Source: Oryzias latipes
Lineage: Eukaryota > Chordata > Actinopteri > Beloniformes > Adrianichthyidae
Direction: 5' to 3'
NCBI RefSeq assembly: GCF_002234675.1
Contig: NC_019859.2
Span: 4,433,240 to 4,497,239 of the forward strand
Length of the DNA stretch: 64,000 bases
Numbering within the stretch: the first letter of the stretch is position 1; the number at the start of each line of letters is the position of its first letter. Below, piece by piece: positions 1-64,000 of this stretch. The notes below the pieces were generated by a model that was not told where the DNA came from, did no database searches, and saw nothing but the letters and a program-made list of their open reading frames with translations. Made by a program: the position numbers and the translations under genes.

Positions 1-2019
1 ATCATGTGTTTTGACATTTACAATTCAATATAAGAACGGATAATTTAATCTTAATTTCTTCAAATTAATATGAAAGCAGATAATATTAAAGCAAAAATCA
101 ATTGCACTTTAAATTGTCATAAGTTTTTGGTACTTAATTCAATGAAAATGTATTTAGCAATTGATATTCGGTAATGAAAAATGACGTTTCAACTCCTTGT
201 AACTTTGCCTGTAATGCATTTTCGATTTGCCATGGTGTTTTTGTTTTAAATGTTCAGAAGAAATTGCAACCACACCCCTAACTACCTAACAACCCTCACC
301 CCCGGTTTCGTGCATTTTCATTTTGCGGCTGTAATGTTTTTTCCAACCCAAAATTCAAACTGCCAGACTCTCATAAGACCTGTGTGAAGTCCCGCCTTCA
401 CTGACCAATAAATGAAACAGGATTTGTGCAGGAGTCACAGACAGATGTTTACAAATTTAGAAAAGTAATTTTTTAATCCTTATACAGTATGTCCAGAATT
501 GATCCATTTAGATTTAAGCAGATAGATAAGTGCATGCCTATACAACAACAACAACGAAAAACATACATAGGGGCTACCAAAGTACATAGCAGCTATAAGG
601 ATGTGCTCCAAAAATAAATTCTATGAGTAATTCAGTCCCAGTCATAAAAACAGATTATTAGCTGATATTAAATGATTCCATTGGTTGGTTGAGTGTCTTT
701 AGGATTTTTAATTGGTCTACCAAAAGGAAATGGAGGCGGGACTGGGCGACTTTGGGGCAGAAAAAGTGTAAATGAAAATGCATCAGGAGGGCAACGTTTT
801 GCCATTTCTTTTGTTTTTTGACCAAAACACCCAGACAAATTAAAAAAGCATTAGATTTTAAGTATTTTAAGTATATTGAGTTGTAAAATGCAAAATGCAT
901 GTTCATTTGAATAATGGTTCCTAAAATCTATAGCAATTAGAAATGCAGTTAATTGTGTTTTTATTTAATATGTTGTTTAAAAAAATGGCCTGATAGAAAC
1001 GTAATTTTCCACAAGCAGAAGAACAAAAAAGTCTCAAAACAGAAGAGCCTGAGGATCCTAAAATGTTTTTTTTTCAGATATTGCATAATGTGAGTTTTCT
1101 TAACTTCCTCGTGTTAACACCCATCGCTTTGCACAATACAAGTGAGAACGAGCTACTGCTGCATATTGATGAAGTGTCTTTAAATGCAAAGCAGAAAATT
1201 ACAACAAATGCGGCCCAGATTATGAATAAGTCTTTGTATTGTGTTGCTTATTTGCTTTCAAGCTCTTCCTGGTAAAAAAAAGTGATCTAGAACTGATTTA
1301 CTTGTAATATTTTACACACGAAAGTCTGTAAACTTCAATTTGTATGCAATATTTTGGACCTAGATTTCTGCTTGTTTCTGAAAAAGTATAAAAAAAGAGG
1401 AAACAAAATTTGCAAAATGCAAGTTAGGAACTGAAGTGTCACCACCTGCGGCGGAAACACCCTTGACAATATATTCTCAGGAAGCAGTACATGCTCACAT
1501 TCTCATGAGGCTCATGCAACAGTTCTCCACCACCCAAAAAAAAGATGCTTGACATCTGCCTGATCTGCTGCATTTGGGCTGCAGGTAGGACAACATTTTA
1601 ATTTTAATTCAAGTAGGAAACAAAATAATGTTTATATTGGGTTTTGGGAGAATACAGAATACAAATTTGGAGCCAAAAAACCAAGTGTGATCTCATTTTT
1701 CTGACCGTTCTACCTCTTTCTTGTAAAATAAAACAAAAACAAAACACTTTCTTAAAGTGTTTCTGTTTTGTGCCTCCTCAAAGAGTGAAAGAAAGGCGGT
1801 TATCTTCAAAATCAGGAAATCCTACAATGGAGTCAGTGTAACGGTTCTAGCACAGACAAAGCCACAAAGATTCGCTTTAGTTCTGGCGTTTTCATCTTAC
1901 ACTAAAGTTTATTTTCCCAAAGATCATCAAAGAAAACAAAATGATTGAAAATGTATTTGTGTTAAAGTGAATCAGTTGTTTTTAAAATGTTTCCTGACTT
2001 TTTTTAAATTATTCTAATT
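1..2019. other. AT-rich stretch without a recognised gene
   Basis: No reading frame here shows a domain, a signal peptide or a convincing exon bounded by splice signals. The missing first (signal-peptide) exon of the downstream integrin gene could lie here or between 2.4 and 4.7 kb, but I could not pick it out. Nothing else stands out. Confidence 0.5.
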
Positions 2020-2027
2020 CTTATAAG

Positions 2028-2395
2028 TAGGGGAGTAGCGCTTTGTTTTGCCAACAATTCGATTCATATCATAAGTTGTGGTTGTTCATCCGATTATTGA
2101 TTTATTTTTGACGATCCGCAAAAAAAAACAATTAAGCAAGAATTAATGCCAAATCCATTCACATTTTAATTTCCTAAAGTTCAGCCCACTGTTATTTTTT
2201 TTTTTTTTTATAACAGAACATTAGACCACATGCTATGGTCACATGTTTACACACACTGGAATAAATGATTTATTTTATTTTGAAATAGTTTTATAAAAGT
2301 AAAGATCAATTCGATTAACAGCTTGCCTCAGACGGATGGATCCGGTTCGATTGTTGGAGTATAAATCAATTCATTGACTCATCGTTACACCCCTA
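2028..2395. mobile_element. hAT-type MITE, 368 bp
   Basis: The ends are near-perfect inverted repeats beginning TAGGGGWGTARCG. The element is flanked by an 8-bp duplication, cttataag at 2020-2027 and cttatacg at 2396-2403 (one mismatch). An 8-bp duplication and TAGGGGTG-type ends are hallmarks of hAT superfamily elements. Part of the interior matches, in inverted orientation, the longer element at 15578-16290, so both belong to one family. No transposase is encoded. Confidence 0.85.
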
Positions 2396-2403
2396 CTTAT
2401 ACG

Positions 2404-4710
2404 TAGGTAACTCTTGCTTCAAAGAAGGAGGTAAAAAGAGACCGTCGACGGTAACTACAGCCATACATATCAGTCTGAAAACCCTCAGTTAAGAGTCCTT
2501 GCAGAGTTGAAGTCTGTGTAAAAATCTTGAAAGATGTGTAAAAGTTTCAAATGAGCTGCTGTTTTCCTGAAAGGTTCAGAATAACTGGGTTTGTAAAGGG
2601 TTCTATTGAAAACCAATCCTGACCTATAATTTCAGACTTTCATCATTAAAATAACCTTTAACTTTTTTTTGGGGCCTCAACTAATTTGACTAATTCGGTT
2701 TGGATGAAGCTAAATTCTGGGCTTTACACGCGCATTTAAGAAAAACACCGATTGTAAGTTCTTGTCTTCCACCATAACGGTGTTCACACTGAAGGAGCAG
2801 GGTGGGGCTTCCTCTTCTGTTTTTTTACTGTTTACTAGCTCATGTCCGCAACCTACAGCTGGAAGAGTCTTGGTGCAAAATGCCAAAGCGGTAACGTTCT
2901 CGCAAATCTTGTTCCAATATTTTTTTTTTTTCACAGCTCTATTCTGAGAATTGAAAGAATCATTTTGGCCGGACACAAAACCACAACTGTAAAATGTCTC
3001 TGTAATGATTGATTTATCAAACGGTTGGCAGTTCGGTGAATTAAAAGCGATGCCATCTAGTCGTCCCTACCAAATCTGAGTTCCTCATTGGTCAAAGGTC
3101 ACCGGATTTAACTTTCAACAAGAACTCACTGGATGCCAGTTTTGTACGTAGAGCTGGAAAATCATTGTGGAAAAATGCTTAGCTGTGAGTTAACGTGAAA
3201 GTTTTGAACGAGGAAGCCCAAAACGCGCGTTGATGTGGGTTTACATTGACCTTTCTTTGGAAGCGGTCACCTGAAAGCAGGTTGCCAAGGGCGGTGTAAA
3301 CAAAGCTTACATAGCCTATATCATGCCTTTCCTCAAGCCTTTCAGAGTAAACTTCATCCATATATGATCATATATTACCGTCGGCACACTAAAAAGGAAA
3401 CATGTTATTTTTGCAAGTACATTTATCTACCCGGAATTAAGACAAATGCATACCCGAGGCCGTGTGGGTGCCGCTCATTTCATGACATCAACCTAAAGCT
3501 TCAGCAGCATGTCTGCGTTTCTCCCAACAAAGTCCCAGTTCACCATTTAAAAAATAAACTTTGTGTTTTTGTGAACATTAAACCATTCATTTATACATAA
3601 TTGTAGCTTTTGAGTATTTACAATATTTAAAAGCAGCAAATTTAATTATTGTAAATAATTAAATAGGACTTAAACCTGTCCCCCAGCCAGGACTTGAACC
3701 TGGCTGAGGGACCTGGAACAAAATCACCAAAGGGGGTCCTTTCTGTTTGGAATTCGCCAGTTCTCCGAAACGCATGCGTGGCTTCTTCCCACCGTCCCAT
3801 ACATCTCTAAACTGTCCCTCGGTGTGATGCGAGTGTGTATGGGTATGTTATTGTGGCCCTGCGACAGACTGGCGACCTGTCCAGGGTGCACCCTGCCTTC
3901 ACCCACGAGCGGCTGTCTTAGGCTGCGGCTGCCCTGTGACCCTAAAAAGGGAGAAAGAAAAAAAAACAGGTTTCGAAACTGAATGACTGATTAAATTCGT
4001 ATCTACATCTATAAATAACAAATCTACCTTCTTTTAGACACCGAGAAGGAGGGTTTAAGGACAGGGATGTCCAGTTAGCTTAGTCTGTTTAGTTTGGCAG
4101 TCAGAGATTGGATTTTATGTTTTTGTGCAATTATCAGTGTGCAGCCCATTAAGACAACTGTGTTGCGATATTGGACAATATAAATAAAATTGAATTGATT
4201 TTTGACAGCTGCATATGCAGAAGATCCTTTCAAAATAAAATACTCTCAAATAAAGCCTTCATGGTGCAAAGTTGTGCTTGAAGACAAACACCAAGAATCT
4301 GCACAACACTTTACAATTCAACCAACTCCTCAGACAAACATATCCCACTTCTTCTACCTAATACCCACCTTTTCAAATTAAGAGCTTTTTATTAAGTCGT
4401 TGGAATTATTTACTTCACCTTTTCCTATGTAGAGATTTCTTTCTCCATGTTTTCCAGTAATGCCGTTTTTTAGTCCCTATAACTTGAATGTCTCGTCTTT
4501 AAACAACTGTTTCTATGTCTTCCTGGTTTGTGTGACATTAATTAATTTCATTTTGATTCCACAGAAAAACTAGAAATAATTAACTTTTTGTGTTCGTTTT
4601 TGTCAGCATAGATTATAGATTAAAGAAAACTTGCCACTGATTTTTTTTAAACATATAAAGGTTCAAATCATACTTGTCATAGTCAAATCAAACATTTACC
4701 TTTTTTTTTT
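2404..4710. other. Spacer upstream of the integrin gene with repeat relics
   Basis: Two relics are visible. On the minus strand near 3680-3720 a perfect T-arm-like hairpin (ccagg, loop ttcaagt, cctgg) contains the Pol III B-box ggttcaagtcc, but no complete tRNA cloverleaf or A-box is paired with it. It is probably a SINE head remnant. On the plus strand about 3835-3955 there is a copy of the common fish retroposon tail (gcgacagactggcgacctg ... gtgaccctaaaaaggga). No gene was recognised. Confidence 0.5.
3835..3955 (+). mobile_element. L2-like LINE/SINE 3' tail fragment
   Basis: The stretch contains the ordered blocks ctggcgacctgtccagggtg, then ggctgcggctgccc, then gtgaccctaaaaaggga, which is the layout of a very common fish retroposon 3' end. 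Diverged copies occur at 10608-10705 and 30705-30780. I assign the L2-like family from memory of its consensus, not from a search. Confidence 0.55.
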
Positions 4711-4718
4711 AGTTGCAG

Positions 4719-7700
4719 TCTTCCCGGGTTCTTTGGCTTTCAACATTGGAACAAAAAATCCCAAAGTCTTTTCTGGAGAGAAGAATGATTTTTTTGGATA
4801 TAAAGTGCTTCAGATGAAATCAGCTGAGAAGATGGGGTATGTTTTTATTTGCTGAAAACTTTCAGCAAGCCCTTTTTTAATGATCGCTTATGGTTTAACT
4901 AGACAAACTACTCACAATAAATTTGGGATATTGCTTTTCTGATGTGGTATGAATTTAAATCAAATGCATGAAAGCTACTTTTGATATTACTAATGAGAAG
5001 AAACTGCATTTTTAGTAGTTTGAGATTTATTACCCAAAAAATTAAGACACTATTGAAGATAGCCCCAAGTAACAGAAACTGACCATGTCAAAAGAGGGTT
5101 TTCCAGCATTTGCTTCAATAACAGCTTGACAGGGACGTGTCCTGTTCCTCACTAACCTCATGATGTTGCTCTGAGGCGTTCCACTCTTCCACAAGTTCTG
5201 CCAGGTCACTTGGAGGTGAGGTGAGGTCAGATCATCCGGTCTCTGCTTCAGTTGGTCCCAGGCCTGCTCTATGGGGTTCAGGTAAATGGAAAATTGCGTA
5301 TACTTGTAGAGCGCTTTTCTTCAAAGGCCCAAAGCACTTTACAGTCCCATACACACATTCACCCATTCACTCACACTGGTGGCGGCTCCGCTGCCGAACA
5401 CTGGCACCAACCTTCCACCAGAGGCAAGGTGGGGTTCAGTGTCTTGCCCAAGGACACTTCGACACATGGAGGGGCAAGGCGGTAATCTAACCCGCAATCT
5501 TCCAATCGGAGGTCGACCGCCCTACCACTGTACCACGGCCGCCCGTCTGAGGTCATTGCTGGCTAGACCATATGAGACACTCTCAGTTCCAGGTGTCCAA
5601 CTGTGACTATTCTGGCACCATGTGGTGGAGCATTATCATCCATGATTGGAAGTTGGGGGTGAGCTGGTGGGATTGGGGGACAATGATGTTCCTGAGGTAA
5701 GAACGTGCACTGACTGGACCATCAACAATAACCAAATGGGTTTTAGTCTGACTGGTGATGCCTGACTGTACCACCTTCTCCACCAAAGCCAACTCTAGAA
5801 ACCATGTTGACCTTGGCATGTTGGTCACCTCGCCTTCTCCAGCAGCACTGACAACCATCATTTCTGTGCAAAGTGACCCAACACTCATCGGTGAACTGCA
5901 CAGTAGACCATTGCTGCTCTGGTCACATGGTCTTTTGGCCCCTCAAAACATTCACTGTGACGTATTGGTGTCAGTGGAGCCACCTGTAACAGTCGTCTGG
6001 CATTCCAGTCAAAGCCTCTGAGTCAAATGGTTTGTCTGGGAACCCTAGTACCCCTAACATCTGGTAAACGGGCCTGCAGCTGTGTGGCGTTTGGTAAACC
6101 ATCATGGTGATGGTCTGTCAATGGTGGGGCTCCACTTCTGGGTCTGCCAGTAGTTCTGTGTCTTGATGCAAGGGTGCTGATGATACATTGAGACTCACCA
6201 AGTTCACCTAAAACATCTGACTGTCTACTACCAACCAGAAGGCACACACAATGTTGTGCCTTCATGGTTGAATGATGAACTTGGAATGACTTGCTGCCAA
6301 AATCAGCTTTTTATACCCACAGCATCTTGGCATTGATGTCACATTGAAAAGTGTTTTTTTGTTTTTAAGAGTATCGTGGTTTTGGCCCCGATAGGTAAGA
6401 CACACTGTACACAATGAGACTAAGATGTGGAAAACAGAAAACACGGTGTTTCTTTCACCCTAATATCATTACCTCTGTATCCTGAAAATCTGTGAAGTGA
6501 AACACTGTGTTTACAACATTCCCCAAGTTTCTCTGCAATATCCCTAAATTATTGTGAGTATTGTAAGTTTTACGTCATGTGGCTAATATATGTAACCATA
6601 TGTACTTTCCTTAACCTGATAGCTTAACTGTGATCCACAGAATTATTATCACGGCACCTCTGAGCTTAAACGGATCTGGGAAAATATGCAAATACAGCCA
6701 CGAAGGAAAGCCAAGTTGCCAGACTTCAGAGGGTATGAACCTCTAACACTCTCAATCCCCGTAATCAAATAAATAAAACAAAAATACTTAAATAAAATGT
6801 AAATAGGGAGCATTTGATGAATGTGACTACAAAGCTTTTTTTTCTAAATTTGTTCTGTCCAACAGCTGAGCAAACAGATGAGAGCTGAATGTCTCTTGTG
6901 TTGGACATTTTACTTTTACAATAGGGGTTATGAATCTTCTGAATCTTCTGACACATGAGGTGTATATTTGTACAAACCCCTTTTGTATTTGAGGCTAAAC
7001 TTTATTTATAAATGTAGCCAACCACAAAGCTTGTTGATTACTTCAATTTTACTTTGACAGAGTTTCCGGAATCAAACACGACTGTGATCAAGCACTTGGG
7101 TTTGTCAATAGCTGCTAAACCCAATGGATCCGAGTTCACAGTAAGAGCTCCTCACATTCTGAGGGATCTTTAGGGGACATTCCAACTGGATTTCTCTTTC
7201 ATCTTCTGTTTTAGGTGTGCAGTCCAAGTGTTGTCCATGAATGCTATGGGAACTCCTACCTCAACAGTTGGTGTTTTAGCATGAAAGATAATCTTTCCTC
7301 CATTTTTAAACCAGGTTTCCAAGGTGACAGAATTGGAAATGACGTAGTCTGTCCTGTCCATGTTTGCTCTGCTCTAAATCAAATGTGCTAAACCACATTT
7401 TTTTTTCCAGAGTGTACCAAGAATAAAGTAGACCTGGTCTTTCTGTTTGACGGCTCACGCAGCATGACTGAACAAGACTTTGAAAAAAACAAAGATTTCA
7501 TTGAGAGTATAATGAAAAGTTTACCCAACACAACAATCAAGGTCAGTAAAGCGCCGCAACATTTACAGATTAGTTTACATCAGTCACATTGTTATCATCA
7601 GTAATGTGGATGTTTTATTACTCGTGCTTCAGTTTGCAGCAGTTCAGTTCTCCACCACCTTCAGGACAGTTTTTGACTTCAATGACCACGCCGCAGGGAG

Positions 7701-10700
7701 AGCTATGGAGAAACTGAAGAAGGAAAAGCACATGATGGCACTCACCAACACATATGAAGCCCTTCAGTTTATCTTGTGAGTAACTTCACAGCTAGTGAGA
7801 GAGCTGTTCAAACTTGATATTGTTGTGAAGTGAAAGCTACACAAAGCTTTCTGTGTGACGAGTGTCACTGATGTTGGTTCCAGAACCAACCTGTTTGAAA
7901 ACAAATCAGCGGGTGCCACCCCTAATGCAACTCAAGTTCTGGTTCTCATCACGGACGGAGATCCCAGTGATCCTCACAAGAAAGCAAGTCTTAAAACATA
8001 TGAGGAGAAGAACATCATTCGGTTTGTCATCGGGGTAAGTTATAAATAAAAAAATAGAAACGTGTGTTTGTTGAATTAGTGGAGAAGCTGTTTGCTAAAA
8101 TTTGTAGGAAACATCAACAGTCTAGTAAATGTGTGAGATTTATTGTCCTGAAGATATCAAATGTCTGACCCATTATGGTGTTTTGGCAAAGTTATCATTT
8201 CAGTTTTTTGGTTTAAGGTAAAAATTGACAGCATGGAGAAAATTAAACCCATTGCTTCAGAGCCAAAGGACAAAAATGTTTTTAAAATTGAGGACTATCA
8301 GGGCCTTGATGGGATTTTAAAAAACTTCCAAAATAAGATCTTCAACATGGAAGGTAGTTTTTTTTTCATTTTCTTTTTTTATACCTTTTCTTCAAGTTTG
8401 TATCTGATCTTCCATCCTCCATCAGTAAGTAGTAAGTAACCCGGCGTGATCTTTTTCAGGGTCCAAAGCTGCTCTGGCAGGAGACTTAACTAATGAAATG
8501 TCTCAGAGTGGATTCAGTGCTGCCTATTACAGGGTGAGTGATGCTAAATACTACCAGCACTTTTTAATGATTCCAAGAAAACATCAATGTGGACATATTT
8601 AGCATAAAAGGGCATGAAATAATTTTTCCAAAAGGTAAAAAAAATGCCTAAGCAACCCACCCGTGTCGTCAACTACAAGAGGCAGAAAATAAAACACTTT
8701 ACCATCAGATATTTGATAATGGTTTCGGTAAATCCTGTAAATGTAATGTTGTATGTTGCACAGTTTATTAGCAATGCTACCATCGTTACTAGATTAGCAT
8801 AAAAGATTCATATCTAAACAGAAAGCCTGCTGGCTTGACACCAACACCCACATCACCATAACGACAATCAAAACAAAATGATACTTGTCAAGAACAGATT
8901 TGTAAAACCACATAGAAACCAAATTCAATCACCAAAAATCCTATATCAAGCATTTTCACGATTCATGACTTCATACATTTTTGCATTTTAATTAATATTT
9001 GATATAAAATAGATTTAATAGAACAATAACTGATGGTGCACCTGTTAGGACTGGGGTGCCTGGCCAATGCCACTTATCATCTTTTCTTTCCATCCATTCA
9101 CATTAAAAGTGTAACCTGTCCAACAACCAGAAAACATTTATCCTCACATTTCCCAGACATTTTTATCTAAACCTACAGTACTTTATGATCACTCGTTACA
9201 ACTGGAGGCAAAGTGGAGTAAAAATGTCTTGATTAAGAAACAATAACTATCCAACCTGGGATGAGAGGTTTGTGTTCTAAGTGGGCTTTACCATTGACAG
9301 GACACCCTGGTCCTGGGCTCAGTGGGATCAAACAGCTGGCGTGGTTCTCTGGAAGAGCGTCATCATCAACATGAAAAACAGATTTTAGATTCATACATGG
9401 AAATGGACTCCTACATGGGTAAACTTTCCACATTCTGCTTAGTTAACATGTGCCTGTTTGAAATTATCTTTAATGTTTAATATCAGTCTATCTTGGTGGT
9501 CAATAATTAGGATTCAGCTTATCCACTGGAGAGAGGAATGGAGTTCCTCTGTATTTCTCAGGCGCTCCCCGGTTTCAGCACACTGGACAGGTTGTGGTTT
9601 TCAATCGAACTGGAGGACAATGGATGGTACAGCAGAGACTAGAGGGGAGCGAGGTAACTCCATAAAATTATACCTACTGGAATTCAAATTGAGAAGGTAA
9701 AATTACTTGTGCTCGGCAAATGACTTGATGCTGCTTGGAAAGTTTTCTGAAAAAAAAAAAGTTCACTCACTTTCATGATTACTAAGAGGAAACCACTGAA
9801 CTTCCTGGCAACACCACAAACCTGAGCATTAACAGAAAACTTCAGAAAGCACTTCAATTGCCTAAAGCACCACTAATACAGACATTATATTCCTCAGGTT
9901 GGTTCCTATTTTGGCGCGGAGCTCTGCACTGTAGATATTGATTTGGATGATAGCACTGACTTTCTGTTGGTGGGAGCTCCAATGTTATACCAGCCTCTAC
10001 AAAAGACAGAGGGAAAAGTCTATGTCTACACTCTGACTGATCAGGTGGGTCATCGTGAGACTGAAAGGGTCAGCATTATTGACACACTGATTTTGAAACA
10101 GAGGACATTTGTTTCCTGTAGTTGCAACTGGAAATGAAGCTGAATGTGACGGCTCCATCCATGGGGAGATTTGGCTCCACCCTAGCAAGTCTCGCTGATC
10201 TGAACGGAGATGGACTCAGAGACGTAGCAGTTGGCGCCCCTCTGGAAGACGATAACCATGGAGCCGTGTACATATATCTCGGAGATCGAAAAAGTGGGAT
10301 ACGCCACACCTTCAGCCAGGTGACAAAAAGACTGAGTCTGAAACATCTACTTAAGCAAATGGATCAATGTGATCAATTTTGTTTCAATCCTCGATTTTAG
10401 TTTAATCTTCAGGGGACAAACACAAACAAATTCAGAGAAAAGTTTGAAGGGGATGCAACAGAAATTCAGCAAAAAATGTCCAATTTCAAGATCCAGCCAA
10501 GACAACTGAACTGTTAATGTTTTTGAAAAATCACATTGATACAATCTCAGCTGCAAACTAGCACTTCATAAATCAACTAAACTGAATTGATAAGAGGCCT
10601 TGCGATGCACAGCGAACAGCCCAGGGTACCTCACCCTTCATCAGCTGTGTTGGAACCAGCATTTCTGTGACCCACTATAAAAAGAATGCAGGTTTAGACA

Positions 10701-13700
10701 ATGGATAGATGTCTGGAATTGAAAACATTAAGGTATGTTCAATGTGAAACTAAAAGATTCGAGACGAACTGGCTCCTAGGTGGATTTAACGCAAAGACCA
10801 TGGGCTCCTGCTTAGGTTTCCAGCAGGACTCATTATTTCCTCAGTCTATAGCAGAGACTCCCCCCTGGTGTGAAAGGTCTGTAATGCCCCTCCAGCGCTC
10901 ACAATACTTCCTAGTTCAATTGCCCGTAACCTGCTTCTATAGATGCAAAGCAAAACTAATCTCTACTCTAATCTCTGCCTTTCCCAAATTACAGATTTCC
11001 ACATCCTAAATCTGTAGTTTTATTCTCAAATGAGCAACGTGTTTTTAGGACAGACAAAATCGGAATCAAAGATATGAATTATCACTTTTAAAACAAGCAG
11101 GAAAGCAGTTTTTAAAAAAGCTATTTAAACTGTTTAATAACAAGCCCTTACTACATTTTATGTAAAAAATGTCATAAATATGAAAAAGGTTCTCTTCATG
11201 TTTCAGAGAATCAGTGGAAAGAATTTTCAACCTGCAATGAAGCTGTTTGGGCTAGCCATTGATGGACATGGAGACCTTGGAAATGATGGGCTTCCAGACA
11301 TTGTGGTTGGATCACAGGGAGCTGCTGTTGTTTTAAGGTATGCCTATAGTGAACTCTGTATGCGATTCCTGCATGCATGGTTTTTTAGAGTTAATACTTG
11401 ATCATTAACTTTTTTGTAAAGATAAATTTAATTAGTTTTTTTTTAAAACATTTTTCTTGTTAGACATCAAACTAGCATCACAGCTGATCATTAGGAATGT
11501 TGAGGAAACAATCCTCCAGACAGACAGTGTGACACTTGGATTTCTTAGAAAAATAACACTAAATTGACAATCATGGTCAAAGTGCTCAGTGTGCTATGTG
11601 TGTGTGTACTAAATGTAAAAGTACCAAGGTGTCTATTGGTCAAACTTTTTGATATCAGCCATTTAAGTTAGCGTTCTCTGATACATCCCATATAGTGGCT
11701 TGCCCTCCCATACATCCTATAGTTCACAAGTCCTCAGCCTCTTTCCCTGCGGCTAGCATACAGTCTTTAGTTGCTGGTATGTTTAGTGAAGAGCTTTCCT
11801 GTCGAAACATCGTGGTCTGTAACTCTTCCTTTGGCCATAATTATTAATCCTGCAAGATATCTGATAACTACCAGGGCATACCAGTTCATTGCTCTGGTCT
11901 TGTTCCTGCCTGTGAGCTGGCTTCTCTGGACTTGCCTTACTCGTTGGAGGTACTTGGTGGTCGCATCTTTTCTTGTTGCTTGTTCCAGGTTGCCAAATGC
12001 CTGTGGTATCCCATGGTACTTGTAATTGTCCTCAATATCTGCTATTTTTCCTTCTAACAGTGAGATTCCTTCTGTGTAATCTACCTAGGCTCTCTTTGAC
12101 ATCCTCCAATGGCATTTTTCAAGCTCGAATGACATCCCAATGTCAGTACTGTAGACCCTCACTCTTAGTGTATGGCGTTATATCATCCATGTAGAGGAAA
12201 CTTATTCCTGAGTCAGTATCCGTAGCCAGTCTAGTTAACCATTTGGCTCAGAACTATGCAGAACTCAGTGGGGACAGAGCATCTCCTGGTATATGTCACA
12301 TTTCATGGACATCAAAAGTGGTTTTTCACAACCTCATTGAGTTTATTATGAAGGATTTTAGAAACCTGTTGATGTTGTACAGCTCCAAGCATTCAGCGAT
12401 CCATGTGTATGGCATTAAGTCATAGGCTTTCTTGTAATCAATTCGGGCAATGCCCAGGTTGGTAAGTCATGACTTGCAGTCTTCAGTGGCTGTTCTGTCA
12501 ACAAGGATTTGGTCTTTGACTCCTCTGGTATCTCCACCAAAGCTCTTCTGTTCTACTCATGTGCCCAATTGTCTTGGTTGCAATGATGCATAAGGGATCC
12601 TTCTGGATCAGGATTGTTCCCCCTTCCGTTAGCCATTCGGGGCTAGTTCCATCTTTTGGCAGCTGTTTCATTTGTGTTGCCAGGCGCTCATGCAATGCAA
12701 TGAGTTGAGCCAGCCTTTAACCAGTGGGTGTGTATCATGTCAGGGCTCAGTGCTGTCCAGTTTTTCATGCGTGTGATCACAAGATTCTGTTCTCAGATGT
12801 TCATCCCTCAGAAAGACAAGTTCTGGTTGGGAGTTTGATACAGCCCCTACGCTGGCCTGGTGTTCTGGTTCTTCTATTTGAGTTGTACCTCTTCAATCTG
12901 AAATTGTGAAATTAGTTGCCATTTGTGGATTTTGGAACGTTACGCTACCAGTTGCTTTGCAGTAAACTTTGTGGATTTCAAAGCAAACCGTTTCCATATG
13001 TAATCTCATCAGGATTATTTGAGTAATTGCATTCCAACAGAACCAACACACTGGATTATGTTATTGTTTATTATCCCCCAGGGAATTGAATCCTGATATC
13101 CTATGTGCCATACATACATTTTTTCATATTTTTTATTTTCTTTATGTTCCAATCAATCTATGCACCGTAGATGTTTTGTCTTGTTTTTTTTTTTGTTGTT
13201 GTGATTGCTTGACATAAACTAATTGAACAATTTTCCTTCATGGGATGTGTTCCAGCTCCAAGCCAGTCTATAATGTTGCAGCTTCTGTGTCATTCCATCC
13301 TGAAATGATAAGTATCGAGAAAATCGATTGCGTGAGCCATGCCCATGAAGTTCTGCCCATGGTTAATCTAACGACGTGTTTTGAGTTGAAAGAGGCAACA
13401 AAGAGCGTAACAGGTAGAAGAACCAGACTCATAAATGAAATATATTTTTAAAAATGGATGGCTGATAATATGATTTTGGGACCTTCTGTATGTATTTGTA
13501 GAAAAAGCTAACTCCGCCATAAGAATCCTGTACATGCTCAGCATAGATTTAATGAGACAAACCCATCGAGGATTCTTCAACCCAACTGATAAGAAAACCA
13601 AGAGTCTTCACATGCACTGCAACTTAACCACACAAGTGACGTGTTTCAACCATTCAGCCTACATGCCGGTATGCCACTTCATAAAATACTGCCTTTCAAA

Positions 13701-16700
13701 CTTTATCAGGTATGTCCACACTGGTTTAAACTCCTCTTTTTGTCTGCAGAAATGTGTAAAAGACACTCTATCCCCTATCAGCGTTAAGTTAAGCTTCTCC
13801 CAGCCTGATAATGACAACGCAAGTGCTGTCCTAAACGTGGACAGTAAGAAGGATTCCATTTTTGAGGTGTGTACTCTGAAAAATGTTGTAGTTGGTAAGG
13901 GGGGGGGGTCATGCCTTAAAAAAGCTAAAAAGCATACATTCTTCAAAAGATGTTGGAACAAGTGGGGTAATGTTAAGCCAGGTCGGATTAATTTTCTTAT
14001 TCTAACCTTGAATTTTTACTGACAACAATCCAACAAAACATTGAGCAAAATTAAAAGTATAACAACTATGTAAAGTTTTTTTTTTAAACTTATGTCATGA
14101 ATTATTGTAGTTTTTTTTCTTTCTAAAGAACTTCCAAAACTTAAATAAACTCCTGCTTGGGCACTAATCCCATTTTTACTTTTTTTGTAAGTGATAGATC
14201 AGGGAAAAAGTTGCATTTGTGTGTTTCTTCACCTCACTAGAATAAACACTAATTATAATCAGAAACATTCATCCATTTTGAGACATTTAATCATCCTGGT
14301 TAACAGCAGTGTTGACTGGTGTCCATCTCCAGTGTTGATATTCTTTCGACTACCATAACTCATTTATGCAATGTATTTCCAGAGGGTTCTGAAGTGGAGA
14401 AAAGTCACCTTGCGCTGATATACAACACTTTATAGTAGTGAAGTGCTCACGCAATCAAGACAAATTAGCCAAACTTGACACAGAGAAAAGCAACTTTGCA
14501 CCAGAATCGCCTGATTCACATTGACTACATTAACAGTCAAAGAGTTATAGCATGTCAAGAGCGTGTGTTATTCAGGTATCGCCTGTGAAATCTCTGGTGT
14601 TAAAGGGTTATGATTAGGCTTGTGGCAGGAATAAGTTGAACAAAATTAATAGTGTTTTTCTTTTTTTAACAGATTCCATTTGAGAAACAATGCAAGAAGA
14701 ATGACACTTGCATTGCAGAATTGGAAGTTGATTTCAACTTCATGTAAGTATATTCAACATACACGGAACAGCCATTCTGCCACTGTCTCTGACTAGATGC
14801 TCTTTGAATCTACAAGGACGCCAACGCTGTTGGTGTCCGACCAGAGTTACTTCAACGTTTCCATAGTACTGGTCAATAAAGGGGACGACTCGTACAACAC
14901 CAGCCTCACTGTGCTCCACTCTCCTGGCCTTTCCTTTTCCAGTATGAATGTCACAAAGGTGATTCAAACTTTCTGTCTATGAACAGGGTCATTCTTAAGA
15001 GTTTTTGGCAGCAGCATTGATCCATCAAAAAAACTGTCACAAATATATATGTAAAGGGTTTGAACTCAGCCTTTTTCTTTCCTTTAAAAGGCCACAAGAC
15101 AAACTTTGTATGAGTGCTATGATCTGAAAGAAGTGCTTGACAGAACTCAGTGTGGCATCAGCCGTCCTGTGTACCGCAGCGGCTCCAAGGTGAGTTCCGA
15201 TAGGCATGTTGACACCATTCCTAAAACGAGTCAAAACTAGCTGTTTCTCCAGTGTGTTTGATTCGGGCTTGTTTAGGGCTAACATCAGCATCTCTTGTTT
15301 CCATCAAGGCAACATTCCAGTCGTCTTTCCATGTCATTAAGGATATTGATTGGAATGACACAATGACAATGACCGTCTTTGGCAAAAGGTATGCACGTGA
15401 GCTAATACATTTCGGTTCATTGCCAAAGTGTTTTCTGTAATTGAGACAACTGTGTGTCCATAGTGATAACACAAACTCCAGCACGATTGATTCTGTGACC
15501 AAAACCATTAAGGTACAATATGAAATCAGGATGGTGATCGCAGTGTAAGTTTTCCTTTTCTTATCAACTGTTTAAATTAGGGGTGAAACAATCAATTGAT
15601 CATTTGATGAATTGATTTATCCAACCAGATCAATCTGTCTGCGGCAAGGTGTGATTCAAATCAAACTATTCCATTATAAAACTGTTTCAAAATGAAATAA
15701 ATGTATTATTATGGATATGGCAAAATAGCATTTGAATTGAGGTGCGGTAGGTTTTATTTTACTTTAACGTAAAAATGACCAAGTGACATGGACTGTAATG
15801 ATGAACATTTTTTTCTGCCATCACAGCGAACAATACACACATGATGACGGCAGAAAATTATCAACCATCATTCCAGTTCAACGTGTGGAAACTCTTTGAA
15901 TTTAGCAAAGACATGTGGCCATGCAGTGTGGTAGAATGTTCTAATAATATTCCGTTTGGATTATTTAATTTGAAAAAACAGTGGGCTGAACTTTATGAAA
16001 TGTGAATGGATTTGCCATTAATTCTTGTTTACTTGTTTGTTTTTACGCCTATTAAATTTACACTTCATTGTTTTGAAGAAATACAAAGAATCTGCAAAAC
16101 TTTACCTGCACTGTTCAGTAGCCAGGTATTTATCTCTGAGTCACACTGTTTGAATTTTGGGCAAAAGATGTCCTGGATCCATTTTAGGTAAGAGAATCGG
16201 ATTGAACCAATATCGACAATGAATCGTATAAATCAAACCCAAATTACAATATGAATAGAATAGTTAGTGAAATTGATCGTTACACCCCTAGTTTAAATAT
16301 TTCACAAAATTTCACAAACACAGATCCTGTAAGTTATTGAATGTTTACAAAAGAATTTTGTTTAACCGAGTCTTCTTTCATAGGAAAGAGGAGAGTGTCA
16401 CCTACCTGAACTTCACAACAGAGGATACAAAACCCAAAAAAATGGTCATTACTTACCAGGTGAGACACCAGCAGCATCCTTCCCTCTGAAGGCCATGTCA
16501 CATAGCCACAATGTACATTTTGCACGGATGAAAACTGGTCATACGTGAATATAGGTGGAAAAAGTGAAAAAAGTTGTGGTCTGTACGTGAAATTTTTACA
16601 AATGTATCACAAATGAACCATGTCAACTACGGAAGAAGTTAGACTAAACCATGCGAAGAACACATAAATTAACAGAGAACATGACTATTGTGCTGTTTAT

Positions 16701-19700
16701 ATGCAATTCATTGGTGATTTGTGTGTGAACTCATTTAAGTGTTTTCTATTCACTAGTTTTTATAGTTCGTTTCACTTTTATTAATAAAAATATATCAAGT
16801 ATCTTAAGATGAAATGTTACTTGACTGAAAGCATATCCAACAGCATTAAATAACAGAAGGTTTCTATGATTAAAATGTTTTTATGCAGCTAAATGTGTCT
16901 GCCTCCAAGTTTGACAACACATTCTGACACAGTTGAAAGAGGGCGGAGCCAAAAATTCATGTACTAAACTGTCAGCAGACCACTCAGGCTTCATAACGGT
17001 CGCGGCACACAGCTAATATGTTTGTTTTGCGTATTTTCCACCTATGATATTTCGTGTTTTTTTTTCATGATACATGCGTGATGTACGTACTTCTAAAGTG
17101 TTTCTTGTGTTCGTCATTCGGCGACGTGCACAGATGTCCGTCGAGGGTTTCCGCCAACTGGTCTTTAAGCCAATTCTGTTTTGAGCTGTTCAAAATTTTT
17201 GGTCTCCTGAGAATTAGCAAGTTTGAGTATGTAACGTAGTTTATTGCAAGAAATGTTTGCCTTTCCACGACCGTTCCACGTGTGTCTATCAGACTCAAGC
17301 ACGTCCCACCGATGCATAACTTTTATGTAAGGGTTAATGGCCAACGAAGTGTGCGTTATTATTTTTAACGCACGCCGTGGAATCCCGGTTGCTTCCGCGA
17401 AGTGCGTTAAAAAGTAATAACGCACACTTCGAAAGTCATTAACCCGCTTGTGCAAAACTTTATTTCAAGTGCAGTGGAAAAACTACTTTAAATTTGTCTT
17501 CATTGATTTTTCTGTGTTTTGGTGACAGAAACAAAATAAAATAATTTAAACTACTTAATCTCAATTTAAAAAAAAAAATCCAAGAAAAAAAAGAACAGCT
17601 AACTCAAAATGATGGAATATTACCTATGTTGAAAGAAAATCTTACTTAAAAAAAGAAGTTGCTCAAAAAAGAAAGAAAATATGGAAGATTTGATTGTTTT
17701 GTGATTTTTTTTATGTTTTGAAAGGAAACTGGAGGGTAAAAAAAAGAAAAGAAATTCTCAGAACCAAACGGTGCACCTTTCAGTCGAAAGCAGAACAGTT
17801 CAAAGTCTTAAAGAGGTCCTTAAAGGAGCTCACTTCCGCACTGCCCGTGATCCTTTGTTGTTTGCCGAGTGTGGCCCTGCATCAGCGGCGCCGCAATTCA
17901 TTGGTGATTTGTGCGTCGTTTATGTAATTTGAACGTGATATGTGCGATGATAAATGCGTGAAAAGTCTGTTAGACGTGTGGAACGGACATGGAAAGCTAC
18001 ATATGCATCTTGCAAAAATCACACACAATTGTGGAAAATTTACATAATAATTGCGTATAAACTATGTAAATTAAAATAAAAAAAATCACACATGTATGCT
18101 TTCATACTTGGCAAATGTATGTTGTAGCTGTGTGACATGGCTTTGAAACAGGAAATCAATGTGTGTATGAACTGACAGTGCTCTCATCGTTTACAGATAG
18201 ATAATACTGGTTTCAAGGAGTTTCCGGTCAATGTGTCGCTGCACTTCCCAACACAAGTCAAAGACAACTTTGAATTAATCAACTATCAGGTTTTAGTTCA
18301 TAAAGTACGTAGACAAATCGTAAAAAGAGACTTTCATACGATTGTTTTTCTGGTCATACTATAAGATATTTACATATCTTTTCCTTCAGAACAAAACCCA
18401 GTGCTCTAGTGCTCCCCATCTAAAATCTGAGGTGAGTAAAAAGCTTTAGAATAGACTAAACATTCGGACTCCTTCAGTAACATCAGTTTGCTTTGTTTCA
18501 GCACTGTTCTCCGGACATGGAATGCATCATCACACAGTGCAACAGTTTCAGTCTGAAAAAACACTCTACCGCTGTCTTCAGGCTGGAGGCAGACGTGCAT
18601 TTTAGAGACATTCGTCATTATGCAGAGGTTCGTACTATAGAAACTAGAAACAGGAAAAACAAGGCAGCGTTCTCAACGGGTGTTCTGTTACTTGACAGAT
18701 GTTTTCTGGCTTTACTGGAGGCAGCACAGACATCCGATTCAAGAGTTTGATACACGTCGATACCGACAGGAGGCGCTATGTGCTGGCTTCTTACAATGAG
18801 GTACGAAGAAGTGTGACGCAACCTCAGCGATCCTTCATCCATTCAATTTTCGATCTTCTGTATTGAACACAGAAAAGCTCTGAGAAGATCAAGCTTTTGA
18901 AGAACGGCCAACACACTGAAAACGATCCAACAACGAAATGGGTATGCAAACATCCAAATGAGTACAGAGACTCCAAAGAATAATCGCTTACAGCTTTTCT
19001 GCTTTAACAGAGCGAAGTTCGAGTTGAGATCATTGTTTCCCCCAACCAGTGGTTGATCATTGGAACTGGAGCAGGAGGGGGATTGCTGCTTCTCATCATC
19101 ATAACAATCATCTTGTGTAAAGTAAGAGTTGCCAGTAGATAACAGTGAAGTCGTTGCTCTGTCATGGTGTGAAAGCTGCCATCCTTTAGACAAGTTATGT
19201 CTAAAGGATGTGTCCCTGCTAAATACCTGGCTCAGGTGATTACAAATTCTGATAGATTCAAAAAGATCTAGATCAAGCACAGAGGTATCTCTTGAGAAAC
19301 ACCAGTGTCATCCAGCATTTCATTCTTTTACTTATCTTTTAAATGGTATTAAATGTAGATTAACAGACCTTTGAACGTGGGGATGACAAGTCCTTGTGGG
19401 GTGGACAAATAGAGAACCTCAGCATAAACCTCAGCAGTTTATTGAGTTAACACAAACATTTATAGCTGTCCTATAACTTCATTTTTGGAGCTTTAGGCTG
19501 ACCAGGTCACCAAAACCCGCTGAAAATAAGGTTTTAGTGTTTGGTCTTATGCTGCTTTCCATGTCTGTTACAAGCTGGGCTACTTCAAGAGGAAAAAACC
19601 GCCGGTGGACGAAGAAGAGGAAGGAGTAGTCTTCAACTTCCCCACGGAACAACACACTAATGGAACAGTTGGTAAATCAGAAGACGAAAGCGATTCGGAT

Positions 19701-19787
19701 CGTGTTCTCGAGGAACAACAGTCTCTTCCCGAGAACAACGGAGAACCTCAACAAGAAGACCAGCCACAGGACCAGGACTTAGCTTAA
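4719..19787 (+). CDS. itgal: Integrin alpha chain with I domain, alpha-L-like (leukocyte, beta-2 partner type)
   Basis: Likely a leukocyte adhesion receptor subunit at the cell surface. Thirty coding exons were joined: 4719-4836, 6641-6732, 7061-7140, 7215-7323, 7411-7541, 7633-7775, 7884-8034, 8218-8353, 8460-8533, 9301-9418, 9511-9653, 9898-10044, 10122-10319, 11207-11337, 13256-13413, 13502-13668, 13750-13866, 14673-14743, 14817-14958, 15091-15189, 15309-15388, 15464-15544, 16384-16459, 18197-18304, 18390-18431, 18502-18627, 18699-18800, 18873-18941, 19011-19121, 19575-19787. With one base from a missing signal-peptide exon the total is divisible by three (about 1,177 residues, near human ITGAL). 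The inserted I (VWA) domain spans exons 5-9 with MIDAS residues DGSRS, the Thr of ALTNTY and ITDGD. FG-GAP repeats follow with a calcium loop DLNGDGLRD, then thigh/calf domains, a membrane segment in 19011-19121 and an acidic tail. The juxtamembrane motif is GYFKR, not [15 protein letters not shown] favours alpha-L over alpha-M, but the exact orthologue is uncertain. The first exon could start at 4713 instead. Confidence 0.9.
5040..6300 (-). mobile_element. Degenerate Tc1/mariner-type DNA transposon
   Basis: Minus-strand translation gives pieces of a DDE transposase in several frames: VQFTDE near 5890, [15 protein letters not shown] around 5590-5650, the SHMV.PAMTSD block around 5550-5600, and ELVEEWNAS near 5180. 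This order is that of Tc1-like transposases (second Asp, then the third catalytic block). Several frameshifts and stops make it dead. A SINE has split it at 5281-5544. Terminal inverted repeats were not identified, so both ends are approximate. It lies in the integrin intron after the first listed exon. Confidence 0.8.
5281..5544 (-). mobile_element. tRNA-derived SINE, inserted in a Tc1-like element
   Basis: Read on the minus strand it starts GGGCGGCCGTGGTACAGTGG (A-box region) and carries a degenerate B-box, followed by the same body and the same 3' end as the copy at 22183-22458. The transposase pieces continue on both sides, which shows it inserted into the transposon. Confidence 0.85.
10608..10705 (+). 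mobile_element. Diverged L2-like retroposon tail
   Basis: A worn copy of the same 3' tail as at 3835-3955: acagcgaacagcccagggta, then tcagctgtgttggaaccagc, then tgtgacccactataaaaag, ending in gacaatggata. It lies in an integrin intron. The rest of 10320-11206 shows nothing recognisable. Confidence 0.45.
11690..12880 (-). mobile_element. Degenerate LINE reverse-transcriptase fragment in an integrin intron
   Basis: Minus-strand translation contains pieces typical of a non-LTR reverse transcriptase: [20 protein letters not shown] then GTILIQKDP (start of the RT domain), and further downstream blocks in shifted frames corresponding to YKKAYD and the M-D-D catalytic region. The wording [14 protein letters not shown] recalls R4/Dong- or Tx1-like families, but I cannot settle the clade. 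Many frameshifts show it is old. Both ends are approximate. Confidence 0.65.
15578..16290. mobile_element. hAT-type non-autonomous element, 713 bp
   Basis: The ends are TAGGGGTGAAAC at the left and, inverted, TAGGGGTGTAACG at the right. They are flanked by a perfect 8-bp duplication gtttaaat at 15570-15577 and 16291-16298. The interior block gtgggctgaactttatgaaa is the inverse of a block in the MITE at 2028-2395, which places both in one family. It lies in an integrin intron and has no coding potential. Confidence 0.9.
16724..17894 (-). pseudogene. Inserted copy of the zc3h8-like last exon and 3'UTR (probable processed retrocopy)
   Basis: It aligns along its length with 20918-21530 and 24180-24650, the 3'UTR and last-exon end of the minus-strand CCCH gene. 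The same 16-21-bp sequence, (gc)aattcattggtgattt(gtg), occurs at 16703-16723 and 17893-17913, as expected for a LINE-machinery target duplication. The minus-strand 5' end starts inside the last coding exon (gcggcgccgctgatgcaggg) and the 3' end lies about 50 nt beyond the AATAAA. No clear poly(A) tract remains. It starts within the last exon, so loss of introns cannot be tested. A small deletion relative to the gene is present in the coding part. Confidence 0.75.
17331..17445. repeat. 115-bp near-perfect palindrome
   Basis: The arms gggttaatggccaacgaagt... and its inverse ...acttcgaaagtcattaaccc pair over about 44 bp, with a 25-bp loop containing ccgtggaatcccggttgctt. It lies within the inserted CCCH-gene copy. 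The gene itself keeps the left arm (21515-21529 plus 23577-23600, split by a LINE), but different sequence follows. It is probably a small palindromic MITE. Confidence 0.8.
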
Positions 19788-19935
19788 CGAAAATTCAGCC
19801 TCACAGCCGCCTAAAACTATCCTGACAACTCGTAAGGAATATAGAGAGAAATCTGGAATAATCACCAAAAGAATTTTTTCTGTTAAAAAAGCAAAACTAC
19901 GAAACCAGGTCAAGAGTTTGATGACCCAAAATCTA

Positions 19936-19938
19936 AAA

Positions 19939-19973
<35 letters not shown>

Positions 19974-19975
19974 AT
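19936..19975 (+). repeat. (AAAT)n microsatellite in the integrin 3'UTR
   Basis: About ten aaat units lie 150 bp after the integrin stop codon. They contain repeated AATAAA hexamers that could serve as the polyadenylation signal. Confidence 0.8.
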
Positions 19976-20149
19976 TCTACAAAAATGATGATGCGAATAC
20001 TTTTAATCAGATTTGTCTTTAAAGCAAATGCTAAAAACTTTGGCCAGAACTGTCTCTAGTGAAGAGAACAACTTTGTTTCTACTTCTGAACGTATTAAAA
20101 AAATTCAGTATTTAAGTAATAATCCAGTTCAAACATTTCAAACGAAGAA

Positions 20150-20364
20150 CAAAATGGCTAAAGTAAAAGTAAAGTAAAGTTTTACTTTATTTATCCCACA
20201 ATGGGGAAATTGTTCTACGCATTTGACCCATCCCCTGGGGGGAAAGGTGAGCTGCAGACGAACCGCACCCAGGAGGCGACAGCTGGCTGGGGAGAGCGGG
20301 GATTGAACCGCCAACCCTTCAGTCATTGGACGACCTGCTCTATCGTCTGAGCCACTTGCCACCC
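20150..20364 (-). mobile_element. tRNA-derived SINE (second family)
   Basis: On the minus strand it starts GGGTGGCAAGTGGCTCAGACG (A-box tggctcagacg) and has the B-box ggttcaatccc, a tRNA-like spacing. It ends with ccattgtgggataaataaag and a short A/T-rich tail. It lies between the convergent 3' ends of the integrin and CCCH genes. Confidence 0.75.
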
Positions 20365-20971
20365 AAACAGCAAAGAACCGAATAAATCAGAATCGGGAGG
20401 ACCTACAGAGCAGAGAACGGTCCTGCTAAGTTGTTCACGCGTCCATCTTCATGAAAATCTTACTAAAATGATTGACAGGTCTGTGTAACTTGCTTTGTAT
20501 TGTTGAGCCATGTGCAATGTAAAGTGTTCTAAAAGAACCAATAAAGACTCCAATTAAAGAGTAAAATCCTATTTAAAGACTTTGGACATGCTATCAACTT
20601 CAAAAGTGAAAAACTTTAAAAAATAAAAACATTTATTCCAATTTTTGTAAAAGAATTACAGTGTTAAATTCTAGTTAACAATCATAGTAGTACTCTGACT
20701 CTGAATGTAAGCCCCAAATAACCTTTACTGTGAGAAATCACCTAATTCTGTTGAGCAAAAGGAAAGTTGTAAAAATCATATTGCCATTTCTAAGCATAAA
20801 CCGCTCTTTTTTGCATGTATGTAAATGTGCGTGGGTCCAAACAGATCTATTTATGTCTGTATATCTCATTTTAATATCTGTTTAGAGTTTTAATCATTGC
20901 TTCAGTTGTTTTTTTGTGTGTGAACTGATTTAAGTGTTTTCTATTCACTAGTTTTTATACTTTGTTTCACT

Positions 20972-20977
20972 TTTATT
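20972..20977 (-). terminator. Candidate polyadenylation signal of the zc3h8-like gene
   Basis: AATAAA on the minus strand. Homology between this locus and the inserted copy upstream stops about 50 nt beyond it, as expected if the copied RNA ended there. Confidence 0.55.
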
Positions 20978-21529
20978 AATAAAAATATACCAAGTATCTT
21001 AAGATGAAATGTTACTTGACTGAAAGCATATCCAACAGCATTAAATAACAGAAGGTTTTAGTATTAAAATGTTTTTTATGCAGCTAAATGTGTCTCCGTC
21101 CAAGTTTGGCTTAGACATTCTGACACCATTGAAAGAGGGCGGAGCCAAAAGTTCATGTACGAAACTGTCAGTAGACCAGTCAGGCTTGTTGCGGCACACA
21201 GCTAATATATTCGTTTAGATATTTTCCGCCTATGATATTTCGGTTTTTTTTATACATGCGCGATGTACGTACTTCCAAGTGTTTCTTGTGTTCGCCATTC
21301 GGCAACGTGCGCAGATGTCTGTCGAGGGGGTCCGCCAACGGGTTTTTACCTAAATTCTGTTTTGAGCTGTTCAAAATTTTTGGTCTCCTGAGAATTACTA
21401 AGTTTGAGTACGTAACATAGTTTATTGCAAGAAATTTGTGCCTTTCCACGACCGTTCCATGTGTGCCTATTAGACTTTTCAAGTACGTCCCACTGATGCA
21501 TAACTTTTATGTAAGGGCTAATGGCCGAC

Positions 21530-23565
21530 TATTTTCAGAGAAATCAACAGCAAGTGGTAAAGCACCTGGTCTTGATGGCATCCCATCAGAGATTCTGAAA
21601 TATGGTGGCGAGAAGTTGTGTGAATGTCTGTTAGATCTATTCAACAGATGTCTTATCTCTGGTACTGTGCCACAAGACTTCCGAGATGCTTTAATTGTCA
21701 CCATCTACAAGAAAAAGGGTGACCATGCAGATTGCGGAAACCATCGGTGTATGTCACTACTGGCCATAGCTGGAAAAGTGCTTGCAAAGATTGTCCTGAA
21801 TAGATTAAAGACCATTGCTGAAGTACTTCCTGAGTCTCAGTGTGGTTTCCGGGCTGGTCGTTCCACTTCAGACATGATTTTCACTCTGAGACAGCTGCAG
21901 GAGAAGGCAGCAGAACAGCACCAACAACTTTATATAGTCTTTGTAGATTTTACAAAGGCTTTTGATACAGTCAATCGTACAACTCTATGGAAGGTCCTTG
22001 AAACTTATGGTTGCCCAGACAAGCTTGTCAACATTATTAGGCAATTTCATGATGGAATGAGGGCACAGGTTTCAGTTGGTAGTGAACCCAGTGACACCTT
22101 TCCAGTTAAACATGGCCTGAAGCAAGGCTGTGTTCTGGCACCAACCCTCTTCTCTCTATATCTTACAGCTGTACTGGATACTAAATGGTAAATGGCGTAT
22201 ACTTATATAGCGCTTTCTACCTTCTTACGAAGGCCCAAAGCGCCTTACAGTCACAGTCCCATTCAGCCATGCACACACACATTCACACACTGGCGGCGGC
22301 TCCGCTGCCGAACACTGGCGCCAACCTCCCACCAGAGGCAAGGTGGGGTTCAGTGTCTTGCCCAAGGACACTTCGACACATGGGCGTGCAAGGCGGGAAT
22401 CGAACCTGCAATCTTACGATCATGGGTCGACCGCCCTACCGCTGCACCACGACCGCCCACTATGAAAGAAGGCCCAAACAAGGGTGTCTTCATCCGCACA
22501 AGAACTGATGGTAAACTTTTCAACCTCGCCCGTCTTCGTGCCCACACTAAGACACAGGAGATGTGTGTCAGAGAACTACTTTATACTGATGACTCAGCCC
22601 TTGTAGCTAGTAACGCATCTGATATGCAACAGGTTGTAGATCGCTTTTCCTTTGCAGCTGAGATGTTTGGATTGAAGATTAATATCTCTAAAACCGAACT
22701 ACTGTATCAGCTTGACCACATTATCCAACAAACACCCGGAGACGATTATGGTCCATGATGAACCACTGAAGTCAACAAAGAGTTTTCTTACCTGGGCAGT
22801 ACCTTAACTAACTCAAACTCAGCTGATCTGGAAGTGGAACGGAGAATACTTTCTGCCACTAAGGCCTATGGTGCACTACAAAAGAGACTGTGGAGTTGCC
22901 ATGAAATCAGTACAAGTACCAAAGTGAAGGTATATGCAATCGCAGTCATCCCCTGTTTGCTATACTCCATCGAGTGTACCACACTCTACCGCAGACATAT
23001 CAAGGCTCTAACACGACTTCAGCTTCGCCACCTTCACTTCATTCTCTACATCAAGTGGCAAGATCGTATCCCAGATGTTGAGGTTTTGAGACGTGCCAAC
23101 ACAGTTAGCGTTGATGCCCTAATAACATCTGCACAACTTCGATGGGCAGGGCACGTGTGTCGGATGCCCAACAATAGATTACTCAAAGCAGTCTTCTACT
23201 CAGAACTTTCTCAAGGAAAAAGGAGCCGCGGTGGACAGACACTACGCTATGAAGATGTGCTAAAGCGACACATGAAGAGAGCAAGCATCCCACACTACAA
23301 CTGGGAAGAAGAAGCCCTACAAAAATCCAAATGGCGTGCAACTTTAAAGGAAGCCATGACAACCATTGAAGACCAACGCCAACGTGAATACCAACAGGCA
23401 CATTACCGGCGTCACTCCGTAGCAACTTCAACCGATTTCAAATGCTTGAAATGTGATCGCTTCTGCAGATCCCGTGCTGGACTAGCAGACCACATGAGAG
23501 CCTGTCATTTTTAATCCTCAAACTCAAGACAGTCAACTTCGACATACGAAGGACAGCCATACATA
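21530..23565 (+). mobile_element. 5'-truncated LINE with reverse transcriptase and C-terminal zinc finger
   Basis: The element is flanked by a perfect 11-bp duplication, taatggccgac, at 21519-21529 and 23566-23576. The reading frame starts inside the RT domain (GKAPGLDGIPSEILKYGGEK), followed by GFRAGRSTSDMIFTLRQLQE, VDFTKAFDTVNR, HGLKQGCVLAPTLFSLYL and the catalytic LLYTDD. The C-terminal part has RWAGHVCRMPNNRL and a C2H2-like finger (CLKCDRFC...HMRACH), with a stop codon at about 23512. A SINE splits the frame at 22183-22458, and one frameshift lies around 22720-22760. Otherwise the frame is open, so the copy is fairly young. The clade is uncertain (I/Nimb- or RTE-like). It is antisense to the CCCH gene. 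Confidence 0.85.
22183..22458 (-). mobile_element. tRNA-derived SINE nested in a LINE
   Basis: On the minus strand it starts GGGCGGTCGTGGTGCAGCGG with A-box tggtgcagcgg and a perfect B-box ggttcgattcc, and ends in repeated ccatttaccattt. It interrupts the RT frame between ...LTAVLDT and MKEGPNKG; the trinucleotide act is repeated at both junctions. The same family occurs at 5281-5544, and its 3' end matches 28537-28620. Confidence 0.9.
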
Positions 23566-24519
23566 TAATGGCCGACGAAGTGTGCATTATTACTTTTTAA
23601 TACCATGATCACTTACAAAAGCAATACTTATTAACCAGTTTTTACTACTTAATTCTTCTTTTTTTTCCGATTTGGATCTCTTTTTCACAAAAAGCAGACC
23701 ATTTGTTACGTTATGCGGCGCATCATGTAACATGTAGTCCGCGTCGCGCAGCAACAGCGCTGCAGTCAAGATTCGGCGATTATATATCTTTCCAATGGGT
23801 TGAATAAAGCATCAGTTCAGAGAGAAAGTTCACCTCTTACTGCTTGTTTTTGTCCAAATGATGAAGCAAAAGCTGGTTTTAAAGAAGCTGGCGCAGTGAT
23901 ACAAAACATTTAAGCTAGGTGACCGGAACTTCTTTTTTCACCGTGCGGTTATCAGGTTTTAATGCACACCCAGCAGCCAATCAGAATCGAGTATTCACCC
24001 GGACCATGGTAGAAAGCGCGAATATATCACGTTAAATAATGCAATTGCATAAATAAAAAACAATTATTCCCTAAATATAAACTTAATAAAATAATGTTTC
24101 CTACCTCTTAAATATAAAGACAACATTTTGTTTTAATATTTAGATTTTTCTTTTTATTCTTCGTCATGATTTGGTCAAACTTTTTGTACAAAACTTTATT
24201 TAAAGTGCAGTAAAAAAAACTACTTTAAATTTGTCTTCATTGATTTTTCTGTGTTTTGGGAACAGAGAAACAAAATAAAAGAATTGAAACTACTTAATTT
24301 CAATTTTAAAAAAAAAATCTAAGAAACAAAAGAACAGCTAACTCAAAATGATGGAATATTACCTGCGTTGACAGAAAATCTTACTTAAAAAAAGAAGTTG
24401 CTCAAAAAAGAAAGAAAATATGGAAGATTTGCTTGTTTTGTGAATTTTTTTATGTTTTGAAAAGAAACTGGAGGGTAAAAAAAAAGAAAAAAAAGTCTCA
24501 GAACCAAACGGTGCACCTT

Positions 24520-27500
24520 TCAGTCGAAAGCAGAACAGTTCAAAGTCTTAAAGAGGTCCTTAAAGGAGCTCACTTCCGCACTGCCCGTGATCCCGTCTCC
24601 TTCTTCTGTTGTTTGCCGAGTGTGGCCCTGCATCAGCGGCGCCGCTGGTTCTGACCGGGCCGTGCCAGACTTTCCCAGCTGAAGGGGGGCCGTACCGGGA
24701 CTGCAAAGGCCGGCTGTCTGCTGCTCCGCTTTATCTGAAGTCTGGTTACAGGAAGCTGGAGTCTGATGGGCAGAAAAAAAAAAATGAATGAAATGAAGAA
24801 AGTTGAGAGGACCAGAGGGGCCCTCCATTCATACCTTTAAATGGAAAAGTTATCTACTTTAAACACTGAAACTTCATCAAGTTAGCTGTTATTCTGCCCA
24901 CCAAGCTCTATTTATGTTTTTTCTGGAATTTCAGCATTTACCTCGGTCCATTACGACGGTCTGGATCAAAGACTTCATCTAACAAAATTTACTGGACCTT
25001 TTAAATTTAAACAGTTGCCCCTTCAGGCACTGATCATCTGAATTTGTTGGTAATTAAACACAAACCTTTTTCTTATTCTTTTGCCTGTTTTTCCATTTCT
25101 GTTTTTGCTTGAAAGAACCACATTCTGTGCTGCTCTTTTCCATTTTCATCCCTGAAAAAAACAACAAAATCAAGCATAAATTCAGCAAAAACTATGGAAG
25201 GACATTTTTTCTCAAACATCCAGTAAGAAAGACGAATTGTCAAAACAATTTGGTCCTTGCGGTCCAAAACTGCTGTGGGACAGAAAAATGCACTGACCTC
25301 CCGGTTCTGGGCTCAGACCGTGGTTCTGTTGCTTAGTGTCCTCCTGGTACGGACCCAGACTCACAAACAGGGATTTCAGAACTGAACCGTCAGACTTTTC
25401 TGCACAGAAGAGAGTTTGTTATAAAACCTCAACATCTTAAAAATGACAGCAGCACACTCTCACCTCTGGGGGGCGACGCATCCGGCCCCTCCTGCTGAGT
25501 CCGACATGCAGAATTGGTTTCAGAACTAGAGGAGCATCTGGGAGACTCCATCTTCTGGGGAGTTTGCTTTGCATCAGCGCTGACCCGACGAGGCAAAGGC
25601 AACGCCCTGGTGGGCCGGGTGTCCCTGGCAGGCAGCGGTCTGCAGGGAGGGGGGGTGGGGTGCGGCGCCAGACGCTGTGAGCGCCCACCCAGAGGAGATG
25701 CAAAGGAACTGTTAGATGTTGGGATCCCTTTTGTTTCTAACGACCGTTTGGGTTTGTTAAAGCCCTGAAGGTCAGACGGAGCCTTCACACAGGCGGGTTT
25801 AGGCATTGCACCGTCAGTCAAACCCACAAAACGGCCAGAAAAGAGACTCTGTTGGGAAAAGCCATCCCGGGTTTCAGAGGAGGGGTCAAGTTTCAGGTTT
25901 GACTGCGTGTTCTGGGGCTGATGTGGAGTTTCAGAGGCTTTGGCCTGAACAGAACTTGTTGCAGGTCCATTATTAGAGCCTCTGACACCAACAGAGCGCT
26001 TCATTAAAGATAGAAAATCAGGTTGCAGAACAGAAACATGAGGTTTGAGCTTTGGAGGGTGTTTGGGAGAACTTTCAGTGGGAGAAGTTACTTTAGGAAG
26101 CTGACTGTTTCTGTATCCAAATGGAAGAGAAGACGAGCTTTCTAGCATGTCATCCTGTGACGTCTTCATTTGAATCGTGGCGTTTTCCTTTAATTGTTGG
26201 TTTTGGGACCAAAGTGGACGATCTGTGATTTCCTTAGGGAAACTTTTTGTGTTGTCAACAAGTTCTGAACCTTCCATGGATTTAAAAGACCTGAGGACAG
26301 CATCCACAGAATATGGAGCTTCCATCGGATTTACCGAGCTGGAGGGCGTCTCTGAAGAAGACGGGGGGACAGAGGGAGATGTTGCATCTTGACTTTGGGG
26401 TTTTGTATAGAAGCTAAAAAGCGGTTTGAAAAGCTGAGGCCCGAGAACCGCCTCCACGGAGTAACAAACGGGCTCCTTCTGCTCCAGACTGGACAAAGAG
26501 GGACTGTGAGGCGGATCAGCTTCTGATCCAGGATCCGGCTCTTCGTTCTGACCAAGAGATGTTTGCTCCTCCACATCTGTGCTGTTATAAAAACTCGGCC
26601 TGAAAGAATAAAGACAAAGAAAAACTAGGAGGAGCTGCATTTCCAGGAGAATATGCAGGGTTGAATGCTATAATGATGAATGAAACCTAAAGGGTAATAA
26701 ATTGGCAAAAAAAATAATAATAAAGAAATAATCAAAGTTGACTATAAATAAAGTGAAAATAGCACAATAATGAAAAATAAATTTTTGTGAAAAATGCCAC
26801 CGCCAGGTATCTGCCCCAAGCATTCCCCATGTATTTCTATGGAGGCAAAAATCCTGGAATATTTGTAAAAGTTCAAGGATTTTAAGGCCCAAAAGTCATA
26901 GCTTGTAAAAAGCTAATGGAGCTGAACTTTTAATAGTTGAAAGATTGTAGAACGAGTTAGGCGGCAAAAAATGGCGGAAGATACTATAATGAAGAAAAAT
27001 AAACAGGAAAACAACATTCAACCAATCAGGTGAAAGTTCATCCTGACTGATGCAAAAGTAACAGTTAGGATTTGCATACCTGAGAAGCTCCACAGGAATA
27101 TCAGGAGGATCATTTGGTGGAGGAAATTCAGACATGTTGACGTTTGCCGGCTCTCCCGAAGACCCCTGTTCAGATTTTTTTCTCTCTTCCCAGATTTCCA
27201 TGTCCCGTTTTATCGCCTGCAGCGAGAAGCCATTTCAGCAACCTTTTTGACAACCTTTCCCACAGTCTGACCTTCACAAACCTCGTCCAGCAGCTTCTTC
27301 GTGAGCTCTGTGAGCGGCTCGTGGGAAAACCTGCAGGAGTCTTGCTGGAGGCACTTTCCTCTTTGATGGAAGTACTTGCACGGGAACGATTGTGCAGCAG
27401 AGTTCAGGAAATACGCAACAGTCTGTAGTTTGGTGCACCGATATGACGCCTGACAAAAACACGGCTGAGAAGGATATTGTGCATGTACGGACAGCTCTCT

Positions 27501-30187
27501 CCTTTTATACAACATCCCACCACATAAAATTTGCACACGGCTTTAATGAGGTCGTTGCAACTCTGGACATGCTCCAGCTGGCAGGTGTCGGCCTGCAGGG
27601 GGGGAGAAAAGATGAGAATCGTAAGAGAGGACCGCAAACGTAGAGAACGGGAGGAAGGGCTGGTCATTTTCGTGCCTTGACGCATTGCCCCCGAAGGAAA
27701 TGTCGACACAGCAAGCGTCCGTCCACCTCCAGGGCGTTCTGCTCCTTGAACTCCTCACTCATAAACACGGGCTTCTCCTGCGGATCAGGAAATATCAGCG
27801 GAAAAACGCAAAGGAAAGAGCTCCATCACAAAGCAGAAACACTTAGACACAGTTACGTCTTACCTGAGCAAAGTCGTTTCTGCTTCTTTCCCATTTTCTT
27901 GGCATATGTTTTCTGTCATCCCAGTTATTGTTTCTGCCTCTGCCATTGTTCCAACGTGGACCGTTCCAACTGTTTCTTTGCTGTTTGTGGCTGTAATTAC
28001 TTTTTTCTGGCGGACCTTTGTGATGCCTGCTGCCACGGTTCTGTGGTTTACCCTTTTGGCCACGTCTCATTTCCTCGGCGTGGCGTTCAGAGCCTCGACT
28101 TTGATAGTATTTGTTCTTAGCATGACTGTCTTTGAAGGCATCACCAGATGTGTTGGTCTGGTGTCTTCTTTTCTATAAATAGAAAAAACACAAATGCTGT
28201 AAATCTGATCAAAGAAACTCGTTTTTCCATACATTAAATACTTTATTTATGGTAAAAAAAAAATTTTTTGTGACTATCTGTATCTACTTTTGATTTTTAC
28301 CTTTCCATTAAGATTTATTTATTTGACTATTAGCTTTTATTTGTCATTTATTTTACTCTTTATATCATTTGTTTTAACTCCAATCATTTCCACACTGTTC
28401 TCGTGGAACGAGGTCGTTGCAGTGGAACCTCCCGGGTCTGGGTGCTTGCTTTGATCAGGGGGTGTCCCATGGTGGCATCATGACTGGCTTGTGGACAGAT
28501 CCCCAAAACTATTTCCTCACATCTTCTGGGTGAATGGGTCTGTGACTGTAAAGCGCTTTGTCCTTGTAGGAAGAAAGGCGCTATACAAGTATACGCCATT
28601 TACCATTTACCATCAAGCCAGGTTTCTACGACAGCGTTTTAGGGCAGAGGTGGGCACTGAGGGCCGCATTCCTGCATGTTTTCCAGCATACCCTGCTCTG
28701 GCATGTTCTAATTGGCTGGACACACCTGAACCAGGTAATCAGCCATGAGTAGGGCAAGATTATCTGGAAATCATGCAGACACACCGGCCCTCGAGGCCTG
28801 GAATTGCCCACCCCTGTTTTAGGGCCACAAAAAAAAAAAAAGGAAATTTACGAGATTTTAAGTCGTAAATTTATGAGATATAAACTCGTACATTTATTAG
28901 TTTTATCTTGTAAATTTACGAGATAAAAACTCATAAATTTACGAGATTTTTTGTCGTAAATTTACGATTTAAAATCTCATAATTTAACAGTTATGACTTT
29001 CTTTCTCGGAAATTTACGACTTAAATTAAAAATTTCGTTTTTTTTGTAAACTGGTTCTAAAACTCCGTCGTAGGTTTCCACTTCGATTTCAATTCGATTT
29101 TTATTTAAATTCATTATTTATGTTTTGTGATGTTGGTGGGAACCGGTTGAAGACATTCTGTGTATTTTATCAATAGTTTTTTAATTGTTTTAAGTCTGTA
29201 AAGCATTTTACTGTCGTATGAAAAGTGCTTTATAAATAAAGTTGGATTTGATAAAGTGGACTCAAAGACCACAATTGAACAATCACCCATAATCCTTTCA
29301 AGAGTTTGCTTTATTTGGTCAAATTAAATTAAAAAAAAATCTTTATGTATAAGATTGAGATTCTACATGCAGGAACAACTTAAAATTTAGACGTTTGAAG
29401 ATTATTTTAACTAAATTTGATGCCAAATTTCAAAGCCATTCCAGCAAAAGGCCTCAAGCACGTCCCCTCCACTGCTGTCAAACAACGATGACCATTTTCT
29501 CCAACCAGGTTGTATGAAATTAACACTTCCATATGCCATTTGTGAGCCAGCAGTCATTGGCAGAGCGCCTGTCGGTGTTCTGGGATCTCAGCGTTAAAGT
29601 TTGTGATGGTTGTTTTCAACTCAAACTTTTGGCTTGGAGCTGACATTATTTTCTCTGTGGCTTAGATGTCTCAGACAGAGAAAACAACATTATATTTATA
29701 GCATCATATGTATTTTCACGTACTGAACTAACATTTTGAATTAAAGGAATAAAAACAAAAATCATGCTTTTATTTTGGCAGCAAGAACGATCTCAATGAT
29801 GCGTTTACCAGAATAAAAGCATGGTGACTTAAAACTGCACATAGAAACGTATTAATACTCTTCTCATAACAGGCAAAAACAGTGGACTCAAATCAATCAA
29901 TGTAGGTCATTAAACTTCACTTTTTGAACTCACCGTCACACCGGACCCGGGTTGCTTCTGTGCTTTCCTCTTCCTCTCTCCTCCCTCTGTCCCGCATCTA
30001 AAATTAAATAGAAAAACAGTAAACCAATTAAAAAACAACAAACAAACACGATGATTGAAAACTTCAGACTGCATTTCCATTAAAATAAAATGATTTTTTA
30101 GTACCGGTTTGTGGAGTCTACTTGACAGGGAGCCTTAACAGCTTCGTTGAAACAAGGCAGGCCGGAGAACAGGTTTGCAAAAGCCAT
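24520..30187 (-). CDS. zc3h8: CCCH-type zinc-finger protein, ZC3H8/ZC3H6 group
   Basis: Eleven coding exons on the minus strand: 30105-30187, 29934-29997, 27864-28172, 27676-27777, 27478-27592, 27282-27391, 27080-27216, 25464-26599, 25298-25399, 25066-25151, 24520-24762; total 2,487 nt, 828 residues. The start MAFANLFSGLP resembles the ZC3H8 N-terminus. A basic R/N/K-rich region is followed by three CCCH fingers: CRHFLRGQC...CQLEH, CKFYVVGCCIKGESCPYMH and CKYFHQRGKCLQQDSCRFSH, then PLTELTKKLLDE as in ZC3H4/6/8. A long low-complexity region (exon 8) and a C-terminal [15 protein letters not shown] recall the ZC3H4/ZC3H6 tail. Mammalian ZC3H8 is part of the little elongation complex for snRNA transcription; a role here is inference. 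Intron 27593-27675 is GC-AG and 27392-27477 has U12-type AT-AC signals. Whether it is the ZC3H8 or ZC3H6 orthologue is not settled. Confidence 0.8.
28380..28620 (+). mobile_element. SINE/LINE 3' part sharing the tail of the tRNA-SINE family
   Basis: The end, gactgtaaagcgctttg ... ggcgctatacaagtatacg followed by three catttac units, matches the 3' end of the SINEs at 5281-5544 and 22183-22458. The upstream part (28380-28535) does not match their body. It may be the partner LINE's 3'UTR or another SINE subfamily. Confidence 0.6.
28645..28816. mobile_element. hAT-type MITE, 172 bp
   Basis: The ends cagaggtgggca and tgcccacccctg are inverted repeats. An exact 8-bp duplication, ttttaggg, flanks them (28637-28644 and 28817-28824). 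It lies in the second intron of the CCCH gene. Confidence 0.9.
28830..29035. repeat. Quasi-palindromic tandem repeat of (cg)taaatttacgagat units
   Basis: Units of the form taaatttacgagat and atctcgtaaatt, some in inverted order, recur at 15-30-bp spacing across about 200 bp. The array lies next to the hAT MITE in an intron of the CCCH gene. Confidence 0.75.
29100..29250 (+). mobile_element. LINE 3' tail fragment
   Basis: The stretch gtctgtaaagcattttactg ... aaaagtgctttataaataaa gttggattt is the usual form of a fish LINE 3' end. No coding part is attached. The remaining intron sequence 29260-29930 shows nothing recognisable. Confidence 0.45.
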
Positions 30188-30440
30188 ATTTTAATCAAGT
30201 TTCTTCCAAGGAGGACGGAGTGAAGCTAATGCTGTAAACACGGACTGAACCACACTTTGGCGTGAAAAACATTAATATCTTCGTCTAACATTAATTTGAT
30301 TGTCTACTATTCATTTTTTTCTAGTCAATTAAAGTATTCAGAGCAAGATCACTTAAAAAGCACATTGTCGTCGTTTTCTTCCGTGTTTGGACCTACGTCA
30401 CGTCCTTGGACTCTACCAAGTTACAGAAGGGGGGGGGCGC
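30188..30440 (-). promoter_or_regulatory. Probable promoter region of the zc3h8-like gene
   Basis: It lies immediately upstream of the ATG at 30187. A CRE-like site, ctacgtcacg, is present near 30393-30402. No TATA box is placed convincingly. The spacer 30440-31260 to pla2g12b holds a retroposon tail at 30705-30780 and little else. Confidence 0.4.
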
Positions 30441-30704
30441 TTTTTTCTTCTGTTTGTTGTTTGGAACTACTTTTAAGTTTTTAGAACTACAAATAAATTG
30501 CAGTACTTTACAATGTATGTGTTATAGTTTAAACAATTTTAAAACATGTTCGACATAGGGAATAATGCAGATGTGTGCTGCTTTCATTGTTTTTTACCCC
30601 TCCGTGTTTTTGTGCTTGATGTTCCGCCCAACTAATTAGCATTTCTACATTAGTACCATAGGATAAGCCCACGTTTCTGAGTCTGTGTATAAAAAATAAA
30701 TAAT

Positions 30705-30780
30705 AAAAGTGGCCGGGATAGACTCCGGCAGCCCCGTGACCCTGAAAGGGAACAAACGGAAGAAGATGAATGAATAAAAT
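30705..30780 (+). mobile_element. L2-like retroposon 3' tail
   Basis: The blocks gatagactccggcagccccg, gtgaccctgaaagggaac and gaagatgaatgaat match the last part of the common fish retroposon tail also seen at 3835-3955. Confidence 0.55.
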
Positions 30781-31263
30781 ATATTTTCATATGAAAAGGT
30801 TTTTGATTCCAATACATTTATAAAATATGTGAAATGCATCGATATTTTCCCAAGGATGTTACTGTCTTTACATTTTAGTGGAGAGAATAAAAGCAACTAA
30901 ATTCTGACTTCTTCAGTCAGAAACATAAACAGGATTAAACGTTTCTAATTCAGTTCTTCCTGTAGTTTACAAGATTTTGTTGGAATGATTGCCAATTCTT
31001 TTGAAAGTTGTAGCAGCAGATATTTGTGATTGCATTTATTGATTAAAAAATAATAAAACCAAAATGTGCTAAATTGACCCCAGTTATGTTTTCAGTGTGA
31101 TTCATTTGATATGCTTTTATTTTTACGAGTGTCTCTCAGTTTTAATGCATCAACCTGTACAAAAGGACTGGAAATGACGTGATTTGTTGTGTCCCAATGA
31201 GGACATTCATCAATCAGCCACAGTGATAAAAGTTCTGATCTGTGAAAAAGGTGAGATAGAAGC

Positions 31264-31316
31264 TGGACTTTGTTCCTCCACATGCGAGGCCACCCCTGAG
31301 TCTGGCTCAAAGTTCA
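31264..31316 (+). promoter_or_regulatory. Two HNF4-like sites upstream of pla2g12b
   Basis: The minus-strand motif caaagtcca at 31264-31272 matches the HNF4-specific core exactly. A second site, caaagttca, lies at 31308-31316. They are about 130 and 85 bp upstream of the ATG. Mammalian PLA2G12B has been reported to be under HNF4-alpha control in liver, so the pair is a plausible hepatic element. The transcription start is not mapped. Confidence 0.5.
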
Positions 31317-31395
31317 GAGCATGCACACAGCTGGAGGATTGCCTGTGTGAGTGCATTTGGCGTTTGTGCCCCCACTGAGCTGTCTGATCCGCAGG

Positions 31396-34063
31396 ATGAG
31401 CCGCCTGGCCCCTCTCGCCCTCGTTCTGCTCCTGCTGGGCCTCTCCATCCACAGTGGGCTAGGTCAGGACGCCGGGGATCCTGCAGCAGCAACGGCCCAG
31501 CCTCCACCTCCGTCCGGCGCAGCCTCTGACGGGACCCAGGAGGATGACGAGAGCTGGGGAGTGAACTCCCTCAGAGGCGGTTTTGAGGCCGTCAGCGGCT
31601 ACTTTGACTCCATGCTGGAGTTCATGGGTGGACGAGATGGCGTGTGCCAGTATCGCTGTAGATTTGGTGAGTCTGCAAGAGGGTTATGATACTGAACACA
31701 GAGTTGGGATTCAACTTCATATGGACCCATTAAGGAGCCTCAGTGAACTAGGTCATTTTGATGTGTCCGTAGTTTCTTTGGCCTTTAGTTTATGGCCTCT
31801 CTCCACGTATTTTTAGGATAAAATTCTACAAAAATGACAAAAAGTAAATATATAGTCCATCTGACTGATAACTACAAACCTCCAGAAATGTTTTTCAATT
31901 TTATGTTATTTAGACAAACTAAAGATCAAAAAACGCTTCTCCAAACCAATTTGCTGCTCTCTAAAATTCTAAGTCCCGTTGTGAACGATAGGATTTACCC
32001 TGTAGGATCTCTGTCCTTACTATCTGGCAAACGGACTGTGGCCTCAGGGCGAAAGGAAGGGTGACGTGCAGCCGCTGACACACACATGGAAAAGGGTTTG
32101 AACCCAGCGAGAAGCCAGTGTTTCCACAAATGCAAACAGAGTTTTTTGGTTTCAAGCTGACACGGTTCTTAAAGTCCAGATGTCCTGATCAGAATCCTGA
32201 TCTTTCAGGTAAAGCTCCTCTTCCCCGTCCCGGCTTCAAGATGCCCGAGCCGGACGGATGCAGCTCCTACTTCTTTGGCCTTCCCATTCCAGAGGGGGTA
32301 AGTTTCTGCTGTCCAACCAAAAAAAGTTAGAACTAGCCTTAACTTGTTGATGCTGGTTTACACCAAACGTATGATGGTTTTAAAAAAAAAAGGACGGTAA
32401 AATGGAGCCAAACATTTACCAACAGTTTCATAATTTAGCTTTAAATTTAAAGTGTCTCCTCCTGTCCTGAACTCTCAGCGGAAGAACCTCCAAACAGATA
32501 AAAATGTTTCCTAGTTTTTGCAAACTAGAAAGGCAAAATTGTTTTTGCAGAAAACGTACAATTCTTTAAAACATATTTTTGGATCGAATTATAAAACAAA
32601 GGCCATTTACTGTTTTGAATTAGTACAATTTTTCTCAACATTCTCAGAAAAATAAATTTTCTTTATGGATTTTAAGTTAACTAAAATACTAAGCGGGGGG
32701 GATTTGTGTTTGTTTAATAACTATCAAGATATCCTGTCCCTGTTACCAATTAGAGAGACAGATATTGTCCCATGAAAACAAGAAAACATCAATTTAGAGC
32801 AGACAACTGATTTAAGTGAACTTACATGCAGTAAAAATCTCTGATCTGCACATCTGCCATAAAACTGTCTGAACAACTAAACTATTATATTGAGATTTAA
32901 ATGAAAAATATAAAACAGAATTATTTGATAACTTAAGATTAATTTTTGACGTGCTTGTAAAATGTTTTCTTTCAGCCACAATTAGGAAAATAAAAGCTTA
33001 CCGTAGTTAAAAGCAAGTTGTAAGGTATTCCCAAAATAATTAAATAAGATTTTCTTGTTAAAAAACAGTCTTTGATTTTAAATCAGAATTTTCTACTGTT
33101 TTCTTTATAAATCATCACAAAGTGTGAATTTCTTTTTATGCAAGTAAACAGCGAGTCTCTGCTTTCAGCTACACTCAAACGTCCAACTGTCTCCTGATTA
33201 CAAACGGCTTTTGATTTGCTTGATTTGATCAGGAAACTGATCAGAACCAGTATGGAAAGTGTCTAAATCTATTTACAAACACATTTACTTAACTCTTATA
33301 TTGCTTTGGGTCAAAATTTGAGTTAAATATATAAAAGACCAAACTTGCTAAAACTAAAAAAAGATAAGCAAAAGTATTTCAATCTCCAAAAATAAAAGAT
33401 ACAGTTGAACCGAAACTTAACTTTAAATTAAAACTGGTTGCTCTCACAGGTTTCCTGATGGCATCCTGTTAACCTTTTGTTTTTTCCAAATTTGTCGTCT
33501 AAATTTTGGGAAACGAGAGAAAAATGAAGATCAGATTTTTTTATTCTATTGATATTTTCCTGTAAAACTCAAACTTTGCTTTTGCAGCCTGCAGGATTTT
33601 CAATGTAATTTGATGAAACGCTCTCTTGTCCCCCTCTTTGGAGTCAGATTGACGTTGGCATTCCCGCCATGACCAAATGCTGCAACCAGCTGGACACGTG
33701 TTACGACACCTGCGGCTCCAACAAATACCGCTGCGACTCCAAGTTCCGCTGGTGCCTCCACAGCATCTGCTCAGACCTCAAGAAAAGCCTCGGCTTCGTC
33801 TCAAAAGTCGAAGGCGAGTTCGTCTTTCAGATCCTCAAACTTATTATTGCACCTCGAATAATGATGCATGTTGATCATTTAGTTAATGTGAGCCCCCCTC
33901 ATCTGTGCACTGAACCTCCTCCTCTGTGCTGCTCTCATCTCCAGCCTGTGAAACTGTGGCGGACACTTTGTTCAACACCGTGTGGACTCTGGGCTGCAAA
34001 CCCTACATGAACAGCCAGAGGGCAGCGTGCCTCTGTCCTGGAGAGGAGAAAGATGAACTCTGA
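31396..34063 (+). CDS. pla2g12b: Group XIIB secretory phospholipase A2-like protein (catalytically inactive type)
   Basis: Four exons: 31396-31666, 32209-32297, 33648-33813, 33945-34063; 645 nt, 214 residues. A signal peptide ([18 protein letters not shown]) leads a secretory-pathway protein. The PLA2 core reads [16 protein letters not shown]: the catalytic His of active group XIIA enzymes (CCNQHD) is Leu here, as in PLA2G12B, while the Asp remains. [20 protein letters not shown] and [15 protein letters not shown] are family signatures, and the tail EEKDEL looks like an ER-retention signal. PLA2G12B acts in the ER of liver and intestine in loading lipid onto lipoproteins. Intron 3 starts with GC (33814-33815), the only junction that keeps the frame between SKVE and ACETV. 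The start is the Met before the hydrophobic stretch. Introns are otherwise free of recognised genes. Confidence 0.93.
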
Positions 34064-36454
34064 CCTATTTATATATTAAAAAACAAAACAAAAGGAATCA
34101 ACATATTTCCACCTGAAGTCCCATAAAAGCATAATTTATTAAAAACTTCTTGATGCTGTTCTGTTAGTTTCTTTGCGGCATCGTCTGTTATTTCATAAAC
34201 TTCCATTAAAAGTTAAATTCATCAATGACTCTGAACTGAGTTTATATGTTAGACTGTTTATATGCAGTTACATATCATATTTAAATGTCACAACATGGGG
34301 TTATGAATCTTTTGGAGTATATTTGAATAAACCCCTTTTGTATTTGAGGCTAAGCCTTTTTTACAATTATATTTCTAAGCGTTTTTTGTTGGACCGGAGG
34401 AACAGAAAGAGTATGAAAGAGAGAGTGATGTTAGAAAAAATAATTTTTAAAAATGTGATTCATTTCAACATAAAAAAATGGATACCAGCACATTTTTTGA
34501 TGAATTATTTCCAAAAAATTTTTTTTAAACAGAATTGCAGAATTATTCAGTGCTTTTGCATTTTCTATTCGCTCTTGTGTAAAAACTCATTTGTAGCTAA
34601 TATGACCGTCTAAAAAAATATTCACAGCTGTGATTTGTTTTGCACACCTGGAAAAAAAGTTTTTTGCCTTTAGAAACGTAACAGGGTTTGAAAATCACCT
34701 CATATAGTTGCTCTGATGTTTCCTCTTCAGGTGCACACAAACCTTAAGAGTCACATTAAATCCTTCTAAGTTAAGAATTTTTGCACAGATACAGAAAAGT
34801 AAATTAAAATGAGCAGATTTAAAGGGGAAAATCTCTCAGAATTACTCATTAACTATATATTTATTGTTTTTTTGTCTAATCTGTACATTACAGCTTAAGG
34901 CCAACACAATGAAAGGTAAACGTGTGGAACAAACACCCATAACTATAGCAAATGTGGTTTTCAGATCATCTCTAGTACGCTCGTAAATCATGAAGAAACA
35001 TTACTTTAAATGTATTAAAAAGAATTAACAGCAGAGCCTACAGAAGGATTGTTTTTTTTTTTTAAAGTAAACTTCAAAATAAAAGCACGCTCACAGAAAA
35101 TAAAGGTGGACCGGCTACGGCGTATTTTCTCATGCAGCTGCCGCTGGAGTTCAGCTGGGAATGAAATTAACCGTCTGGTAAACTGAAATGAATAAAGGTG
35201 TTGGTTTGAGAACCGCCAGAACCGGCGCCCACCTCACATCCGTCTGTTCAGACCATGGATTCTGGAAGGAAAAGAAAATTGATATTTGTATTTCAGGGAA
35301 GACACAAAAATCTCCTTTATTGAAAGAAAAAACTTAAAAAAACAGGCTTATTACATGTCAAAATGTTCTGTTTTCTATGGATGCATCTGTTCAGATGACT
35401 TAATGAAACATTTCAAAGGTAAAATGCGAAACGATGAGCTTTCTTTGCTCAGAAATTTGCTAAATGTTTCCGCCGTAAAGTCTTGAAGTCTGGAGGCAGA
35501 TCCTGACGGATATGGAAGCCGCCAGAATTCCCGCTCCCCCTCCAGCGGAGGAGAAGGAACACGGAGCTGAAGGATCCTTCATGTGATCGGAGGCTGCAGA
35601 CCAGACGTGTGGAGCCGCAGACAGAGGATCCGTCCCGTGCCGTCCCAGAGTCGGGACATTCGCACGACACCACCGGGTCCGGAGGCGGACGGTTTTGGTG
35701 CAGGAAACACCAAAAGAAGGGGAGGAGCTTCAGCGAGTGACATGACAGTGAGATCTCTCATGAGGTTAAAGAATCTATTTCAAAGTGAAATAATGAAACC
35801 AAAGTACACTAAGTTCTAAAATTATTATGGGATGGCCACACGACCTACAGCTTGGTGGCCATTGGTGGTAACAACATGAAAAGAAAACGTGTTCATGCTA
35901 CCTTTCACACACAACACACCAGGTTAAGTCCACAACCACAAAGTTTCATTGACCTTTGACCTCAGGAAGAGGTTGCCATCTTGAATTGAAAAAAAGAAAA
36001 GAAAAAGAAAATGGGGATTTCAAACTATCGCCTCCCAGCTCCTTGAGAAAAATGTTGGAAATAAAGTTTGTAGATTTTGAACGCGGCGTTAGCATGGCGA
36101 GCTTGCAAAAGTGGCGCTTTCCTGTTGCTCGCACATTTTTCATCGGAATATCGTGAACATTTAACACATGAATCCCTGGCTCAAGCTGAACGAAATAATA
36201 CGACATAATATGAAGTTACTAGAAATGTGGGCGTGGTCAAGAAAAAAACCTCCGTTGCTAAGGAAATGAAAAAGATTACTTTTGTTAATTCTTCTAAAAA
36301 TTACATAGAACCTGCTTGTCACCCTCAGGCGTCATCATAATTTATGCATAGTTAAGCAAATGGATGTTGGATTGTCTGATTTTGGATTGTTTTGTCGCCA
36401 ATTTACTTTTAAGGTTAACTGCTCATTTCACTGAATGTATTGTCCATTGATTTG

Positions 36455-36700
36455 ATTGGATTTGATTGATTTCAAGCATTGTAGTCAAAGCAACAAAGAA
36501 TGTACAGATTTATCGAACTCATTACAGAAATGATAAAATGCATAGATTAAAACAAACAGAAAATAAAACAAAAAAAAGTCACTTAAATCACATTTGCTTA
36601 ATTAAATACAGTGATCAGTAACTAAAGTCAAGTAAAGCTTGATTTATTGCTTGAAAAGGAGTGGGAAGAAGCGAGCTTCTATAATCTCACCCCTACTGAG
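36455..36700 (-). mobile_element. LINE 3' tail fragment
   Basis: The minus strand contains catttctgtaatgagttcga, ttgctttgactacaatgctt and a terminal aatcaatc repeat, matching the plus-strand tail at 39880-39965. No coding region is attached. Confidence 0.55.
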
Positions 36701-36809
36701 TTCATTCATTTGATAGTTTTACATAGTTTTGTAATGCGGTCAATATATCCAGTCGGTTTAATATATGTATGTAATGTAATGTGAATAAATAATTTTATTT
36801 TGCTCTTTT

Positions 36810-36935
36810 AGGGTGATTTTGACATCTACCCGGGGACTGCAGATGAAAAATAGGCCTTTGGCTAACTCTGGCATATTGACAGGAATGTTTAACAATATGT
36901 GCTGTCCCTGTATAGAATAAATAAATAAAAAAAAA
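36810..36935 (+). mobile_element. LINE 3' tail fragment
   Basis: It contains ggactgcagatgaaaaatag, cctttggctaactctgg and tgctgtccctgt, ending in repeated aataaa. A related tail lies at 56400-56520 (gggacagcagatgtgaaata). Confidence 0.5.
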
Positions 36936-37050
36936 TGTTCCGATGTAGATCAAATTTAAGACCTCACAAAAAAAGAAAATGTTCAAAATGTCTATATATT
37001 CCTACACTGAGTAGTTTTGTAAATTCTCTGACTGTAAATCTTTTCCACCC

Positions 37051-37056
37051 TTTATT
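37051..37056 (-). terminator. Candidate polyadenylation signal
   Basis: AATAAA on the minus strand lies about 110 nt beyond the stop codon of the 37163-45096 gene. Confidence 0.5.
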
Positions 37057-37162
37057 TACATTTCTGCTTCGGTTCTTTGTTTTTTTAAAATCAATTCAAA
37101 GAGCGTAAATTTGTAAAGATTTTAAAACTTCAAATACGGAAGAGAAAGTGCTTTAACTCACG

Positions 37163-40100
37163 TTAGCTCAGCTCCAGGGACAGCGAGTCGTCTGGCTGTG
37201 AGGGCCGGTAGATCTGCTTAGCAAGCTTTGCTTTCTCATTAAACGCTTGAAGCTGGAATAAAAACAAAAAAAACAAAACTTTTAGGGCCTTTTGGAGACA
37301 AAAACACATTCTGTAATCTCTTTGCTGCTGTTTTTAAGCAACGTTTTTTTATGTTTTCTCTTTCTTTTAAAGAAACAGTCTTGAACGTGGACGTGTATCC
37401 GACTTCCTCCCTTAAATTTTGTACAACGACGCATGAAGTGGGAGGTTTACTGAAGTTTGATCTGCCCATAGACGACATTATGTCTACGTTTCACTTACAG
37501 GAAAGCCAATCAAAAAGATATATTATTTTAAAAAGGACATTTAATTAAATACACATTCGAAAAATTTCCCCATCAGAGATGTTTGAAAGAAATGCAATAT
37601 TTGGCACTTCCTGGTTTGGATCAGACACGCAAAGCAGGATGGGAGTTTGCTCAAAATCCCAAATGCAAACCTCTAGGAAAAAACGAGGAGTTGATCAGAA
37701 GTATTGACACTAAAATGGCGTTATGATGAAAAACTTGAATAAATCCTGCCTTCTGCAGGGTTAAATGCCATTTATGGCAAATCTTTTATTAGCCAAATGC
37801 ATAGATGTTGAATTTGTTTAGAAACAATCTTATTTAATTTGATAATATAAATCAAATCAAATCCAAAAGCGCCTGTAGTTTTTAAAATGCATATAAATGT
37901 AAATTGATGAAACACAAAAACAGAAATGTGGTTTTGAAGCACAGCTGTGTGAGGAACAGAGGCGGAAGTGGACCAAAGACAAGAAAATGAAAGGAGGGGA
38001 AAAAAGAGTCGAAAAAAACTTTTCCGAATGTTTTGATGGATTTTGTCTGGAATGTTGGAAAGCAGACGGGAACCTCCCACCTTTTTCCTCAGGTTCGCCT
38101 TTATCTCCTCCTCTGTCAGCAGCTGTGGTTTCCGCTCCTCCGACGGCTTAGTCGGAGCGACACGGCCCGCCTGGGAAGTTCCTGCCGGGGAGGTCACCGT
38201 TGACGGTGCCTTCGGCGCCACGGATGCCTTCGGCGCCCCGGAAGCCTGTGGCGCTGCAGGCTGCTGTGATGTCTTGGCCTTGGTCGTCTTGCTCGATGAA
38301 GAAAGTGGCTTCGCTCCAGGTTTGTCTCCCTTGTCCTTCTTTTTACGAATTCTTTTTCTGTCTGGTTTTTTATTTTTCTTCCATGGTCGATACTTTTTTT
38401 TTGGCTTTGACCCGTTGGAGGACTTTGTGTTCAAAGAAGCCTGCGTGTCGACGACTGTTAGGAATCGAGACCTGCTGTTGGCGTCGCAAGGAGACAATCC
38501 GGTCTGACCTTCAGACGCGGAAAGGTCGAGACCCCAAAGCGGGGCCGCGCTTTCCAATCCACACTGAGGGTCGGTCCACGCGGGGCTGTGAAATTCTGCT
38601 GGTTGGCAGGAATGCACGTCGGGGGGAGGGGCGAGCGGCGTGCTGTAGCTCTGAGGAAACGAGCAGTAAGGGTACGCCACATCTCTGGTGGCGTTGGCGA
38701 GGTCACTGGGGAAACGTGGGTCTTGGTACAAACTATAATGTGGGAATGCAGCAGCAGCAGAAACGTGAAGGTAAGGAGATGCTTCCTGTCGGTTTCTGTC
38801 GCTGCCCACCGGACCTTCAGCATCTTCTTCTTCTGGCTGCATTACACTCATTCTGTTTCGTTCGTGAGAGCCGCCATGTTTCAACTTTTGATCTTTCCTG
38901 TGGCGATGTGGCGAGCGGCTGCGACTTCTGGGGGAGGAGGAGGAGCCGCTGTGCTCCCCGCTGACCCGCCTGCTCCCGGTCTTCCCTCCTTGCGTGCGAT
39001 CCGGTTCTTTGCTCATCTTCTCTGCTGCCATGTTTAGCTTCAGAGTTCTACAAATGTCCTGCAGCTGCTTCAACGCTTCCTCTGAGCGTGGCAGTTCTTC
39101 ATCCTCCAACTTCCTTTTCTTCCTCCTTTCCAGAGGAGACGCCGCGCGGTTGTCGGAGTTCACGCTGCAGAGCCTCTCGTCTTGTGCGGTTTCGGGTAGC
39201 GACCACTCTGGACGGTCGGTCCTTGACTCTGCACTGCTGGTCTGGATGCAGCCCGGCAGAGGAGCTCCGCTGTTGGAACAGGAGCTCCCCCTCCTGAGAG
39301 GCTCCTCACTCTTGTTCCGCTCCACAGAGGGGAGAAGGGCGGGAACTACCTCCTTACTATCCATAACTATCTTACTGAGGAGGTTGATGTCCACTCCTTT
39401 GTTCAGCACGCTGAGGAAGCGCTCAAAACCTTTCTCCACTTTGCTCTCCTCGTTTATGGACGAAGAAGAACTTTGTCTGGGAACAGGAAGCTGTGAAAGT
39501 TCCAGCAAACGTTAAATGTTAGTTAAATATTTGATTTTATTTTTACGACTTGAAATCATTTATTTTGAAGCACAGAAAAATATTTATTGAAGTCATTTTT
39601 GTAAAGTACTATGAGATTTTTTTTTCAAGTTTCCTCACTGGATGAAAAACGATAGAAAGGAACGACAAAAACACACAAACTGACTTCGACATTTGTTCTC
39701 ACTCAGGATGGGAAAGGTTTCTGTGTGTGGCACTAAACTTTGGAACGGGTTAAGTAATGAGCTCAAACAATGTACAAATATCCAAATATTCAAGAAAAGG
39801 TATAAAGAAGCTCTGATTTCATGATATGAAGACAAGAAGAGTTAAGGATCGACAGCTGTTTGAATAATTCCAATTATGCCTTTCATCATTTCTGTAATGA
39901 GTTTGATAAAACTGTGTAAATTCTTTATTGCTTTGACTACAATGCTTTAAAATCAATCAATCAATCAATGTACCTTTTCATTCAGCACGCTTGAATCCGC
40001 TGCGTTGTTCAGGTTCCTAACGGCGTGGAGGTCGCGCCGCCCGCTGATGTCCTCGTCTGCAGGTGACGTGTGGATCAAGCTGGGAAAGGGTGGGGGCCCA

Positions 40101-43100
40101 TCGGAGGCCTGGGAAATGTCGGACAAACGCCGTCATAAGAAAAACCAAAATCCATCCATCCTCAGAAGCTGCTGGATGCCTTTTCTGGGTGACGGGGCAG
40201 CTGAACCAGCCACCTTTCAGTGAGGGGCAGGTACAGCCTGAACAGGTCACCAGTCTGCTGCAGGGCCGCACACTCATTCACACCTTTAGAGTAGCATGTT
40301 TTTGGACCGTGGAAAAGCCACGCATGCACGAGGAGAACATGCAAACTCCTCACAGAAACTCACAGCTGAGATTTGAACCAGGGCTGTGAAGCCAGAGTGC
40401 GAACCACTACACCACTAGGACGGCCCTGAGAAAATGACTTTAAAATATATGTATATATTTGACTACTATTAGGCTGTTCTAAGATTTCTCTATGAAGAGT
40501 TGGAAAGTCTGAAATAGCAGCCAGAGTTCTAAAAACATTTGTGTGAAAAAAACATTTAAAAAGCTCATGTTTCCTCGGTTTTGACTTCCTGTTCAAAGCA
40601 GAACATTAATCTTTAACATAAAGCTTTACATAGCACATCTCCATCTCAGCTCAAAGAGCTCATAGTGTCATATTTTCCAAAGGAAACCCTTTATTCCGTG
40701 ATAATTTTAAAAAGTAGAATTTCAGTTGGAGAGGCAGAAACCATCCGTCTTCACGGTTGGACCCAACACTTTGTTTTTAACGAGTCTTGAAGTTCAGGCA
40801 GATTCTTTGAATTAAAACCTGAACTTTACCCATCCCAAGTTTCCAGGTTTTTTTCCGTCTTCCGTCTGTTCTCCGTAAACGCGTCCCTGAGCTGCAGGTC
40901 CTCATCTCTTTCCGTCTTTAGACAGAAACTCCAGTGTTTTTCTCTTTCTTGTCCAGCTTAATATGCAACAATAGATGTCCTCACTGACTCTGAATCTGCT
41001 GGAGATTAACTTAAAGTCCCACTCCGATTATCTTTTAAATGAATTTTCAAAGCGTTCCCAGTGGTCTTTTTATAAAGATTATGACGTCGTCTACAAGTGG
41101 ATGCATCAGAATGATGTGGAGCATGGAGCTTGTGGGGTGACGATCGTAGCAGCTACATCACAGCTACAGGCTTTTTTTAAATGGCATTTTTTCATCTGCT
41201 CCTTATTAACAATTATTGGAATAAAGAAATAATCAGAAATGCATTTTTTAGCTCAATTTCCTTTATATACGTCCTCCATCATGAGAAAAACGCCACAAGA
41301 AAATCTTAAAAACCCTTTTCTTTCGGAGTGGTTCTTTAACTGCTAACACAGCACAGCGAATTACATTGAAAACTCTTCAATAATAATATAAACTAATATT
41401 ATTATACAGTTAAAACTATTTGGTATTATTGAATTTTGTGCACTGAACTATAAAATATACTTTATTCATACTAGTTTAATGTTTCTCCCTTTTTTGTGTT
41501 TTGAAAGCCTCTGTTATGGTTTGGTGTTTTATAAACTGGATTGAAAGTGAATTATTGTCCTATTTTGGTGTAGTTGTGATGTTTAAAATGTTTTAAACGT
41601 TTTTTTCTTTTAAAAAAAAGAGCAATTTTTTTTCCAAAAGACTTGGAAATGTGGATTTACTCGTCTATAAATATAACATAAATCAACTTAAATAATCAAT
41701 TAAGTGGTTAACTTTTTGTCTTCACTTTTAATTTTAGGGTTAAAAAATATCTACTATCGTGATTCCTCTATGAAAACATTTCCCATAATGCACTACTTCC
41801 ATGGACATTTGTCCAGATCTTACCATCTCATCAGGGTTGACTTCTGCGTTTTTGTTCAGCAGCCTGAGAAAGCGCTCAAACGCCTCGTCAGATCGACTCG
41901 CTCCTTTAGCAGGTGAGGCAACGCCGCGGCTGGAAGAAGGCAGCGGCGCAGAGGAGGTCTATAAAAACACCAGAAGAAGAAATGAGTGAAATGTTTTTAG
42001 GGTGACCCATCGCATCATTTTTTTGTCATTCAAACCAGGATTTAGAGAATGGCAGCAACACAACTTTAAAAGGGGATTAAATACCATTGCTGAAGTGTTT
42101 CTGCAGGGTTTTCATGCTGCTTTAGTTTGTCGGTGCAAAGACAGGTTCGTTCTTTAGCAAAACAATGTATGTGTTTGATGTTCTATACCAGGGGTCGGGA
42201 ACCTTTTTTGCCGAGAGAGCCATAAACGCCACATATTTTTAATTGTAATTTCGAAAGAGCCATACATTAATGTAGTGTCCCTTTCCCACACTGAGGCACG
42301 GAGACTTAACCTCTTTTAGGGTTCTTTATTCTGGTTACTATAGACCGCCACAAACGCCGTACAACTCCTGAAACTCTCCCGCCGAGACGAGACGAGAGCG
42401 CTTCTCCCAACTTTATATTCCCTCACTGCCGCTCCAGCCCTCCCATTTCCCTTATTCGGCCCATAGCTGAACCCCATTGGTCCAAATTACCTAACAACAG
42501 GCTGAGCGACAGAACTGAGAGCCAATCAGATCTCTGCATGATGCATTCAATGGACTCCAGAACTTTTAACGCTGCCCAACAGCCAAGTTAAACTCAGTCC
42601 GCGACAATATGTTTAAAACTAAATATACAAGTGAATGTGTGCATTTGATGTAATTTCAACACTTTTAAAGTACAATAAGTCTGTGGATTCTTTTTAATAA
42701 CATCGTTATGCTGTTTCTAATAAATGATGAGTATTTCTCGTGGTAGTTTTGCTGATGGTCTAGTCTGGTTGATACGTGGTGAGTTTCTGCTTCATCATGC
42801 AGGCGTTGAGACTTCAAACGTGATCTTAGGTCTGAATGTTCTGTAGATGTGAGAAAAACTGCTCACATGCAGATACGGAGCCAAACACACACTCACACGC
42901 TGCAGTGAGTGACGGGCAGCGGGTTTTACGTTTTTACAATCCCTACGCGATTCACCTGCAGCCTGTCCCCACAACCCCTCAGCCCCACCCTCTGCTTTCT
43001 TCCTCACACATCCCGTCCCCGCAACTGCGCGCTCTTTCTCAGAGATGGAAGCGCGCAGTTTTAGGCACGGCAATTCACAGGGTTCCGGGTGGTGACAGTG

Positions 43101-45096
43101 CTGGCGCAGATTTTTTTCTCCAAGCACCGCTACTACTGCGCGCGTCTGGCATCGCATTGCGCCCGAGAAGGACTGGTCTAATGAAAAAAAAAAGTATAAT
43201 TAAAGATTTGTCTGCGAGCCACATGTGACCATCAAAAGAGCCATATATGGCTCGCGAGCCATAGGTTCCCGACCCCTGTTCTATACTGTCCAAGATGGAT
43301 GTTTGCTCCTCAGTGAAGTCACTTTAACAATTTTTCTAAATCCACCTAATAAAACATATGAATTTACAAATTCCACCGATAGAAACCTGCTGTGCAGATG
43401 AGGGGAGTTTACAAAACGGCGTGTGAAGGAGGAGCCTGACCGGGACCTACCTGTGGTTTCAAGTTGGCGGCCGCCCCTTTGCCGAGCGCCCCTAGAAAGA
43501 GCTCGAAGCCCTTCTCCGCGTGATGAGGAACCGGGACGTTCGGAGTCTAGAATCACAATTAAAAACACGCAGTGACAGTTGAGTAGAAAGCAACACAATG
43601 TAGAAAAATACAAATTGTGGGAAAGTTTCATCACTTTCTTTAAACGTAAAGGCGGGGCATTGGTGTTTTTCAAAGATGCTCTCAGTCATCCCCCATAAGG
43701 TTTAAAGACTCAATCTGATTAAAAACAAACTGTGTTTTGGGTGTTTCTAACATGATGTTGTGGCATTTTTCTGATGACTCACAAACCAGACGGCTCCAAT
43801 ATTGCTCACAGTTTTGGCTGCATTGTTAATGTTGGGTTGGGGCTGTAAGCTAGTGAGAGAGCGTGTAAACAGAGAACTCTCAGTAACAGGGAGGTGAAAG
43901 GGGGGCGGTTTTGTTTCGTGCCAATAGTCCCGCCCACAACTAAGGTGAATTTCTAATGAACTCCTGCCGCTCTGCAGAAACTATGTTCAAGAAAACATCT
44001 GTTGGGTTTTTTTGGGCTAAAAACTGTATAATCACAATTAAAAAACCCTGGGAACATTTTAAAAGAGCTCCAAAAATGATCAGAGTGCGTCTTTAAAATT
44101 GTAAAATAACTTTTTTTTTGTTTAAATGAAACAGCAATACTGTGTTTATGTTTTTGTTTTGTTTGATAACAAAAAAGTGGTAGAAAAAAATTGCTATCTA
44201 AATCATAAATGTAACTTATATTAAAGAAATGAACAAGAATGAGTCAAACTGTTTTTTTGTGCCTCTTAACCATGTAGGATCTTTATTCTTTCTAACTAAA
44301 ACACTTCTAATTTACCATAAAAGATTACATTTAGACAAGTTGAACATTAAAACGCTCAATCTAAGGGTAATTGAAACAGCATGTCTACACTTATTTGTTC
44401 AATCACAGAAATGTGAACTGACCTTTTCTCTGTTGGCTGGTAGAACAGCAGGTTGATGGTGTCTCTGCTTCATGAGTGACTGTACTCTGAGTTTCAGAGG
44501 ATGGGGTTCCAATAGCGAACCGCCTTCATTGAGCAGAGGCGTCTTTAATATCCCTTTCGGCTTCTGGATCTAAACAGTAAGAGATGATTCACGCTTTGTT
44601 ATGCAGTCATTTTTGCAGTACTGTGACCTGAAATGCTATTTACCTTATGGAAAAAGCTTTGGGGGTGTCGCTGTAAAATGGCCTTTACCCTGTCTTTAAG
44701 AGTTTCACCTGGACCTATACCCAACTGTTGATCTGAGGATTTTTTCTCAAGCAGTCCAATTGTTTTGACAGCAATGAATGCCTTTTTAAGCAGGATTCGT
44801 TCCTCTATCTCCTGAAGCTCTTTTTTCCTTCTCAGCAGCTCTGGGTCTGAGTGTTCCCCATCCGGACACTCTGCTTCAGACTCCTTGCAGTTCTGGATAG
44901 AAGGACTTGGTTCCTTCGGATACGGCCCACTGCTGATGGAAGAATGGGTGTTGGGGCGGCATATGCGCTCAAGGCGAAGGTCCTGTTCAGCTTCACGCCT
45001 GAGGACATTTTTAGAACTGCCAGCATCTCTAAGGCGATGTGCCTCCGAGAATGAATGCTGTCTCTGGAAAGAGTAGCTCCAGTCACGAGGATTCAT
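37163..45096 (-). CDS. Uncharacterised protein with repeated FxxFLxxLNKG modules (tandem paralogue B)
   Basis: Seven coding exons on the minus strand, all in phase 0: 44644-45096, 44423-44569, 43451-43546, 41824-41958, 39974-40108, 38081-39490, 37163-37252; 2,466 nt, 821 residues. A 5'UTR exon probably lies near 45552-45620. I do not recognise the protein. The N-terminal part has a charged helix-like stretch (LLRRKKELQEIEERILLKKA). Three exons each carry a related motif: KGFELFLGALGKG, EAFERFLRLLNKN and KGFERFLSVLNKGVDINLL. Exon 6 is rich in Ser, Arg, Pro and Lys with SPRSRSRSPHRHRK and a K/R cluster, which suggests a nuclear RNA- or chromatin-associated protein. The tail reads LTEEEIKANLRKKLQAFNEK. 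The next gene upstream (47372-51214) shares the module. A relation to the ZNF318 N-terminal region is a guess from memory. Confidence 0.75.
39600..39970 (+). mobile_element. 3' end of a LINE (RT C-terminus plus tail)
   Basis: Plus-strand translation gives CGTKLWNGLSNELKQCTNIQ and then IFKKRYKEAL with a stop, the usual C-terminus of CR1/L2/Rex-like reverse transcriptases. The 3'UTR ends in aatcaatcaatcaatca. It is a strongly 5'-truncated copy between two exons of the minus-strand gene. The tail is shared with 36455-36700. Confidence 0.7.
40185..40428 (-). mobile_element. tRNA-derived SINE (third family)
   Basis: The minus strand starts agggccgtcctagtggtgta (A-box tagtggtgtagtgg), carries B-box ggttcaaatctc and continues with gtttgcatgttctcctcgtg, a block widespread in fish SINEs/LINEs. 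It begins about 80 bp upstream of the exon at 39974-40108. Confidence 0.65.
41011..41339. mobile_element. MITE, about 330 bp
   Basis: The left end ttaaagtcccactccgatta and the right end, inverted, ttaaagaaccactccgaaag form terminal inverted repeats. A related copy is at 43701-44097. It lies in an intron of paralogue B. Confidence 0.7.
42189..43278. mobile_element. hAT (Charlie-like) element, 1,090 bp, carrying a solo LTR
   Basis: The ends are caggggtcgggaacct and, inverted, caggggtcgggaaccta. An exact 8-bp duplication ttctatac flanks them (42181-42188 and 43279-43286). Sub-terminal gagccatacat and gagccatatatggctc blocks are typical of hAT-Charlie-like ends. No transposase frame was recognised. 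It sits in an intron of paralogue B. Confidence 0.9.
42271..42606 (-). mobile_element. Solo LTR of an LTR retroelement, nested in the hAT element
   Basis: Read on the minus strand it starts tgtcgcggac and ends gggacactaca (TG...CA). In between it has a TATA box (gggaatataaag, around 42412-42419) and farther downstream an AATAAA (42325-42330), the order expected for U3-R-U5. No internal retroviral genes are present, so it is the usual solo remnant. The short flanking duplication is not clear. The family is not assigned; a gypsy/ERV-type origin is plausible. Confidence 0.65.
43701..44097. mobile_element. MITE related to the one at 41011-41339
   Basis: The left end tttaaagactcaatctgatt and the right end, inverted, tttaaagacgcactctgatc are inverted repeats of the same type as at 41011-41339. 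The interior contains ccaatagtcccgcccacaac. Confidence 0.65.
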
Positions 45097-45549
45097 TGCC
45101 AGAGTTCTGAAATTACAACAAAATAGGAAAAAAAAATCAGATTAATGAGAAAATATCAGAATTCTTATTTTAGTTTTTAGCCACTCTAATAAAAAAATAA
45201 AACCAATTCAATCATGTTTTCACTTTACTGGACATAATAACTATTTAAAAACGCAAGACTCACAAAGTTGAGTTTTTTTTTAATTCAATAAACACCCAAC
45301 TTTTAATGGTATAGTTATTCAGCTGTTTTTCAATAAAACTAATAAAGAACTTCAAAAGATGACAGACATTTACACATATCCAGAACAGAGAAATATAAAA
45401 AGAAACAATTAATAAAATACCAAAACATAACATTAGAATTGTAGTTTACAATACTAGGGATTGTAATACAACATGTGATCTTCAATGCAAATGGACAGTT
45501 TTATTGTGAGTTGTCCAGCAGGTTATAGGCCTAGCATAACAGCTAACAT

Positions 45550-45860
45550 TCTTACCTTACTTCCGCTGGTCAAACGCGCCTGTTGCGTCGACGGTTGTCG
45601 CTGTTTGTTTGCAGAACAAAAACAAAGGTTCGGCAATAAAGATTAAATAAATTAGCATCAGTGAGCCTAAAATGGCCCCAAAACAGCCCGATTAAAGAAA
45701 GGAGAGCCCGAAGGCTGGTCCTTGGATGCAGAGCTCGCCTTTTTCTCTGTCAGCAGAGGGCGCATTAGCGTCCCCTATTGGCCGGAGGACCTTTTTCCCC
45801 TCAAACCCGTGAAGTTGAGATAAGATTTAGTAACAGCGCCACCTGCTGGAGGGAAGACAA
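45550..45860 (-). promoter_or_regulatory. Promoter region of paralogue B with two CTCF-like motifs
   Basis: A probable 5'UTR exon ends in ggaagtaag followed by gtaagaatg at about 45552. Upstream are gtcagcagagggcgcatt (45749-45766) and cagcgccacctgctgga (45835-45851), both close to the CTCF consensus. The start site is not mapped. Confidence 0.45.
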
Positions 45861-45861
45861 A

Positions 45862-47225
45862 TCCCAAAACGGTTCGGTTAAACTAGTTCCATGTCTTGTA
45901 ATGTTCTAATTATTCAATAAGGATTACAAAACAATTAAATCTTCTTAGCTTTAATCTGTGTAGAGCATTCTTCACATCTCTAAAAGCAAAGCAAAAGCCT
46001 CTCATAACTTAAATTCTGTGTCTTTCATCTGCATTTTCTGGGATTACCATAACTCAAATTCAGGAGATCAGTTATACGTGTCTAACTACCTAAGGATGAC
46101 TACTTTAAAGACTGTATAAAAAAAAGCTAAATTAAAGTGTGTAAAACCACAACTTTTAGATACAATTGCTTTTGCAGACAGGTAAAGGAATACAAATATA
46201 GAAATAAAAAACTCAGAAATGATCATTTGTGTCCCATTACATGTAAATGTGTAGTTTCCACTTACTTTTATGGTATCTACATTTTACACTACATACAAGT
46301 ATTAACTATAATGTGACAACGTTGAATCAAGGAAAACTCCACAGTGAGCTTTTCTTGTTCTGGATAGATTTGCCTGTTCTTCCTCAGATACTAAAGAACG
46401 TTTACTCGGTAAACTGGTAGAACAATTTACATAAAAAAGAACAGAAAAATAAAAGTTTGACAGTAAACTTATTTTAAAATAAAATAAAAATGAAAAAAAG
46501 AAACGACAAGACAGAATTTTTCTATGAAAGAACCAAATGTGAAGATTTTTTTTCATCTGTACAGTTTGATTTTTCACTTTGTTCTTTTTTATGTTCCTCA
46601 TAATAAACTAATTACACTGATGCACAGCTGAAACCATGATTATGAATAATTGGTCTAGAAAATCTCCTTCCATGTTCCTCAATTTTCATCTTTCCTTTTT
46701 TGTTACTTCATTTCTGAATTAGGTTTGATACATATTTACAACTTAATAAAAAAAAACAACCTGGAATTTGAACCTGCAACCATTAAAGTAACTGCTCAAA
46801 CCTGCTTAGCAACAATAAATGAAGGTTCCTGTTCTGGAGGTTTTTACCTGAAACAGTTGCAGAGATCTCCTGATGTTCCGGTTCAGGTCCAGGTTCCTTT
46901 TCACTCTCAGGACTCCTCACCTTCAGAATCAGTAAAAAGTAATTTTCTGGACTAATTCAGCAGGCTTTGTTGGCCTCCGACCTCCTTGAGTTACCGTGAC
47001 ACCCAGCTGCTTCCGAACCGACACTCACGCGATCTCCAACTGTCACTACATCCACAATCCTGCAGCCTCGCGTTTCTCGTACTTTTATTTTGACGTCAAT
47101 TTCCTGTCTGCCGCAAAAGCGTTACCATCTCTGTATGCTCAAGTGCCTTGCTCAATGACCGTGAGCAGTTTACCTGCAGCTCTGTGAAGCAGCTTTTGCT
47201 CGTTTCCGTTAATAGAAGAGAATTT
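45862..47225. other. Spacer between the two paralogous genes
   Basis: There is little recognisable content. A possible extra exon of the upstream gene lies at 46848-46920 (minus strand), with a weak acceptor and the donor ttcag/gtaaaaa. It would follow an alternative splice from 47384. A minus-strand AATAAA is at about 47226-47231. Confidence 0.4.
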
Positions 47226-47371
47226 TTTTATTTCACAAACATGAAACAGATACATAATGTTCCCATGAAACAACATGGTGGACCGTTTTTAAACTTTTTT
47301 CTAAGAAATCAACCAAAAGTGCAGGAAAAGGGGATTGGTGCGGGTCACCTGACCCCCGCCCGTTCAACCGC

Positions 47372-50300
47372 TCACTTAATCACCTGCAGGCAGCGCGGCC
47401 GCGCCTGCGGCTTGGCTTTAGTGTTTGGGAAATGGTTCAGGGTTTGGACCGTGTTTACGGCTGACGGCGGGAAACGCGGCGAGTTCACGAGTGGCGGGAA
47501 AAAGTGTCCAGCTGGATGGTGTGCAGGGGGGTAGATGCTTGGGGGGGCCACAGGAAGACCGGCGGGAACGCCAGAAAAAGGAGGCAGGAAAAAACCCGGT
47601 CTGACAGGAGCCAAGCTTGGGGGCAGGGCAGGGGAAGGGGGCGGGTACAAAAACTCTGACCAGTTCTTGGGCGGGTACGTGGGGATAGGGAGCGCTGGGG
47701 GCGGCTGAGTCGCAGCATACGAGGAATTCGGAAAAGAGAGGTGCAGCGAAGCCGGACTTCCGTGACAGTTGGACCTGCTGTCCTCGTATCTGTACTCGCC
47801 ATAGTCGGCATTCTGCTTGGGAGGGGGCTGATGCGCTTCGTCCCTCTGAGAACTTAACGAGTCTTTCTTCGTGTCCGGGCTGCGGGTCAGCGGGCTAAAA
47901 CTGGACCGGCTGGAAGACCACGATCTACTTCGGCGTTTTGAAGCAAACGCTTGTCTCGAGCTCCTCTCCTGACTGGCGCCCTGGCCGCCATCTTCGTCCT
48001 TCTTCCCGTAGAGACGCTCCTGGATCCGGCTGGACATTTGGCCGAGTTCTTCAAACCCCAGATCTAGACCGATAGCTTGGAGAACGCCCTGCATTTGCCT
48101 CCGCTTCTGCTCCTCCTCGGGCGTTAGAACCCTCTCCGCCACGGGAGGCTTGGACGCGTCTCTGCCGTCGGTCCTCGGAAGACACTTTTCCGCGTCGGAG
48201 CTCCGCTCTGGACTGAGCGACCTCTGCTGAGGCTTAGCGGGAGCGAGCGCGTGAGATCTCTCCCCCCAACCTCTTGGTTCCTGGTTCTGTTGCTTTCCAG
48301 CACGATCCACGGTTTTCCCAAAAGGGTTGGGAGACGCACGCTGATCCGAAACTTGAGTCACGATCTTGGTGAGGTCGTCCACATTCACGCCCTGGTTGAG
48401 AACTTCCAGAAAGCGCTGGAAGCCCGTGGAGGACTTGGCCTCGTTGCTCTTTGTGGCGTCGTCGGTTGTCAGAGCCTGACAGGAAGCAGAAGGGAAGAGT
48501 CGTGAGATCCTCCGTGTTCTATTTTTAGAAAGCTCTAAAAGAATGAGCAGCCGTTGAGTTCCCTGAACGTCTAAGATCTTATGGAGACAATACTTCAGTC
48601 ATAAACCCAGAATGCTGCTTTTGGCTAAATGTTTCTCTGAGGCAGAGTGTGATCACTCCAGGATAAATGCAGAACTTCAGGTTTTTATTCGCTTTACCTT
48701 CAAACTTAGGATGCAGCAGAGTGTCTGGAAACATCTCGTAGGTAGGGGATAATAAAGACAGAACCAGCTCCACAGAGATTTCCCTCTGGTCACGAGCTGC
48801 ATTTTATCTGTGTTTTCTTGTGATTTAGTTGCTAAGCAACAGCTGTATTGCAGGTCTGCTAAGAATTATCCACATGGATAAAGTTCAGTGTTTTTGGACC
48901 AAAAACAGCACCTGAAATCCTTTTGTTTTCCTTTCTAAAATGGACAGTGCCTCTTCTAATCCGGTTCGTCTGAGTGTGAATTCTGGTTGTGTTTACTGAC
49001 CTGAAACCGCTCTTCTGTGGTTCCTTCGCTTCAACGCGGTTCACCTTTAGTGGTTTTGCTGTTTTCTTTTTTACATCTTACAATGCACTGTGTTCTGTAT
49101 TCTGTTCACAGAGCTAAAAACTCTGTTGTAATGTTTTAGTACAACTTTGGTTAAGTCAATGTCAATTAAGTTTGCCGTACACAAAAGCTAGTTTTGCAGA
49201 AAAAAGGTGCACACAAAGAACAAAAAGCTTCACAAGAAAAACTTTCCATCAACCCCTCTGACACCCACCTTTTGGCCCCTCGAGGAATTCTGGGTAGTGT
49301 AGTGATCCCAAATTAAATGTTTTGATTGCTAAACCTTTTAAAATAAGAGATGTGGCCTCTTACATACCGTAACTCTTTGACCGTTCAACACGAATCCGCT
49401 GATTCTGACGCAGACAAAAGCGCCTTTCATATCTGCCTTTCATCGATATGAACATAAAGTGTTGCATGACGTTGCAAAACTGCATTCGCTGCAACAAAAC
49501 CAGCTGATTTACATGGATTGCGTTAACACTTGAGCACAAGGCTGTTCTCCACTTCGTAAATGGTTAAATAGTCGTGGTGCTCTACAGAATGTCATCGCTT
49601 GAGCTCGATGTTAAAGAGTTTATGCTTTCTGTAATCTGATGGACCTCCAAAGAATTCACATCCATTTAGTCCAGACTGAGCCCTGAACCACGTCTGTATT
49701 CAGACTGCTGTTGCCCGGAGATTTCTGTCCCGGGCCAAAGTTTGTCAACAAAACCATGTGACTAAAGATCTCTGCCGTCATTGGTCAGGAATTACGCAAT
49801 GGAAGTTCTGCGCTTTTTAATCTTTGTCGGAATAGTTCACAGATTCAAACTTTGTATTTTCCAGACTAACTTTGAACATCTGTATCACGTCAAGTGCAAC
49901 GTGCTTTACTGTTGCTTTGGTACAGCGGAGGCACGCTGCAGGGCGGTTACTGAGGAGATGTCGGCTAAGAAGGCACTCTGATACGCGTTTATGATACAAA
50001 GATTGTTGGGAAAACAGTGAGAAGCAATGTGTATCATGATAAAAGTTGTTGTAATAAGACTGCTGTGTCTCAGTGTTGCTCCACTGCTGTGTTTGTATCC
50101 CATAATGCCCGGCTACGGTGGCCATTTTGGCCCAGTTGTTCCCCTCAGAGGAAGGAGCGCATTGAGACTGAGGAAAGTCAGAGCTAACCGGAGCTCAGTC
50201 CAGATTGGAAACAAACAGAGACCGCCTCGAAAGATGGGTCCGAGAGCGAGTCCTGGTTCCAGACCAGGGTCCACTTGGGTGGATTCAGACTGAACATTTG

Positions 50301-51214
50301 TTCCAGATTAGGAGGGGAAATGAACTCTGGTTGACTTTAAGCGAACCAAATGCGTCCAGCCTGAATAGACCCGAAGTAAACCGCTTTTTTTTTTCAAAGC
50401 AGAAGCTGAAAAGTTCACCTGCCCGCCGGATCTGTTGATGGAAACTCCTGCACTGTGTTGTCTGCATTCTGCTGTGGGGGGGCTGTCCTTATGCTCTTTA
50501 TCCTTGAAGTGCATCTGTTTTATAAGTAGAAGCATTTCACTTATTGGACAATTTAGAAAATAATAAGACCCACATATATTGTGCATCTGGACCAACCTTT
50601 GTGGGGCGATCTGGAGACCATCTCCTCTCCTGAGAAGAATTCTGCCTCCGTTTCTGATCATCTCTGTCTTTGTACGAACCGGGAAAGCTCCTGTCGCTTA
50701 AATCGTCCGATCTCTTTCTGTAGGCGTCCTGTGGATGCCGGTGCCAGGAATCAGGAGGGGATCTCCTGTACCTGAAGTCATCCTCATCATCATCCGGCGA
50801 TGCTGCATATTTATAGTCAGTACCTTTTTGATTGTTTGAAAAATCTGCTGACAGCCTGCGGGGAGACTCGTGTCTCTGCCTGTATTCGTGGTCGGTATAC
50901 TCGGCCGTGTACCTCCGCCTCTTTGTTTCATAGCCATCCCAGACAGGTGAGGAGACGCGTCTCCTCACAGGGCTCCCTCTGCCCCAGTCTCTGCTCAGAG
51001 AGTCTCTGCTGTAGCGTCTCTGCGGCGAGTCGCTGGCCTCCACGTTTCTGCCGGTCCTCTCAGAGCTGCTGTGTTCATCCCTGTGATGTTTGTGATGGGA
51101 ATCCCAATGAGATTCAGGCCACTTCTCTCTTCTTTCGTTGGGGTCGTCCCACTGCCGAGAACTTCGCTCAGAGTTCTGCCATCTGTGACCGGACTCGGAT
51201 CTGCTCGAGTGCAT
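47372..51214 (-). CDS. Uncharacterised RS/proline-rich protein with one FxRFLxVLNxG module (tandem paralogue A)
   Basis: Three coding exons on the minus strand: 50597-51214, 50419-50514, 47372-48475; 1,818 nt, 605 residues, all phase 0. A 5'UTR exon ends near 52388 and another acceptor lies just before the ATG (gctttag/attgggcc). The N-terminal 200 residues are rich in Ser, Arg, Asp and His (SRDSLSRDWGRGSPVRRRVS). Exon 3 has TGFQRFLEVLNQGVNVDDL, then LQAIGLDLGFEELGQMSSRI and a long proline-rich region. I do not recognise the protein; it looks nuclear. It shares the module and exon phases with the next gene (37163-45096). A good donor (ctgcag/gtgatt at 47382-47383) just before the stop allows an alternative 3' exon, but the AATAAA near 47226 supports the short end. 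Confidence 0.7.
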
Positions 51215-52385
51215 CCTGTGGGGCCCAATCTAAAGCTTCAAAACAGGAAAAAAAGCTGAATCAAACTACGGTGTCTGTAGATTCCCGGTCATCCAAATCT
51301 TCTTCTCACAGGTCTTCAAAGCAACGGGGCTTTTAAAAGGTTCATCTAGAAGACGATTCGCTGCTAAATCAAAGTAGCAGCAAAATGTTCCCTAGAAGAA
51401 TCTTTTAACACTTTTAACTTTGAACTACTGTAACTCTTTAAGCGTTCACCCACAAAACATAAATCCAGTGAATTCTGGAGCGGTTTAAGCCGTTTTAAAC
51501 TAAATTTTACAGCAGGGAGGTGTTTATGCAAGACTCCACTGCTCTATTAAGACAATCTGCTTTAAAGATTAGATTGCAAAAATAAATAGACTTGAAAACC
51601 TTTTCAGTCCATTTTTCACCCTAATAATGTAATTTATTGCTGCATACCTATCTATCTTTTGAATATACATCATGAAATACACCTTTGGAGTTGCTAATCA
51701 ATAGTCAATAGAATAGAAAAAAAATAGAAAATGGTGTTTTTGGTTGTTTTGGTATTTGTTCATGTATTGATATGTCATCGTGATATTGATCAATAATATC
51801 GCAAATCGCGAGTTATCCACATATCATGCAAACCTTATGATGCGTTTCTTTTAACTCTAAATTTGTACTTTTTCAAGTACAAAAGTTATTCTTCTTTCCT
51901 CCTATATAACTTTTGCAAGATTTTTTTTTAGTAATGAAAAGAATTGAGGACTACTTTGATTGAAAAAATTGAAAATTGAGATTCAAGTCCACTTATAGGT
52001 ACATTTCTTATAAGAGAAACGGTAAAAGTCTCAAACTAAATGAATAAAACCCTGCTTGTTTGTTAAAACGGCCTGATAAACTGGTTTGGGTCGTTTCTGT
52101 TCGGGTCTTCAGTGACCCGGCGTTAGCGAGCGAGCTGTCGGTAGGCCACCAGCAGCATAGCAGCTGAGCTAGCTTAGCTAGCAGACATGCCATGGCGGCT
52201 CGGGAGCTAGCTACTCAAACAGAACAAAAAACTCCCCAGAAATTCAGCTTTCTCTCATTCAAGTGACTTTCTTGTTTAACTAATTATAACTCTGTTAAAA
52301 TCAGTTTGTTTCATTATTATCTAGCTAGATCAACAAAAACTGTCCGTGCAACAAACTACGCAAAACCCGTAGAGACTGTTAAATT

Positions 52386-52600
52386 ACCTTCTTCGGAAAC
52401 AAATACACTTTCCGGATGAGGAAAACCTCCAGAAATACAACGTGAGGAAACTATATGGATGTAAAGAAATGCATTTACCCGTGCCACCGATGACAAACTG
52501 TAACGGTTAGCGAGCTTCTGAAACTGAACCCGGACGAATGAGTCAGTCAGTCACAATGAAATGCTGGCAGCGCCACCTCCTGGTGGGAGGCTGAACAGAC
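52386..52600 (-). promoter_or_regulatory. Promoter and 5'UTR exon region of paralogue A
   Basis: A 5'UTR exon ends ccgaagaag with donor gtaattt at about 52388. A CTCF-like motif, agcgccacctcctggtgg, lies at 52569-52586. The spacer from 52600 to 54100 is AT-rich with simple repeats and no recognised gene. Confidence 0.4.
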
Positions 52601-53091
52601 TCTAACTGTAACGTTTTGTTTTTCAAAAATCGATAGATCATTTTTTCTGATGGTTCTTTTTTTAATTTAAATAAAATATATGATTTACAGACCGAATAAA
52701 CCCTTTGTATACTTTTTTTTAATTCAAACTCTTTTTGCGGTTAGTGTGTATATATCACAGACTTTATAACTGATTGCTCTTGGAGACAAATAAGCTGTAA
52801 AATATGATTACATTTTTTGCCATCAAGAAAATCTAAACAGACTTCAATCTAATAGTTTTCTACATATGTTTAGGTTTTGTTTGTTTGTTTTGCAAATCCT
52901 TATTCCACAAGGTGTGTAAGACTGAAATCCAGGGATGGTCAATGGTTATTTATATTACATATAAATGACTCCTTAAAATAATTATAGAAAAAAAATCAAA
53001 TAAAATAATTATAGAATAACAAAACCTCGAAAATTTAAATAATTCCAAATATTTAAATTTATTATTTTTATTATTGTCACAAATTACATTT

Positions 53092-53107
53092 GGGGGGGGG
53101 GGGGGGG
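53092..53107. repeat. G16 mononucleotide run
   Basis: Sixteen consecutive guanines lie in an otherwise AT-rich spacer between paralogue A and anapc11. They are a candidate G-quadruplex or an assembly-sensitive tract. Confidence 0.9.
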
Positions 53108-54433
53108 TTCTATTTGTACCATGTCTAATTCATGTCTAAGCCCTCACATTTTGAAGAATGAGCTGTTTTTGCTTTTAAATGATACTCAATGCAAGTCTTC
53201 TGGTTTTTATGGTGTTGACATTTGGAACTTGATTCCGTAATAAATGTAATAATAATAAGAATAATAATTCTTATTATATTTATTATTATTAAAATAATAA
53301 TTGTCAACACGGCCAAAAAGTTCTGGTTCTTTCCTAAATTGCAAATTCTCCTGGTGTTTTGTGGGTTTTTAATGAACTCTGGCTTCCTCAAATAGTCCAT
53401 AAACAAGCCTCATGGACTAATTGGTGACTCTGAATTTAACTGGCAGACTATAATCTTTGCCTTTGTTCTGAAGAAGCTGGGAAAGACTTCAGAAACACCA
53501 GTGATTCTGCACATGTATACATTTTGATTTCTTAATTTCAATTTTTTCAAAATATTTGTTGTTTAAAAGCAAGGAGTGTGCGTATCTGTTTAAACGTTTA
53601 TTTGCCACCTTGATGTTTCACTGTCAGTCTCGTCAGAATTGAATTGAAGCCATCATAGTTATTTTATGTGACTGTGTCTGGGTTGTGAAGCTGTGTTGTT
53701 AGATCTTATGTGTCTTTTCTATCTTATAGTTACTACAAATCGCTTTTCCCTTAAAAGTTAAAGTTATTTAGCGTTTATTAACAAAAGAGAATCAGACACA
53801 TTTAAACAAATGGCTCAAAGGAACACAGCAAAAAATAATAATAAAAAATAAATAAATAATAGGAAAAACTAAATTACAAAGCATTACCATTTAAAACACA
53901 AACTAAAAAGGAGGGGAGCACAAAGGGCATCACCAATTATTCATATTGTATTTTCAAATAGGGTCCACGTTTTTAATGCATTTAAATTCTCATTTAAATT
54001 ATCTAAATTTTAAATAGATTCGTTTTTCCCCCCATTGTTTATCCTATTTTATTTTATTTTTGCAAGAATTAGAAGAAGTGATCAGTTTCTTACCATTTGT
54101 CACCGATAGAGGGCGACATTTAAAATCCAACGCAGTTATAAACCAAATGTGATGACACCGGAAGAAGAAAGTTGCACCGCTGTTTGAAAGAACGGCAGCA
54201 TATTTTTGCGTTGTTTTACACTGTTTTACATGGCTTAGTTCTAACGAACAGTACCTTTTAAAATATTGTCAAACACTTAAATTACACCCCAACTGTTGTT
54301 CCTTCGTTAAGCGAGCAGTGTTAAACAGAGCAGGTCGCTTCAGGCTCCGCCGGGTCGACATAGGCTAGCCTAGCTTGCGTGTCCCGTTTGCCGCTGAGCT
54401 CCGTGGGTTTCCCTGATCCGTCTCTCGCTGAGG

Positions 54434-56952
54434 ATGAAGGTGAAGATCAAGCAGTGGAACGGAGTTGCGTCCTGGTTGTGGGTGGCCAACGATGAAAACT
54501 GCGGCATCTGCAGGATGCCCTTCAACGGCTGCTGTCCAGACTGTGAGTTAACGCGCCCGCGTGCAGATGTTTAATTCCTGTGAAGAAAGAAGTAGAAATC
54601 CCACCATCGGTTTAAAGAAATCTTTGTGATGTTTATGTTTCCTCGTAGCATAAAGGCAATTGAGCCGTAATGGCGTTTAAAACCGTATTTGATAGAAAAC
54701 CTTGTAATTTCACATTTACTCTGTCTGTATTACCTAACAAACTACTTACGACTTAACAATTTTTTTTATATAACTTTATTGAACAAATGCAAGTATACAA
54801 CATAAAGAACAATCAATGCAGTATACAACATACAATCAATATACAACACAAACAATGTTAAACAGCCAGGGGAGTCGATTCATTAAATATTTGCAGAGAG
54901 TTACAAATTTCAATAGTTCTGAGAGCTTTTTTGTTGGAGGAAAAGGATATTGATTTTATGTAAAAAGTTACATCTTTAATGAATTGTGGGAAGTATGGTG
55001 TTTTATTAGTAAATTTACATTTATGTATGTAGAATTTTGCCAGAAGAATTAATAAATTAATTATAAAAAATATCTTTTGTTTTTTGGGGGTCCTGAAAAA
55101 ACAAAGTAATACATTTTCCCATTTCAAGGAGAAATCTTTGAAGACATGAATAATGATGAATCTACTGAACTCCTTCCAAAATCTCCGTGTGGACAAACAG
55201 TGCCAGAAAAGATGAATTACTGTTTCTGGGTGATCTCCACAGAAACTACAATCAGTATTAATATCTTTTTTAAATTTTATCATATAATGTTTGGCAGGGT
55301 AAATTTTATGGAGAATTTTAAAGGATACTTCTTTTACCTTATTTATTATTAAATACTTATGAGGGATCGTCCAGACTGCTTTCCAGTTGATATCTGGAAC
55401 AAATTGATTCCAATAATTTAAAATATACGGGGGAGCGGTATAAATCTTTTGAAATAATCTGCGTATTTTTATATTAGTAGTACGCCCATATGAGAAGCAT
55501 ATTTTTCCTACCGGTGACTCATCCGCATTGGATATTGTATTTTGATTAGGTATCAAATTATCAGTGTTCTTAAATAACATTACTATTCCTGAGGGGATAG
55601 CCTTCTGCACCATTGAAAACTCTTGTAAAGTAATAGGTAAATTATACTGTGATAGGAATTCGTTATAGTTTAACAGCTGCCCCTCCTTATTAAATATTAC
55701 GACTTAACTAATATTTGAGAATCAGAGATGTGACTACGCATGCGCGAACATTCTACTTAGTCTTGTGTTTGCCATTGTCACAAGTACAATGCAATGTAGC
55801 CGTTATGATACATAATTAAAGGGAAAATAACAGGACCACCTGCAGAAATGCTGTTTTCCTCTAGGTGGGTCGGTTAATAAATGAAGTTGATTAGTTAATT
55901 AAATTGCCTCTTCGCTACAGATGGGATGTATTTCATCCCAATCAAAGATGGATGGATGGATGTAATTAAAGTCCTGATTTTAACTAGATGACTGTGATTT
56001 GCTATTTTTGTGAATTATTGTCTCATCAATAAGAACTGGATTATGGCAACAATGCAAAAGAAATATATAAAAAGAAACAATTCATTAGGGGGGGGGATTG
56101 TATAAAATAAATGAGCTCACCTTTAGGCAGCAAATCAAATTGTGCATGACTTTAAATTATCATTATACTAAATGAATCAAATGTGATTTGTGTGTATTGT
56201 ATGCATTACTGCGAAAAAGTCTCTTTGATTATGAATAATTAGACTAAAGCAGCCAGCATTGTCTTGTCATCACTGTTCATTTTATTCTTTATTTTCTAAT
56301 CAATGTATTACTATATCTGAAATGGGTTTGATATATACATGTGTGTTGGTAGTTGTTTTTATTGTATTCAATCATTTAATCAATCAAATGTTCTCGTTTC
56401 ATCCTGTTTAGGGACAGCAGATGTGAAATAGCATCATGGCTAAAATTGGACATAATTACATCTTTTAGTCTCTGGACATATGTTCAGTAATGTGTCCATA
56501 TAAAATAAATACAATAAGATAAAATATATTTATCTTATTGTATTTATCTGCAGTAAATATCTGCAGACTTAAGAAAATCAGCTGTAAACATTCATTTATC
56601 AAAAGAGATTCCCATAAACAGATTCATGACACGTTTATTGTTGAGGATGAAGTCAGTCGGTCATGATGTGGAGATCAACACCATCACTTACAGGAGTTCG
56701 GATTCTTATTTATAAATTGGTGATGTAACATGCCCCATATAACTTTGACTTCGTGTCCATCAGCACACCCCAGCTCGAGTTAAGCCATGCTTCTCCTCAT
56801 CTGCAGGTAAGGTTCCCGGAGACGACTGCCCGCTGGTGTGGGGTCAGTGCTCCCACTGCTTCCACATGCACTGCATCCTGAAGTGGCTGAACTCCCAGCA
56901 GGTGCAGCAGCAGTGTCCCATGTGTCGCCAGGAGTGGAAGTTCAAAGAGTGA
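54434..56952 (+). CDS. anapc11: Anaphase-promoting complex subunit 11 (RING-H2)
   Basis: Two exons, 54434-54542 and 56807-56952, encode 84 residues, the usual length of the family. The protein is the catalytic RING subunit of the APC/C ubiquitin ligase and recruits E2 enzymes with the cullin subunit APC2. The start [16 protein letters not shown] and the zinc ligands [15 protein letters not shown], then [13 protein letters not shown] and CPMCRQEW, are diagnostic. The single intron splits the codon for Cys in PDC. AATAAA signals lie at 57231-57236 and 57278-57283. The intron holds a truncated L1-type LINE and another LINE tail. It converges with ppp1r27 and lies near p4hb, as in human 17q25.3. 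Confidence 0.97.
54758..55696 (-). mobile_element. 5'-truncated L1-type LINE in the anapc11 intron
   Basis: The minus strand encodes the C-terminal part of an ORF2-like protein of about 250 residues without stops, including [20 protein letters not shown], the knuckle [18 protein letters not shown] and [11 protein letters not shown]. This layout is typical of fish L1/Tx1-group elements. A perfect 12-bp duplication, ttacgacttaac, flanks it at 54746-54757 and 55697-55708, and an A-rich tail (plus-strand t-run) is at its 3' end. The open frame suggests a fairly recent insertion. Confidence 0.9.
56380..56520 (+). mobile_element. LINE 3' tail fragment
   Basis: The blocks gggacagcagatgtgaaata and aaataaatacaataa match the tail type at 36810-36935. 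It lies in the anapc11 intron. Confidence 0.45.
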
Positions 56953-57230
56953 CGTGTCACGGTTCAGAACAACAACAAATAACTGTTCCCGACACAAAAC
57001 CTGGGCGGACAATGACAAGAACAGACTCTGAGCGCAGCACGTCTTCACAGGAAAAGGCGAGGATTCCCGCCTTTAGGTGCTGAGCTGGCCGTTTGTGCCC
57101 GTCACTTTGGGAGGTTTCCCACGATTTCAGACTCTCGAAATGACATCTTGGCTGGCAAAACCTGCAGTTACGTAACTTGACAGTTACGTTTTCGAAAGTT
57201 ATGTGAAAGTTGTCACAGAAAAGGAATGTT

Positions 57231-57349
57231 AATAAAATGTTGCTTTAAAATTCATTGTTTTCTGCCTTTTTATGCCTAATAAATGGGTTTTAGTTGGAAC
57301 AAAATGAGGAGCAGAAAGGCACAAATGTAAGAATCTGTTTCAGTTTATT
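57231..57349. terminator. Convergent polyadenylation signals of anapc11 and ppp1r27
   Basis: Plus-strand AATAAA at 57231-57236 and 57278-57283 serves anapc11. Minus-strand AATAAA at 57344-57349 serves ppp1r27. The signals are only about 60-110 bp apart, so the two 3'UTRs probably meet or overlap. Confidence 0.6.
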
Positions 57350-57681
57350 TAAACAAAGTATAAAAAAAACAGTAGATTCAAAATGACGACAGTGTTTGCT
57401 GGATTTACAGGTTAAAATGTGTGCATATATATAAAAAATGTGAAACTCTGAAAGCATTCAGCAGTTAAGACATCAGCTTGCAGCTCCATTCGTTAACTTG
57501 GAGGAGGTCCGGTCACCTCTGGTCAGGCCTCTGTCCTCCTCAGCCCTGCAGCTCCGTGAGAACTGAGGCAGCTCAGGACATCGGAGTCCACGATAAACGC
57601 AGCTTCTCTTGCTCGCCTATTTCTGCAGCACTTGCAGCAGCTTTTTAGATGAGAGTGAAAAACCCCAGAAGCTGGCCGCTC

Positions 57682-58368
57682 TCAGTCGTTTGCTGCCAAC
57701 CCGAAGAGCTCCAGCAGCTCCCTGTTGTCCAGGTCAATGAGGTCGGCCGGCTTCTCCCCACAATCGTTCTCCAGCTCGGGGTCTGCACCCAAAGAGAGCA
57801 GGTATCTAGGAACCAAAAACAAAACAAATGAACCGCAAGAACCTGCAGATCATCTGACTTCTTCTTGTGTTGCCGCGGTGATGGAAAGCCCCAAAAAGCC
57901 ACGGATGCTCACCGTGCAATGTGTGGGAAGCCGTCACTGCAGGCCATGTGCAGCGGGGTCCATCCCTCCTCATCCCTCTGATGGATGTCTGCTCCGTAAT
58001 GCACCAGCAGTTTCACACACTCCAGGTTTCCAGACAGCACCGCCTCATGGATGGCCGCCATGCCTGTGCAGGGATGGAGAGCGAGGCGGTCAGCTGCGTG
58101 TGGAAACCAGCTTGACGGCGAGCTTTCACCAACTCCTACCTGAGTGGTAAATGGTGCCCAGGCTCACTCTTCCGGCTCGGATGAAGCGTCCGATCCTCTC
58201 CAGCTCGCCGTGCCTTACATAGTCCTGGAAAACGATGTCGTTGGGGAAGTGGACGCTCCGGGCTGGCTTCAGGGAGGCCGCAGCCTTACAGGACAGTGGA
58301 ACGCCACACTTCTGGGTGTACCTGGTAATTCCCACAGACTGGGAGACGGGGCATTCGTAGTATTTCAT
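57682..58368 (-). CDS. ppp1r27: Protein phosphatase 1 regulatory subunit 27 (ankyrin repeat)
   Basis: Three exons on the minus strand: 58140-58368, 57913-58063, 57682-57805; 504 nt, 167 residues. The protein binds and inhibits PP1; in mammals it is muscle-enriched (also named DYSFIP1). ARSVHFPNDIVFQDYV holds an RVxF-type PP1-docking motif (SVHF). The ankyrin repeats include AAIHEAVLSGNLECVKLLV, HYGADIHQRDEEGWTPLHMA and ARYLLSLGADPELEND, matching human PPP1R27 nearly residue for residue. The start is the ATG before KYYECPV; an upstream in-frame TTG is unlikely. It converges on anapc11 and lies 3 kb from p4hb, as in mammals. Confidence 0.95.
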
Positions 58369-59064
58369 CCTGATCTTCAAAGCTTGCAGGGTCCTCTCGA
58401 CAGTTGGGCTTCCTTGAAGGGGTCAGTGGGGAAAAAAAGCCAGTCAGTTCTTCTCAGAGCAGCGCACTCGTCCGCAGATCTGTTCTCTTGAAAGCCCAGC
58501 CTCCCCGATGTCTCTTATATGCTCCGTTGGGCTATTTTAGGAGGAAGCTTCCCGCACATCCAATGGCAGCGGTTTGGAAGATGAGTAGCTCGTCGGCCCA
58601 GAGCCCACCCGCCTGCTAACCAGTCACAAGCCTCGAAGGCAGCTCACATCTCCAGGGGTATCAGTCAGTAACCTGCACCTACGTGTCACACACTGATATC
58701 CACATCCAAGGCATGAGGGACACCCCTCCAGCTGGCATAGGGGTGGGGGTGAACGCTGGAGGCTTCTGGTAAACACCAGGCAGGATGAAAGTGGTTTGCT
58801 GCTGCATTGTCTGGATGCCAAGTGTCCTGTGATGACCGTTGACTCCACTGACATAAACAGTCAAGAAAAACTGTTGATATTAATAGTAAATATTTGTCAA
58901 GAACGGAGTGGAAATGACCATTTCTGTATAACAGTCCCTCTCCACATGGATGCTGGGAAATGTGTAAAGAAGAAAGTGTTGATAGAAAAGTCTGCCGCAT
59001 TTTAAAGAATCATTTAAAACAGCCAGACTCTTTGACCAAACCACTCTTCCTACTGTTCATTTAA

Positions 59065-59267
59065 CCCTTGTGCTATCCTATGACCCCCCCCCTACATTGA
59101 CGTGTTCTCCCTACCATGACAAAGGTGGATAAAGGTGGAAAGATTTCATGTAATCCATGGACACCAGTGAAGATGACAAATCATTGAAGAAAAAAGGTTC
59201 AGAGCACTGTCTAGTGGGTCTAGATGACCCAACTCCCAATGGTAAAGTGCCTAGCATAGCACAAGGG
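59065..59267. mobile_element. piggyBac-like MITE, about 203 bp
   Basis: The ends cccttgtgctatcct and, inverted, cccttgtgctatgct form a terminal inverted repeat. The flanks are ttaa (59061-59064) and ttat (59268-59271), close to the TTAA preference of piggyBac elements. No coding capacity. Confidence 0.75.
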
Positions 59268-59284
59268 TTATCCAGCAGCCCTAA

Positions 59285-60345
59285 GAATAACATAAGGGAC
59301 CAAGTGCAGAGCCCTGTGGCACACCAACTCCAAAAATAACTTATTAGGGAAAAGAAGAAAAAAAAACTGAAACCAAAAACATACTGGTGTTAAAAGCATC
59401 AAATGAACCAATTGTTTTATTTCATCTGAATGGGACGTTCCCAATACAGAGTAAACCAATAAGACAATGTCAATTTTATTACTTTTATCACAAATGATTA
59501 GAAATTTTACAAAGAAATTTTAAGTGAGTTTGAAAATTTTAGTCAAAAGTAGATCTAAATGAGTTTTCAAGTATGCATTGATAACTGAAAAGGTTAATAG
59601 AGGGACATCTTTGGTTTGTAAATGTTAGATCATTCAACAAAAAAGCATTTCGATTAAACAGTTACAGCAGTTTATATGAAATAAAAATATTCTTCCTGAT
59701 CTTTTAACCAGAAGCACCAACAATAACATAAAGGACCAAGTACAGAGCCCTGTGGTACACCAACATTAACTATTGGAGAACAAGCAAAACACATACTGGT
59801 GTTTATAGCAATAACAAATGATTTTTTTTTTTTTTGGCTAAACGAGACTTTCCGCATTTGGATTAACCTAAACCTGAAAAAGAACAGCCAGGGCTAGACT
59901 ACCAAACACTCAGGTTCTCCAATTATCTTTAGTAATCTGCTCCAAAAATGTATAAGTCTTTGAAACGTCCAAGTTACAATAGAGAACCGGCGCCAGTTGG
60001 TTTAGTTTTTAAAAAGCAGACCATTAAAGCAGCATGGGAATGTCAATGATTTTACATTATTACATATACATACCAAGGTTGGAATTCTACCATAAAAAGT
60101 AATTTGACTATTCGAGTCAAAAGCAGATTTAAATGAGTTTTCAAGCTGGTGAGGCATTGGTGACCAACTGAAAATGTCAAGTAAAAGTGGAAGATTACCA
60201 ACAATAATGCAGGGAAGTACAGAGCCCTGTGGTACACCAAAATTAACTACTATTGGAAAACAAAAACATACCGGTATTCGTCACAGTAAGACATTAAGTA
60301 GTTCAATCTAAATGGGACGTTCCTAATTTGGCCAATTTGTAGAAA
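59285..60345 (-). repeat. Three diverged tandem units of about 440-470 bp containing a reverse-transcriptase motif
   Basis: The block agagccctgtgg(c/t)acaccaa occurs at about 59309, 59746 and 60219. It translates on the minus strand as GVPQGS(A/V)L, the conserved RT motif of non-LTR elements. Each is followed on the plus strand by aaaacatac(t/c)ggt, and a second shared block, agtcaaaagyagatytaaat, precedes two of them. The family is not identified. They lie just downstream of p4hb. Confidence 0.65.
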
Positions 60346-60516
60346 CCTAAACCTGGAAGAGCAGATTTAAACTAAACCTACAACAATAAGATTCTCCGTT
60401 ATCTTTTCTAATCAAAAAGTTAAGACAAGTTGACTCAATTTCAAGACGTGGATGAAGAAGGAAACTGCTGACAGTTCAAGAAAAACCAAACAAGCAAACA
60501 TCTTTATGTATTATTG

Positions 60517-60522
60517 TTTATT
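60517..60522 (-). terminator. Candidate polyadenylation signal of p4hb
   Basis: AATAAA on the minus strand lies about 1.28 kb beyond the p4hb stop codon. The stretch between (60523-61805) shows no other gene and reads as a long 3'UTR with C-rich runs. Confidence 0.5.
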
Positions 60523-60579
60523 GGCCACCATTTCACGTTTTCCACAGTAATTTGTATTATGATGGAATGCTTTGTTAGT

Positions 60580-60596
60580 CCCCCCCCCCCCCCCCC
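60580..60596. repeat. C17 mononucleotide run in the p4hb 3'UTR
   Basis: A run of 17 cytosines is followed by a second C-run near 60640 and by a g-run near 60770. The transcript sense carries these as G-runs first, then C-runs. Confidence 0.85.
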
Positions 60597-61805
60597 ACTG
60601 CTCCACAAACATCCATTAACCTGCTCCACTTACAGACCCCCCCCCCCCTCCTCCTGCCAATCACACAGTGCATTCACTCCAACCACACATTCCTCACAGC
60701 ATTTGTAACACACACATGCATGCACACACACGAGCGCTAAAGGGATGTGGGAGGTCAACAGTATGGACGGGGGGGGGGCGGGGCGTGCGACCGTTACTCC
60801 CCACCTCAGATATCAACAGGCTCCTCCCTCAGACCCCACTGGCCAGTAAACTCCAATCTGTCCGCTTCAGGAACGGCGGTGAATCTCTGATCAGGCATTA
60901 ATGCAGTGCGAGCCGTCAGGACCGCTTCAGGGTCAGACCGGGTCTGAGGGGAGGCGTCCTCGGGCCAACGCTGCCCCAACCGGAAACAAGGGGGCACAAT
61001 GGTGCAGTACAAATGACAAGAAGTCTCGACAAAACCAAAACAAAAAACTGTGACATTAAATAATAGTTTCCCCAAACTGTTGTTAGCTTAACAAAAAAAA
61101 AAAAAAGGATTCAGTAGAAATGCTGAAATGACAGGTGAACAGAAATATTTGGAAAGAAATGAAATGAAAATGATTGGTCATGGCTACAAACGAGGGCGGA
61201 GGCTCTTTGTGCTGCACTGGACAAACTAAAGACATTAATGGCCCCTTTTCCCCTGAGAGATCGATCGGTCCTCACACAAATCCTACACAACCTCTGGTCG
61301 TCTGAAAACCTGTCAAAGGGAGGACAACACCGGCAGCCCCCACCTCGTCGACGAATCCAGGTGACACCTCAACTCCACAATGAACACTTTCAAGAGGGGG
61401 GAGAAGCAAACATTTCAACAACTAGATCTCAATGCCTTTTTTTTAACATTTAGTTTAGATATAAACAAGGCAAACTGCTGATATGGAGCTCTATAGACAA
61501 GGCATCGAGGTCTCCCACAGTGGTGGAGCGCTGATCCAAAGAGTCCCCCCCCCACCTGCAAAGACGAGACCATTGTGGTCAGAAGTTGCAAGGTTTAAGA
61601 TGTGGATGGAGAAAAGAAAGACCGTCCATCGGGGCCGGCTTTCTGACAGGGAAAAATAAAATAAAATAAAAAACTGGGAAATTAATGTTCACAGAACTGG
61701 GAGAGTCCTCAAAGAAGTGAAGTGGTGACGGTGACTGGTTGAAAGGGTCGGGGTGGGACTCGTCTCCTCTCGCTCTCTCCTTTCGTCTCCTCCTCTGTCT
61801 GGTGT

Positions 61806-64000
61806 TTACAACTCGTCGTGTCCATCCTCGCCTCCATCCTCCAGGTCAGAAAGGTCATCCGCATCGTCCAAATCCTGGGAAGCACAGGAGTCTCAGTGAG
61901 CAGGAAACCCAAAGCCTAAATTCTTCCGCATCACAGATGCAGGGTTTCGAGCAGCGGACGCGTTCATCTGGCAGAACCAACTCTGCCGTTTTAGCTTGCA
62001 TGCAGACACGCACGTGCCGCTTTCAATCAGGACGCTCAGGTCTTCCTGCAAATCCCAGTAAGCAGCTGCAACAGCTGCAGGAGGCATTAGAGGTCTGAAG
62101 TCACTGCGACGCAATTAGACTTCAGAGAAAATACTTTGGTGTCTACAGTGAAGCGGGATTGTGGGTAAAACCGAGGACTCCCTGCAGGAGCCGAATGCAT
62201 AGAAAGGAAAAAAAAAGCTCCTCAGGCTTAAATACTTGATCTACACATATTCATGTTTTAAAGTAATTGTAAAATTCTGTCATCTTGTCTCAAGGCTGTG
62301 AGTCTGCAGTGCTTCCCATCAGGTGGTTTGAACGACCTCACCTGGGATTCCACGTCATCATCGTCGTCCCCAGCAGGAGCGCCGCCTTCTTTCCCTCCAC
62401 TCTCCAGGAACTTTGTGAAGCCCTCCAGCGTTCGCTCGCCATTGTAGTCAATCACCTGAAGCGAGAATGAACGTCAATAGATGTGCATCCGATGGATTTG
62501 GTCATTTTAATTCAGAGATTTGTAGTCGATTGGTTTTGGTTTTCAAGTTGGTTCGGATAGGGACAACCACAACCACCAAGCGTTCAAGTCTACAGCAGAA
62601 CTGCAGGTCTTTCTGTAGAACTGGTTCCCACGCACACCAACAGTCTGATCTCTAGAGTTGTCACACAGCTATGTGTGTGAAATATGTTCTCCCCATCCAG
62701 TGAGCTGCACCACCTGCTCGGGAACCAGGTGGTGGTTTAACCCTCAACCCCATAATGCAGGGAAGCATTGGGCCCCATTTTCATTTTTTAGAGTCTTTGG
62801 TACGACACGACCATGGATTTGAACTCACAACCTTTTAACTGTCAGGGGCAGATGCCATCACAAGGCCACCGAGTTAGAAGGATAATGTAACGACCTTTTC
62901 CCCCCAATAGTAGCAATGATCTGGTATTAGGAAATCTAGATTTCTCCCAGTAAAGCTGATGTTTCCTGGTGTCCATCCACGGTAATCTGATACATTTTAT
63001 GGTTTCACATCTACACGAGGCAGGAAACCGAAATTCATCTAGAAATGTGTATCCAAGGTAACAGTTTCCTCCTTGTGGAAACCAAACAGAACAGCAGCAA
63101 AGTGTTGCCTTTTTTTTATACGAAGAGGAGACCAGGGGATTATTATCATTATTTTTTTTAAACGGCAATTGTAATTACCGTATTTTCCGGACTATAAGTC
63201 GCACTTTTTTTCATAGTTTGGCAAGGGGTGCGACTTATACTCCGCAGCGACTTATATTAGAAATAAATTGAAATAAATACATTGTTAACCCTCCTGTTAT
63301 GTTCATTTGTGAGGAACAGAGATGATGTTCCTGGGTAAATTTGATGTATGAGGTATGTTAAGTGTTAAAAGTATGTTAAGTGACTCAGAGAATCAGCAAA
63401 CTTTTTTTTACAGTAAGATCTTGAAGGCTAACAACATAATATTCTATTTTCCAATGATTTCATAGATTCAGAAATGCAATAAAAGTGAAAACTGTTTCTA
63501 CAAATACAGGATGAAAACAGAGTATTAGTTGGCCAATGATGCTTCATGAAAGGAATAAATAATTAAGTAAGAGAAAGAATTACTGTGAAATTATTAGATA
63601 AACAGTCTGCTATGATTGTGTCATATAAGGTTGTGAAAGTTAAAATGCGACTTATAGTCCAGTGCGACTTATGTGTTTTTTTCTACTTTATAATGCATTT
63701 TTGGGCTGGTGCGACTTATACTCCGGTGCGACTTATAGTCCGGAAAATACGGTATTTCCATACATATCAGATGATCAACTACAACACGTAGACCAACGGC
63801 TTCCAGGTTTCCAGTCTTTGTAAGCGGCCTCCGTGACCCCAGAGCTTAGTCATGGCCAACATGAGGGCGCTTGGTCAAAAACACACCCGAGGATTATGTT
63901 TTACCGACTTTTAAGTTAAGAAGGCGGCGCCATGAAGTAAATGGCGAGCTGCTCACCTGTCGCTCCTCTCCTGCAGGGAAGAACTTCAGAGTGGGAAAGC
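61806..64000 (-). CDS. p4hb: Protein disulfide-isomerase A1 / prolyl 4-hydroxylase beta, 3' part
   Basis: Three coding exons are seen on the minus strand: 63957 to beyond the window edge, 62342-62455 and 61806-61874. The gene continues outside the window. The protein folds disulfide-bonded proteins in the ER lumen and is the beta subunit of collagen prolyl 4-hydroxylase. The end of the last thioredoxin domain reads [14 protein letters not shown], then [20 protein letters not shown], a PDI signature, and an acidic tail. The protein ends GEDGHDEL: an HDEL ER-retrieval signal where mammalian P4HB has KDEL. All visible junctions are GT-AG and phase 0. A TA-flanked MITE and a SINE lie in the introns. 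Confidence 0.95.
62690..62880 (-). mobile_element. SINE-like repeat with a tRNA-type head
   Basis: The minus strand reads cggtggccttgtgatggcat (A-box-like) and, about 30 nt on, gtgagttcaaatcc (B-box-like), then a body containing ccctgcattatggggttgag. It lies in a p4hb intron. The A-box is imperfect. Confidence 0.55.
63178..63752. mobile_element. TA-flanked MITE with long inverted ends, 575 bp
   Basis: The ends ccgtattttccggactataa and its inverse are perfect inverted repeats, flanked by TA on both sides (63176-63177 and 63753-63754), as for Tc1/mariner-type elements. The motif gcgacttata recurs at least six times near the ends in both orientations. It lies in the p4hb intron. Confidence 0.85.

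Follow-up and report, generated by a model that had tools for sequence, protein, structure and literature searches.

A probable U12-type AT-AC intron between CCCH fingers 2 and 3 of a teleost-like ZC3H4/6/8-family gene

An 86-nt minus-strand segment (27392..27477) between the second and third CCCH zinc fingers of a teleost-like ZC3H4/6/8-family gene is almost certainly a functional U12-type (minor-class) AT-AC intron in phase 1, judging from its splice signals, an enumeration of alternative splice sites and the alignment of the spliced product with a solved human relative (PDB 2CQE). All positions refer to the window, the whole 64-kb stretch of DNA that was analyzed. We infer that the minor spliceosome uses the predicted sites in cells: base pairing of U11 with the ATATCCTT donor and of U12 with TTCCTGAAC would lead to excision of the 86 nt by the minor spliceosome, joining fingers 2 and 3 with the four-residue linker typical of the family.

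The 5' splice site (ATATCCTT, 27470..27477, minus strand) matches the U12 consensus RTATCCTT at all eight positions, and the branch site (TTCCTGAAC, 27402..27410, minus strand) matches TTCCTTAAC at eight of nine, the mismatch being a G for T at position 6, immediately 5' of the branch-site adenosines. Counted back from the last base of the intron, these adenosines (27404 and 27403) are at distances of 12 and 11 nt, and the intron end reads CAC, with the AC of the 3' splice site at 27392..27393 (minus strand). An earlier, sequence-only reading had claimed an 86-nt minus-strand intron with an exact U12 donor, an 8-of-9 branch site and an AC end 11 nt beyond the branch adenosine; its coordinates, donor and branch-site match were all exact, as was the distance when counted from the second adenosine. 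Either branch-site adenosine is usable and the optimal branch-to-end distance is 11–13 nt (excerpt of PMC3584512), a range that includes the distance from each of the two. At donor position +9 the intron has C, not the T of the consensus.

In its donor and branch site, its AC end, the distance between branch site and end, and its phase, this intron is like the vertebrate U12-type AT-AC introns catalogued in U12DB, IAOD and MIDB, while the T-to-G change in the branch site and the very short length set it apart from them. Zebrafish has 662 known U12 introns, in 612 genes (excerpt of PMC9501576), and 22 percent of the U12 introns of this species are of the AT-AC subtype (PMC7367187, Table 2). U12 introns are also biased against phase 0 (excerpt of PMC7367187), with which the phase 1 position agrees. 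On its sequence features, the intron is very likely a real and ordinary addition to the known U12-type AT-AC class.

The same signals are poorer elsewhere in the gene: each of the nine remaining introns agrees with the U12 donor at 2–5 of 8 positions, and their best branch-like 9-mers (within the last 40 nt), with 4–7 of 9 matches, are 14–32 nt away from the intron end. U12 introns typically lack a distinct polypyrimidine tract, but the pyrimidine fraction toward the 3' end (0.64, versus 0.59–0.91 in the other nine) is not below that of every other intron and does not discriminate between intron classes in this gene. AT-AC ends by themselves are no proof of U12 class (excerpts of PMC2831892 and PMC6717393), and excision by the major spliceosome, as for the U2-type AT-AC introns of some sodium channel genes, would produce the same termini. 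However, the sodium channel introns carry G at donor position +5 (excerpt of PMC2831892) where this intron has C, and its donor and branch site fit U12; U2-type splicing was rejected on the +5 base, and we regard its probability as close to negligible.

The reading frame and protein homology agree with the AT and AC termini. Removal of the 86 nt yields the junction CAC A/AA TCG TTC CCG, in which the joined codon is AAA, so that PYMH is followed by KSFPCK with the frame kept. We enumerated AT-AC, AT-AG, GT-AC, GT-AG and GC-AG pairs delimiting introns of at least 20 nt and leaving both fingers open. Fingers 2 and 3 were kept without a stop by 22 end-dinucleotide pairs, and only the AT-AC pair 27477/27392 gave a four-residue linker, which upholds the earlier claim of an in-frame PYMH-to-KSFPCK join with four-residue finger spacing. 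The spliced product also aligns with human KIAA1064/ZC3H4 (2CQE) as one gapless block of 57 residues (81.3 bits).

An alternative is a major-class GT-AG or GC-AG intron at this position, with the U12 motifs present by coincidence. Two GT-AG pairs do keep both fingers, 27460/27423 (38 nt) and 27454/27423 (32 nt), while no GC-AG pair of at least 20 nt does so. Introns of this size would be only about half as long as the shortest of the others in this gene (64 nt), and would leave linkers of 20 and 22 residues, respectively, in keeping with the earlier remark that no GT-AG pair does as well. The 2CQE comparison, which took in the AT-AC and 38-nt products, split the latter into two blocks around a 16-residue insert and scored it at 64.5 bits, about 17 bits lower. 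For the pieces from the end of finger 2 onward, the zf-CCCH_9 Pfam score was slightly higher for the GT-AG product (51.3 bits versus 49.7 bits for AT-AC), but these piece scores fail to separate the two products because finger 3 is whole in both. If damage to the fingers is allowed, 120 GT/GC-AG pairs spanning 50 nt or more hold the frame open; among the 15 of these that were listed, ten share the best-scoring donor, at 27520 (scored with general splice-site frequencies), and all ten lose finger 2. On these enumerations we rejected GT-AG, GC-AG and mixed termini, and a major-class intron here appears extremely improbable.

How often such a set of signals would arise by chance depends on where it is sought. 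We searched both strands of 200 simulated copies of the window, generated with a first-order Markov model, for an exact U12 donor combined with a near-consensus branch site and a matching end. Such a set spanning at most 200 nt occurred on 8 of these 400 strands; the expected number per window is 0.055 for sets of this size and 0.525 for sets of 60–2000 nt. The window itself holds a single set of 60–2000 nt, and this is the intron at 27477–27392. Over long distances the motif set alone is unremarkable in 64 kb; its position is remarkable. At the boundary fixed by homology, the chance of the set is about 1e-8 (9e-9), and that of the donor alone 4e-4, under a first-order Markov model with general consensus words and 13 boundary choices assumed.

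The host gene model runs from start to stop codon on the minus strand (24520..30187) in 11 coding exons, its ten introns positioned by splice signals and frame, and encodes 828 residues with matches to CCCH-finger Pfam families. We call the gene teleost-like on the strength of its short introns and the gene content of the region, together with the earlier reading. Read-through of the 86 nt meets a stop codon, as might be expected of an insertion, an assembly error or a decayed gene copy. Nevertheless, the exons join as one open frame of 828 residues once the ten introns are removed, and the matched splice signals of the segment sit at the family boundary; we would give such an origin scarcely any credence. 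Eight of the introns have GT-AG ends, one has GC-AG ends (27675–27593) and one AT-AC ends. A weak donor score for intron 1 (−2.6, general splice-site frequencies) makes the exon 1 boundary less secure.

Around the AT-AC intron, splice signals and frame define coding exon 4 (27676..27777, minus strand), which holds the first part of finger 1, and coding exon 5 (115 nt; 27478..27592, minus strand), which holds the remainder of finger 1 along with finger 2. Coding exon 6 (27282..27391, minus strand), placed by the same evidence and the 2CQE alignment, carries finger 3 and a conserved stretch beyond it. Exons 4 and 5 are separated by the GC-AG intron (83 nt; 27593..27675, minus strand; AAG/gcacga ... 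ctgcag/GCC), which lies inside finger 1 and keeps it: its donor at 27675 is the only one of five listed GT/GC donors nearby that preserves the C-x7-C-x5-C-x3-H spacing. Exon 5 is therefore flanked on both sides by introns without GT-AG ends, GC-AG upstream and AT-AC downstream. Intron 2 of the gene contains a tandem array (28844–28986) of 45-base units, which are rich in AAATTTACGAGATTTTA-like segments. For annotation, the AT-AC assignment sets the gene model right: gene prediction restricted to GT-AG introns would, at this point, omit finger 2, introduce an insert or disrupt the gene.

Translation of the retained AT-AC intron reaches its first stop at a TGA (27404..27406, minus strand), the G of which is the sole branch-site mismatch. 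The stop inside the branch site may be a curiosity only, given that 86 nt shifts the frame anyway. Five further introns lie downstream in the gene model, and with the TGA upstream of them we would expect a retained transcript to decay or else to yield a truncated protein that lacks both finger 3 and the long tail. In zebrafish zrsr2 mutants, retained minor introns are shorter than non-retained ones (median 451 versus 1398; excerpt of PMC9501576), and the 86-nt intron may be retention-sensitive for this reason.

Going by its encoded protein, the host gene belongs to the ZC3H4/6/8 family, with fingers 2 and 3 as in KIAA1064. The fingers match the Pfam family zf-CCCH_9 ("KIAA1064-like") at 2.4e-14, a Pfam scan of the first 375 residues of the spliced protein gave CCCH-finger families, and among solved structures the closest relative is that of KIAA1064/ZC3H4 (2CQE, E 1e-21). 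Human ZC3H4 shares the four-residue linker between fingers 2 and 3 and aligns without gaps over 57–58 residues, and its paralogues ZC3H6 and ZC3H8 likewise have a four-residue linker; these comparisons were made at the protein level alone. Provisional human ZC3H6 and ZC3H8 sequences also align without gaps across the intron junction, which is a lead only.

The paralogue may be either ZC3H8 or ZC3H6. In a comparison with provisional human sequences, the fingers are slightly nearer to a ZC3H6 region (126 bits) than to ZC3H8 (117 bits). The start of the protein, MAFANLFS, resembles that of ZC3H8 (MDFENLFS); BLASTP reported no N-terminal match. The fingers lie near residues 175–250 of 828 and are followed by a long tail, whereas mammalian ZC3H8 is a 34-kDa protein with C-terminal fingers (excerpt of PMC6057032). 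The interpretation given in the sequence-only reading holds in part: the sequence evidence bears out the U12-type AT-AC class and the location of the intron between these fingers, while the gene may be ZC3H8 or ZC3H6.

That reading had also suggested that a protein linked to snRNA transcription would here depend on the minor spliceosome, a claim that now looks weak: the gene may be ZC3H6, and loss of ZC3H8 had no effect on snRNA expression (excerpt of PMC6057032, which cites Hu et al. 2013). The role of ZC3H8 in the little elongation complex is described as unknown (excerpt of PMC5493778), and its eCLIP signal is listed under 18S rRNA and L1 (excerpt of PMC7137325). One could nonetheless imagine that the gene is zc3h8 and that the minor intron ties a subunit of the Little Elongation Complex to U11, U12 and U4atac, whose genes the complex helps to transcribe; the branch-site stop would then be an immediate off switch, and the supply of minor snRNAs would feed back through the intron. 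Such a loop would be comparable to the AS-NMD feedback on U11-48K and U11/U12-65K (excerpt of PMC3584512), in that the output of minor splicing would act on a gene proposed to contribute to snRNA supply and misspliced mRNA would decay. The known cases differ in relying on a U11-binding enhancer in spliceosome genes (excerpt of PMC3584512), whereas only an ordinary U12 intron is present here. This larger feedback idea is speculative, and we consider it very unlikely to be right.

In the literature searched, neither ZC3H8 nor ZC3H4 was found together with "U12-type", and the excerpts examined from papers naming both ZC3H8 and U12 ascribed no minor intron to ZC3H8. Words starting with zc3h are absent from the main text of PMC9501576, PMC2831892 and PMC6717393. 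"Minor intron" and "little elongation complex" co-occurred in the literature only within one reference list, and the combination of "minor intron-containing genes", Integrator and snRNA transcription retrieved no literature. Two sequence collections, both non-fish by description, were searched with a pattern for relatives: one stretch matched among viral contigs and 26 among genome contigs, and none was confirmed. Rfam gave no match at the gathering score across the whole window. If the intron is conserved, a nuclear RNA-binding protein would join the set of genes with minor introns.

Several other features lie in the window. A gene for a group XII phospholipase A2 (PLA2G12 family; 31396–33805, plus strand), matched in two exon-bearing stretches, stands head to head with the ZC3H4/6/8-family gene. 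On the other side is a LINE-like reverse transcriptase (21421–23511, plus strand), with an RVT_1 match of 1.7e-28 in 21421–22188; its frame changes at about 22190–22760, where other repeat-like sequence seems by eye to be present. A second retroelement piece (54861–55703, minus strand) matches zf-RVT at 1.5e-07. An FG-GAP repeat exon (10122–10397, plus strand; 1.1e-10) probably belongs to an integrin alpha gene at about 9.4–19.8 kb, both name and extent being judged by eye. Two long open stretches on the minus strand, 37775–39511 and 47375–48598, had no Pfam match at 0.001; they have a similar motif in common (KGFERFLSVLNKGVD and TGFQRFLEVLNQGVN, respectively) and may represent paralogous genes.
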